From positions 2,851-45,641 of the forward strand of contig PLLC01000059.1 in NCBI GenBank assembly GCA_003141195.1: a DNA stretch of 42,791 nucleotides, written 5' to 3'. The stretch's first letter is position 1. The number at the start of each line of letters is the position of its first letter. Source of the DNA: Syntrophaceae bacterium (GTDB lineage Bacteria; Desulfobacterota; Syntrophia; Syntrophales; UBA5619). A program made the translations under genes and the position numbers. Below are positions 1 through 42,791 of this stretch, one piece after another. Under the pieces are notes generated by a model. The model did no database searches. It had not been told where the DNA came from and saw nothing but the letters and a program-made list of their open reading frames with translations.

Positions 1-35
1 ACATAACCAAGAAGATAAATACCTGTCCATTTCAT
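1..35 (-). CDS. N-terminus of an unidentified protein, cut by the window edge
   Basis: Only the first 11 codons are present (MKWTGIYLLGY), read leftwards off the window. The start is supported by a strong ribosome binding site (AGGAGGT, plus-strand positions 41-47) about six bases before the ATG, and by a consensus promoter about 140 bases upstream. The visible residues are mostly hydrophobic, which suits a signal peptide or first membrane segment, but that is too little to name a function. Confidence 0.6.
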   Translation of the reverse strand, partial: MKWTGIYLLGY

Positions 36-174
36 GACAAACCTCCTGATGAGATTAGACCTTTATCATGCACAAAACTAGTCCGCACCCCGTCATTTCG
101 CAACCGCTGATCTGAAACTATCGGTAAATTCGGGACAAGTGCTGTTTGATAAGAACTTCCTTTTTGTGGGAGGA

Positions 175-203
175 AGTATAGGACTTTCGGTCTTGTATGT
201 CAA
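175..203 (-). promoter_or_regulatory. Sigma-70 type promoter for the left-edge gene
   Basis: On the minus strand a perfect -35 box TTGACA (203-198) is followed, after exactly 17 bases, by the -10 box TATACT (180-175). Transcription would start near 168 and leave a leader of about 130 bases before the ATG at 35. Confidence 0.75.
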
Positions 204-660
204 GGAAATCTTGGCCACAAAAGGTGAGGTGTGGTGACGATGTTTTTCGTCGGTCGTGAATCGTGTTTATTACAAATTGAAGTCCTGCATTTTCGTCGAG
301 GTTTACGATTTGTGTATAATAAAAAGTTGTACGTAAAATAGTACAGACATTTTCCGTAGAATCCCTCCGTTGGTAGTGATACCTCGTCTGCAGAAAATCG
401 ATCCGGTCGCCTCGCCGACCAGGCGAACGACGAGGTGTTCCTGGGTCAGGCGGCGGGACCAGACATCGGGTACAAAATACTTCAGCCTTCGTTTGGTGCG
501 GCGTCGCAAAACACGCCCTCTGCCCCGACGGCCAAGGAACAGGGAAATAGCAAAATCCGATTCCCAAGGAGGTTCATAGTACTTCCTTTGCGATATCGTG
601 TCACCGCAGGGCCGGCTGTAACGCTTTTTGCAAAAACACCCGCTTTATGGCACGGTCTTT
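204..660. other. Gene-poor stretch, nothing recognised
   Basis: Apart from the promoter at 175-203, this stretch shows no coding sequence I can support. A 68-codon minus-strand frame (509-303) and overlapping frames have no good ribosome binding site and match no family I recognise. The base composition shifts from AT-rich (250-360) to GC-rich (400-560), so it may contain a decayed gene, but I cannot identify one. Confidence 0.4.
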
Positions 661-662
661 CC

Positions 663-1778
663 TCACCATTTTTCCATCGCGTAATGGACGGCGAGGCCGG
701 CCGCGAAGCCGACGGCCATGTTTAAAAGAAGGGAAACGGCGACGGTGAGGACAAGCGGAATCAGGTCTCTACCGGGTCGGACGTCTCGGACGAACTTCGT
801 CAGCTCGATCACGACGAGGAACATCATCGCCCCGATGATCGCCGTGGGGAAGGCGGCAAAGAGGCCGGCGATGGCCGCCGCGAAGAAGAGGCCGAGCGCG
901 ATCTCGATTGCCCCCTCGAACAGGTTCGTCCCGCCGGTGCGCGCCCCGAAGTAGTACTGGCCGGCGAGGCCGCCGGAGCCATGGCACATCGGCATCCCGC
1001 CGAAGAACGGAAGGACGAGGTTCATGATCCCCTGGTTCCAGGAGAGCTTCCCCACGCCGACCGGCCGGTCGGGGAAATAGATCCCAATCAGCGCGGAGGT
1101 GGCGATCGTCGCATTGGTGATCGTAAGCGGGATCTGGGCGAAACCGGCGCGGACCAGCGAATCCCAGACCTCTTTCGGACTGAAGCCGGTGAAGGGCGGT
1201 AGGGTGAAGCGGATCAGGTCCGCCGACGGGAGCCTCCCCTGGAAGGCGACGATGCCGATCCCGAGGAGCATCAGCACGACAGCAGCGGGGGCGTAGCGGC
1301 TCTCCCGCAGAACCAGAACGATGACGATCGCGACGACGCCGAGGAGCCAGCCGGTCGAAATCATCTTGAGGGCCTCCACGGCGAGGATGATCCCGAGCGT
1401 CGCCTGGATCCCGCGGACGACGGAACGTGGGGTGATCTTTGCAAGGCGGCCGATGATCCCCGTCGCCGCGAAGAGGACCCAGACGATCCCCATCGCGAAG
1501 CCGGATGCGTAGATCAGCGAAGGCGTCCAGTGCTGGGCGATTGCGACGACGGCGAGCACCTTCATCGGCTCGATCGGCATGGGGAGTTTGTAGATCAGGC
1601 CGGTCGCGACGTTCGCGAGGCCCATCATCACGAGAAATCCCGCCGGATCGAGGCCGCAGACGGCGATGTAGCCGATGGCGAGCGGGAAGAGCGTCCCGAA
1701 GTCCCCCATCGACCCGGCCAGCTCCCGCAGGTTGAATTCAAACGATTTGATCTTCATTCTCTTATGAAGCGGATTCAC
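663..1778 (-). CDS. MOT1-type molybdate/sulfate permease
   Basis: This 371-residue polytopic membrane protein resembles the MOT1 branch of molybdate/sulfate transporters related to SulP carriers. It would import molybdate or sulfate across the inner membrane. The N-terminal half carries the family signature: a segment around residues 19-32 (ELAGSMGDFGTLFPLAIGY) followed by a glycine/proline-rich stretch (YKLPMPIEPMKVLAVVAIAQ), and a PMCHGSGGLAGQYYFGARTG motif lies in the second half. About ten hydrophobic segments fill the rest. The longest reading uses a GTG start without a clear ribosome binding site. A methionine seven codons in (1757) follows an AAGAGA and is an alternative. It stands alone, with no mod genes beside it. 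Substrate preference cannot be read from the sequence. Confidence 0.82.
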   Translation of the reverse strand: MNPLHKRMKIKSFEFNLRELAGSMGDFGTLFPLAIGYIAVCGLDPAGFLVMMGLANVATGLIYKLPMPIEPMKVLAVVAIAQHWTPSLIYASGFAMGIVWVLFAATGIIGRLAKITPRSVVRGIQATLGIILAVEALKMISTGWLLGVVAIVIVLVLRESRYAPAAVVLMLLGIGIVAFQGRLPSADLIRFTLPPFTGFSPKEVWDSLVRAGFAQIPLTITNATIATSALIGIYFPDRPVGVGKLSWNQGIMNLVLPFFGGMPMCHGSGGLAGQYYFGARTGGTNLFEGAIEIALGLFFAAAIAGLFAAFPTAIIGAMMFLVVIELTKFVRDVRPGRDLIPLVLTVAVSLLLNMAVGFAAGLAVHYAMEKW

Positions 1779-1853
1779 CGGCAGGGCTCGCCCAGAGGCT
1801 CCGGCGGCTTGGCCCCGGAACGTCAGCCCGAATGATTTCTTTCGATCCCCGGT

Positions 1854-2093
1854 TTACAGCTTGTTGTGCGCGCCGTCGCAATACGGCGGCTTCTTGCTGT
1901 GTTTGCAGCCGCACCAGGCGACCGTCTTGGGGTACCTGACCTCCACCTCCACGGGCGTCATGCCGGTGTTGAGCCGTTCATGGGAGCCGTCGCAAAACGG
2001 CTGGTTCGCAGACTGGCCGCAGCTGCACCAGTAATATTTGCCCGGCTGCATCTCCATCATGTACGGTCCCTTCTTCGCGATCTTCGGTTCCAT
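1854..2093 (-). CDS. Double CDGSH-type iron-sulfur protein
   Basis: A 79-residue cytosolic protein with two CDGSH zinc-finger-like motifs, each binding a [2Fe-2S] cluster through three cysteines and one histidine. The first is CSCGQSANQPFCDGSH (C23, C25, C34, H38) and the second CGCKHSKKPPYCDGAH (C61, C63, C72, H76). A longer frame runs up to 2237 and overlaps the end of the methyltransferase gene, but the ATG at 2093 has a strong GAGGAGAGGA-type ribosome binding site and starts right at the domain, so I use it. Bacterial CDGSH proteins are thought to act in redox sensing or electron transfer, but the specific role is unknown. It lies 112 bases downstream of the methyltransferase on the same strand and may be co-transcribed. 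Confidence 0.88.
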   Translation of the reverse strand: MEPKIAKKGPYMMEMQPGKYYWCSCGQSANQPFCDGSHERLNTGMTPVEVEVRYPKTVAWCGCKHSKKPPYCDGAHNKL

Positions 2094-2205
2094 GGTCCTC
2101 TCTCCTCTCCATTCAAATACATCCCTCCGACCAGAACATTCCCATTCCGTGCGGAAACGATAAGCGGTGGAATATGGGGCATCATAGTGGGCGGTTTTCG
2201 GTCTG

Positions 2206-2808
2206 TCAAGAAATCCGGTTCTGGCAGGCGAGTCCACTTTTCTCCATCAAAACGGTGCGGCTTAGGGCAACTGCGGGTCCGCCCAGCAGACGGAAACCGG
2301 CCGCCCGGCACACCTCCACGGTTCGTCCAAAACTGTTCCGGGTCACATGGAACTTCGGTTCAATGAGGAGAAGCCGGCCGCCCGTTTTCAAGAGGGAGAA
2401 AATCTCACCAAAGAACCGGGGCTTGTCCCTCACCTCGTGGGCCATCCAAAAGGCGAGGACAAAATCGGCCGGCTCCTCCACCCCCAGACGGTCCGGCAGG
2501 CAGCGGTGCAGAACGATCCGGTCGGAGAGACCCGCCTTGCGCGCCCGGCGGCCGAGGGCCGCAAACATCTCCTCCTGGATGTCGACCGCAATGACCTTTC
2601 CGCCCGGACCGACCAACCTCGCCAGACCCAGAGTGAAATACCCCATCCCGCAGCCGATATCGACGGCGGTCATCCCGGTCTTCACATAAGATTCAAGGAG
2701 TCGCTCCGGATCATGAATCAGGCGGCGCAGGGGGTTATCGAAGCTGTAACATAGCCACCAGGGGCAGACCCTGTCGTTCATCCGCAGCAGCCTTTCAAAA
2801 CATCCCAT
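2206..2808 (-). CDS. Class I SAM-dependent methyltransferase
   Basis: This 200-residue protein has a Rossmann-type methyltransferase core: motif I AVDIGCGMGYFTLGLA (residues ~48-63) binds S-adenosylmethionine, the acidic end of strand 2 is VIAVDIQ, and strand 4 carries ADFVLAFWMAHEV. The N-terminal region (CPWWLCYSFDNPLRRL) is shared by a family of small methyltransferases annotated from anaerobes, whose substrate is not known to me. The ATG is preceded by GGGGAGG with good spacing. The neighbouring CDGSH gene does not identify the substrate. Confidence 0.85.
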   Translation of the reverse strand: MGCFERLLRMNDRVCPWWLCYSFDNPLRRLIHDPERLLESYVKTGMTAVDIGCGMGYFTLGLARLVGPGGKVIAVDIQEEMFAALGRRARKAGLSDRIVLHRCLPDRLGVEEPADFVLAFWMAHEVRDKPRFFGEIFSLLKTGGRLLLIEPKFHVTRNSFGRTVEVCRAAGFRLLGGPAVALSRTVLMEKSGLACQNRIS

Positions 2809-2877
2809 GGCGATCCTCCCCGATATCCAACGGATTTCCCGCCACCCCCGTTGCTCGATCTAAAGGAGAAAGCGCCA

Positions 2878-3042
2878 TGAAACTGGGCGCGACAATATCG
2901 GAGATTGCGCATATTTTCAAGGAGATTCAGGAGAGACCGGGGCAATGGTTTGAGATGATCCGTCTGGATATCAAAGAGGTTGTCGGGAAATATCTGACGA
3001 TGATGAATGCGGAGCTGACCCATCATTTGATGGTCTCGTAAA
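2878..3042 (+). pseudogene. IS256-family transposase, N-terminal remnant
   Basis: A 54-codon frame with a good ribosome binding site (AAAGGAGA) encodes the very start of an IS256/mutator-type transposase. The pattern FKEIQERPGQWFEMIRLDIK, then EVVGKYLTMMNAELTHHL, matches the usual N-terminus of that family, where a GRERYER-like stretch would follow. Here the frame stops at once with MVS and a stop codon, inside the left inverted repeat of the miniature element at 3029-3161. The remaining ~350 codons are missing, so this is a dead stub. The family assignment is from memory of the consensus. Confidence 0.65.
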
Positions 3043-3161
3043 AAGTCAGAAATCTCGGGTTTTGTCATGCTGAGCTTGTCGCAGCATAGCATAATATCAA
3101 TGAGTTATCTTCACTCTTCGACAAACTCAGGGTGACATCTTCGACTTTTTACGAAGCCGTC
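3029..3161. repeat. Miniature inverted-repeat element (copy 1)
   Basis: A 133-bp non-coding element bounded by imperfect 19-bp inverted repeats. The left end is GATGGTCTCGTAAAAAGTC (3029-3047); the right end (3143-3161), read on the other strand, is GACGGCTTCGTAAAAAGTC, 16 of 19 identical. A second nested inverted repeat, CTGAGCTTGTCG against CTGAGTTTGTCG, lies just inside. It encodes nothing. The ends resemble those of the element at 11492-11658. It terminates the reading frame of the IS256 stub. Confidence 0.75.
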
Positions 3162-3186
3162 ACACACGAACCGCCGTGGAAATCGG

Positions 3187-4443
3187 TTAAAAGGTCATCC
3201 GGTAAATGGGGAATCGACGGCACAGGGCAATCACATCCTCCTTCACCTTGTTCCGGAGCGTTTGCTCCTCCGGATGCGTGACGACCTCCACCACCCACCG
3301 GGCGATGAGCCGCGCCTCCTCCTCTCCCATGCCCCGGCTGGTCATGGCGGGGGTGCCCAGACGGATGCCGGAGGGTTTCTTCGCCGTACCGCGATCGCCG
3401 GGGATCTTGTTCTTGTTCACGATGAGATGGGCCTCTTCCAGCAGGACCGAGGCCGTCTCCCCGTCGATGCTCCATTTTGCCAGGTCCAGGAGCAGCAGAT
3501 GGTTGTCCGTCCCGCCGGTCACGATCTCCGCCCCCTGTTCGCGAAGGGATTCCGACAGCGTCTTCGCGTTTTGGACCACCTCCCGGATGTACTGCCGGTA
3601 TTCCGGCGTGCCCAGATGCTTCAGTCCCACGGCGATGGCGGAGATGTTGGCTTGGTGGGGCCCGCCTTGCAAAGTGGGAAAAACGGCATGGTCCACCTGG
3701 TCCGCGTGCTCCGCCTTGCACAGAATGATGGCCCCGCGGGTCATCCGCAAGGTCTTGTGGGTGGTGGTGGTAACGATATCGCAGTGGGGCACGGGGGTTG
3801 GATGCTCTCCGGCCACGACGAGACCCGCGATGTGCGAGATGTCCGCCATGAGAAAGGCGCCCGCCTCCCGAGCGATCTGCCTGAAACGGGCGAAGTCGAT
3901 GGTCCTGGGATAAGCGCTGGCCCCGCAGACGATGAGCCGGGGCCTGGTCTCCAGAGCCTGCCTGCGGATCGCCTCGTAATCGAGGAGGCCCGTCTGCGGG
4001 TCGACGCCGTATTGAACCACGTCGAACATCCGGGAGACCACACTGGCCCGGGCGCCGTGGCTCAGGTGTCCGCCGGCGTCGATCTCCATGCTCAGGATGC
4101 GGTCGCCCAGCTTCAGCAGGGAGAGGTAGGCGGCAATATTGGCGGCGCTGCCCGACAGGGCCTGCACGTTGGCATGTTCGGCCCCGAAGACGGCTTTCGC
4201 CCTCCCGATGGCCAGCGATTCCAGTCGGTCGATGTTCTCCAGCCCCCGGTACCACCGTTCTCCGGGATAGCCCTCGCTGTAGATGCCCGAAAGCATGGAG
4301 CTGATCGCCTTCATCAGGGATTTGGGCGGATAGTTCTCCGAGGCGATGAGGTTGATGGTCTCTTCATTGCGCCGCATCTCGTTGCGGATGATCCCGTCCA
4401 CCGCGGGATCGAACTGAGAAAGCTTCTCTTCCAGAAGATTCAT
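3187..4443 (-). CDS. glyA: Serine hydroxymethyltransferase (divergent)
   Basis: This 418-residue PLP enzyme matches the full SHMT length and should interconvert serine and glycine with tetrahydrofolate. The PLP lysine is K230 in TTTTHKTLRMTRG. GGHLSHG (124-130), D201 and H204 in the cofactor pocket, GGTDNHL, and the substrate-carboxylate arginine in SGIRLGTPA are all present. It departs from the usual bacterial enzyme in several conserved spots: GYPGERWYRG replaces GYPGKRYYGG, KTLRMTRGA replaces KTLxGPRGG, and DISHIAG replaces DMAHVAG. It may therefore be a paralogue rather than the housekeeping copy, or act on another aldol substrate. It stands alone, with its own promoter 230 bases upstream. 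Confidence 0.87.
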   Translation of the reverse strand: MNLLEEKLSQFDPAVDGIIRNEMRRNEETINLIASENYPPKSLMKAISSMLSGIYSEGYPGERWYRGLENIDRLESLAIGRAKAVFGAEHANVQALSGSAANIAAYLSLLKLGDRILSMEIDAGGHLSHGARASVVSRMFDVVQYGVDPQTGLLDYEAIRRQALETRPRLIVCGASAYPRTIDFARFRQIAREAGAFLMADISHIAGLVVAGEHPTPVPHCDIVTTTTHKTLRMTRGAIILCKAEHADQVDHAVFPTLQGGPHQANISAIAVGLKHLGTPEYRQYIREVVQNAKTLSESLREQGAEIVTGGTDNHLLLLDLAKWSIDGETASVLLEEAHLIVNKNKIPGDRGTAKKPSGIRLGTPAMTSRGMGEEEARLIARWVVEVVTHPEEQTLRNKVKEDVIALCRRFPIYRMTF

Positions 4444-4674
4444 GGTTTTCCCTCTTGTTTACAATGTACGGGCTTTGAAAATCGGATTCCCCGGCGCCCG
4501 GAAGCTTTGTTCGCGCTTCTTAAGCCCGCTTTTCCAGTGATGCGAACGTTTCAATGTACTCATGGACTGCCGGCCTGATCGGTCGGTACGCCGTGCGGGT
4601 GCTTGCGTAAAATCCGGATCAGGAACGGGTGCAATGCGCCAAGCGCCTGTCTTTTCCAGGACAATGATGAACGG
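4444..4674 (-). other. Long 5' leader of the SHMT gene
   Basis: The stretch between the predicted transcription start near 4674 and the ATG at 4443 is about 230 bases. It holds a possible 34-codon upstream frame (4563-4459, beginning MSTLKRSHHW) that I cannot match to anything. I looked for glycine, SAM and folate riboswitch cores and did not recognise one. No ribosome binding site stronger than GAGGG is seen before the SHMT start. Confidence 0.35.
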
Positions 4675-4680
4675 GGTCGA

Positions 4681-4709
4681 AGCATAGGAGAAAAACAGGA
4701 CCCTGTCAA
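4681..4709 (-). promoter_or_regulatory. Sigma-70 type promoter for SHMT
   Basis: On the minus strand TTGACA (4709-4704) is separated by 17 bases from TATGCT (4686-4681). The -35 box is perfect and the -10 box matches at five of six positions. It points toward the SHMT gene. Confidence 0.65.
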
Positions 4710-4757
4710 GGACAATGGGGCTTTCCCCATGCCGGAGGATTTTTTTACGCCGGCGGC

Positions 4758-4786
4758 TTGACAAGCACTTGTGGAGTCCCATATTT
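4758..4786 (+). promoter_or_regulatory. Possible weak promoter toward the lysine-rich protein gene
   Basis: A perfect TTGACA (4758-4763) lies 17-18 bases before a poor -10 (ATATTT/TATTTC). It faces the gene at 5018. The following leader holds a 17-codon frame (4883-4936, MPNPTRKSNELDFLLKS) with a GAGG ahead of it. Whether that is translated cannot be judged. Confidence 0.35.
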
Positions 4787-5017
4787 CCCTTAATCTTATC
4801 GGATCGATTTGCTGCGTTATCTAAAATGCGTCCTCCGGCCTGCCGCCTAAAGCGGCGCCGGCCGGTTGAAAGAGGAATAATCATGCCGAACCCGACGCGG
4901 AAGTCGAATGAACTGGATTTTCTGCTGAAATCCTGATAAGGGAACATTCCCACTTCCGGACCCGCTCGGGCAGAGGCGGTGAAAAAACGGTTACGGAAAA
5001 ACGAAAAGGAGAAAACG

Positions 5018-5362
5018 ATGGCATCCGAGAGCAAGGAAACGAGGCTGAAACAGAAGGCCACCCTGGAGGCGAAATTGCAGAAGCGCCTGACCCTTCTTGC
5101 CGAAGAGGGACTGGACGAGAAGAAGGTCACGCGGGACGTGCTCGTCAAGCAATTAAAGGCAAAACTCAAAAAGACGGCGGTCCGATTGAGGGCAATCGCC
5201 GCCAATGTGAAGCGGACGGCGGACCTCGCCGCGATGAAGGCGGAACGCCTGGCGAAGCCCAAGGAAGAGGCCCCCAAGGCGACGAAGGCCGCGCCGGAAC
5301 CGCCCCCGGAGGCAAAGCCCAAGAAGAAAAAGAAGAAGGAAGAGGAGACCCCAAAGGCTTAG
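5018..5362 (+). CDS. Small lysine-rich, helical hypothetical protein
   Basis: A 114-residue, strongly basic protein. I start it at the ATG at 5018 because AAAAGGAG sits seven bases upstream; a GTG 13 codons earlier lacks such a site. Residues 1-~80 are rich in K, E, L and A and should form one or two long helices. The C-terminal third is low-complexity, alternating proline/alanine/lysine and ending in a run of six lysines then EEETPKA. I do not recognise a family. The tail resembles eukaryote-like or histone H1-like bacterial proteins, so nucleic-acid binding is possible, but this is inference. Confidence 0.7.
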   Translation: MASESKETRLKQKATLEAKLQKRLTLLAEEGLDEKKVTRDVLVKQLKAKLKKTAVRLRAIAANVKRTADLAAMKAERLAKPKEEAPKATKAAPEPPPEAKPKKKKKKEEETPKA

Positions 5363-5407
5363 CCTTTCCGCTTCCATTCCATCTCCAATCGCCTCTGAAC
5401 CTGAAGG

Positions 5408-5459
5408 TTCCGGGGGACATGTTCCGATCCCTTCGGGCTTCCGGAACATGTCCCCGGAA
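5408..5459. repeat. Long palindromic hairpin between convergent genes
   Basis: Arms TTCCGGGGGACATGTTCCG (5408-5426) and CGGAACATGTCCCCGGAA (5442-5459) are complementary except for one extra G, with a 15-base loop. There is no T-run beside it, so it is not a classical terminator. It could be a dispersed palindromic repeat or a bidirectional transcription barrier. Confidence 0.6.
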
Positions 5460-5464
5460 CACTA

Positions 5465-5488
5465 ACCGCTTGGGCGGGGCGGTCTTTT
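5465..5488 (+). terminator. Possible short terminator
   Basis: ACCGC (5465-5469) pairs with GCGGT (5479-5483) and is followed by CTTTT. The stem is short and the T-run weak. It lies downstream of the lysine-rich protein gene. Confidence 0.3.
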
Positions 5489-5512
5489 GGAGATATGATC
5501 CCTTCCCATCCC

Positions 5513-6730
5513 TTACCCGATGGTCCCCGATGCCTTCATAGCCTGAATTTCACTTTCAGCATATCCCAACCCCTTCAATATTTCTTCCGAGTGTTCCCCG
5601 AGCTTGGGCGCCGCCATGGTGATTTCTGCCTGGGTTTCAGATAATTTTATAGGATTATTCAATACCTTTATCCGACCATACTCCGGATGATCCCAATCCA
5701 CAAAAAATTCGTTGGCCACGGCCTGCCGATCCCGGGTGACTTCCAGCGGCGACGTCACAGGGGACCACACGATCTTGCTCTGGCTCAGGATCTCGATCCA
5801 TTCGCCGTATGTCCGGCTCCGGAATATCCCGTCGAGAACGTTCACGAGGTCCCCGGCATGCTTGAACCGTACCTCGTACGTGGCAAATTGAGGATCATTT
5901 TCCAGTTCCGGATGGTCAATGGCCTCGCAGAACCCGGGCCAATAATGCTGGGCATTGGTCATCCCCAGCATGATCCAGCGATGATCCCTCGTTTCATAGA
6001 CGTTCCGAATCGGGTTCCCCATGGTTTTGCGCTGGGGCCGCACCGCGTCCTCACCGGTGATCAGACAACCGGCGATATCAAATCCCAAAGTCCATACGGC
6101 AGTATTGTAGAGCGATATTTCCAATTCCTGGGCCACCCCGGTTTTCTCCCGGATATAGAGGGCGGACATGATGCCGGCCAGGAGGCTCATCGCCGTAATA
6201 CTATCGCCATAGCCGGGTCGTGAAATGTTGGGTGCGACGCCCACATCATGCATCAGATCCATGACGCCGCTGCGCGCCCAGAAGGAGACGGTGTCGTAAC
6301 CACCGGTGTTTTTTTCAGGACCGCATTGACCATAGCCTGTGACATTGGCACAGATAATCCGAGGATTGATCTTTGACAGAATCGGATAGGTAAGGTGGAA
6401 CTTCTCCATCTCGTAGGGCCGCAAGTTGTTCAGAAAAACGTCGGCGGTCGCCGCAAGTTTATGCAGGATCTCCTGACCTTCCGGGGCTCCCAGATTCAGA
6501 GCGAGGCTTTTTTTGTTTCGATCGGTATGCTCCCAGTAATAATTGACCGAATTGGGCTTGGCCCATCCGGCCATTCCCTGTCCCAGGGCGTGACGCCAGT
6601 TATCACCCTTGCCGGGCGGTTCAACGTGAATGACCTCGGCGCCCCAGCTTCCCATTAACATCCCAACGATGGGCATGGCAACAGCGCCCCCCACTTCAAT
6701 AACCCTGATTCCCTGCAGTTCTCTGGCCAT
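5513..6730 (-). CDS. Class III (CaiB/BaiF-type) CoA-transferase
   Basis: About 405 residues, full length for family III CoA-transferases, which move CoA between carboxylic acids through an aspartyl-CoA anhydride. The N-terminus GIRVIEVGGAVAMPIVGMLM, with WGAEVIHVEPPGKGD after it, is typical. The conserved NNLRP segment and the active-site aspartate in GGYDTVSFWARSG (D146 counting from 6730) are present. Two ATGs compete, at 6736 and 6730; GGGAGG lies eight bases before the second and only two before the first, so 6730 is preferred. It is the last gene of the operon after the enolase. The acid it activates is unknown; formyl-CoA, carnitine, itaconate/citramalate and benzylsuccinate enzymes all belong to this family. 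Confidence 0.88.
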   Translation of the reverse strand: MARELQGIRVIEVGGAVAMPIVGMLMGSWGAEVIHVEPPGKGDNWRHALGQGMAGWAKPNSVNYYWEHTDRNKKSLALNLGAPEGQEILHKLAATADVFLNNLRPYEMEKFHLTYPILSKINPRIICANVTGYGQCGPEKNTGGYDTVSFWARSGVMDLMHDVGVAPNISRPGYGDSITAMSLLAGIMSALYIREKTGVAQELEISLYNTAVWTLGFDIAGCLITGEDAVRPQRKTMGNPIRNVYETRDHRWIMLGMTNAQHYWPGFCEAIDHPELENDPQFATYEVRFKHAGDLVNVLDGIFRSRTYGEWIEILSQSKIVWSPVTSPLEVTRDRQAVANEFFVDWDHPEYGRIKVLNNPIKLSETQAEITMAAPKLGEHSEEILKGLGYAESEIQAMKASGTIG

Positions 6731-6814
6731 GAACATTACCTCCCATTGATTGAATTTACATGCGCGATCCCATTCATGTTACTTGTCTTATGCCTTCTGC
6801 TATGGCGACGTCTC

Positions 6815-8068
6815 TCACCACTTTATGAGATGGGCCTTTTCGAAAGCCTGCTCTATCCGGATCAGTTCATTCAACTTTGCCAATCTTTCGCCTCCCTTGA
6901 CACCCGTCTTAATCATGAGGGCATTCCAGGCCACAGCCAGATGGGCAATGGAATCATCCGGCGTCTCCCCCGAACGGTGAGAGAGAATGATCTTCATTCC
7001 GTGGGACTGGGCCAGGGAAATCGTCTGTTTTGCCCCCGTGATCGTGCCTACCTGGTTGGGTTTTATAATCATGGCGCCGGCCGAACCCTTCCCGATTCCC
7101 GTTTTTGTCCGCTCATAATTGCTGGCATAAACATCGTCTGCACAGATCAGACATCGGTGGCCAAAATTCCGGTTCAGCAGCGAAAATGAATCGTAATCGT
7201 TGCTGTTGAAACCATCTTCAACATAAATCAAATTGAAGCGTACGATAAGCTCTCCAAGAAAATCCAATTGCCGCTGCGTGGTCCTGGAGGCCCCTTCCCG
7301 GTCATACTTATAAACCTTACCCGCCGGATCCCAGATGCGGTCTGCCGCCAGATCCAATCCCATTCTGATCTCGACACCCTCCTCATCCGAAATCCTGTCC
7401 GCAGCCTCTTCGAGGATCTTCAGAGCCTCAACATCGTTCAGATTTGCAGCCCAGGCATTTTCATCGTCCGTTCCGCCCGCAAATCCAGGATCCTTTCTCT
7501 CAAGCAATTTTCCGACTTGATCGTGAACCCTCAGGTTGATTTCAATCGCCTGCTGGACCGTCTTTGCGCCGATGGGAACAATCAAATGTTCCTGCATGTC
7601 CGGGGCAGGACCGAGACTGTGCGCACCTCCTCCGATAATGTTTCCCAGGGGGTAAGGGAGAGTCCATTCTTCATCCTTACGAAACAATTTGAACATAGGG
7701 ATCTTCAGGGAATCTGCCGCCGCTGTTCCAACCGCGGTCGATAGGATGGCCGCCGTATTGCCGCCGATTTTTTCGAAATTCGGCGTACCGTCGACCTGTA
7801 GCAGTATGTCATCGATTTTTTCCTGTTCTGCTGCATCCATGCCGATGAGCGAGGGAATCAGCGTTTTTTCAAGGATTGCCATGGATTCGCGTAATCCACC
7901 GGGCGCATAGGCCGGCGCTTCAAATTCCCCTCGGCTCCCCGGGGCGCCGAACGGCGCGGCCACCCGTCCAAAGCCCTTTTCAGTGATCACGTCCACTTCC
8001 AGGGTTTCGACCCCCCGGCTGTCATAAACCGTCCGATATCGAATATGAGTAATCGTGGTTTCCGGCAT
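6815..8068 (-). CDS. eno: Enolase family protein with an altered N-terminal loop
   Basis: 417 residues, close to normal enolase length. Residues aligning with the catalytic and magnesium-binding set of enolase are all visible: H150, E160, E203, D239 in GLDLAAD, E284 in YVEDG, D311/D312, K336 in IIKPNQ, HRS at 364-366 in SHRSGETPDD, and K387 in IKTG. The flexible loop that closes over substrate in true enolases (PSGASTG) is replaced by a different sequence (PFGAPGSRGEF, 39-49), and DEGGFAP is replaced by DENAWAA. It may still be phosphopyruvate hydratase, or it may use a related 2-phospho-acid. It sits inside an operon of organic-acid genes, not with glycolytic genes, which favours a special role. 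The start follows the sequence MPETTITHIRYRTVYDSRG, as expected for the family. Confidence 0.82.
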   Translation of the reverse strand: MPETTITHIRYRTVYDSRGVETLEVDVITEKGFGRVAAPFGAPGSRGEFEAPAYAPGGLRESMAILEKTLIPSLIGMDAAEQEKIDDILLQVDGTPNFEKIGGNTAAILSTAVGTAAADSLKIPMFKLFRKDEEWTLPYPLGNIIGGGAHSLGPAPDMQEHLIVPIGAKTVQQAIEINLRVHDQVGKLLERKDPGFAGGTDDENAWAANLNDVEALKILEEAADRISDEEGVEIRMGLDLAADRIWDPAGKVYKYDREGASRTTQRQLDFLGELIVRFNLIYVEDGFNSNDYDSFSLLNRNFGHRCLICADDVYASNYERTKTGIGKGSAGAMIIKPNQVGTITGAKQTISLAQSHGMKIILSHRSGETPDDSIAHLAVAWNALMIKTGVKGGERLAKLNELIRIEQAFEKAHLIKW

Positions 8069-8112
8069 GGATTGTTCGCCTCCGGCAGCGGTTACGTTTA
8101 ATCTTTCGATTC

Positions 8113-8143
8113 CGTGAATTGCATCCTGAAATGCAATTTCACG
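8113..8143 (-). promoter_or_regulatory. Stem-loop between flavoprotein and enolase genes
   Basis: CGTGAATTGCAT (8113-8124) pairs with ATGCAATTTCACG (8131-8143), with one bulged base and a six-base loop. It overlaps the last codons of the flavoprotein gene. No T-run follows on the minus strand, so an mRNA stability or processing element is more likely than a terminator. Confidence 0.4.
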
Positions 8144-9803
8144 AAGACTCCACCGCTTTTATCGAAACGTCTGTTTTTCCGGCCTTGCGTTGGAAAACGA
8201 TGTTCTTCCGCCACTCGTCGCTCATTTCCGGATAATCTTCCCGGTTATGGGAGCCGCGGCTTTCCGTTCTGAGGAGCGCCGCCTGCAGGATCAGCCGCCC
8301 CACAGTATGGATGTTCCGCGTCTCGAAGAGCCCTGCCATCGCACCGAAGGAGCGGTTTTCCAAGATGCAGAGAAGATCGAGCTTCTTTTGCCCGATTTCG
8401 TCCATGACCTTGAGGGCCTTGCGCAGCCCCTCCTCGTTGCGGATGACGCCGGCATAGCGGCTCATCAATTCCGTGATTTCCTTTTTCACCTCGCGGTAAT
8501 CGAACCCATTGTCCCGGTTCCAATGGGCGGCGATGCCCTGCGCGGTCTTCCCGACGATTTCCGGAGAAACGGCGGGCAGGTCGGTGGAGAGGGCTCGTCT
8601 CGACGCCTGCGCCCCCGCTATCGCACCGAAAACCTGCGTTTCCGTGAGGGCGTTTCCGGGCAGGCGGTTGGCGCCCATCGTGCCCGACTGCGCCTCGCCC
8701 GCGGCATACAGTCCTACGACCCCGGTTTCGCAGCGCTCGTTGATGACAATGCCGCCCATGAAATAGTGGGCGCCCGGCGCCCATTCGTAGGACTGCCACG
8801 TGGGATCGAAATTCAAGGAGGCGCAGGCCTGCATGAAGGCCTTGAATTTCATAAGCGTCTCTCTGGGGACGCCGGAGAAGTCTCCGTAAACGCCGCCGTG
8901 GGGGGATGCCCTTCCCTCCAGGATCTCTTTCTGGGTGCATCGGGCGACCTCGGCGCGGGACACCTGTTCCGCCTTGTCGGGATGGTATTTCTTCATGTAG
9001 CGCTCGCACAGGCCGTTGTAGAATCGCCCTCCGATCGTTACACCGCCATCGCCCGGAGGGGGCATGCCCCGCATCGTTTCCGGGCGGATCATGCAGGCCC
9101 GGCTCTGGACAAACTCCATGTCGGACAGTTGCGTCCCCGCTTCATAGGCCAGCGCGCATCCGTCACCCGTGATGCCGGACAGATTGGTCGTCAAAGAAAA
9201 CAAGTTTCCCGCCCCTCCCGTCGCGATCACAACGGATTTGGCCTGAACGATAAGAAGGGTTTCCCGGTCGATTTCCAGCGCTGCCGCGCCGCAGACGGCG
9301 CCTTCTTGCCGCAACAGATCGATCACCATCACGTGCTCGAGGACCTCGATGCCGAGCCGGGCGGCTTCCCGGACCAGCCCCTTGAAGAACCCGCCATTGT
9401 AACGGTCGCCGGCGAGCATTGCCCGGGGCATGGCGTTGCCCGGATAGGGGAATAAGTCATATCGGCCTCCCACCTTGTCGAACGCTGTGCCGTAACGCTC
9501 GACTTCCAGCGCCCGCTCCGGGCCTAAGTCGGCGAGCAACCGGACCAGCTTGGGGTTGTTGAGGTAGTGACCGCCCTTGAGGGTGTCTTCATAATGAGAG
9601 TCTCGACTGTCCTTCTTATCGATGGCCGCAGAGATGGCGCCCATTGCAATGGCCGTAATACAACCCGAGGGGTAGTCGCCCTTGGACACAACGAGGACCT
9701 TGGCGCCCAGGTTGCGGGCCTCGATAGCGGCCCGGATTCCCGCGCCGCCCGCGCCGATGACGAGGACGTCGGTCGAAATCGTCCGCTGTTTCAATGTTTC
9801 CAT
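8139..9803 (-). CDS. FAD-dependent oxidoreductase, fumarate reductase/succinate dehydrogenase flavoprotein type
   Basis: 554 residues from the ATG at 9803, chosen because GGAGGAG lies six bases upstream; the frame stays open 12 codons further but without support. The N-terminus has the FAD dinucleotide-binding motif VLVIGAGGAGIRAA. The middle carries HYFMGGIVINERCETGVVGLYAAGE and GANRLPGNALTETQVFG. The C-terminal domain ends with the usual SRGSHNREDYPEM. These are the marks of the SdhA/FrdA/NadB/AprA family. No iron-sulfur or membrane subunits lie next to it, so it is a soluble lone flavoprotein, or its partner is elsewhere. It lies in an operon with a PrpF-like isomerase, an enolase-family protein and a CoA-transferase, which suggests oxidation or reduction of an unsaturated di- or tricarboxylic acid. 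Confidence 0.87.
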   Translation of the reverse strand: METLKQRTISTDVLVIGAGGAGIRAAIEARNLGAKVLVVSKGDYPSGCITAIAMGAISAAIDKKDSRDSHYEDTLKGGHYLNNPKLVRLLADLGPERALEVERYGTAFDKVGGRYDLFPYPGNAMPRAMLAGDRYNGGFFKGLVREAARLGIEVLEHVMVIDLLRQEGAVCGAAALEIDRETLLIVQAKSVVIATGGAGNLFSLTTNLSGITGDGCALAYEAGTQLSDMEFVQSRACMIRPETMRGMPPPGDGGVTIGGRFYNGLCERYMKKYHPDKAEQVSRAEVARCTQKEILEGRASPHGGVYGDFSGVPRETLMKFKAFMQACASLNFDPTWQSYEWAPGAHYFMGGIVINERCETGVVGLYAAGEAQSGTMGANRLPGNALTETQVFGAIAGAQASRRALSTDLPAVSPEIVGKTAQGIAAHWNRDNGFDYREVKKEITELMSRYAGVIRNEEGLRKALKVMDEIGQKKLDLLCILENRSFGAMAGLFETRNIHTVGRLILQAALLRTESRGSHNREDYPEMSDEWRKNIVFQRKAGKTDVSIKAVESS

Positions 9804-9896
9804 ATCTGCTCCTCCGGGCGGAGTCGGCCCGCCCAACAAGCCTTTACAAAAGGCCCATCCGCTGAGATGACCGCAAGCGCTCGATCCTGCCGCCTA

Positions 9897-11057
9897 TCAT
9901 TTCAGCGTGGACTTGGGAATGTAGGCATACCCTCGAATCAGGCAGCGCGCCGTTCTGTCTACGGTTGCCCTCTTCAGCACAAAGCCGCCCTTTTCCCGGA
10001 CCACCTTTCCCTCGGGGGCGATGACGCCGGCCGAATGGCCGATACGCAGCTCCCCACGCTCCACAATGTCTTTTCGCGCAAGCTGGTTGGCGATCGTGCC
10101 GGGAATCATCGCGGCCGCCACGGTGCATACGGTGCCTGTTACGGGATAGGTCAAGTGCATCTTCTGCATGAACAGCAGTCGTACGACAAGGTCCACCGAC
10201 TTCTCGGGAATCTTCTTGCCCGTTGTCCAGTCATTATAGTCCATTGGGGGGGCGCAGATGGCGAAAAAGGGGCTGTAGGGAACTTCATGGGTCGCCTTCC
10301 GCCAATCCTTGCAGAGGCCCATGACCTGGGCGGAGACGCTGCGGATTTTTTCAATTTTCTGCAGCAGCTTCTTATCGGCGTCGATCTGTTGGGGCGTCTC
10401 GTTGCCTTTGAGGCCCAGGGCCTCTGCCCGGATGAAGACCGTGGGGATCGCGGCGTCCACGAGCGATACCTCGAAAGCGCCTTCCCCTTCGACCTTGATC
10501 GTGTTCGTCACCCTGCCCGTGGGAAGGAGCTTCCCGGTGAGGGATCCCGCGCTGTCCGCCCAGTCCAGGATGATTTTAGCGCCGGTTCCCGGTACGCCGT
10601 CGATTCTGTGCTTGCCCTCCACTGCCGCATGCTTCCCCTTCACGGGGACTTCCGCGACGATTACCTTTCCCGTATTGACCTGGTGGATCCGGACCTTGGT
10701 GATTGGCTCAACGGCTTCTAACAGTCCCTCGTCGATAGCGAAGGGTCCGACGGCTGCGGAGACGTTGCCGCAGTTGGATTTCCAGTCGATCATCGGTTCG
10801 ACCATGCTGACCTGGCCGAAAAGATAGTCCACGTCGCAGTCCGGGCGCGTGGAAGGGCCGATGACCGCCACCTTGCTGGTGAGCAACTCCGCCCCGCCCA
10901 AGCCGTCGATTTCCCGCAGATCGGGGGCGCCGAAGACGCGCATGATTACCTTGTCCCTCAGGGCCTTGTCCTGCGGCAGATCGTTCCGATGAAAAAAAAT
11001 GCCCTTGCTCGTTCCGCCACGCATGATCGTGCAGCGAATTAGTTCCTGGATTTCCAT
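9897..11057 (-). CDS. prpF: PrpF-family isomerase (aconitate/oxalomesaconate type)
   Basis: 386 residues, normal for PrpF proteins, which shift a double bond in methylaconitate, 4-oxalomesaconate or similar acids through two diaminopimelate-epimerase-like halves. The N-terminal signature IRCTIMRGGTSKGIFF (7-22) and the catalytic-type SNCGNVSAAVGPFAI (C96) are present; HLTYPVTGTVCTVAAA lies in the second half. The longer frame to 11213 adds 52 unlikely residues. I take the ATG at 11057 because of the family N-terminus and GGAGG ahead of it. First gene of the four-gene minus-strand operon; the 93-base gap to the flavoprotein is short enough for co-transcription. Confidence 0.86.
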   Translation of the reverse strand: MEIQELIRCTIMRGGTSKGIFFHRNDLPQDKALRDKVIMRVFGAPDLREIDGLGGAELLTSKVAVIGPSTRPDCDVDYLFGQVSMVEPMIDWKSNCGNVSAAVGPFAIDEGLLEAVEPITKVRIHQVNTGKVIVAEVPVKGKHAAVEGKHRIDGVPGTGAKIILDWADSAGSLTGKLLPTGRVTNTIKVEGEGAFEVSLVDAAIPTVFIRAEALGLKGNETPQQIDADKKLLQKIEKIRSVSAQVMGLCKDWRKATHEVPYSPFFAICAPPMDYNDWTTGKKIPEKSVDLVVRLLFMQKMHLTYPVTGTVCTVAAAMIPGTIANQLARKDIVERGELRIGHSAGVIAPEGKVVREKGGFVLKRATVDRTARCLIRGYAYIPKSTLK

Positions 11058-11485
11058 ACGAGGTTCCTCCTTATTGTACATAGACATTCGTTGTCGGATG
11101 ATACGGGAAATAGAACGACTCGGTCGATTCGCGGAGGCGCCCATATTCCAATAATTATATATCCTACAACGACACCTGTGGTTTAGAATAGATTTTCGTT
11201 TTCTATGGGACAAGTATGCATTGTAGTTTCTCTTTTGGATTCCGATGACTAAACAAATGGCCTCGTCAACGTCCTATTTTCTCAGGGAAGGACCCTTTTC
11301 AAACGGTTGAGACAGTACCGATGAAAATTTATTTGTCAAGAATAATTTTTTATCCCTGGATAAACGACCCTCTGCGACAAGAGCAAAATAATCTTGAGTA
11401 TTTCAAGGCGAGGCGGTCAAGCGATGTCTGCAGACCGTGAGGCCTCTCGACGAAGCCGGGGTTACATATCGATGGATTGCCGCGG
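11058..11485. other. Upstream region of the prpF operon
   Basis: About 430 bases without a gene. On the minus strand TTGACA (11336-11331 region) has no matching -10. A better but still weak pair is TTGTCC with TATTCT, 17 bases apart, near 11215-11185. No operator-like repeat stands out. I cannot assign the promoter with confidence. Confidence 0.3.
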
Positions 11486-11664
11486 AAGCTTGACGATCCC
11501 GTAAAAAGTCTAAAAGTCGCGAAAACGGGACGGATTCGTAAGAAGGCCGCAGGCAAGGCGCGCGAATCCTGAGGAATGCGGCGTACTTTGGCGTACGCCG
11601 CAATGACGAGGGATGAAGCGCAACGCAGCGCAGCATCCGGACTTTTTACGAATCCGTCAAGCTT
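11486..11664. repeat. Miniature inverted-repeat element (copy 2)
   Basis: A 167-bp element (11492-11658) ends in GACGATCCCGTAAAAAGTC on the left and, read from the other strand, GACGGATTCGTAAAAAGTC on the right (15 of 19 identical). AAGCTT flanks it on both sides, extending the inverted repeat to 11486-11664. Inside is a second palindrome around GCGGCGTACTTTGGCGTACGCCGC. The ends match those of copy 1 at 3029-3161, although the inner sequence differs. It encodes nothing and probably moves with a transposase elsewhere in the genome. Confidence 0.75.
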
Positions 11665-11763
11665 GCACCGTGCGGCCACCTGCGGGCAAAGCCGTAAAGG
11701 GGGAAGAGGTCGCTCAGAAAAAGCCGAGAGACTCAGGGGAAAACCGGAAAGAAATCAGGAAAA

Positions 11764-11820
11764 GGGAGATCATCCGCATCGGCGAGGAGGAGGGCGCCTG
11801 GACCTGACGGATGATCCCCC
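11764..11820 (-). terminator. Stem-loop downstream of the ZraP-like gene
   Basis: GGGAGATCATCCG (11764-11776) and CGGATGATCCCCC (11808-11820) pair at 12 of 13 positions around a 31-base loop. It begins 26 bases after the stop codon of the periplasmic protein gene. Following bases on the minus strand are only moderately T-rich, so termination is likely but not certain. Confidence 0.5.
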
Positions 11821-11845
11821 TGTTGTTGTTATGGTTTACTGGTTA

Positions 11846-12349
11846 TTAAAACCCCGGACCGCCAAAGCATCCTGCACCGCCCGACGCCCCGGGACCGAAC
11901 CCGTGCATGGGACCGCGCCCGTGGCCGAAACTGCGACCTTGACCGAAGGATCCAATCTTCTCCTTCTGTTCAGGCGTGAGAACCTTCGCGGCCGCCAGAC
12001 GGAAGGCCGTAATCTTGTCCTCCATCTGATCTCGGAGGGACCGCATCTCCTTCTGGGCCGCCGTGATCTTTGCCTGATCCGGATTCGGTTCCAGCCAGAG
12101 TTTCCGGATCTCATCCCGTTTGGTGAACATCTGTTTTTGAAGGGGTTTCATCTCTTTCCACTGGGCATCCCGGATCTCTTTGATCTTCGCCGTCTGCTCC
12201 GCCGTCAGGTTCAACCCGGCCGGCCCCTGAAAATCGCCCCGCGCGCAGGGACCATAACCCGGACCCCGCCCCCAGCCGAAGGCGAAGGCCGTGGTTGCAA
12301 CCGCCGCCGCAAAGAGCACGGCCATGACTATCAACGTTACTTTCTTCAT
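11846..12349 (-). CDS. ZraP/Spy/CpxP-like periplasmic metal-stress protein
   Basis: 167 residues from the ATG at 12349, which has AGGGAGA seven bases upstream; the frame runs 44 codons further but into the promoter. Residues 1-23 form a signal peptide (MKKVTLIVMAVLFAAA...TAFA) with cleavage after AFA. Residues ~45-130 are the long helical heavy-metal-resistance/Spy domain: LNLTAEQTAKIKEIRDAQW, then MKPLQKQMFTKRDEIRKLW, with a later LTPEQKEKI repeat. The C-terminus is glycine-rich with scattered histidines and a cysteine (GHGRGPMHGFGPG), a plausible metal-binding tail. ZraP is a zinc-binding periplasmic chaperone that damps its own two-component system. The divergent ZraS/ZraR-like pair and the sigma-54 promoter between them fit that role. 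Confidence 0.85.
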   Translation of the reverse strand: MKKVTLIVMAVLFAAAVATTAFAFGWGRGPGYGPCARGDFQGPAGLNLTAEQTAKIKEIRDAQWKEMKPLQKQMFTKRDEIRKLWLEPNPDQAKITAAQKEMRSLRDQMEDKITAFRLAAAKVLTPEQKEKIGSFGQGRSFGHGRGPMHGFGPGASGGAGCFGGPGF

Positions 12350-12442
12350 TTTCGTTCTCCCTAAATTACGTTTTTTATTTTCTATATTTTCCAGCGAAAC
12401 CCGATTTCGGAGGTTCGCGGACTCCATTTTGTCTCTCTTCAG

Positions 12443-12458
12443 AGCAACAGCCATGCCA
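12443..12458 (-). promoter_or_regulatory. Sigma-54 (-24/-12) promoter of the ZraP-like gene
   Basis: On the minus strand TGGCAT-GGCTG-TTGCT (12458-12443) keeps the invariant GG and GC ten bases apart and differs from the consensus at one position. Transcription would start near 12433, 84 bases before the gene. The adjacent response regulator is a sigma-54 activator, which supports the call. Confidence 0.75.
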
Positions 12459-12554
12459 AAATGCATGCAAAATGCTAACATACTGGAATCGTTAATCTAT
12501 ATTGTTTTTCTGCCGAACCGCGCCCCTGACTTCCCCGACCCGTCACAGAAAAAT

Positions 12555-12604
12555 GTGGATCATAAGTATCCACTTGTGGTATCCAGTTGCCTAACAAGTA
12601 TCCA
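12555..12604. promoter_or_regulatory. Likely enhancer sites for the NtrC-type regulator
   Basis: A palindrome GTGGAT-N7-ATCCAC (12555-12573) is followed by further TATCCA copies at 12580 and 12599, the first being at 12567. The cluster lies roughly 110-160 bases upstream of the sigma-54 promoter, the usual distance for binding sites of NtrC-family activators. Confidence 0.5.
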
Positions 12605-12733
12605 GGCACAGGTTATAGAGAAATCCCCGGCCCGCCGCGGGGGCGAGCTTTTCCCTCAACGGCATGGGTTTTTTCCTTCCATCAGTGAAAGAAAACGGGA
12701 ATCTTTCAACACCTGACCGGCGAAGGGAACCGC

Positions 12734-14545
12734 ATGAACGGCAAGCGATACGGAAAGAAACGCGTTTGGGTGATGATCCCGCCTTGGCTGATCATCGGGG
12801 CGGTCGTGATCCTCGTCCCGGTCTTCATCTTCATGACCATCGAGAACATCAACCGGCAGAAGGAACAGACAACGCGCCTCCTCGTGGAGAAGGGGGCGGC
12901 CCTGATCCGTTCCTTTGAGGCGGGCGCCCGGACGGGGCTCGGGCTGCACTGGGGCGGCTTCCAGCTCCAGAAGCTCCTCATGGAGACGGCCGAGCAGCCG
13001 GATATCGACTACCTGATCGTGACCAACACCCGGGGAACGATCCTGGCCGACAGCGACCCCCTGCGGATCGGCGCGATCTACGGCCAGGACCTCGACCTGG
13101 CGAAGATCGCCGGTTCCGAGAAGCTCGCCTGGCGGCAGGCCCCGAACAGCGAAGGGGCGGACACCTTCGAAGTCTATCGCCGGTTTGCACCGACGAGAGA
13201 TCCCCTCCCGGGATTTCCCGACCCGTTCTCGGTGCGATCGCCGCTGGAGGTGCCCCCTCCCGGATCTGCGGGCCCTCCCCCGCCGAGCCCGCCTGCCGCA
13301 TCGGAATCGGATCCGCCGGGCCTGGTCATCTTTGTCGGCCTGAACATGGGACCGATCACGGCGGCCCATGAGGAGGACATCCGCCATACGATCTGGATGG
13401 CCATCCTCTTTCTTCTCATCGGCTGCGCGGGAATCATCTCGCTTCTCCTCGCCCAGGGCTACCGCGCGGCGCGGAGCTCCCTCTCCCGGATTAAGGCCTT
13501 CTCCGACAGCCTCGTGGAGAACATGCCGATCGGCCTTGTTGCCACCGACGCCGGAGGAAGGCTGATCGCTTTCAACCAGACGGCGGAGGCGATTCTCAAA
13601 CGTACCGCCGGGGAGGTCCTCGGGAAGCCGGCGGAGGAGATCCTTCCGGGAAGCTGCCGGGAGCTTTTCCGGACGCTCGCCGCGGAGCGGCGGCTCATCG
13701 AGCGGGAAATCGATTGCGCTGTAGCGGAGGGCCGGACGATCCCACTCGAGGTGATCGCAACGACGCTCCGCGAGGAGGACGGCGCCTTCCTCGGCCACGT
13801 CATCCTCTTCCGGGACATGACGGAGATCCGCCGCCTCGAAGAGGAGGTCGCCCGGAGCCGGCGACTCGCCTCCCTGGGGAGCCTCGCCGCCGGCGTCGCC
13901 CACGAGATCCGGAATCCGCTCAGTTCGATCAAGGGATTCGCCTCCTACTTTCGGGAGCGCTACCGGGACAATCCTGAAGACCGGGAGACGGCGGAGGTGA
14001 TGATCCGCGAGGTGGACCGGCTGAACCGCGTCATCACGCAACTCCTCGAATTCGCGCGGCCGCTGACGATGGACCGCGTCCCGACCCCGCTTCCGGCGGT
14101 GATCCGCCACGCCCTGAAGATGGTCGAAGGCGAGGCCCGCAAAAAGGGGGTCACCCTCGAAACGGACCTCTCTGCGGAGATCGGGGAGGTCCCCCTCGAC
14201 GCCGATCGGATGACCCAGGTTTTCCTGAACCTCTGCCTGAACGCCATCGCGGCAATGGAGGCGGGGGGCGTCCTCCGCGTCTCCCTCGCCCGGCGGGACG
14301 AACGGACCGTCCGAATCACGGTCGCCGATACCGGCATCGGCATCCCCAAAGAGGACCTCCCCCGGGTTTTCGACCCCTATTTCACGACCCGATCATCGGG
14401 AACGGGACTCGGGCTCGCGATCGTCCATAAGATCGTCGAGGCCCACGGCGGCGAGGTCCGTCTGGAGAGCGAACCCGGCAGAGGCACGACGGCGACCATC
14501 CTCCTGCCGAAAAAAACGGAAGTCGAAAAGGTGATCCATTCATGA
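12734..14545 (+). CDS. ZraS/AtoS-like membrane sensor histidine kinase with PAS domain
   Basis: 603 residues. The first membrane segment is at ~12-36 and the second at ~219-240. Between them is a periplasmic sensor region of about 180 residues that ends in a proline-rich insert (173-195). A PAS domain follows (~258-365, starting SLVENMPIGLVATDAGG), then the dimerisation domain with phosphoacceptor H390 in GVAHEIRNPLSSIKG. The ATPase domain has N503 in the N box, DTGIGIP at 532-538 and GTGLGLAIV at 556-564. It should autophosphorylate in response to an envelope signal, likely metal, and pass phosphate to the regulator encoded next, whose start overlaps its stop (ATGA). The ATG follows GAAGGGAA. 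Confidence 0.9.
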   Translation: MNGKRYGKKRVWVMIPPWLIIGAVVILVPVFIFMTIENINRQKEQTTRLLVEKGAALIRSFEAGARTGLGLHWGGFQLQKLLMETAEQPDIDYLIVTNTRGTILADSDPLRIGAIYGQDLDLAKIAGSEKLAWRQAPNSEGADTFEVYRRFAPTRDPLPGFPDPFSVRSPLEVPPPGSAGPPPPSPPAASESDPPGLVIFVGLNMGPITAAHEEDIRHTIWMAILFLLIGCAGIISLLLAQGYRAARSSLSRIKAFSDSLVENMPIGLVATDAGGRLIAFNQTAEAILKRTAGEVLGKPAEEILPGSCRELFRTLAAERRLIEREIDCAVAEGRTIPLEVIATTLREEDGAFLGHVILFRDMTEIRRLEEEVARSRRLASLGSLAAGVAHEIRNPLSSIKGFASYFRERYRDNPEDRETAEVMIREVDRLNRVITQLLEFARPLTMDRVPTPLPAVIRHALKMVEGEARKKGVTLETDLSAEIGEVPLDADRMTQVFLNLCLNAIAAMEAGGVLRVSLARRDERTVRITVADTGIGIPKEDLPRVFDPYFTTRSSGTGLGLAIVHKIVEAHGGEVRLESEPGRGTTATILLPKKTEVEKVIHS

Positions 14546-16011
14546 AGGCAAAAAATTCGATTCTCGTGGCGGATGACGACCGCGCCCACCGGACGATGCT
14601 CCGGACGCTCCTTTCGGGCTGGGGGTACGCGATCACGGAGGCCGACGACGGCGGGAGCGCCGTCGCGGCGGTGCAGAGTCGGCCCTTCGACCTGATCCTG
14701 ATGGACATCCGGATGATCAAGGTTTCGGGCCTCGCGGCGCTTGCCGAGATCAAGGCTTTCAACCCGGCGATTCCCGTCGTCATCATGACGGCCTACGCAT
14801 CCGTGGAGACGGCCGTGGAGGCGCTCAAGAAGGGGGCCTACGACTACCTGACCAAGCCGCTCGATTTCGACGAACTCCGCCTCACCCTGGAGCGGGCGAT
14901 GGAGCACAGCCGCTTGAAGGAGGAGAACCGCCTCCTGAAGGAGAGCCTGGGCGATCGCTTCGACCGGCGGAACCTGATCGGACGCTCCGACGCCATGACC
15001 CGGCTCCTGGACACCGCGTCCCAGGTCGCCCCCTCTGAGGCGACGGTCCTCGTCACCGGCGAGTCGGGGACGGGCAAGGAGATGATCGCGGGGCTCATCC
15101 ACTTCAACAGCCTCCGGAAGGAGCGCCCCTTTATTAAATTCAACTGCGCAGCGATCGCTGAGACCCTTCTGGAATCGGAACTCTTCGGCCACGAAAGGGG
15201 GGCCTTCACCGGGGCCGACCGGCGGAAGGAGGGGAAGTTCCGCCAGGCCGACGGGGGAAGCCTCTTTCTGGACGAAGTGAGCGAGATGTCCCTCGGGATG
15301 CAGGTGAAACTCCTCCGCGTCCTCCAGGAGCGGGAGATCACCCGCGTCGGCGGCGAGGAAGTGATCAAAATCGATGTCCGCCTCATCGCCGCGACGAACC
15401 GGGACCTCCTGAAGGAGATCACGGCCGGGCGCTTCCGCGAGGACCTCTTCTACCGGCTGAATGTCGTCACGCTCCGCGTCCCGCCGCTCCGGGAGAGGAT
15501 TGAGGACATTCCGCTTCTGTCCCAGGATTTCCTCGCCCGCTTCGCCGAAAAGAACCATAAGACGATCAAGGGGTTCACCCCGCAGGCGATGGATCGGCTG
15601 CTCCGCCACCCCTGGCCCGGAAACGTCCGGGAACTGATGAATGCCGTGGAGCGCGGGGTTGTCCTCTCTCAGGGGGAGTACCTCGACGAGGCGGAGCTGG
15701 CCCTTCTCCCGCCGGAGAAAGCCTCCGCGGCGGCGCCGGAAGCTCTCCCACCACCCGCCGCAACGGTCGGGACGACGTCCGCTCCGTGGAATGCGGCCAC
15801 TGCTATGACGATTCCGGGCGGCGCGGCGGCGATCGGGAAAGCCGAAACAGCCACCCCCGGCGCTGAGACCGCCTCCCTCGAGGAGGTGGAGCGGGAGACG
15901 ATCCTCCGGACGCTCACCGCCAGCGGCGGCAACAAGAGCGAGGCCGCCCGCCGCCTCGGCATCACCCGCCGGACCCTTCATCAAAAGCTCCGAAAATACG
16001 GGATGATGTAA
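14542..16011 (+). CDS. ZraR/NtrC-family sigma-54-dependent response regulator
   Basis: 489 residues with three domains. Receiver (1-~125): DDD at 11-13, phosphoacceptor D55 in LILMDIRM, and K107-region KPLD. AAA+ sigma-54 activation domain (~145-380): Walker A GESGTGKE, the sigma-54-contacting GAFTGAD loop, Walker B GSLFLDEV, and the arginine-finger region ending WPGNVRELMN. A loosely conserved Ala/Pro-rich linker (~400-450) precedes a Fis-type helix-turn-helix (NKSEAARRLGITRRTLHQKL). It overlaps the kinase gene by four bases, so the two are translationally coupled. The expected target is the sigma-54 promoter upstream of the divergent ZraP-like gene. Confidence 0.92.
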   Translation: MKAKNSILVADDDRAHRTMLRTLLSGWGYAITEADDGGSAVAAVQSRPFDLILMDIRMIKVSGLAALAEIKAFNPAIPVVIMTAYASVETAVEALKKGAYDYLTKPLDFDELRLTLERAMEHSRLKEENRLLKESLGDRFDRRNLIGRSDAMTRLLDTASQVAPSEATVLVTGESGTGKEMIAGLIHFNSLRKERPFIKFNCAAIAETLLESELFGHERGAFTGADRRKEGKFRQADGGSLFLDEVSEMSLGMQVKLLRVLQEREITRVGGEEVIKIDVRLIAATNRDLLKEITAGRFREDLFYRLNVVTLRVPPLRERIEDIPLLSQDFLARFAEKNHKTIKGFTPQAMDRLLRHPWPGNVRELMNAVERGVVLSQGEYLDEAELALLPPEKASAAAPEALPPPAATVGTTSAPWNAATAMTIPGGAAAIGKAETATPGAETASLEEVERETILRTLTASGGNKSEAARRLGITRRTLHQKLRKYGMM

Positions 16012-16182
16012 ACAGGCAACCCCTCTTTGGGCAATACCATTCCCGATTTCATCGAGGCATCGACCCTCCTGGACAAGCCCGACTTTCCGCGGTCCAACGA
16101 AGGCCGTGCCTCAGAAAGCGGTTTTCAAACGGCCGCCGTCATGATAAAGGCAGCGTCGAATCACTAAGAAGGAGGTTCAAGC

Positions 16183-16626
16183 GTGTCACTGGTTGGAAAA
16201 AATATCGACGCCTTCTGCTTGCGTTGTCAGCTCACCCTGGCCCACATCGTCCTGTATGAGGTGGGGGGGCTGGTCCGCGGTGTGAAGTGCAAGACCTGCG
16301 GGACTGAACACCGCTACCACGGACCGGCGCCGGAAAAGAGGCTTTCCATTCCGGCCGTCCGGCAGAGCGGTATGGCGCCGACGGCCCGGCCGCGAACGGT
16401 CCGCCCGGCGGACGCGAGGCAGTGGGAGGCGCAAAATGCCGCGATAACGCCGGATGTTGTCGTCTGGGATTACAAACTGACGGAATGCTATGAGAAGGGC
16501 GATGTGCTCACCCATCCGAGCTTCGGCCGCGGTTTCGTCGAGTCGATCACGGCGGATGGTATGGAGGTCCTCTTCGGGAAGGGTCGGAAACGGATGGCAA
16601 TGAACCGCCCGGAGACCGGTTCATGA
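16183..16626 (+). CDS. Zinc-ribbon hypothetical protein
   Basis: 147 residues starting at GTG with a strong GAAGGAGG ahead. The N-terminus has a zinc ribbon with two CxxC knuckles (C12-LR-C15 and C36-KT-C39) and TEHRYHG after it. A variable basic/proline linker (~48-85) follows. The C-terminal part, YEKGDVLTHPSFGRGFVESI plus a short strand-rich tail, resembles the small barrel seen in CarD- or Tudor-like modules. I do not know a function; a nucleic-acid or RNA-polymerase contact is only a guess. Its stop overlaps the next gene's start (ATGA), so the two are co-translated. Confidence 0.75.
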   Translation: MSLVGKNIDAFCLRCQLTLAHIVLYEVGGLVRGVKCKTCGTEHRYHGPAPEKRLSIPAVRQSGMAPTARPRTVRPADARQWEAQNAAITPDVVVWDYKLTECYEKGDVLTHPSFGRGFVESITADGMEVLFGKGRKRMAMNRPETGS

Positions 16627-17804
16627 CGGACGCACCCCTCTCCCGGAAGTCCCAGATGTTCCTGCTTTCATTGCTGACCGGCATCTTTTTCCTCAACATA
16701 CTGTTGCGGGTCGTCCTGGCGCCCCTTCTGCCCGTGATCGAAAAGGACCTGGGGATCGGTCATGCCGTTGCGGGCGGTTTCTTCATGATGATCGCCCTCG
16801 GCTATGCGACGGGGCTCTTCGGGTCGGGGTTCGTCTCGGCTCACCTCACGCACCGCCGGACGATTGTCATCGCCGCCGTCGCCGGCGGCTGCGCTTTATT
16901 CTTCATCGCAGCAAGTCACAGCCTCTGGGCAATCCGCCTCGGACTCGTTTCCCTGGGCGTCGCCACCGGTCTTTACCTCCCCTCGGGGATGACGACAATC
17001 ACCGCTGCAATCCGTTCCGTCCACTGGGGAAAGGCGATCGCCTTCCACGAGTTCGCCCCCAGCTTCGCCTTCATCCTCGCCCCGTTCATCGTCGAAGGGC
17101 TCCTTCTGCTGTGTCGCTGGCAGGAAATCCTCGTCCTGATCGGCGCGATTTCCTTCATTCTGGGACTGCTTTTTCTCCGCCTGGCCCCCAGCGGCGATTT
17201 CACAGGAGAGGCGCCCACGCTCGACAACATCCGTCTCCTGATCGGGAAGCCGGCCTTCTGGATCATGGTCGTCCTCTTCGCCCTGGCCATCGGCTCCAGC
17301 ATCGGCCTCTACAGCATGATGCCGCTCTACCTCGTCGCGGAGAGGGGAATCGACCGGGAGCTGGCCAACATGCTGGTCGGACTGTCTCGGATCCCCCTCC
17401 TTATCATTGGTCTCGTCGCCGGCTGGATCTCCGACCGCATCGGCCCGAAACCGATGATCACCGTCGCGATCCTGTTCATCGGCCTGATGACGATCCTCCT
17501 CGGCCTGCTCCCCGGCCGCTGGGTACTGCTGATGGTGTTCCTCCAGCCGATGCTGACGGTCTGCTTCTTCCCGGCCGGGTTTACGGTCCTCTCCCGGATC
17601 GTCCCGCCGAGCGCCCGGAACCTCTCAGTTTCGCTCACGATGTTCATCGCCTACCTCATCGGCGCCGGTTTTCTTCCGATGCTCTTGGGGGTCTTCGGGG
17701 ACAAGGGGGCCTTCGGCACGGCCTTCATTCTTGTGGGAAGTCTGATGCTTCTGAGCGTTCTTCTGCTGCCCCGTCTGATCCTGGCGGGGGGGAAAGAGAA
17801 CTGA
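16623..17804 (+). CDS. Major facilitator superfamily transporter
   Basis: 393 residues with about 12 hydrophobic segments in two halves, the standard MFS arrangement in the inner membrane. The first half has LPVIEKDLGIGHAVAGGFF and a loop 2-3 region ending SAHLTHRRTIVIA; the second half has the repeated motif GWISDRIGPKPMI (about 258-270), which marks MFS loop 8-9. Substrate is not evident. It is translationally coupled to the zinc-ribbon gene before it and converges with the MBL hydrolase gene, leaving only five bases between their stops. Confidence 0.85.
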   Translation: MTDAPLSRKSQMFLLSLLTGIFFLNILLRVVLAPLLPVIEKDLGIGHAVAGGFFMMIALGYATGLFGSGFVSAHLTHRRTIVIAAVAGGCALFFIAASHSLWAIRLGLVSLGVATGLYLPSGMTTITAAIRSVHWGKAIAFHEFAPSFAFILAPFIVEGLLLLCRWQEILVLIGAISFILGLLFLRLAPSGDFTGEAPTLDNIRLLIGKPAFWIMVVLFALAIGSSIGLYSMMPLYLVAERGIDRELANMLVGLSRIPLLIIGLVAGWISDRIGPKPMITVAILFIGLMTILLGLLPGRWVLLMVFLQPMLTVCFFPAGFTVLSRIVPPSARNLSVSLTMFIAYLIGAGFLPMLLGVFGDKGAFGTAFILVGSLMLLSVLLLPRLILAGGKEN

Positions 17805-17809
17805 AGACG

Positions 17810-18793
17810 TCAGGGACGGATCCGCGCAAAGAGACACAGGCCGTTGCGCATCTCCCGGCGGATCAGGGTCTCCCGCTCCAGTTGGATCAGATGGACATAA
17901 GTCTCGTTGAGGGCGAGGAGGCGGTCGAACGGGGGAAGAACGTCCCCGAAGATGAAACGGGAAACATCGTTGCTGGTCTGCGGTTTCTCCGTCAGGGTCT
18001 GCAGGGCGAATCCCGATCTTTCGCGGTGGTGCTCCCGCATCTCGGCGACCCTCCCTTTCAGATCGGAAAAGGGTCGGCCGTGCGCCGGGCATACCATACG
18101 TACCGGCAGATCCTCGACACGCGCCAGGGAGGAGAAAAAACTCTCCAGGGGATGGAAGTCGGGGGCAATCAGATCGGGGCTGAGGTTCGGCGTGATGTGG
18201 GGCAGGATGTGATCCCCCGCGATCAGGAAACGCTCCTCCGGCAGGTGGAAAGAGATATGGCCGCGGCTGTGCCCCGGAGTCGCGATGACCTCTACCGCCC
18301 TGCCCCCGACGGTGAGTTGATCGCCGTCGGCGAGGATCCCCGCGGCGCTGAAAGGCGATGTGGCCGTCCGGAAAGCGGAAAAAGCCCGAATCACCGTATC
18401 GATCGTCCCGTCGTCGAGACCGTGCTCCAAGGCGAAGCGCCTGATGCGCGAGGCGCGATCCTCCTGCTGGGCAAAGGCCCGGATCGTCAGCTCTTCAATC
18501 TCCGACAGGTAAACAGACGCGCCGGAACGGCCCGCGATGATGCCGGCCAGGCCGCAGTGGTCCATGTGAAAATGAGTGATCCAGATCCGTCGGCAATCCT
18601 CCACCCGCCGCCCGATCTCCGCGAGAGAGGCCTCCAGCGCCGGCAGGACCCCGTGCAGGTTGGGACCGGTGTCGATCAGCGTGAAACCGCCCTCTTCCGA
18701 GAATAAAAAAATGTTCACATGTTTCAGGCGAAACGGCATGGGAAGCGTGATCATGAAGATCCCCTCCGCCATCTCGCGGATTCCCGTTTTCAA
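17810..18793 (-). CDS. Metallo-beta-lactamase-fold hydrolase
   Basis: 327 residues. The metal-binding motif HxHxDH is at 74-79 (THFHMDHCGL). The third metal ligand histidine is in TPGHSRGHISF and a later one in AGDHILPHITP. This spacing fits the glyoxalase II/RNase Z-like MBL superfamily. The C-terminal ~90 residues form a helical extension common in uncharacterised MBL proteins from anaerobes, some annotated as acyl-CoA or lactone hydrolases. The start is a TTG, seven bases after AAGGAG, which fixes it well. Monocistronic as far as can be seen. Substrate unknown. Confidence 0.85.
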   Translation of the reverse strand: MKTGIREMAEGIFMITLPMPFRLKHVNIFLFSEEGGFTLIDTGPNLHGVLPALEASLAEIGRRVEDCRRIWITHFHMDHCGLAGIIAGRSGASVYLSEIEELTIRAFAQQEDRASRIRRFALEHGLDDGTIDTVIRAFSAFRTATSPFSAAGILADGDQLTVGGRAVEVIATPGHSRGHISFHLPEERFLIAGDHILPHITPNLSPDLIAPDFHPLESFFSSLARVEDLPVRMVCPAHGRPFSDLKGRVAEMREHHRERSGFALQTLTEKPQTSNDVSRFIFGDVLPPFDRLLALNETYVHLIQLERETLIRREMRNGLCLFARIRP

Positions 18794-18842
18794 TATTTGC
18801 TCCTTTCATCCCGACACGGACGGCGTGAAGAGATCATTCTTC

Positions 18843-19159
18843 TCACCGGACAGTGCGCCCGGCGTACGAGAGGATGATCTCCCGCGAGCTGTACTCGTTG
18901 AAGGCATTTTTGATACGGAGCGCGGGGAGCGGAAGTTCCTTCTCCCAGTAGAGAGCTACCATCGCCCCGGCCGTATCCTTACTGCCTCTCCATAGCGCCG
19001 GAATAGAGCGCATCCGGCGCAAGGCCGACGGCGAGCAGGTATTCTGCAAGGATGCGGGACTGGAGAACGCCCGTTTCGAAAAGCAGGTCGTAGTTGGCGC
19101 TTCCGAAGGAGGCCTGCCTGCCCGTGCCGGATCATGTAAAGTATGCCCACGGCGGCCAC
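18843..19159 (-). pseudogene. Decayed histidine-phosphatase (phosphoglycerate-mutase superfamily) gene
   Basis: Stitching three frames together gives a recognisable N-terminal half: GILYMIRHGQA, then SFGSANYDLLFETGVLQSR and ILAEYLLAVGLAPDALYSGAM, then ERQ-KDTAGAMVALYWEKELP and AFNEYSSREIILSYAG. RHG is the catalytic-histidine motif and ERQxxTA is the usual second block. At least two frameshifts separate the blocks, near 19118 and 18975, and the C-terminal half is missing. I first considered a HicA remnant because of the NEYSSR string, but the RHG motif in the upstream frame settles it. Confidence 0.65.
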
Positions 19160-19251
19160 CTTACTATGGCGGAAAGGGCGCGTCAATGGGATTACAGAGC
19201 GACCGCTCGTTTTTTTAAAAGGCCGATTCCGTTGCCACTTTTTCTTTTTCC

Positions 19252-19280
19252 TTGATATCCCCCCAATTTTTCTGTATCGT
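19252..19280 (+). promoter_or_regulatory. Probable promoter of the YgiT locus
   Basis: TTGATA (19252-19257), 17 bases, then TATCGT (19275-19280). It matches the consensus at five and four positions and would start transcripts near 19287, ahead of the small gene at 19344. Confidence 0.4.
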
Positions 19281-19343
19281 CTTCCGCAAGAATCATCCTG
19301 AAATCGTTAGCGTTTACCAGATGTCAGGAAGGAGGAACTTTTC

Positions 19344-19439
19344 ATGGCGACGTATGCCCCAAATCAACTCCACTCCGTCCCGCTGGCCGAGCTTCAGCCC
19401 GATCCGGAGGGATGGGAAAACGGCAGAAACAGGAGGTGA
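19344..19439 (+). CDS. 31-residue frame before the YgiT antitoxin gene
   Basis: The frame starts MATYAPNQLHSVPLAELQPD and ends at 19439. It has a very good ribosome binding site (GGAAGGAGG, eight bases before the ATG), which argues that something is translated here. YgiT-type antitoxins normally follow a small toxin gene of 80-110 codons; this frame is far too short for that. It is either the stub of a toxin or fused gene left after a deletion, or a leader peptide. The protein itself matches no family I can name, though VPLAELQPDP recalls ParB-like N-termini. Confidence 0.4.
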   Translation: MATYAPNQLHSVPLAELQPDPEGWENGRNRR

Positions 19440-19443
19440 TTAA

Positions 19444-19677
19444 ATGCGATGTCCGTTTTGCGGGGGAGAATCAGTAAAGGAAACCGTTACTTTCAGTTAC
19501 GAGGAGGAGGATAGATACATCTTTATCGAGCATGTCCCTGCTGATGTTTGTGCGCGATGCGGAGAAAAAATTTACTCGCCGGAGGTTACCGATGACTTGC
19601 TGAGGATTGCCCGGAAAAAGCTTAAGCCCGCGAGAAAGATCGAAGTTCCCGTATATGAGTTTGTGACGAATCAATGA
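19444..19677 (+). CDS. YgiT-type zinc-finger protein (antitoxin-like)
   Basis: 77 residues. Two zinc knuckles, CPFC near the start (C3, C6) and CARC (around residues 36-39), frame the typical YgiT/MqsA N-terminal domain, followed by the GEKIYSPEVTDDLLRIARK segment. It lacks the C-terminal HTH of full MqsA and belongs to the short class often annotated as type II antitoxins. The ribosome binding site AGGAGGTGATTAA is close to ideal. The expected toxin gene upstream is reduced to a 31-codon frame, so the antitoxin appears orphaned. Confidence 0.8.
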   Translation: MRCPFCGGESVKETVTFSYEEEDRYIFIEHVPADVCARCGEKIYSPEVTDDLLRIARKKLKPARKIEVPVYEFVTNQ

Positions 19678-19690
19678 GCAGACATGACTT

Positions 19691-19807
19691 ATGGCCCATT
19701 ATGAGCATCTTCCCATCTACCGGGAGGCATTCAACAACTTCCATTCCTTTGAAACGGCGATCAATCAGGTAACGGATATAAGCAGGCAGGCGGAATGGAG
19801 ACCCTGA
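19691..19807 (+). pseudogene. Collapsed Avd-like four-helix-bundle gene (retroelement accessory)
   Basis: A 38-codon frame joins what look like the two ends of one protein: MAHYEHLPIYREAF, the usual start of Avd proteins, and NNFHSFETAINQVTDISRQAE, resembling their last helix. The ~70 residues between are missing. After a frame change the tail continues ETLTSLKNTLEEAL up to 19875. Avd is the accessory protein of diversity-generating retroelements, but related four-helix proteins also occur in rRNA intervening sequences. I see no reverse transcriptase or template/variable repeat in the window. The family call rests on my memory of the consensus. Confidence 0.5.
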
Positions 19808-20415
19808 CCTCCCTGAAGAACACCCTGGAGGAGGCCCTCGCCGGGGCGACCAATCCGAGCAGGAATTTGGCATGAAAATGATCGGCATCGTCGGAGAATT
19901 GTTAATGATATCATATTGATTAGTCACTTCAGCGCGCCGAAGTGACTTCAAAATGGACGAGGAGCGCCTCGATGGATGCACCCTTGGAGGGGTACAATCG
20001 CACCTGAAATGAGTACGGCATGGAATATACAATTAACGGTCCATCCGGTTGATGCGTACTTCAGACCGTAAAACGTCGCCCTTGAAGAAAATGATTGATT
20101 TCAAATAGAAATAAATGATGTTGATCTCTCAGCGATCATGATAAAGGATGACCACACCGGATTTTTTTATTTTCACCGGAGACAAAATTTTTGTATGGAG
20201 CAGGCGGGTGCGTCGAAGTGTGGGTTCCTTCCTGTAATAAATGATAGACATATCAATACGATTGATGTAGATTTCATACCGAAGTGAACAAGGTAGAGGG
20301 AAACATAATTAATATGGGAGTATTCCTAATTTTCCCTCATTTTCCCATTTTCTTTTTTAGGTTTATTATTTGTTAAGAATTCATTAAAAAATAGCAAATG
20401 CTAAGGGAGAGATAG
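19808..20415. other. Gene-free transition into the AT-rich island
   Basis: This stretch holds three things. A perfect 9-bp-stem hairpin lies at 19922-19947 (AGTCACTTC, eight-base loop, GAAGTGACT). The left 24-bp inverted repeat of the island is at 20038-20061. A small palindrome ATCAAT-ACG-ATTGAT lies at 20252-20266. From about 20070 onward the DNA becomes markedly AT-rich. I see no gene. The promoter for the gene at 20416 must lie in 20290-20400, but no clean -35/-10 pair stands out; GGGAGAG precedes the ATG. Confidence 0.5.
20038..20061 (+). repeat. Left inverted repeat of the AT-rich island
   Basis: 24 bases containing CATCCGGTTGATGCGTACTT. The reverse complement recurs at 23941-23964 with one mismatch. 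In one frame both copies read VHPVDAYF, so they may derive from the end of a coding sequence and not be transposon ends. Confidence 0.7.
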
Positions 20416-21489
20416 ATGAAAACTTTAGACATTTCAAAAACAAATTATAAAGTTAGTGATTTTCTAACATGGCAAAAAGCCGGATCACTTGTTCTAAGCC
20501 CTAGCTTTCAAAGACGCCCTGTATGGGAACCCGGAGCAAAATCATATCTAATAGATACAGTCGTGCGTGGCTTACCAATGCCAATTATCTTTTTGCGTGA
20601 GCAAAAGTCCGATTTGACAACTTTTGAACCAAAGAGAGAAGTCGTAGATGGTCAACAAAGGATACGCACCTTAGTTTCATATATAGCGCCCTCCTTTATT
20701 AAGGATATTAATCCAGCCAGAGATATTTTTACCGTTAAAAGATCGCACAATAAAGAACTTTATGGCAAAAAGTTCTCGGAACTTCCTGGCGAGACACAAC
20801 AAGCAATTTTAGATTATGAGTTCAGTGTCCATATTCTTCCTTCTAGTACTGATGATCGTGAAGTGTTGGAAATATTTGCAAGAATGAATGCCACAGGAGT
20901 AAAGCTAAACGATCAAGAATTGCGAAATGCAAAATTTTATGGTGAATTTAAAACATCTATGTATAAAATTTCTTCCGAACAATTAAATAAATGGCGCACT
21001 TGGAAAATATTCACAGAGAATAATATTGCAAGAATGGAAGAAGTAGAAATTACAAGTGAATTTGCATTGCTAATTCTTAAGGGGTTAACCGGCAAAACTC
21101 AAGCTTCGATAAGCAAGATCTACAACGATAAAGATGCAGAATATCCAGAATGCGCCGAAGTGGAACGAAGATTCAGAATCATTATGGATACGATTGATGA
21201 TACTCTAGGAGATGGATTGAAGTATGTCCCTTTTTCCAAAAAAACTTTATTTTATACACTTTTTGCCTTTATATATCACTGCCAATTTGGACTCAAATCA
21301 CCGATAGAAAAGGTAAACACTAAGCCCATCTCCAATGATATCGTTGCAAAAATAAAATTGCTTGGGAAACGATTGCAGAATAAAACAGCGCCTGAGCAAA
21401 TACTAGAAGCAGCAACAAGAAGAACAACAAACCTAAACTCTAGACAAGCACTTTTCAATTATCTCGTTAAAGAGACTAACATTGGCTAA
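20416..21489 (+). CDS. DUF262 (ParB/GmrS-like) domain protein
   Basis: 357 residues. The N-terminal DUF262 domain is related to ParB/Srx-type nucleotide-binding folds. Its marks are LSPSFQRRPVWEP (27-39), TVVRGLPMPIIFL (48-60) and the diagnostic VVDGQQRIRTL (D78-R82). The middle has IFARMNATGVKLNDQELRNA, another conserved block of the family. In GmrSD and related systems this domain is an NTPase or sensor joined to an HNH nuclease (DUF1524). Here no HNH domain is present and the next gene, overlapping by eight bases, encodes a HEPN-motif protein. A defence or toxin role for the pair is inferred. The ATG has GGGAGAG nine bases upstream. Codon use is AT-rich, unlike the flanking operons. Confidence 0.88.
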   Translation: MKTLDISKTNYKVSDFLTWQKAGSLVLSPSFQRRPVWEPGAKSYLIDTVVRGLPMPIIFLREQKSDLTTFEPKREVVDGQQRIRTLVSYIAPSFIKDINPARDIFTVKRSHNKELYGKKFSELPGETQQAILDYEFSVHILPSSTDDREVLEIFARMNATGVKLNDQELRNAKFYGEFKTSMYKISSEQLNKWRTWKIFTENNIARMEEVEITSEFALLILKGLTGKTQASISKIYNDKDAEYPECAEVERRFRIIMDTIDDTLGDGLKYVPFSKKTLFYTLFAFIYHCQFGLKSPIEKVNTKPISNDIVAKIKLLGKRLQNKTAPEQILEAATRRTTNLNSRQALFNYLVKETNIG

Positions 21490-22102
21490 TGACGTATCCG
21501 TTCATTTTGGCAAGTTTATAAGCCACCTTAATAACTTGGATAAAACGCGTAGAAAAATGGAAGCGCTTTTGAAAAGAGGCGTTATAGTTCGCCGAGATAT
21601 AGAGCAAGTTTATGAAGGATTATTTATAAGTTCAACAACATCTTTAGAGAATTGGATTGAAAACTTATTCATAGGCTTAATAGTAGGTAGAATAGAACAT
21701 CCTTCATCTTTAGTTGTTCCTCGCGTTTCTATTAAGTCAGACCGCATAGCGCGCGAAGTTACATTTGGTGGACGAAGCTATCTTGACTGGCTACCTTATC
21801 AAAAATATACAGTAAAAAGAGCTGAGGCATTTTTTCGTAATGGTTTGCCTTTCACTAATTTAGACAAGAGGGACATAAAACAACTTGAAATGTTGTACAC
21901 AGTTCGAAATGCCATTGCTCATAAAAGCTCTTACTCTATAAGTTTATTTGAAAGGGAAGTAATAGGCTCAATTCCACTTACTCAGCAAGAACGAAAACCC
22001 GCAGGCTTTTTAAGAAGTGTATTCCGAATAACACCATCTCAAACGCGATATGAAAATATGATCACTGAAATGGTTTCAACAGTCAAAAAACTGTGTATTT
22101 AA
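21482..22102 (+). CDS. HEPN-motif protein, partner of the DUF262 protein
   Basis: 206 residues, all predicted to be mainly helical. The sequence LYTVRNAIAHKSS holds R142-x4-H147, the RNase signature of HEPN proteins, preceded by a helix with EQLEML-like acidic spacing. An upstream helix pair (ISSTTSLENWIENLFIGLI) fits the first half of a HEPN bundle. HEPN proteins are frequent ribonuclease effectors in toxin and antiviral systems. The start is a TTG that overlaps the DUF262 stop, with AAAGAGA before it; a later ATG (M26) is possible but would remove the first helix. Overlap and shared base composition argue that the two genes act together. Confidence 0.72.
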   Translation: MANDVSVHFGKFISHLNNLDKTRRKMEALLKRGVIVRRDIEQVYEGLFISSTTSLENWIENLFIGLIVGRIEHPSSLVVPRVSIKSDRIAREVTFGGRSYLDWLPYQKYTVKRAEAFFRNGLPFTNLDKRDIKQLEMLYTVRNAIAHKSSYSISLFEREVIGSIPLTQQERKPAGFLRSVFRITPSQTRYENMITEMVSTVKKLCI

Positions 22103-22465
22103 AGAAAGGAGCAGTGCATTAAAAAGAGTGACAAAGACCATTAGTGAATTACCCCGCCCACAGGGCGGGGCATCTCAAAAAACTTGATGAGGGGATTGCA
22201 TCTCTCTTACCCCCGTTCCGCATTCATCCCCGTCCACAGGACGGGGTATTCTGCGGGAGGATTTCATAAAAGGAACTATGCAGGCATATTGCTTAACCGG
22301 ACCGCGGGAAAATACTGTTCCCGGTGACCTTTGCGTTCTGGATCAATCATTCCAAAGGTAAAGCTTCAAAACATTTTACTATCCATATCCGAGGACTTGT
22401 AGGTGCAAGCGAGACATATAGCCGACAGCTGATTTTGAAATATTTATCCTCGGAAGTTTTGTTTA
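22103..22465. other. Non-coding gap with two matching hairpins
   Basis: Hairpin 1 is CCCCGCCC-ACA-GGGCGGGG (22152-22170) and hairpin 2 is CCCCGTCC-ACA-GGACGGGG (22228-22246). Both have perfect 8-bp stems and the same three-base ACA loop. They are 57 bases apart. Neither is followed by a T-run. The rest of the gap, to the endonuclease gene, shows no gene. Such paired GC-hairpins in AT-rich DNA recall the ends of IS200/IS605-type elements, but no transposase is near. Confidence 0.6.
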
Positions 22466-23794
22466 GTGCTCCCTGATAGCCCTTTTATAATAAGAAAGTG
22501 TGGTTTTTCTTCTGTGAAATCCATCGATCAAATTGTAAGTTCAATAAAAGAAAAGAGGGAAAAGCTCAAATGGACAATGAAAGTCTTATCTCAAAAAACA
22601 AATATGCCCTACGGAACGTTGCTACGTATAGAAAATGGTGTCACCATTGGTATGGAGGATTATATTTCTTTAATTGAAGTTACATTGAATAAGGCGTTGA
22701 ATTTACCCTATAAAAGATGGTCATATAAATATGATCAGTGTATAAAATGTGGGACTACCCTGACAAAACATATCGCACATGGCTATTGCAAAAACTGTTA
22801 CGACCGCAATATTGAAGGGAAACAAAAAGATGTTAACCGATTAAGAAAATATGGTGGTTCAAGTTCTTTATTAACAAAAGCATATTTACTTGACAATTAC
22901 ATCATCAATGAAAAGTCTTTGGGAGATATAGCAAAAGGAGCAAATTGCTCTCGACAATATGTTCACAAGATGATTGTATCTCATGGCATTCCTTTGAGGA
23001 CTAAGAGTTCTGCTAGAAGATTCGCTTTAGATAAAGGAAAGGTCATTCGAGAAAATGTTAGTTTTGAAGGTAAACAACAATTCGTAACTCTCAATAAGGT
23101 TTTATTGACTGATGGATTTTTCTCATCTTGGTCACATGAGATGGCTTATGTCTTGGGGGTTATTTATACTGATGGGTGTTTAAACCCTCGCGGCGGCTCG
23201 TGCAATATGGATCGCTTTCAAATAACTCAGAAAGATCAAGAGATTCTTATTAAGGTTTTGGCACTTATGAAGTGTAATGCCACAATACATTACAGAAAAG
23301 AGATGAAATATGGTGACATTAAAGCAGGGGCAGTTTATTGGTTTAGTATTGCAGATAATAAAGTTTACGAAGCGCTTTTAAGTCTAGGATTAACACCGCA
23401 CAAAAGTCTTACGCTTAATTTCCCCAATATGACGAAAGAACACTTAAGACATTTTATAAGAGGATGCTGGGACGGTGATGGATCAGTTTATATCGATAAA
23501 CAAACTCAAAAAATTGCGGCAAGTTTTGTAAGCAGGTCATTACATTTTGTGGAAGGGATGATTGAAGGTTTGAAAAATGCTGGATTACCGGAAAGAAAAA
23601 TCTACATCCACAAAGGGAAAAGTCCGAGCTATTATATTAGAGTTACTGGAGCACAAGTCCCTAAACTATATCATTATTTGTATGATGATGTCCCTGAATC
23701 GCAATATTTAGACAGAAAATATAAGCTATTCCGCTCATCATTACGGGAAAAAACAGAAACCCTTGATATATTATCTCAAATTCTTGTGGATTAA
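22466..23794 (+). CDS. Free-standing LAGLIDADG homing endonuclease with HTH and zinc ribbon
   Basis: Up to 442 residues. Two LAGLIDADG helices, VLGVIYTDG (229-237, D236) and FIRGCWDGDG (330-339, D338), give a monomeric two-motif endonuclease. Ahead of them are an XRE-like HTH (~22-75, LSQKTNMPYGTLLRIENG), a zinc ribbon (C92, C95, C108, C111) and a second HTH (~150-180, LGDIAKGANCSRQYVHKMI). These N-terminal modules are unusual for intein or intron enzymes. The frame starts at a GTG without a ribosome binding site; another GTG, 16 codons later (22514), begins right before the HTH, and either could be the true start. No intein splicing motifs are seen, so it is a stand-alone gene. Confidence 0.8.
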   Translation: MLPDSPFIIRKCGFSSVKSIDQIVSSIKEKREKLKWTMKVLSQKTNMPYGTLLRIENGVTIGMEDYISLIEVTLNKALNLPYKRWSYKYDQCIKCGTTLTKHIAHGYCKNCYDRNIEGKQKDVNRLRKYGGSSSLLTKAYLLDNYIINEKSLGDIAKGANCSRQYVHKMIVSHGIPLRTKSSARRFALDKGKVIRENVSFEGKQQFVTLNKVLLTDGFFSSWSHEMAYVLGVIYTDGCLNPRGGSCNMDRFQITQKDQEILIKVLALMKCNATIHYRKEMKYGDIKAGAVYWFSIADNKVYEALLSLGLTPHKSLTLNFPNMTKEHLRHFIRGCWDGDGSVYIDKQTQKIAASFVSRSLHFVEGMIEGLKNAGLPERKIYIHKGKSPSYYIRVTGAQVPKLYHYLYDDVPESQYLDRKYKLFRSSLREKTETLDILSQILVD

Positions 23795-23940
23795 AATTAC
23801 ATTCTTTCTCAAGTCGAGGCTTTTGCATTTTCTCCCGATATGCAAATTTTTAAGTGGTAATACTTAAACATTTCCCATCTCAAGAATTTCTGAATCGTAG
23901 GTGAAAGCCAGTCAAGGTTAGATTCAATATTATCAGATAA

Positions 23941-23964
23941 AAGTACGCATCAACCGGATGAACC
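23941..23964 (-). repeat. Right inverted repeat of the AT-rich island
   Basis: Reverse complement of the repeat at 20038-20061, 23 of 24 bases identical. It lies 130 bases upstream of the start of the DUF1537 kinase gene. Confidence 0.7.
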
Positions 23965-24066
23965 TTAAACATTATAGGATCGGATGTGTTCCCAGGGAGA
24001 ATTGTTCGAACCGTCATCTTTCGCATGGAATGGTCGTTATGGATGATATGGAATCTGGAATCCGGT

Positions 24067-24081
24067 TGGCACGGCGATTGC
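24067..24081 (+). promoter_or_regulatory. Consensus sigma-54 promoter before the acid-sugar operon
   Basis: TGGCAC-GGCGA-TTGC matches the sigma-54 consensus at all ten fixed positions, with GG and GC ten bases apart. Transcription would begin near 24093, only about three bases before the preferred ATG at 24096, giving a nearly leaderless message. That geometry is odd and lowers my confidence. Confidence 0.55.
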
Positions 24082-24095
24082 CCTTTCAGAAAGGC

Positions 24096-25424
24096 ATGGA
24101 AAACAAACGATGCCTGGTCATCGCCGACGATTTGACGGGGGCGGCGGATACCGGGGTCCAGTTTGTCATCCGGGGGCTTAATACCTGTCTCATCTCTCCG
24201 GACAGCGCCCGGCCGATTGATTTCAGTCGTTATCTGAAACGGGATGTCCTTGTTGTGAATACCCATTCGCGGAGCTTGAATGCCCGTCAGGCGGCTGATA
24301 GGATAACTCTTCTGCTGAAGGATTACCGCCGGGATCTGTTTCCCCTGGTTTATAAAAAAATCGACTCGACGCTCCGGGGCAATATGGGTTCTGAAATCGA
24401 CGCCCTGCTGGAAAAGACAGGATTTTCAGTCGGCTTCGTGGCACCTTCCTTTCCGGAACAGAAGAGAAGCCTTGTGGGCGGAATCATGATGGTCGACGGG
24501 AAGCCGCTTTCGCTCACGGAGGCGGCGCAGGATGCCGTTTCCCCGATTCATGAATCCCACGTTCATAAGCTTCTCGGGGCGCAATCCCGCCGGGACATCG
24601 CGACAATCGATCTGACCTATGTGGCCTCCACTGCCGAGAAACTCCATGCCGAGGTGATGCGGGAGTGTCTTTCCGGAAAGGGAAAGCTCATCATCTTCGA
24701 TGCCGTGACGCGTGAAGATCTGCAGAACATCGCAGAGGTCAGTTTTCGGATGTCGCAGCAGCCGCTTCTGATCGGCTCCGCAGGTCTGGCCCAGGAGATT
24801 GCCGGGGAACTCTCCGCCGCCGTCGGCCATCAGCCATTTTCCCCGGAGAAAACGGAGACGGTGCGCATTCTCATGGTAAGCGGCAGCGCCTCCGGCGTCA
24901 CGCATGGACAGATTCGCCGTCTGGAGAGGAGAGGATCCGTGAGTTCATTTGAGTTGGGCGCCGGAATACGGTCGGACGATGAAAAAACCAGACGGAAAAG
25001 AAATCTCCAGATGGCTGGGCGGATGGGGGAGGCCCTCAGACGGGGCCATGTCCTGCTCAAGTCGCCTCTGGAGAGACTGGAACAGCAGGGCGAGGTTCCT
25101 GTCCAGACCCGAATCACGAATGACCTTGCCGTCATGACCCGGCACGCCCTGACGGTTTCCAAAATACCGGTCGAATCGCTCATTCTGGTCGTAACCGGCG
25201 GCGATACGGCGATGGATATCCTGCAGGCCCTGAACGCCGGGGAACTTCATATCCTGGGACAGGTCCTCGATGGCATCGTCATGAGCCGATTGGCGGGAGG
25301 AGTGTATGAAGGCCTGAGGGTGGTGACCAAGGCCGGCGCCTTTGGAAAGGACGATGCCCTGGAAAAAATCTTCGAGATCGTAACGGGAAAGACGCTTGAA
25401 TCGTTCGATTCAGTTCAACCTTGA
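24096..25424 (+). CDS. Four-carbon acid sugar kinase (DUF1537 family)
   Basis: 442 residues from 24096. The N-terminal domain carries VIADDLTGAADTGVQF (8-23), the acid-sugar binding signature, and KKIDSTLRGN. The C-terminal nucleotide-binding domain carries VTGGDTAMDIL and VTKAGAFGKDDAL. DUF1537 kinases phosphorylate four-carbon sugar acids such as D-threonate or D-erythronate at O4. The adjoining PdxA-type gene supplies the next oxidation in that pathway. The frame is open upstream to 23958, but the family begins at the MENKRCLVIADD methionine; AAAGG just before it is a poor ribosome binding site. First gene of a four-gene operon with gaps of 21, 26 and 5 bases. Confidence 0.9.
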   Translation: MENKRCLVIADDLTGAADTGVQFVIRGLNTCLISPDSARPIDFSRYLKRDVLVVNTHSRSLNARQAADRITLLLKDYRRDLFPLVYKKIDSTLRGNMGSEIDALLEKTGFSVGFVAPSFPEQKRSLVGGIMMVDGKPLSLTEAAQDAVSPIHESHVHKLLGAQSRRDIATIDLTYVASTAEKLHAEVMRECLSGKGKLIIFDAVTREDLQNIAEVSFRMSQQPLLIGSAGLAQEIAGELSAAVGHQPFSPEKTETVRILMVSGSASGVTHGQIRRLERRGSVSSFELGAGIRSDDEKTRRKRNLQMAGRMGEALRRGHVLLKSPLERLEQQGEVPVQTRITNDLAVMTRHALTVSKIPVESLILVVTGGDTAMDILQALNAGELHILGQVLDGIVMSRLAGGVYEGLRVVTKAGAFGKDDALEKIFEIVTGKTLESFDSVQP

Positions 25425-25445
25425 AGGAGGATCCATAATAAAGTC

Positions 25446-26483
25446 ATGAAAGATATCAGACCCCTGATCGGAATCAGTGTCGGCGATCCGGCGGGAATCG
25501 GTCCGGAAATTACCGCAAAAGCCCTTCTGCTTCCGGAAATATACGAGATATGCCGCCCTCTAACGGTTGCCGAAGCGAACATGATGGCCGATGCCGTCCG
25601 GTTCTCGAAACTGCATCAGGAGATTCATCCGGTTTCTGCCCCCGAAGAAGGTCTCTATCGGTGCGGCGTCATCGATGTGCTGGACATGAAGAATATCAAT
25701 GCCGGAAAGATTCGGTACAAGACGGTTTCCGCGGAGACGGGACGCGCCTCATTCGAATATGTCCGGAAGGTGATCGAACTGGCGATGGCCGGGAAGATCG
25801 ACGCGACGGTGACGGGACCCATCAACAAGGAGGCCATCAACAAGGCCGGCTTTCACTATTCCGGCCATACGGAAATTTATGCCGATTTGACGAATACCCG
25901 TGATTATGCGATGTTGCTGGCGCACGAAAATTTCCGGGTGATCCACGTCTCCACGCATGTCTCCCTCCGGGAAGCGTGCGACCGTGTGAAAAAAGAGAGG
26001 GTTTACCGCGTGATCCGCTTGGGAGAAGATGCCGTGAAGAAACTGGGGATCGATCGCCCGCGCATTGCCGTCGCCGGTCTGAATCCCCACGCGGGGGAGA
26101 ACGGAATGTTCGGGCGCGAGGAGATCGAGGAGATCGAACCGGCCGTCATGCAGGCCCGGAGCGAAGGACTTAATGTGGAAGGTCCCATCCCTCCGGACAC
26201 CGTTTTTTCGAAGATGCAGGGCGGGCAGTACGATCTGGTCGTGGCCATGTATCACGACGAAGGACATATTCCCATAAAAGTCATCGGGTTTCAGTACGAT
26301 GAGCGCACCAAAACGTGGGGTTCGATGTCCGGAATCAACGTCACCTGCGGCCTGCCCATCATCCGGGTCTCCGTCGATCACGGCACGGCGTTCGGCAAGG
26401 CGGGCGAAGGACGGGCAAATCCGGAAAGCATGATTGAGGCCATCCGGGTTGCGGCGCGCCTGGCGTCGCACCGGCAGTCTTGA
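25446..26483 (+). CDS. PdxA-family 4-phosphate dehydrogenase (PdxA2 type)
   Basis: 345 residues. GDPAGIGPE (13-21), TGPINKEA, and the metal-site histidines in [11 protein letters not shown] (H141) and [10 protein letters not shown] (H270, H274) match PdxA. Biosynthetic PdxA acts on 4-hydroxythreonine-4-phosphate; the PdxA2 branch next to DUF1537 kinases oxidises D-threonate or D-erythronate 4-phosphate with NAD and decarboxylates to dihydroxyacetone phosphate. Its place directly after the kinase supports the catabolic type. The best Shine-Dalgarno sequence, GAAGGAGG, lies 15 bases before the ATG, longer than normal. Confidence 0.88.
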
Positions 26484-26509
26484 GGGCATTTTCATCACAA
26501 GGAGGATCC

Positions 26510-28204
26510 ATGACCCGCCCCAATTCATATAGAGGCCCCCTGCGAAGTTCCATCATCACGCAGGGGATTGACCGGGCCACGCACCGTTCCCTGTTCTATT
26601 CCATGGGCCACTGCCGGGAGGATCTGGACAAACCCCTGGTGGCCGTCGTCAACTCCTTCAATGAAGTGTCGCCCGGCCACGTTCACCTGCAGGCGCTCTG
26701 CCAGGCGATCAAGTTAGGGGTGGCCGAGGCGGGGGGAACGCCGCTGGAGTTCCCCTGCATCGCGGTCTGCGACGGCATCGCCACGGGCCATGAGGGGATG
26801 AAGATGCCCATGCTCAGCCGCGAGATGATCGCCGATCTGATTGAGCTGATGGTCACGGCCCACGGTTTCGACGCCATGGTGCTTCTGACCAACTGCGACA
26901 AGGTCACGCCGGGGATGCTGATGGCCGCAGGTAGGCTCAACATCCCGGCCATCCTGGTGAGCGGCGGCCCCATGGACACCACCAGTTTTCACGGGAAAGA
27001 GGTCTGTTACACGGACCTCATCGAGGCGGAAGGGAAAGTCGTCCGGGGCGAGATGAGCGAAGTGGAGCTGACCGCGTTCGAGCACGTGGCCTGCCCCGGG
27101 TGCGGCTCCTGCGCCATGATGGGAACCGCAAACTCCATGAACATGCTGACCGAGGCGCTCGGCATGACGCTGACCGACGGCGCCCTCATCCCGGCCACGT
27201 ACGGGGCCCGCGTCGCGCTGGCCAGGCATGCGGGACAGGCGATCATGGAGCTCCACAACCGAAACATCCTGCCGCGGGACATCATGACGCTGGACGCCTT
27301 CGAGAACGCGATCGCCGTCGATATGGCGATCGGGGGATCCACCAACACCTGCCTCCATCTTCCCGCCATCGCCCGGGAGGTCGGCATCGCGCTTGAGATG
27401 GACCGTTTCTCCGAGATCGCCGAGCGGACGCCGCATCTGACCCTGCTCAAGCCGGCCGGGAAATTTTTCACCGGCGACATGTACAATGCCGGCGGCATTT
27501 CGGCCCTGATGAACGAACTCAACCGACATCAGATGATCCATCCCGATTGCATGACGGCGACCGGAAAGACCATCGCCGAAAACATCGCCTGCCGGAAAAT
27601 CCTGAATCCCGAGGTGATCCATCCGGTCGAAAAACCCATCTCCCCCCGGGGCGGGCTGGCCATCCTCCGCGGAAACCTGGCCCCCGAAGGCGCGGTCGTC
27701 AAAAGCGCCGCGGTCGCCCCGGAAATGCTGGTCCATTCCGGACCCGCGCGCGTCTTCGACCGGGAGGAAGAGGCCCTGGAGGCAATTTTCAGCGGGAACA
27801 TCAAACCCGGCGACGTGGTCGTCATCCGCTACGAGGGGCCCAAGGGAGGGCCCGGGATGCGCGAACAGTTGCTGCCCACCTCGGCCATCATCGGCATGGG
27901 ATTGGGCAAGACCGTCGCCCTGATCACCGATGGGCGGTTCTCCGGGGCGACGCAAGGGGCCTGCATCGGCCACGTCTCGCCGGAGGCCTATCTGGGCGGC
28001 CCCATCGCCCTCATCGCGGAGGGAGACACAATCCGGATCGACATCCCGGCGCGCAAACTGGAGCTGGCGGTCGATCCGAAGGTTCTGGAGGAGCGGAAAA
28101 AGAGCTGGAAGCCGCCCGAGAGCACGAACATCGAGAAGGGTTCGCTGTTGGAGCGTTACCGGCGGATGGTGGGTTCGGCGATGAAGGGTTCCATCCTGGA
28201 GTAA
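26510..28204 (+). CDS. ilvD: Dihydroxy-acid/sugar-acid dehydratase (IlvD/EDD family)
   Basis: 564 residues from the ATG at 26510, eight bases after AAGGAGG. Cluster ligands are in TNCDKVTPG (C129) and [18 protein letters not shown] (C195/C198/C201), and PGHVHL (55-60) is as in E. coli IlvD. The C-terminal block [12 protein letters not shown] and [12 protein letters not shown] completes the family signature. IlvD removes water from 2,3-dihydroxy acids in valine/isoleucine synthesis; relatives do the same to aldonic acids. Sitting in an operon with a DUF1537 kinase, PdxA2 and a racemase and not with ilv genes suggests a sugar-acid substrate, though a housekeeping role is not excluded. Confidence 0.88.
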
Positions 28205-28209
28205 AAAAC

Positions 28210-29505
28210 ATGACTATCCGTAACGTAACATTGCCGTATGGAGAAAAGAGCGTCGAGATCCGCATCCCAGAGAAAAATCTCGTGGGGGTATACTCCCCGC
28301 GCGACGCGGCGCCGGTGACGGACGTCGAGGCGGAAATCCGGCGGGCATTGGCCTCGCCCATCGGGGCCCTGCCCCTGCGGGAACAGGTCCGGGGCCGGAA
28401 AAACGCGGTTCTGATCGCGGACGACAACACGCGCCTGACGCCGACGGATATCCTGATCCCGATTCTCCTCAACGAGTGCAACGCGGCCGGAATACCCGAT
28501 TCAGCCATCCGCGTGATCATCGCGCTTGGTACCCACCGCTTCATGACGGACGACGAGATCCGGGACAAGTTCGGCGCCGAAACGCTATGCCGCGTGCCGG
28601 TCGTCAACCATCCCTACAAGGACCCGGATGCGCTTGTCGATCTGGGAACGACGAAGAACGGGGGGCGCATCCGGATCAATCGCACGGTGGTCGAGGCCGA
28701 TTTCAAGATGGGGATCGGCAGTATCGTCCCCCACCACATCCCCGGTTACGCCGGCGGAGCGAAGATCATCCAGCCGGGTGTCTCCGGCGAGGAGACAACG
28801 GCCTACACCCACCTGTTGTCGGTGCGGGCGCCCCGCTCCTACCTGGGCGTGCTGGAGAACCCCGTCCGCGAGGAGCTCGACGCGATGGCCCGCAAGGTCG
28901 GGATGAACACGATCCTCAACACGGTCCTCAATCGGCACGGCCAGGTCGTTCAGGCCTTTTTCGGCGATGTGGTGGAGGCGTTTCGGGCCGGAGTCGCAAA
29001 ATCCCGGGAGGTTTACGACGTCCCGATCTCGGAGGAGGCCGATATCGTGCTGTCGAGCTCCCATCCCTGCGACCTCGAGTTCTGGCAGGCCCACAAGACG
29101 CTCTATCCTTCGGACCTGGCGGTCAAGGCGGGGGGCATCGTGATCGTGGCGACCCCCTGCCATGAAGGGATCGCCCAGACGCACTGCAATATGCTGGAGA
29201 TGGCCCCTTACGGTTCCCGGCGGCTTCGGGAGATGGTCTCGGCCAGGGAGCTTGAGGACGAGGTGGGCGCCGCGCTGGCGATCGCCTGGGCGCAGGTGCG
29301 GGAGAGGGAAGAGGTCTGGATCGTCTCCGACGGCATCAGCCCGGAGGAGTCGGAAAAACTGGTTTTCCGCTATTTTGCCGATGTGCAGGAGGCCCTGGAC
29401 GCGGCCCTGGCCCAGAAAGGGCCCGGCGCTCGGGTCACGGTTCTGACCCATGCGCCGGACATGCTGCCGAGAATTACGGCCGGATCCGCATCATCTCTTC
29501 CCTGA
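28210..29505 (+). CDS. larA: LarA-family nickel-pincer racemase/epimerase
   Basis: 431 residues. All residues that bind the nickel-pincer nucleotide or act as acid/base in LarA of Lactobacillus plantarum are present with a constant offset of one: H109 in GTHR, H175 in HHIPGYAGG, K185 in GGAK and H201. It should therefore bind the cofactor if larBCE are made elsewhere; they are not in this window. LarA homologues racemise lactate or epimerise other alpha-hydroxy acids. The operon with a dehydratase and an acid-sugar kinase favours a hydroxy-acid of a sugar type. The start is five bases after the dehydratase stop, using GGAG within its last codons. Confidence 0.87.
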   Translation: MTIRNVTLPYGEKSVEIRIPEKNLVGVYSPRDAAPVTDVEAEIRRALASPIGALPLREQVRGRKNAVLIADDNTRLTPTDILIPILLNECNAAGIPDSAIRVIIALGTHRFMTDDEIRDKFGAETLCRVPVVNHPYKDPDALVDLGTTKNGGRIRINRTVVEADFKMGIGSIVPHHIPGYAGGAKIIQPGVSGEETTAYTHLLSVRAPRSYLGVLENPVREELDAMARKVGMNTILNTVLNRHGQVVQAFFGDVVEAFRAGVAKSREVYDVPISEEADIVLSSSHPCDLEFWQAHKTLYPSDLAVKAGGIVIVATPCHEGIAQTHCNMLEMAPYGSRRLREMVSARELEDEVGAALAIAWAQVREREEVWIVSDGISPEESEKLVFRYFADVQEALDAALAQKGPGARVTVLTHAPDMLPRITAGSASSLP

Positions 29506-29591
29506 AGCAGGCTTTCGGCGGCAGCCTTGATTGGACCAATGGCCCGGCCGGCGCAACACTTCCTCCTCCGGAAACCGTCACAGCAAGCCGT

Positions 29592-30011
29592 TTACCGGCT
29601 TCGGCTGTCGCTCAGGACGAAATCCCCCTTGCCGGAGACGGCCGCGAGCAAACGGCTGAGCTTTTCGATGCTCGGGACCGCCCGTCCCTGTTCGTAGCGG
29701 GCGTAGGCGTTCAGAGAGACGGCGCCCAGGCGTCTGGCGACGGCGGAGAGGGAAAGCCCTTCCAGCGTCCGTTTACGGCGCAGGAGAAACGCGGTCAGCG
29801 CGGCCTGGTCGGGGGAATCGATCTCGAAGTAATCACCTTTCCCGGGGTGAACCTCGATGACGAATCCCGGCTTGTTCACCAGCGATTCGATCGCGTCGGC
29901 GATCATCACGAAGGACTCTTTTTTAGTTCGGCCCTGGGTGGCGACCCCCAGAATCGGGACTTCGATCGCCCACATCCGGCCGACCTTGAACACCCTGCCT
30001 GCAAATCTCAT
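29592..30011 (-). CDS. hicB: HicB-type antitoxin
   Basis: 139 residues. The N-terminal half is a HicB partial RNase-H-like fold (FKVGRMWAIEVPILGVATQG, then ESFVMIADAIESLV); the C-terminal half is an XRE-like HTH (LSLSAVARRLGAVSLNAYARYEQ) that should bind its own promoter and neutralise HicA. It overlaps the upstream toxin frame by four bases (ATGA), the usual hicA-hicB arrangement. The toxin reading frame is broken (see 30008-30187), so this antitoxin may no longer have a working partner. Confidence 0.87.
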   Translation of the reverse strand: MRFAGRVFKVGRMWAIEVPILGVATQGRTKKESFVMIADAIESLVNKPGFVIEVHPGKGDYFEIDSPDQAALTAFLLRRKRTLEGLSLSAVARRLGAVSLNAYARYEQGRAVPSIEKLSRLLAAVSGKGDFVLSDSRSR

Positions 30012-30187
30012 GATTCCGTTCCTCCGGCCTCCTTCAGGATGGCCCTGGCCGTATATTCGTTGATCTCCCTGTGGCGCGGCAGAGCCAGTTCGCGTTCGCC
30101 CCGTCGCCAGATATCATGCCGGCCGCCGTGACGAGAAAGTCACCCACCGAGCTGTTCAAGCCTCTGCTCCAACTCACGACGCTTCAT
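30008..30187 (-). pseudogene. hicA: HicA toxin gene with an in-frame stop
   Basis: Reading from the ATG at 30187 gives MKRRELEQRLEQLGG, then TGA at 30142-30140, then LSRHGGRHDIWRRGERELA, LPRHREINEYTARAI and LKEAGGTES. The whole frame is the normal 60 codons, and the HicA motif RHGGRHDIW with the catalytic histidine is intact. Only codon 16 is wrong: the family has a large hydrophobic residue here, often tryptophan, so a single TGG to TGA change explains it. Expression would be a 15-residue fragment unless the stop is read through or misassembled. Confidence 0.85.
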
Positions 30188-30476
30188 GGCGCCATATTAC
30201 ACATATCGGGGTAAGAAAGCAAATGTTTCATTGCAGATGAAAAGCTGCAGCAAACTGATGCTGGAACTCCATCTCCCTGCACGACACCGGGAAAGGCATT
30301 CCCGTCACTTTACTCAATTACTGCCCCCACCTACTTATCTTCACCCCTATAGCGAGAACAATTATGAAGATTACTGGTTGTGAGTAACGTCACCTGCAGG
30401 TGCAGGAGAAGACCAACAGATATCATGGTCGCAATCTTTGTATTTCATACCAGCAAAGCCTTCGTGAAAATCTCCG
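30188..30476. other. Gap without a recognised gene
   Basis: About 290 bases between the HicA remnant and the cytidylate-kinase-like gene. A 65-codon plus-strand frame across it has no ribosome binding site and no family resemblance. No promoter-like pairs stand out for hicAB on the minus strand. Confidence 0.4.
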
Positions 30477-31157
30477 TTAATTGTAATTGTACCACTGCCG
30501 TGAGTTGAATGCCTCCTTTACAATATTCACGATGGTATCGATGTTCAGATTATTCGTGTTTAGAACAAGGTCGAAGTTAAGCGGATCCATCATATCCGCG
30601 TTGAAGTATTTTCTGATAAAAGCCCTTCGGGCGGATTCCGTGAGCAGGACCCTCCGCTTTGCTTCCGCTTCAGATAACCCGTAAGCCTTTGCTACGTTGT
30701 CAATTCTCGTCTGCAGTGGCGCCACGGCAAGGAGGCGTAGACATACCTCCTGCGGCAGGATGAAACTTGCGCCGCGACCGACGATCAAGGCATGGCCGTG
30801 CGCTCCAATGGCTCCCACGACCTTAGTCAGATGTTGCAGGTATTCGTAGGACCACATGTTATTCTCGCCGAGAGCCCGGATCCAGTCGTTGAGAATTGAG
30901 CGGTCATGCTCATCAAGCGATTCAACGACCCATTTGCTCGCCTTAGAGCTTTCCACAATTTTTTCTACAATCTCTCGGTCGAAGAGATCAATCTTCAACT
31001 CCTCCGCAAGTCGCTGGGCAATGGATTTCCCGCCTGCCCCGGGCAGCCGCGACAAGGTGATGACTGGCCGTATCGGTTTCTTGTATTTCTTTTTCTGATC
31101 AATCTGCCATCTTTTGATCTGCTCTTCTATGATTTTATCATGTGATGCAACTTGCAT
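30477..31157 (-). CDS. Cytidylate kinase-like protein
   Basis: 226 residues from the ATG at 31157, which follows AAGGAGG by six bases. The P-loop is SRLPGAGGKSIAQRLAEEL; LFDREIVEKI and RGASFILP follow, as in the cytidylate-kinase-like family (distinct from true Cmk). An arginine-rich lid-like stretch (AEAKRRVLLTESARRAFIRKYF) closes the active site. The natural substrate of this family is not established to my knowledge. It has its own strong promoter, and I see no operon partner. Confidence 0.85.
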   Translation of the reverse strand: MQVASHDKIIEEQIKRWQIDQKKKYKKPIRPVITLSRLPGAGGKSIAQRLAEELKIDLFDREIVEKIVESSKASKWVVESLDEHDRSILNDWIRALGENNMWSYEYLQHLTKVVGAIGAHGHALIVGRGASFILPQEVCLRLLAVAPLQTRIDNVAKAYGLSEAEAKRRVLLTESARRAFIRKYFNADMMDPLNFDLVLNTNNLNIDTIVNIVKEAFNSRQWYNYN

Positions 31158-31180
31158 GAGTTCCTCCTTTTTTATGAGAA

Positions 31181-31196
31181 TTCCCTTTTTTGGGAA
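31181..31196. promoter_or_regulatory. Inverted repeat at the transcription start of the kinase-like gene
   Basis: TTCCC-TTTTTT-GGGAA. It covers the expected start of transcription just after the -10 box, where a repressor could act, or forms the first stem of the message. Confidence 0.4.
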
Positions 31197-31197
31197 A

Positions 31198-31226
31198 AGT
31201 ATAGGATGTACGCCCGTGTGTGTCAA
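31198..31226 (-). promoter_or_regulatory. Sigma-70 type promoter for the cytidylate kinase-like gene
   Basis: Minus-strand TTGACA (31226-31221), exactly 17 bases, TATACT (31203-31198). Confidence 0.8.
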
Positions 31227-31249
31227 TGATTGTCTAAAGGACGTGATCA

Positions 31250-31624
31250 TTACGCATTGAAATCCTGTATCCCTATCTTAACGACAGATCTAATGCTTTC
31301 AGGAAGAAGTTGATCTCTCTCATCCTTTTCCCAAGACCACCGGTAGACGAACGTTACGGTGAAACGCCCTGCCTTCAGCAGGCACAGGCGGAAATGCTCA
31401 ACCCCGCCGGCGCCGACACGCCCGGATGTACCTACGGACGTCCTGAATTCTTTGGCAACGACCAAAACCGCTGCGTCTTCTCCCTGCTCCACCATCTCCT
31501 AACTGTAGCCGGTGGTTGGGTTGGAAGGGAGGGTGACAATTACCTCTTTCTGAGGCTTGAGGCGCACGGTCTTGCCGTTATCCGCCCCCGTCAGGACAGT
31601 CTCGGCGAAGGCAGCAACCGATTT
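31250..31624 (-). pseudogene. Chagasin-family (I42) protease inhibitor, broken
   Basis: Read from 31624, the frame gives VAAFAETVLTGADNG (end of a signal peptide) and VTLPSNPTTGYS, then TAG at 31501-31499, then EMVEQGEDAAVLVV and GAGGVEHFRLCLLKAG, with RWSWEKDE near the end. The three loops that define chagasin-like inhibitors of papain-type proteases are visible: NPTTGY(S)W, GxGG and RxW. The stop replaces the conserved tryptophan (TGG to TAG). The 5' end is also lost: a stop lies just upstream, and no start or full signal peptide precedes it before the SDR gene ends at 31662. Confidence 0.72.
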
Positions 31625-31661
31625 TTATCTGCCCTGAAGACCGTTTTCGGTCGTCGGTTTA

Positions 31662-33800
31662 TTATCGAGGCGTCGAATCCGGCAGGCCGCCGTCGACGGG
31701 GATGGTCGCGCCGGTTGTAGGCGTCTGGTGAGTCACAAAGAAAACCACCGCCCGGGCGACATGTTCCGCAGTGACCCGCGCCTTGAGCAGGTTTCTTTGG
31801 CGGTAATATTCTTCAAGTCCCTTTTCATCAAGGCCTCGGGCCTTCATGCGATCCGGGCCGATCTGCGCCCACAGGCCCGATTTTTTTGACCCATGCGAAA
31901 ACACGGCATCAGGCGACACCATGTTCACGCGCACACCCATATCCGCAAACTCAAGGCTGGCAATGCGGCACAACTGGTGGGACGCGGCCTTTGTCGCGCT
32001 GTAGGCTCCGAATTTCGCGCCGGGCGCAAAAACATTCTTTGTCGAAATTAGCACGACGTCGCCGGCAGTGTTCTGCAGCTTGAAGAGCTTCCCTGCCTGG
32101 GCAAGCATCAGAAGAGTTCCTTCGATATTGACGCGCTCCAGTTTTCGAAACGCGTCAAGATTCATTTCTGTGAGCGGAGACACATGCGCCAGGCCGGCAT
32201 TGATTACGACGATATCGATCCCGCCGAATGCCGCGATTGTTTTTTCAAAGGCTGCCGATACCGATGAGCTGTCGGTCACATCAAGCGGCACGCCGAGTGC
32301 CTGGTCCCCGTACATGCCCTTCAGGGTGAGCGCCATAGAGTCAAGATTCTCACCTGCAAGATCGGTCACGGCAACATTGCAACCCTGCCTGAGCAATTCA
32401 TCGCAGATGCCCGACCCGATCGCGCCGGCTGCTCCCGTAACCATTGCCACGCTGCCCCGCAGCGGCTTTTGACCTTTAGCGGCAACCTTTGCCCGTTGAA
32501 ATGGCCTGAATTCCATGGCGAACAGATGATCTTCCGTCAAGCCAAGGTATTTTCCGCCTGTTTCGCAGATCGCACGCTTGACAAGGAGGGCCTGCTCCAT
32601 GATGTCGCGGGCGATTCGCGCCATGCCCAAGTCCGGCCCTGCGCACACGGCGCCCAGGCCGGGCAGAAGGACGACTCTCGGCAGAAGGTCATGGCCGGAA
32701 GCGTCGAATTCCGGGAGACGCGGCGACTGTTTCTTTACATATGCGTCATAACGGGTGCTGAACGATTCGATCTCCCGGGCAAGCTGCCGGCGGAGGAGAT
32801 CCATGTTGTCATAATCGGGTTTTTCTATAAACAGCGGATACGCCTTTGTACGCACGAGATAATCGGGCGTCAGCGGCGCCGTGCAGGCAAGATCCTTTGC
32901 CTGGGGAGAGTCAAGAATATCGAGCGCCTCCCGGGAGATGAGAGGGACGAGGACCGTTTTTTCATGCGGGTTGTCCGGATCGCCGGACGCCGGCGAAAGC
33001 AGGCCCCGAAGCAGCGGCGCGATTTTCGTATAACGCTTCCGGGCGATTTCAAGGGTTGTCGCCGTGTTCCGGGGAAAGATCTGCCGCCGGGACTCCCGAA
33101 TATATTTTTCCGCTCGGTTGACGATTTCTATCGTATGGTCGTACGCCTGTTTCGGCCCCGTCCCCCATGTGATCAGACCGTGATGCATGACCACGATTGC
33201 CCGGAACCCTTTTCCCCGGTCCAGTTCAGCGGAAACGGCACGGCCCAGAGCCAGACCGGCATCCGCATACGGAACGACCCCGACATCGTTCCCCAATGCG
33301 GTGGCGATGGTTTCTTCACCCCCGGCCCGATTGGTCAGCGTCAGGATCGCCGCCGGATGGGTGTGCACAATGCTTGTCTTGTCGAGGAAAGCATGCATCA
33401 GCGTCTCGATCGAGGGCAGCGCATCGCCGGGCTTGAGCATGTGCATGCGGAACTCACCGGCCATGATTTCATCGGTCAGGGACGAAACGGTTCGCAGTTT
33501 ATTGAGATAGGCATGGTCCAGGCAGACAAAGCCTGAAGGGGTAATCGTGTCCAGGGGAGCGCCCGAAGCCTTGACAAAAAGTGCGGCAACATCATCGCCG
33601 GCAACCGTTTTGACCCTGCCCCGGATCGACGTGTTTCCGCCGCCGTGCAAAGTTAGATCCGGTTCGCTTCCCACAAGGCGCGTTGCATACGCCAGAAGCG
33701 CGATTTCGTTTCCCCATTCGGGATGGGGACATGATGCCGCATCGTGTCCCCACAGATTTATAAAACGGTCCGCTTCCGCTTCAATCCAGGCGTTGTTCAT
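31662..33800 (-). CDS. Class II aldolase/short-chain dehydrogenase fusion (RhaD-RhaE type)
   Basis: 712 residues. The N-terminal class II aldolase domain (~1-420) has LHGGGNTSIRG (51-61), an acidic catalytic candidate in PSIETLMHAFL (E132), and zinc histidines in HTHPAA (146, 148) and HHGL (206-207). The C-terminal SDR domain (~448-712) has TGAAGAIGSG (455-464), NAG, and S586 with Y600-SATK604. Such fusions cleave rhamnulose-1-phosphate or a related ketose phosphate and oxidise the lactaldehyde released. No rhamnose isomerase or kinase gene is near, so the natural substrate is open. It follows lsrF on the same strand with a 24-base gap. The ribosome binding site is weak. Confidence 0.87.
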   Translation of the reverse strand: MNNAWIEAEADRFINLWGHDAASCPHPEWGNEIALLAYATRLVGSEPDLTLHGGGNTSIRGRVKTVAGDDVAALFVKASGAPLDTITPSGFVCLDHAYLNKLRTVSSLTDEIMAGEFRMHMLKPGDALPSIETLMHAFLDKTSIVHTHPAAILTLTNRAGGEETIATALGNDVGVVPYADAGLALGRAVSAELDRGKGFRAIVVMHHGLITWGTGPKQAYDHTIEIVNRAEKYIRESRRQIFPRNTATTLEIARKRYTKIAPLLRGLLSPASGDPDNPHEKTVLVPLISREALDILDSPQAKDLACTAPLTPDYLVRTKAYPLFIEKPDYDNMDLLRRQLAREIESFSTRYDAYVKKQSPRLPEFDASGHDLLPRVVLLPGLGAVCAGPDLGMARIARDIMEQALLVKRAICETGGKYLGLTEDHLFAMEFRPFQRAKVAAKGQKPLRGSVAMVTGAAGAIGSGICDELLRQGCNVAVTDLAGENLDSMALTLKGMYGDQALGVPLDVTDSSSVSAAFEKTIAAFGGIDIVVINAGLAHVSPLTEMNLDAFRKLERVNIEGTLLMLAQAGKLFKLQNTAGDVVLISTKNVFAPGAKFGAYSATKAASHQLCRIASLEFADMGVRVNMVSPDAVFSHGSKKSGLWAQIGPDRMKARGLDEKGLEEYYRQRNLLKARVTAEHVARAVVFFVTHQTPTTGATIPVDGGLPDSTPR

Positions 33801-33824
33801 GATGGTTGCTTTTCCGGCAGTGCA

Positions 33825-34706
33825 TTATGCCTGTTGCTGTTTCAGATCAAGGAACATCTCAAAGGCCTGTTCCGGTCTCATGTTTTCATGAACAACCTTG
33901 CGGACAGCCCTGATCATGGCAACAGGCGCCTCGGACTGAAAAATGTTCCTCCCCATGTCCACGCCTGCCGCCCCCTGGTTGATCGCCTCGCAGGCCATCT
34001 TCAGCGCTTCGAGCTCGGGCAGTTTCTTGCCGCCGGCAATGACAATGGGAACAGGGCATCCGGCTGTGACCGTCTCGAAATCAGGCACAAAATAGGTCTT
34101 GACAAACGCGGCGCCGAGCTCGGCGCACATCCGCGTGGCAAGTCGGATGTACTTGGTGTCGCGGACCAATTCCTTGCCGACTGCCGTTACACCCAGCACC
34201 GGCATGCCGACCCTGTTGCCCATGTCGATCAGATTCGTCAGGTTGATCACCGACTGCGTTTCGAATTCGCCACCGATGAAAACCTGTGTCGCAACGGCGC
34301 AGGCGTTCAGGCGAACCGCGTCGTCCATATCCATGGCGATATGCTCATTGGATAATTCCTTCAGAATGCTCGGCCCGCCGCTTGCACGAAGCACCGTGGC
34401 CTTGTTCAGCGAAGGAGGGATTACAGACCGCAGAATCCCGCGCGTAAGCATGAGCGCATCGGCGTAGGGCGCGAGCGGCAGTATGGTGATATCCGGCCGT
34501 TCCAGACCTGTCGTGGGTCCCTGAAAATATCCATGGTCAAAGGCGAGCATTACGGTTTTGCCGGACTTTGCATTAAAAATGCGGGCCAGCCGGTTTTTCA
34601 TTCCCCAGTCATAGGAATTCGACCCTTTCAGGAAAAAGACTTCGCTCTTTTGAGGTACATCCGTATAAAAACTTTTTTCAACCTTTGAGGCATCTGCTTC
34701 AGGCAT
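33825..34706 (-). CDS. lsrF: LsrF-like class I aldolase/thiolase
   Basis: 293 residues, very similar along its whole length to E. coli LsrF as I remember it: [33 protein letters not shown] and [12 protein letters not shown], the Schiff-base lysine K203 in FVKTYFV (same number as in E. coli), and [16 protein letters not shown] with [11 protein letters not shown]. LsrF transfers an acetyl group from the AI-2 breakdown product 3-hydroxy-5-phosphonooxypentane-2,4-dione to CoA. No lsrK, lsrB or transporter is in the window, so it more likely serves sugar phosphate breakdown with the aldolase/SDR fusion downstream. AAAGGAGG precedes the ATG. Confidence 0.87.
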
Positions 34707-34795
34707 GGAAACCTCCTTTATGATCTTGAAATCAATGCGATATCAGACTAACCCCTTGCCACGTCCCCATGTTTTTGATGAGCTTGGGTAGTGCA

Positions 34796-34824
34796 AGTAT
34801 AACGGGGAGGCGCTTGCCAGTCAA
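34796..34824 (-). promoter_or_regulatory. Sigma-70 type promoter of the lsrF operon
   Basis: Minus-strand TTGACT (34824-34819), 17 bases, TATACT (34801-34796). Confidence 0.75.
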
Positions 34825-34855
34825 TCATATTCACCAACAAGGAACGTTTCCTTTC

Positions 34856-34883
34856 TTGACAATATATTCCAATTCGTTAAGAT
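34856..34883 (+). promoter_or_regulatory. Probable promoter of the FmdB-like gene
   Basis: Plus-strand TTGACA (34856-34861), 16 bases, TAAGAT (34878-34883). It is divergent from the lsrF promoter, with the -35 boxes 32 bases apart. Confidence 0.5.
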
Positions 34884-34940
34884 AAAGCAAACGGTTGATC
34901 CTGATTAACATTAACGCAAGGACAGAAAAGGAGGACTACA

Positions 34941-35105
34941 ATGCCGACATACGAGTATGAATGCAGAGGGTGTAATAAGAAATTTTCCGTAATCCTGAGC
35001 ATTTCGGAGCATGAAAAGACCAAGGTTTCCTGTCCGAAGTGCAAAGGAAAGAGGGTCAAACAGAGCCTCTCCACCTTCACCACCAAGACCAGTCGGAAAA
35101 GCTGA
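34941..35105 (+). CDS. FmdB-family zinc-ribbon protein
   Basis: 54 residues with a strong ribosome binding site (AAAGGAGGA). The start PTYEYECRGC is diagnostic for the family. Two CxxC knuckles (C8, C11, C31, C34) form one zinc ribbon, and the tail is basic and serine/threonine-rich. These proteins are named after a regulator of formamidase and are widespread in Deltaproteobacteria; their function is not established. Confidence 0.85.
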   Translation: MPTYEYECRGCNKKFSVILSISEHEKTKVSCPKCKGKRVKQSLSTFTTKTSRKS

Positions 35106-35273
35106 GCTCCGGACGATCCCCCCTGAGCTGTCCTTGAGACCTCATTCCGGCACGTGCATGTACACCCTTTTTGTTCCCGGAGAAGATTCTTAACAGAAAA
35201 GACCAGGTGCTTTTTTACATCGGCTTGTCTAAACTTGAGACGCTTCTGAAAATGAGAAAAGCCGAGGTGATAA

Positions 35274-37850
35274 ATGGCCCAGATTGAAAGACAGCAGACG
35301 GTTCTGAATATCCTCCGGAACTTGCGGGATCTGGGTGGTCTCAAAAAGCTGTTCTGGGAGGAACTGAACTACGAGCGAGAAAACCAGCCGCTCAGCATGC
35401 GCGGCTGGCCGGATTCCGCCCGCAATGCTCTGGCCGATGATCCCGTCCTATTCGCGAGCGGCGGCGAGGATCATGCGTTTCATGTGGTGTATTGCCGCCT
35501 GGCCTCCGCTGGCCTTCAGAGAAATCTTGAACGGCCCATCGTCAATCAGTTGATCCGCGAACATCCTTACTGCCTGTTTATTTTCTCCGACACAACGCAA
35601 TCCGCCTGGCATTTTCTGAACGTCAAGTATGACGAGAAGGCGGAGAAACGGCGGCTTTTGCGCCGGATGACCGTGCGGGCCGACAGCGGTTTACGCACGG
35701 CCGCCGAGCGGCTGCAGATGATGGATCTCGCGCTGATGGGGAAAGAGCTGTTCGGCATCCCCGCGCTGGAGATTCAAAAACGCCATGATGACGCCTTTGA
35801 TGTCGAACAAGTCACCAAAGCATTCTACAAAGAACTTGCCAACTGGTATTTCTGGGCACTGAGGCACGTCCGGTTCCCCAAGGACGCACCCAAAGAGTCT
35901 GACGGACACGACCATATCGGTGTGATCAGGATGATCACGAGGTTGATCTTCTGCTGGTTCGTGAAGGAAAAGGGTCTGATCTCCGGAGAACTGTTCGCTC
36001 AGCGCCGCCTGGATGAACTTCTCGACGGGTTTGCGCCTGAGAAGGATACCCGCAAGGATTCCGTTTTCTACAAGGCGATTCTGCAAAATCTGTTCTTCGC
36101 CACGCTGAATACCGAGATGGACAAGCGGGGCTGGGTGAAGGACGAACAAAACTTCATGGCGCACAGTCTTTATCGCTACCGGGATTTGTTCCAAAAGCCC
36201 GGCGAGGCGCTGGCTTTGTTCAAGAACATCCCGTTCCTCAACGGCGGCCTGTTCGAGTGCCTGGACAAGGACCTGGGCGATAACGCCAGGCCGCGTTACG
36301 TAAGGATTGACGGGTTTTCCCGCCGTTCGGACAGCCAGCCGGTAGTGCCGGATTTCCTGTTCTTCGGGTCCGAGCGGGAAGAAGACCTCAGCGCGGATTA
36401 CGGCGACAGGAAGTTCAAGAAAGTACGGGTGCGCGGACTGATCCACACGCTGAACCGCTACCGCTTCACGATCGAGGAAAACACGCCCATCGAGCAGGAA
36501 GTCGCCCTCGATCCGGAGCTCTCCGGCAAGGTGTTCGAAAACCTGCTCGCCGCCTACAATCCCGAGACCGGGGCCACGGCCCGCAAACAGACCGGCTCGT
36601 TCTACACCCCGCGCGAGATCGTGGACTACATGGTGGACGAGGCCTTGATCGCATATTTGAAGGGAAGGCTACCCGCAGAGAATGAAAAGGCAACGGAAGA
36701 GAAACTCCGACGGCTGGCGTCGTGGGAGGAGAGCGGCCACGATTTCGACGAGGAAGAAACCAAGTCGCTGATTGCCGCGATCGACGCCCTCAAGGCGCTG
36801 GACCCGGCCGTGGGCTCCGGTGCCTTCCCAATGGGCGTTCTGCACAAGCTGGTTTTCATCCTCGGTAAGCTCGATCCGCAAAACAAGCAGTGGGAGCAGC
36901 GGCAGATCCAACGTGTTCGCGACGCCGTCGCCACGGCGGAGAAAATCGAAGACGCCGCCATCCGCGAGCGAACAGTCAGGGAGTTGGAACAGCAGATCAT
37001 CAGTATTGAGGAGGCGTTTGAGCGCAACGAACTGGATTACGGCCGCAAGCTCTACCTGATCGAAAACTGCCTCTATGGCGTGGACATCCAGACCATCGCC
37101 GTCCAGATCGCCAAGATGCGGTTTTTCATCTCGCTGATCGTTGACCAGCGGATGGACCCGGATGCACCCAACCTCGGTGTGCGTCCTTTGCCCAACCTGG
37201 AGACCAAGTTCGTCGCCGCCAACACGCTGATCGGGATCGAAAAACCAAAGCAGGGAGCGTTCCGCAACCCGGACATCGACGCCAGGGAAGCGGAACTACG
37301 CAAGGTGCGGGAGAAGCATTTCAATGCCAAGACCCCGGGCAACAAAGCCAAGTACCGGGAGCTGGACAAGAAACTTCGCGCCGAGATTGCAGCGCTGCTC
37401 AAGCGCGACGGCTGGGGTGACACCACGGCCAAGCAACTTGCCACCTGGGACCCCTACGACCAGAACGCCTCCGCCCCGTTCTTCGATCCAGAGTGGATGT
37501 TCGGTATCCGGGAGGGGTTCGATGTGGTCGTCGGCAATCCGCTGTATGTTGATTCTGAACTTATGAAGCGTGATTGCCCCGAGTTCCGTGACTACCTTCG
37601 GGAGAGAATGGAAACGACAAAGGGGAACTGGGACCTCTATGTGGCGTTCACAGAGTTTAGCTTCATGCTTCTTGGTGCCCGTGGTTTCCTGTCATTCATA
37701 ACACCAAATAAATGGCTCTCGGCACCATATGGCAAGGCACTGCGAATGTTCCTGCACGGTCATCTAAAGATTATTGCCGATTGCTCGCGCGTTGATGTAT
37801 TTGATGCAGGCAAACCGGAACCATCAGGAACTTGTCCGCTGGTTCGATGA
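35274..37850 (+). CDS. Eco57I-type restriction-modification methylase, C-terminally truncated
   Basis: 858 residues; relatives run well over 1,000. The N-terminal ~400 residues are the region typical of this large methylase class. The methylase core has GSFYTPREIVDYM (441-453) and SAM motif I DPAVGSGAF (510-518). Motif IV reads N755-PLY, where NPPY is expected; one base change (CCG to CTG) would explain it and would probably harm catalysis. The protein is normal up to about DCSRVDVFDAG, then ends in an unrelated tail of 11 residues, KPEPSGTCPLVR, read in the wrong frame of the helicase gene. The target-recognition C-terminus is thus missing. GAGGTGATAA precedes the ATG. Confidence 0.85.
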   Translation: MAQIERQQTVLNILRNLRDLGGLKKLFWEELNYERENQPLSMRGWPDSARNALADDPVLFASGGEDHAFHVVYCRLASAGLQRNLERPIVNQLIREHPYCLFIFSDTTQSAWHFLNVKYDEKAEKRRLLRRMTVRADSGLRTAAERLQMMDLALMGKELFGIPALEIQKRHDDAFDVEQVTKAFYKELANWYFWALRHVRFPKDAPKESDGHDHIGVIRMITRLIFCWFVKEKGLISGELFAQRRLDELLDGFAPEKDTRKDSVFYKAILQNLFFATLNTEMDKRGWVKDEQNFMAHSLYRYRDLFQKPGEALALFKNIPFLNGGLFECLDKDLGDNARPRYVRIDGFSRRSDSQPVVPDFLFFGSEREEDLSADYGDRKFKKVRVRGLIHTLNRYRFTIEENTPIEQEVALDPELSGKVFENLLAAYNPETGATARKQTGSFYTPREIVDYMVDEALIAYLKGRLPAENEKATEEKLRRLASWEESGHDFDEEETKSLIAAIDALKALDPAVGSGAFPMGVLHKLVFILGKLDPQNKQWEQRQIQRVRDAVATAEKIEDAAIRERTVRELEQQIISIEEAFERNELDYGRKLYLIENCLYGVDIQTIAVQIAKMRFFISLIVDQRMDPDAPNLGVRPLPNLETKFVAANTLIGIEKPKQGAFRNPDIDAREAELRKVREKHFNAKTPGNKAKYRELDKKLRAEIAALLKRDGWGDTTAKQLATWDPYDQNASAPFFDPEWMFGIREGFDVVVGNPLYVDSELMKRDCPEFRDYLRERMETTKGNWDLYVAFTEFSFMLLGARGFLSFITPNKWLSAPYGKALRMFLHGHLKIIADCSRVDVFDAGKPEPSGTCPLVR

Positions 37851-40569
37851 TCTCTGGAAAGAGGCGCAGGACTTCGACGAAACGCTGATGGTGGAACTCC
37901 GGGAATCCTGGGCGGCGGCGCAGGTCAGGCCGTACGACATTTACATGAAGACGCTCTTTGCCCTTGTGAAAGACCGGCTGGAGGGAGAGGAAGAGCAGGA
38001 ACTCCTCTGGGATGACGACATATTCCTCAAATTGGCGAATTTTCAGAAGGTCGCCGTCCGGCAGTCCATCCAGATGATCAGGGATTTCGGCGGAGGGTTT
38101 GTGTCGGACGTGGTCGGCTTGGGCAAGAGCTACATCGGCGCGGCCATCGTGAAGCACTTTGAGCGTACGGACCACGCGCGTCCGCTGGTCATTTGTCCCG
38201 CGCCGCTCAAGGAAATGTGGGAACGGTACAACGAGGTTTACCAACTCAACGCCCAAATCCTTTCGATGGGGTATCTCCGGGAAGATGACAACGACGGTGT
38301 GACGAAGCTTCTGAAAGATTTCCGCTACAAGGACCGCGACTTCGTGCTCGTCGATGAAAGCCACAACCTCAGGTATCCCGACACCCAGCGCTACAAGGTC
38401 GTCCAGACATTCCTTTCCACCGGCCGCCGTTGCTGCTTCCTGACCGCCACGCCCCGGAACAAAAGCGCGTGGGATGTTTACCACCAGATCAAGCTTTTCC
38501 ATCAGGACGACCGGACGGACCTGCCTGTTGACCCGCCGAACCTGAAAGAGTTCTTCAAGCTGATCGAGCGGGGGGAAAAGAAACTGCCCGACTTGCTGGC
38601 CAACATCCTTGTCCGGCGTACGCGCAACCATATCCTGCGGTGGTATGGTTTTGATGCCGAGACACACGAGCCGGTCGATCCCGGTCGTTTTCAGGAATAC
38701 CTCGACGGCAGGCGGAAGGCCTATGTGCTTGTCGGCGGGAAGCACCAGTTCTTCCCGAAGCGGCAGCTTCAAACCATCGCTTACAGCATCGAAGAGACCT
38801 ACCAGGGGCTTTACCAGCAGTTGCGCGGCTATCTCGGCAAATCCCGGAAGGGCAAATCGGCCAAAGCCATGGCGGGGGAACTGACTTATGCGCGTTATGG
38901 CCTGTGGCACTATGTCCACGCCGAGAAACAGAAGAAAGAGCCGTATGTCAGCCTGCAGCGGGCCGGGGCGAATCTGCGCGGTTTGATGCGCGTTCTCTTG
39001 TTCAAACGGTTTGAGTCGAGTGTTTACGCCTTTCAGGAGACCATCCGCCGGTTGCTCAAGATTCATGAGTCGTTTATCAAGGCCATCGACCAGGGCTTCG
39101 TCCCGGCGGGCGAGGAAGCGCAGTACATCCTCTATGGAAGTGACACGCTCGAAGAGACCGACTTCATGGATGCCTTGCGCGCGGTGTCGCAGCGTTACGA
39201 CGCAGCGGACTTCGACACGGATACCCTGCGCAGGCACATCGCGCACGACATCGAGATTTTAAAGACGGTCCGGACGCTGGTTGAACCCATCACCCCCGAG
39301 AAAGACGCCAAACTCCAAACGCTCAAAGCGCGCCTGGCTGACAAGCCGTTGAAGGGCGCGAAACGGTTGATCTTCACTCAGTACGCCGACACGGCGAAGT
39401 ATCTCTACGCCAATCTGAACCCCGGCGACCGCCTTCCCGATGTTGAGGTTATCTACAGCGGAGACAAGAGTAAAGCGCGCGTTGTCGGACGGTTCGCGCC
39501 GAAAGCCAACCCGGAGTATTGCTTTGCCAAAGGCGAAGCGGAACTCATGACCGTCGTCGCTACCGACGTTCTGGCCGAAGGTCTCAATCTCCAGGACTGT
39601 GACAACATCATCAATTACGATCTGCACTGGAACCCGGTGCGGCTGATTCAACGCTTCGGGCGCATCGACCGTATCGGATCGGAACATGAAAGCATCTTCG
39701 CATTCAACTTCCTACCGGAAGTGGGAATCGAGAAAAATCTGAATTTATACGACAAGCTGCACAACCGGATTCAAGAGATTCACGACACCATCGGGGAGGA
39801 CTCCAACATCCTGGACGAGACCGAACGCCTGAACCCCGAGGCGATGTATGCCATTTATGAAACACAGGGCGGCGGCCCGGTGCAGATGGACCTCTGGGGT
39901 AAACCGGAAGACGAGTTTCTGGACCTGAACGAAGCCGAGGAAATCCTGCGGCAATTGCGGAAGGAAGACCCTGCGGAGTTTGAGCGCATCGCCGCTCTGC
40001 GCGACGGCATCCGCACGGCGCGGCCTTCTCTGCAAAAGGGTTTGTTCGTTTTCTGCCAGGCCGGCCGTTTTCAGCAGCTCTTCCTGCTCGACGAAAAGGG
40101 CGCCGTCTTTTCCCGCGATGTTCCGAGGGTGGTCGGCACGGTCAAATGCGCTCCCGATGCGGCGGCCGCCGCCCTGCCGGACGGATACAACAAGGCAGTC
40201 ATGACCGTGCAACGGGCATTTGCCGAGGAAGTCAAACACCGGGAAGCCGAGCGCAGGCATACCTTCAATCTCACGCACGGCCAGCTCTATGCGCTTCGGG
40301 AACTCAGGATCCTTTTTGAAGCCGTGACCGATGAAGAAATCAAGGGCAATGTCAACATTCTGGAGAAGGCCTTCCGAGGCGCTTTGACCGGCGCGGTCAA
40401 GCGTGAGTTGAACCAGTTGCGGCGGAATGCCGTCGTAGGTGAGGCGCTCTACAAGAATCTGATCCGAATTTACGACCAGCACAATCTGAAAGACGTGGCA
40501 GCCCGGCGAAGCCTGGAACTCGAAGACAAACCGATCCCCCGAATCATTTGTAGCGAAGCATTGGTCTGA
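37774..40569 (+). CDS. SNF2-type helicase of a restriction system, N-terminally truncated
   Basis: 931 residues at most. The ATPase halves are complete: Walker A-like SDVVGLGKSYIGAAI, DESH box FVLVDESHNL, TATPRNKSAWD, and C-terminal helicase motifs VVATDVLAEGLNLQDCDN and QRFGRIDRIGS. Homologues of this kind that I know begin with a phospholipase-D-like nuclease domain of about 150-200 residues; this protein starts just after that, at NHQELVRWFDDLWKE. No ribosome binding site precedes the TTG at 37774 or the ATGs at 37795 and 37804. It overlaps the end of the methylase frame in another frame. Whether it is translated at all is doubtful. Confidence 0.83.
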   Translation: MPIARALMYLMQANRNHQELVRWFDDLWKEAQDFDETLMVELRESWAAAQVRPYDIYMKTLFALVKDRLEGEEEQELLWDDDIFLKLANFQKVAVRQSIQMIRDFGGGFVSDVVGLGKSYIGAAIVKHFERTDHARPLVICPAPLKEMWERYNEVYQLNAQILSMGYLREDDNDGVTKLLKDFRYKDRDFVLVDESHNLRYPDTQRYKVVQTFLSTGRRCCFLTATPRNKSAWDVYHQIKLFHQDDRTDLPVDPPNLKEFFKLIERGEKKLPDLLANILVRRTRNHILRWYGFDAETHEPVDPGRFQEYLDGRRKAYVLVGGKHQFFPKRQLQTIAYSIEETYQGLYQQLRGYLGKSRKGKSAKAMAGELTYARYGLWHYVHAEKQKKEPYVSLQRAGANLRGLMRVLLFKRFESSVYAFQETIRRLLKIHESFIKAIDQGFVPAGEEAQYILYGSDTLEETDFMDALRAVSQRYDAADFDTDTLRRHIAHDIEILKTVRTLVEPITPEKDAKLQTLKARLADKPLKGAKRLIFTQYADTAKYLYANLNPGDRLPDVEVIYSGDKSKARVVGRFAPKANPEYCFAKGEAELMTVVATDVLAEGLNLQDCDNIINYDLHWNPVRLIQRFGRIDRIGSEHESIFAFNFLPEVGIEKNLNLYDKLHNRIQEIHDTIGEDSNILDETERLNPEAMYAIYETQGGGPVQMDLWGKPEDEFLDLNEAEEILRQLRKEDPAEFERIAALRDGIRTARPSLQKGLFVFCQAGRFQQLFLLDEKGAVFSRDVPRVVGTVKCAPDAAAAALPDGYNKAVMTVQRAFAEEVKHREAERRHTFNLTHGQLYALRELRILFEAVTDEEIKGNVNILEKAFRGALTGAVKRELNQLRRNAVVGEALYKNLIRIYDQHNLKDVAARRSLELEDKPIPRIICSEALV

Positions 40570-40657
40570 ATACCGCGAACCGGAGAATGCCACGTATCAC
40601 GAACAAGATTAAACGGATTTGGCTGCCTCGGCCGCGGCGATTGGTCCGGTCCGGCCG

Positions 40658-41923
40658 TCAGGTCATCCAATGGTGCCGGTCCGCTATCCAGGTCTTCACA
40701 GTCTCAGACAGCCACTCCTCGAGTTCCCGGACCAGATAAAATTTCGGGAGGAGCAGGTCGCAGTCCGGTGAAATCATCCCCTCGTTGATGGCCGCCCTGG
40801 CGAGCGCCGTCTGGGGATAGATGCGGATGCCGGAGGTGATCTTCAACTGATCCAGAGGCAGCGAATCGGCGAAGGTCAGGCTCTCTAAAACCGACTCCCT
40901 GGTTTCCCCCGGACCGCCCAGCATGAGAAACCCCTGCTGACGGATGCCGTGCCGCGCCAACATCTCCGCCGTCCGCCGGACCTCCAGGAGGTTGAATTTC
41001 TTGTTCATGTTGAGGAGGATTCGTTCACAGCCGCTCTCGAACCCCAGACTGACCTCCATACAGCCTGCCTCCGCCATGAGCGCCGCCAGTTTCTCGTCGA
41101 CCTTCCCGGGGTAGAGGATGCACCGCCAGGATATGTCCAGGTTGCGGTCGATGCTTTTTCTACAGATCTCCTTCGCGTAGCCGGGAGGGAGATTGAAGGT
41201 GTTGTCCACGAAAAAAATCTGTCGGAAGCCGGCTTCAACGCAGTGGGCGAGCTCCGCAACGGCCGCCTCCGGGGATCGTTTCCGGATCACAAGCCCCTCG
41301 ATGGTCGATGTAGAACAGTAGCTGCAGTTCAACGGGCAGCCCCGGCGGGTCTGAAACGGGAGCCACAGTCTCTGGTCCTGGGAAGCAAAGAATTTGTGTG
41401 TTCCGGAAACAGGCAATGAATCGAGATCCTTGATGAAAGTTCTTTTTCCCTGCAGACCGCGTCCCCGCAGATAGAGGCCGGGGATTCCAAAAAGGTCCGT
41501 TCGTCGTTCGATGCGATCGACCAGGATGGGAAAGGCGGCTTCTCCTTCGCCCTGGATCCCCATGTCTGCCTCCAGGTAGTTCAGGACACTTTCCGGGAAG
41601 ATGCTGTAGCCCGCTCCCCCCAGAACGATGGGGGCGTCGGATAGGTCGCGGCAGGAGCGGACGACCTGTTTGACATCGTCCAGCAGGAATCGCCCCTGCC
41701 GGTTCTGGTCGTCGATGTTCCGGATGGAGATGCCGATGACGCCGGGATGGAAGGAGAGAATGGCCTCCCGGATCGGCAATCCGGAATCGTTTTCCGCCAT
41801 CAGATCCAGCACCCTGACGTCATGTCCGCCATGGCGCGTTGCTGCCGCCACGCAGTTCAACCCCAAGGGCAGGGGCGTCAGATTGATCCTTTCGGTATTG
41901 GCGGAAATCAGGAGTACCTTCAT
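40658..41923 (-). CDS. B12-binding-domain radical SAM protein
   Basis: 421 residues from the ATG at 41923, chosen because MKVLLISANTERINLTPLPL is the normal start of the B12-binding domain; the frame continues 65 codons further without family resemblance. The first ~150 residues form a cobalamin-binding-like Rossmann domain (VLGGAGYSIFPE, IQGEGEAAFP). The radical SAM cluster motif is CPLNCSYC (CxxxCxxC) in RRGCPLNCSYCSTSTIEG, followed by DNTFNLPP and GFESGCERIL. Enzymes of this group modify lipids, hopanoids, antibiotics or bacteriochlorophyll; I cannot tell the substrate. It converges with the helicase gene, with 88 bases between. Confidence 0.85.
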   Translation of the reverse strand: MKVLLISANTERINLTPLPLGLNCVAAATRHGGHDVRVLDLMAENDSGLPIREAILSFHPGVIGISIRNIDDQNRQGRFLLDDVKQVVRSCRDLSDAPIVLGGAGYSIFPESVLNYLEADMGIQGEGEAAFPILVDRIERRTDLFGIPGLYLRGRGLQGKRTFIKDLDSLPVSGTHKFFASQDQRLWLPFQTRRGCPLNCSYCSTSTIEGLVIRKRSPEAAVAELAHCVEAGFRQIFFVDNTFNLPPGYAKEICRKSIDRNLDISWRCILYPGKVDEKLAALMAEAGCMEVSLGFESGCERILLNMNKKFNLLEVRRTAEMLARHGIRQQGFLMLGGPGETRESVLESLTFADSLPLDQLKITSGIRIYPQTALARAAINEGMISPDCDLLLPKFYLVRELEEWLSETVKTWIADRHHWMT

Positions 41924-42131
41924 GGGATCGCTTGTCCTCGATATCTGTTTTTTGCCGTCATTCACGGTTGATAACATTACCACACAAAGATCCAAAAGTC
42001 CCATGGATACCGATTTCCAGGATCTCATTTGCGGCTTGTAATGGGCGACGGTTTGGTTTATAGGATAAACGTCTATCAGGGCTGTTTCGGTTTCGAGAGT
42101 TGAACGGTTTGGAATCACTGGAAATCACGGA

Positions 42132-42248
42132 ATGAAACCCCAGAACCCCCACCGGGCTCGGCATCCTTACGACACGTTCCATATGGGCCGTTTCGATATG
42201 GACCTCTACAGCAACGATGTCGGGGCCGACGTTGTCCATATCAAGTGA
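42132..42248 (+). pseudogene. N-terminal stub of an IolC-like PfkB sugar kinase
   Basis: 38 codons. The stretch [20 protein letters not shown] matches the first strand and loop of 5-dehydro-2-deoxygluconokinase-type PfkB kinases, whose next residues would be an IKSF..YVGG motif. Here the frame stops after VVHIK with a stop codon. The remaining ~280 residues are missing. The DNA continues directly into the end of an SDR gene, in a different frame, so a deletion has joined the two. Confidence 0.6.
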
Positions 42249-42298
42249 CCGGCGTGGTGGTGCCGATGGACGGGGGATTTTCTTCTTATTCGATTTAG
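42242..42298 (+). pseudogene. C-terminal stub of a short-chain dehydrogenase
   Basis: The final 18 codons of an [21 protein letters not shown] followed by a stop. TGxxxPxDGG near the C-terminus is diagnostic for the family. The preceding ~230 codons are gone. It lies 17 bases before the ABC ATPase gene. Confidence 0.6.
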
Positions 42299-42315
42299 CG
42301 AACGAGGTCAGTGAC

Positions 42316-42791
42316 ATGTCCAATGTGATCCTGAAGAACGTGGTGAAGCGGTTCGGCTCGGTGACGGCGGTTGACAACCTTTCGATCGAGGTCCGGGACC
42401 GGGAGTTCGCGGTTCTGGTCGGTCCCTCCGGATGCGGTAAGACCACCGCGCTGAGGATGATCGCGGGCCTTGAGACGATAACCTCCGGTGAGATCTTCAT
42501 CGGCGATACGCTCGTCAACGACATGGCGCCCAAAGACAGGGACATCGCCATGGTTTTTCAGAACTACGCCCTCTACCCGCACATGAACGTCCGGGACAAC
42601 ATGGGCTTCGGGCTCAAGATCCGGAAGTTTGCCAAAGAAGAGATCGACTCCCGGGTGCAGGAGGCGGCCGACATCCTCGGCATCCAGGAGCTGCTGGCGA
42701 GGAAACCCAAAGAGCTCTCCGGAGGGCAGCGGCAGCGCGTGGCGGTGGGAAGGGCCATCGTCCGCAAACCCAAGGTGTTCCTGTTCGACGA
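42316..42791 (+). CDS. ABC transporter ATP-binding subunit (MalK/UgpC type), partial
   Basis: The first 158 residues, cut by the right edge. Walker [11 protein letters not shown]-loop [10 protein letters not shown], signature LSGGQRQRV and the start of Walker B (VFLFDE) are all visible. The opening [20 protein letters not shown] is typical for the carbohydrate-importing MalK/UgpC group, whose C-terminal regulatory domain would follow. Together with the kinase and SDR remnants upstream this was probably part of a polyol or sugar uptake operon. Confidence 0.9.

Follow-up and report, generated by a model that had tools for sequence, protein, structure and literature searches.

The 42,791-nucleotide stretch of DNA analysed here (hereafter the window) carries a second, remodelled copy of enolase which, judging from its sequence and company, probably no longer uses the intermediates of sugar breakdown and instead adds water to, or removes it from, a branched organic acid. 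On balance we favour the reading that its operon serves the breakdown of branched C5–C6 dicarboxylic acids via free acids, with the variant enolase acting as a Mg-dependent hydro-lyase. The gene set, its constraint, the enolase subfamily, the loop change, the second enolase and the recurring neighbours are read from the sequences, and we infer every reaction and every substrate of the proposed route.

Operon structure and the enolase-associated genes

Four complete open reading frames fill positions 5513–11057 of the minus strand, with intergenic gaps of 93, 70 and 78 bases and a purine-rich, ribosome-binding-like stretch at the start of each, as in the closely spaced, one-strand arrangement described by an earlier note on this DNA. 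The first gene (9897–11057, minus strand, ATG at 11057) encodes a 386-residue delta-isomerase like PrpF and 3-methylitaconate isomerase (Mii); it is followed by a FrdA/TfrA-like FAD protein (8139–9803, minus strand; 554 residues), the variant enolase (6815–8068, minus strand; 417 residues), assigned by its TIGR01060 match and clade membership, and a family III (CaiB/BaiF) CoA-transferase (5513–6736, minus strand; 407 residues), which closes the operon. Comparison of the window with the next species (G002) gives a dN/dS of 0.10–0.17 for the four genes, and we therefore regard them as real and constrained. A search for structured RNA across the window found none.

The isomerase-like protein (Pfam PrpF, 415 bits) contains the SK and NCGN motifs, and its nearest solved relative is 3-methylitaconate isomerase (3g7k, 389 bits), followed by a match at 272 bits and by PrpF (2pvz) at 268 bits; it falls under the cut-offs of TIGR02334 (2-methylaconitate isomerase; 308 versus 440.55 bits) and NF033377 (oxalomesaconate tautomerase; 345 versus 440). 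Since 3-methylitaconate isomerase is the nearest relative (389 versus 268–272 bits), aconitate and tricarballylate, two candidate substrates of the earlier note, are not favoured over itaconate/citraconate-type acids. Itaconate, too, is a substrate described for 3-methylitaconate isomerase (PMC4720413).

The flavoprotein (Pfam FAD_binding_2, 195 bits) is under the cut-offs for TfrA (450 versus 718 bits) and sdhA_frdA (332 versus 567), and no iron–sulfur subunit gene adjoins it. Where FrdA-type proteins read QFHPTG (QxHPTG, whose His we take to be a substrate-site residue of TfrA/FrdA), the window protein reads QSRAC, and an ortholog (58%) adjoining the variant enolase of locus L088 reads QSRVC. 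Loss of the FrdA base arginine was also considered and is ruled out: the alignment retains an Arg at that position (SR-EVA), the change being confined to the HPTG side. The CoA-transferase (CoA_transf_3, PF02515; 350 bits, cut-off 23.3) contains GYDTV, the Asp of the GYD motif presumably being catalytic in this family. Its closest solved relative is succinate–HMG CoA-transferase (9br6, 168 bits), and it scores under the equivalog cut-offs for the formyl-CoA (217 versus 504), mesaconate (148 versus 700) and glutarate (173 versus 750) enzymes.

A variant enolase subfamily with remodelled closing loops

By family criteria the window protein is an enolase proper (Enolase_C, 187.8 bits, cut-off 21.5; Enolase_N, 97 bits), and it passes the NCBI enolase equivalog TIGR01060 (370 bits, cut-off 300). 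The earlier statement that all catalytic residues are present is borne out, in that E160, E203, D239, E284, D311, K336, H364 and K387 align with the residues that serve catalysis and metal binding in solved enolases, for which the yeast enolase numbering is the reference. HRSG, which we take to be phosphate-binding in ordinary enolases, is kept in five of the seven bacterial variants, the two Rhodospirillaceae variants having NRSG. The predicted structure (pLDDT 78.5, pTM 0.84) confirms the enolase fold and matches Mycobacterium tuberculosis enolase with 2-phosphoglycerate (7clk; Z 42.9, rmsd 2.3, 396 residues, 34% identity); it is silent on the substrate because both closing loops (residues 42–56 and 147–157) have pLDDT below 50, as do residues 99–101 and 366–369.

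It is in these loops that the variant departs from other enolases, and the suggestion that a substrate-closing loop had been replaced proved apt: loop 1 is nearly invariant across the subfamily, and loop 2 is longer. Loop 1, FGAPGSRG (7928–7951, minus strand; residues 40–47), is two residues longer than SGASTG, the change from SGA-STG to FGA-PG-SRG being a two-residue insertion plus Thr to Arg, so that the usual pattern [SA]GASTG does not fit. A GAPGSRG-type loop occurs in all eight variants (seven of seven bacterial; the archaeal one reads LGAPGSRG) and in none of 71 other enolases, every one of which reads GASTG; as with the tree and neighbourhood controls, these came mostly from the window's own phylum. 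Left out of the 71 were L092–L094 (variant copies), L063 and L064 (duplicates of two halobacterial rows), and L091, L116, L119 and L122, which were read separately; in L116 and L119, two third paralogs, loop 1 reads GASRGS. Loop 2, GGGAHSLGPAPDMQEHL (7583–7633, minus strand; residues 146–162), is one residue longer and holds the His159/Glu168 equivalents. The variants were found by a scan with two peptide patterns, APDMQEH and DDENAWA, which misses variants having neither, so part of the constancy seen in loop 2 and DDE-AW reflects how the variants were selected; loop 1 was absent from the patterns, and its constancy does not.

The subfamily was found in eight genomes, from the window's deltaproteobacterial genus, Bacillota, Pseudomonadota, Myxococcota, Chloroflexota and one archaeal metagenome-assembled genome (L091). 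In a quick tree search, which did not include the archaeal sequence, the window enolase and six other full-length variants form a clade (SH-aLRT 100). One variant (L084:10001–11257), 70% identical to that of the window, belongs to a cultured organism, Desulfofundulus thermobenzoicus DSM 14055 (L084). Wide conservation in the window's own lineage is ruled out: within the order the variant enolase was present in two genomes out of 155, those of the window and of its sister species, and in a phylum sample one genome out of 395 had an enolase at variant level. Searches of the classes of L088 (1/294) and L084 (1/113) returned only the variants already known. Plasmids yielded no close kin, the best matches being haloarchaeal enolases (43–45% identity), two of which lie in an rpoK-eno-rpsB ribosomal locus and beside pyruvate kinase, respectively; viral contigs searched for kin yielded nothing.

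All seven bacterial variant genomes also have a standard enolase, in one case as a contig-end fragment only, and the archaeal genome has an enolase fragment adjoining a gene read as rpS2. The check that the earlier note had proposed thus found a standard enolase elsewhere in the window genome, which rules out the variant as its sole enolase.

Gene neighbourhoods of the variant enolases

Relatives of PrpF, the FAD protein, the CoA-transferase, MmgE/PrpD or a lactonase lie within 1.5 kb of five of the seven bacterial variants versus none of 68 standard enolases. PrpF adjoins the variant or is one gene away in four of the seven genomes, and a PrpF match is absent from two, both metagenome-assembled. 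Conservation of the operon is accordingly partial: subsets recur (PrpF–FAD–enolase, PrpF–enolase, FAD–FeS–enolase and MmgE–enolase), but the intact set was seen only in the window genome and the sister species G002. In G002, genes for SucC, SucD and a CitE/RipC-like protein lie directly upstream, with TctABC and MmgE/PrpD farther upstream; in the window genome a CitE-type lyase gene is found elsewhere. Further neighbour types around the variants include CitE- or PrpB-type lyases, succinyl-CoA-ligase-like pairs and LeuC/LeuD. For example, D. thermobenzoicus has a row of LeuC- and LeuD-like genes, a PrpB/petal-death-type lyase, the variant enolase, PrpF and a metallo-lactonase (L084:12541–13299), and a lactonase-type gene also adjoins the variant in L087. 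Such neighbours support the isomerisation, redox, hydration and CoA chemistry suggested earlier, with branched di- or tricarboxylates as the likely class of substrate.

Proposed function and alternatives

We hypothesize that the variant enolase retains the proton abstraction and beta-hydroxyl elimination of enolases, while its larger, remodelled loops would admit a carboxylate-bearing side chain at the position of the 2-phosphoglycerate phosphate. The single reaction that we would name first, tentatively, is conversion of 2-(hydroxymethyl)succinate or its methyl homologue to itaconate or 3-methylitaconate; substrate and product are isosteres of 2-phosphoglycerate and phosphoenolpyruvate. Next, the PrpF/Mii-like protein might turn an itaconate-type acid into a citraconate-type one by moving the double bond. 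The same carbon skeleton would be oxidized or reduced by the FrdA-like flavoprotein, and the acid, once activated by the CoA-transferase, would be cut by a CitE-type lyase. A broader proposal, which we hold slightly more loosely still, is that this subfamily of enolases proper, present in bacteria and at least one archaeon, dehydrates 2-(hydroxymethyl)dicarboxylates, carba-analogues of 2-phosphoglycerate, to itaconate-type 2-methylene acids. This step would connect a lactonase with an isomerase of the methylitaconate type in a paraconate/itamalate-type pathway of degradation not yet described. The dicarboxylate hydro-lyase reading is favoured by the second enolase in variant genomes, the loop 1 contrast, the proximity of PrpF and its likeness to Mii, the D. 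thermobenzoicus row, the L087 lactonase, the genes upstream in G002, the neighbour control and the parts of a described itaconate cluster (PMC12290011). It is weakened by the HRSG kept in most bacterial variants, by a neighbour set that varies with lineage and twice lacks PrpF, and by a window operon without a lactonase.

The FrdA-type flavoprotein that adjoins the variant in the window, G002 and L088 would also suit a hydratase of substituted fumarate or maleate (turning citraconate or mesaconate into methylmalate, or even fumarate into malate), an enolase-fold fumarase analogue that we consider rather improbable. The archaeal locus is its best case: a classical fumarate-reductase-like (TfrA plus TfrB-like) pair lies directly upstream of the variant across a 15-base gap, where a malate/fumarate-type acid fits better than a hydroxymethyl acid, and the CitE lyase of the sister species is also in its favour. 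However, the LeuC/LeuD-like hydratase and the fumarase genes on the D. thermobenzoicus contig would make the step a duplicate, and on mechanistic grounds the beta-carbon carboxylate would have to sit beside two glutamates. That contig also carries PrpR (PrpR_N), PrpB-like lyases, MmgE/PrpD and a citrate-synthase-like gene, so that a methylcitrate route fits too; hydration of (2-methyl)aconitate in place of AcnB/AcnD, beside PrpF and a PrpB-like lyase, draws further on TctABC in G002. We rate this tricarboxylate version lower again, as the window PrpF is closer to Mii than to PrpF and under the PrpF cut-off, the D. thermobenzoicus contig already has aconitase and LeuC/LeuD-like genes, and the window operon has no methylcitrate synthase.

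Passing the TIGR01060 cut-off leaves room for a phosphorylated substrate, and an enolase that has kept 2-phosphoglycerate, or a phospho- or phosphonate compound closely resembling it, as its substrate and simply travels with catabolic genes would agree with the kept catalytic and phosphate-binding residues and with the fold match to 7clk. It is nonetheless unlikely, given another enolase in every variant genome, loop 1 altered in all variants, and non-glycolytic neighbours. Least probable of all, to our minds, is a chance gathering of genes without a common pathway on one mobile catabolic island: the variant is indeed rare in its order, and the genes outside the four differ between the window and G002, but gene order and close spacing are the same in these two species despite different flanks, PrpF, FAD protein and enolase occur together again in Chloroflexota, and no control locus has such neighbours.

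Since the variant genes pass the automatic enolase cut-off they would be named phosphopyruvate hydratase, and a catabolic step could hide in annotation. If the favoured unphosphorylated dicarboxylate is indeed the substrate, enolase proper would offer a case of two mobile loops setting substrate choice with the chemistry unchanged, and a further route through free acids would be added for branched dicarboxylates, among them the relatives of itaconate, which are fungal and immune metabolites.

Comparison with known systems

A search of the open-licence PMC literature found no description of a non-glycolytic enolase with such partners. Halobacterial-type enolase (EC 4.2.1.11) has the fold, the catalytic residues and the DE-AW and GGER-AKLNELIRI motifs in common with the window enolase, which is 43–46% identical to haloarchaeal enolases and differs in its loop 1 (two residues longer, Arg for Thr), its loop 2 (one longer), its catabolic neighbours and the second enolase in the genome. 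A homologue of enolase that has taken on a different substrate is known from phosphinothricin biosynthesis, carboxyphosphonoenolpyruvate synthase; its setting is phosphonate biosynthesis, whereas the neighbours of the variant are acid catabolism genes.

Among pathways, nicotinate fermentation (Mii, DmdAB, dimethylmalate lyase) contains the nearest relative of the window PrpF, and D. thermobenzoicus has relatives of all parts of such a lower pathway (LeuC/LeuD-like, PrpB/dimethylmalate-lyase-like), the window operon having the isomerase only; nicotinate fermentation uses dehydratases other than enolase, in contrast to the variant loci, among whose genes no methyleneglutarate mutase was noticed. 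The AcnD–PrpF 2-methylcitrate cycle likewise places a PrpF-family isomerase beside a hydro-lyase, but the putative hydro-lyase of the window is an enolase, not an aconitase, and its PrpF is under the PrpF cut-off. Finally, the itaconate/methylsuccinate cluster (ict, ich, ccl, mcd, mmgE) includes MmgE/PrpD and citramalyl-CoA lyase, and a hydroxyparaconate lactonase has been proposed for that degradation (PMC12290011). CoA activation, a CitE/RipC-like lyase and MmgE/PrpD are also found around variant enolases, yet where that cluster has itaconyl-CoA hydratase and acyl-CoA dehydrogenase, the variant loci have a free-acid isomerase, a flavoprotein and an enolase.

A variant enolase subfamily

The enolase of the operon belongs to a rare subfamily that very probably has a changed substrate. 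The earlier note had claimed that its catalytic residues are kept and its closing loop replaced, and alignment with solved enolases bears this out: loop 1 reads FGAPGSRG in all seven full-length variants (window included) and LGAPGSRG in the archaeal variant, versus GASTG in every one of the 71 other enolases read, and the seven share a loop 2 longer by one residue and the motif DDE[NDR]AW. In yeast enolase numbering, the variants retain equivalents of the catalytic pair Lys345/Glu211, Glu168, His159, the metal ligands, Arg374/Ser375 and Lys396; the His373 equivalent is Asn in two Rhodospirillaceae variants. The AlphaFold model of the window enolase has a predicted enolase fold (Z 42.9 to 7clk, rmsd 2.3, 396 residues), low confidence being confined to short stretches, chiefly both closing loops.

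One scan of the genome collection matched 106 stretches and gave nine related loci: the sister species G002, Desulfofundulus thermobenzoicus (70% identity to the window enolase), two Rhodospirillaceae MAGs (61% and 60%), a deltaproteobacterial MAG that the tree tool places in Myxococcota (60%), a Dehalococcoidia MAG (57%), a Methanocellales archaeal MAG (47% over 198 residues) and two ordinary enolases. A quick tree built from 78 rows groups the seven variants into a single clade (SH-aLRT 100), with the two halobacterial enolases next to it (100) and 69 bacterial enolases at a distance; different phyla are intermingled among the variants, a pattern that suggests horizontal transfer.

The earlier note had counted a sole enolase gene in the genome as grounds against its reading, but a standard one lies on contig C10 (441 bits to PF00113 versus 189 for the window copy). 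A second, standard-type enolase occurs in all seven bacterial genomes with the variant, that of one Rhodospirillaceae MAG (G536) being a contig-end fragment only (122 of 296 positions, GASTG loop present). In the archaeal MAG, a separate enolase C-terminal fragment adjoins a gene that we read as a putative ribosomal protein S2 gene. The two Rhodospirillaceae MAGs (loci L116 and L119) also carry a third, likewise non-standard enolase paralog, with loop GASRGS and SARSGE replacing SHRSGE.

The operon and its neighbours

The four genes that the earlier note described on the minus strand at 5513-11057 are real and lie at those coordinates. They are transcribed in the order PrpF, FrdA-like FAD protein, enolase, family III CoA-transferase, with gaps of 93, 70 and 78 bases, each start preceded by a ribosome-binding-like stretch. 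Gene content and order are identical in G002 (public MAG Zod_Metabat.836, contig JAFGRP010000091.1), with 85-92% protein identity and flanking genes that are not alike; as dN/dS is 0.10-0.17, all four genes are under purifying selection. The intact operon was seen in these two genomes, and elsewhere parts only are found: PrpF also lies close to the enolase in D. thermobenzoicus (L084) and Chloroflexota (L088), the latter also with an FrdA-type FAD protein (58% identity). Upstream, 11486-11664 is a short MITE-like interspersed element with inverted repeats (44 matches in its own genome, 73-100% identity), and at 11846-16011 a ZraP/CpxP-like periplasmic protein gene (minus) lies beside genes for a ZraS-like kinase and a ZraR-like sigma-54 response regulator (plus).

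A PrpF, FAD, CoA-transferase, MmgE/PrpD or lactonase relative lies within 1.5 kb of five of seven variants versus none of 68 standard enolase loci (where a single weak SucD match occurs), a comparison that measures recurrence and is not blind, since the queries were picked from variant loci. G002 has SucC-, SucD- and CitE/RipC-like genes directly upstream of the operon and, beyond them, carbamoyltransferases, a corrinoid system, TctABC, hydantoinase, PreA/PreT-like and MmgE/PrpD genes. The L084 row comprises aconitase, PrpR-type regulators, LeuC-like and LeuD-like proteins, a PrpB/petal-death-type lyase, the variant enolase, PrpF, a metallo-lactonase with HxHxDH, a transporter and aconitase X; further along the contig are a second PrpB-like lyase, a short citrate-synthase-like protein, SucC/SucD, MmgE/PrpD, fumarase and FAD genes. 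Variant locus L087 encodes two acyl-CoA ligases, a lactonase-type protein, the enolase and then MmgE/PrpD (57% identity to that of G002), and at L086 a CoA-transferase gene and a CitE relative lie 3-5 kb from the enolase. In the window genome, contig C30 carries a CitE relative (66-67% identity to that of G002) with a succinate-dehydrogenase-like set and MmgE/PrpD.

The window genome has a further CitE relative where contig C65 ends (22866-23314; 59% identity), which is in pieces with in-frame stops and may be a decaying copy. The large G002 cluster L067:1-19503 (contig C171), with PreA/PreT-like, hydantoinase and three carbamoyltransferase genes (one in L033) and an amino-acid-kinase gene, adjoins corrinoid methyltransferase genes and resembles an island for degrading ureides or N-heterocycles. 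The MtmB-family methyltransferase at L067:5318-6712 (283 bits) apparently does not use pyrrolysine, as its 464-aa frame has no in-frame stop.

Proposed reaction and alternatives

The nearest solved relative of PrpF is 3-methylitaconate isomerase (389 bits; next 272), which isomerises itaconate too (PMC4720413). Enolase chemistry turns an acid HOCH2-CH(X)-COO- into CH2=C(X)-COO-: X = OPO3 corresponds to 2-phosphoglycerate and PEP, and X = CH2COO- to 2-(hydroxymethyl)succinate and itaconate, the latter being just the kind of substrate that this type of isomerase takes. Hydroxymethyl diacids cyclise to a gamma-lactone, which would account for lactonase genes being found in two lineages. On the basis of gene content and chemistry, we infer that lactonase, enolase, isomerase, LeuC/LeuD-like hydratase and lyase could form a complete path in D. 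thermobenzoicus from lactone to pyruvate plus an acid; the window route would have to end differently, by CoA transfer and then CitE-type cleavage. The operon FAD protein keeps FrdA residues on one carboxylate side, and probably acts on something other than plain succinate because QSRAC stands in place of QFHPTG, the residue roles being those of FrdA.

The enolase may instead be a fumarase-like hydratase of (methyl)fumarate or maleate, for which the FrdA neighbours speak, above all in the archaeal MAG, where a classical TfrA/TfrB-like pair lies directly upstream of the variant (L091:1-3609, three ORFs in a row, the last two 15 bases apart). Nearby PrpR, PrpB-like and MmgE genes speak for a possible methylaconitate hydratase, and the retained residues are compatible with, and so allow, persisting 2-phosphoglycerate activity. 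We favour a hydro-lyase of an unphosphorylated branched dicarboxylate.

Relation to known pathways

PMC5690661 reportedly deals with PrpF, and PMC9875883 with branched short-chain dicarboxylates in Pseudomonas. An open-access literature search found no enolase of the variant kind. The genome paper of D. thermobenzoicus DSM 14055 lists propionate, lactate, pyruvate, benzoate and fumarate as supporting growth and is silent on the genes of the variant-enolase locus (PMC6965587). PMC12290011 describes an itaconate/methylsuccinate cluster that includes MmgE/PrpD, citramalyl-CoA lyase and CoA activation, and for which a hydroxyparaconate lactonase is likewise proposed. The enolase subfamily, its substrate very probably changed, stands in a catabolic context that is partly familiar.
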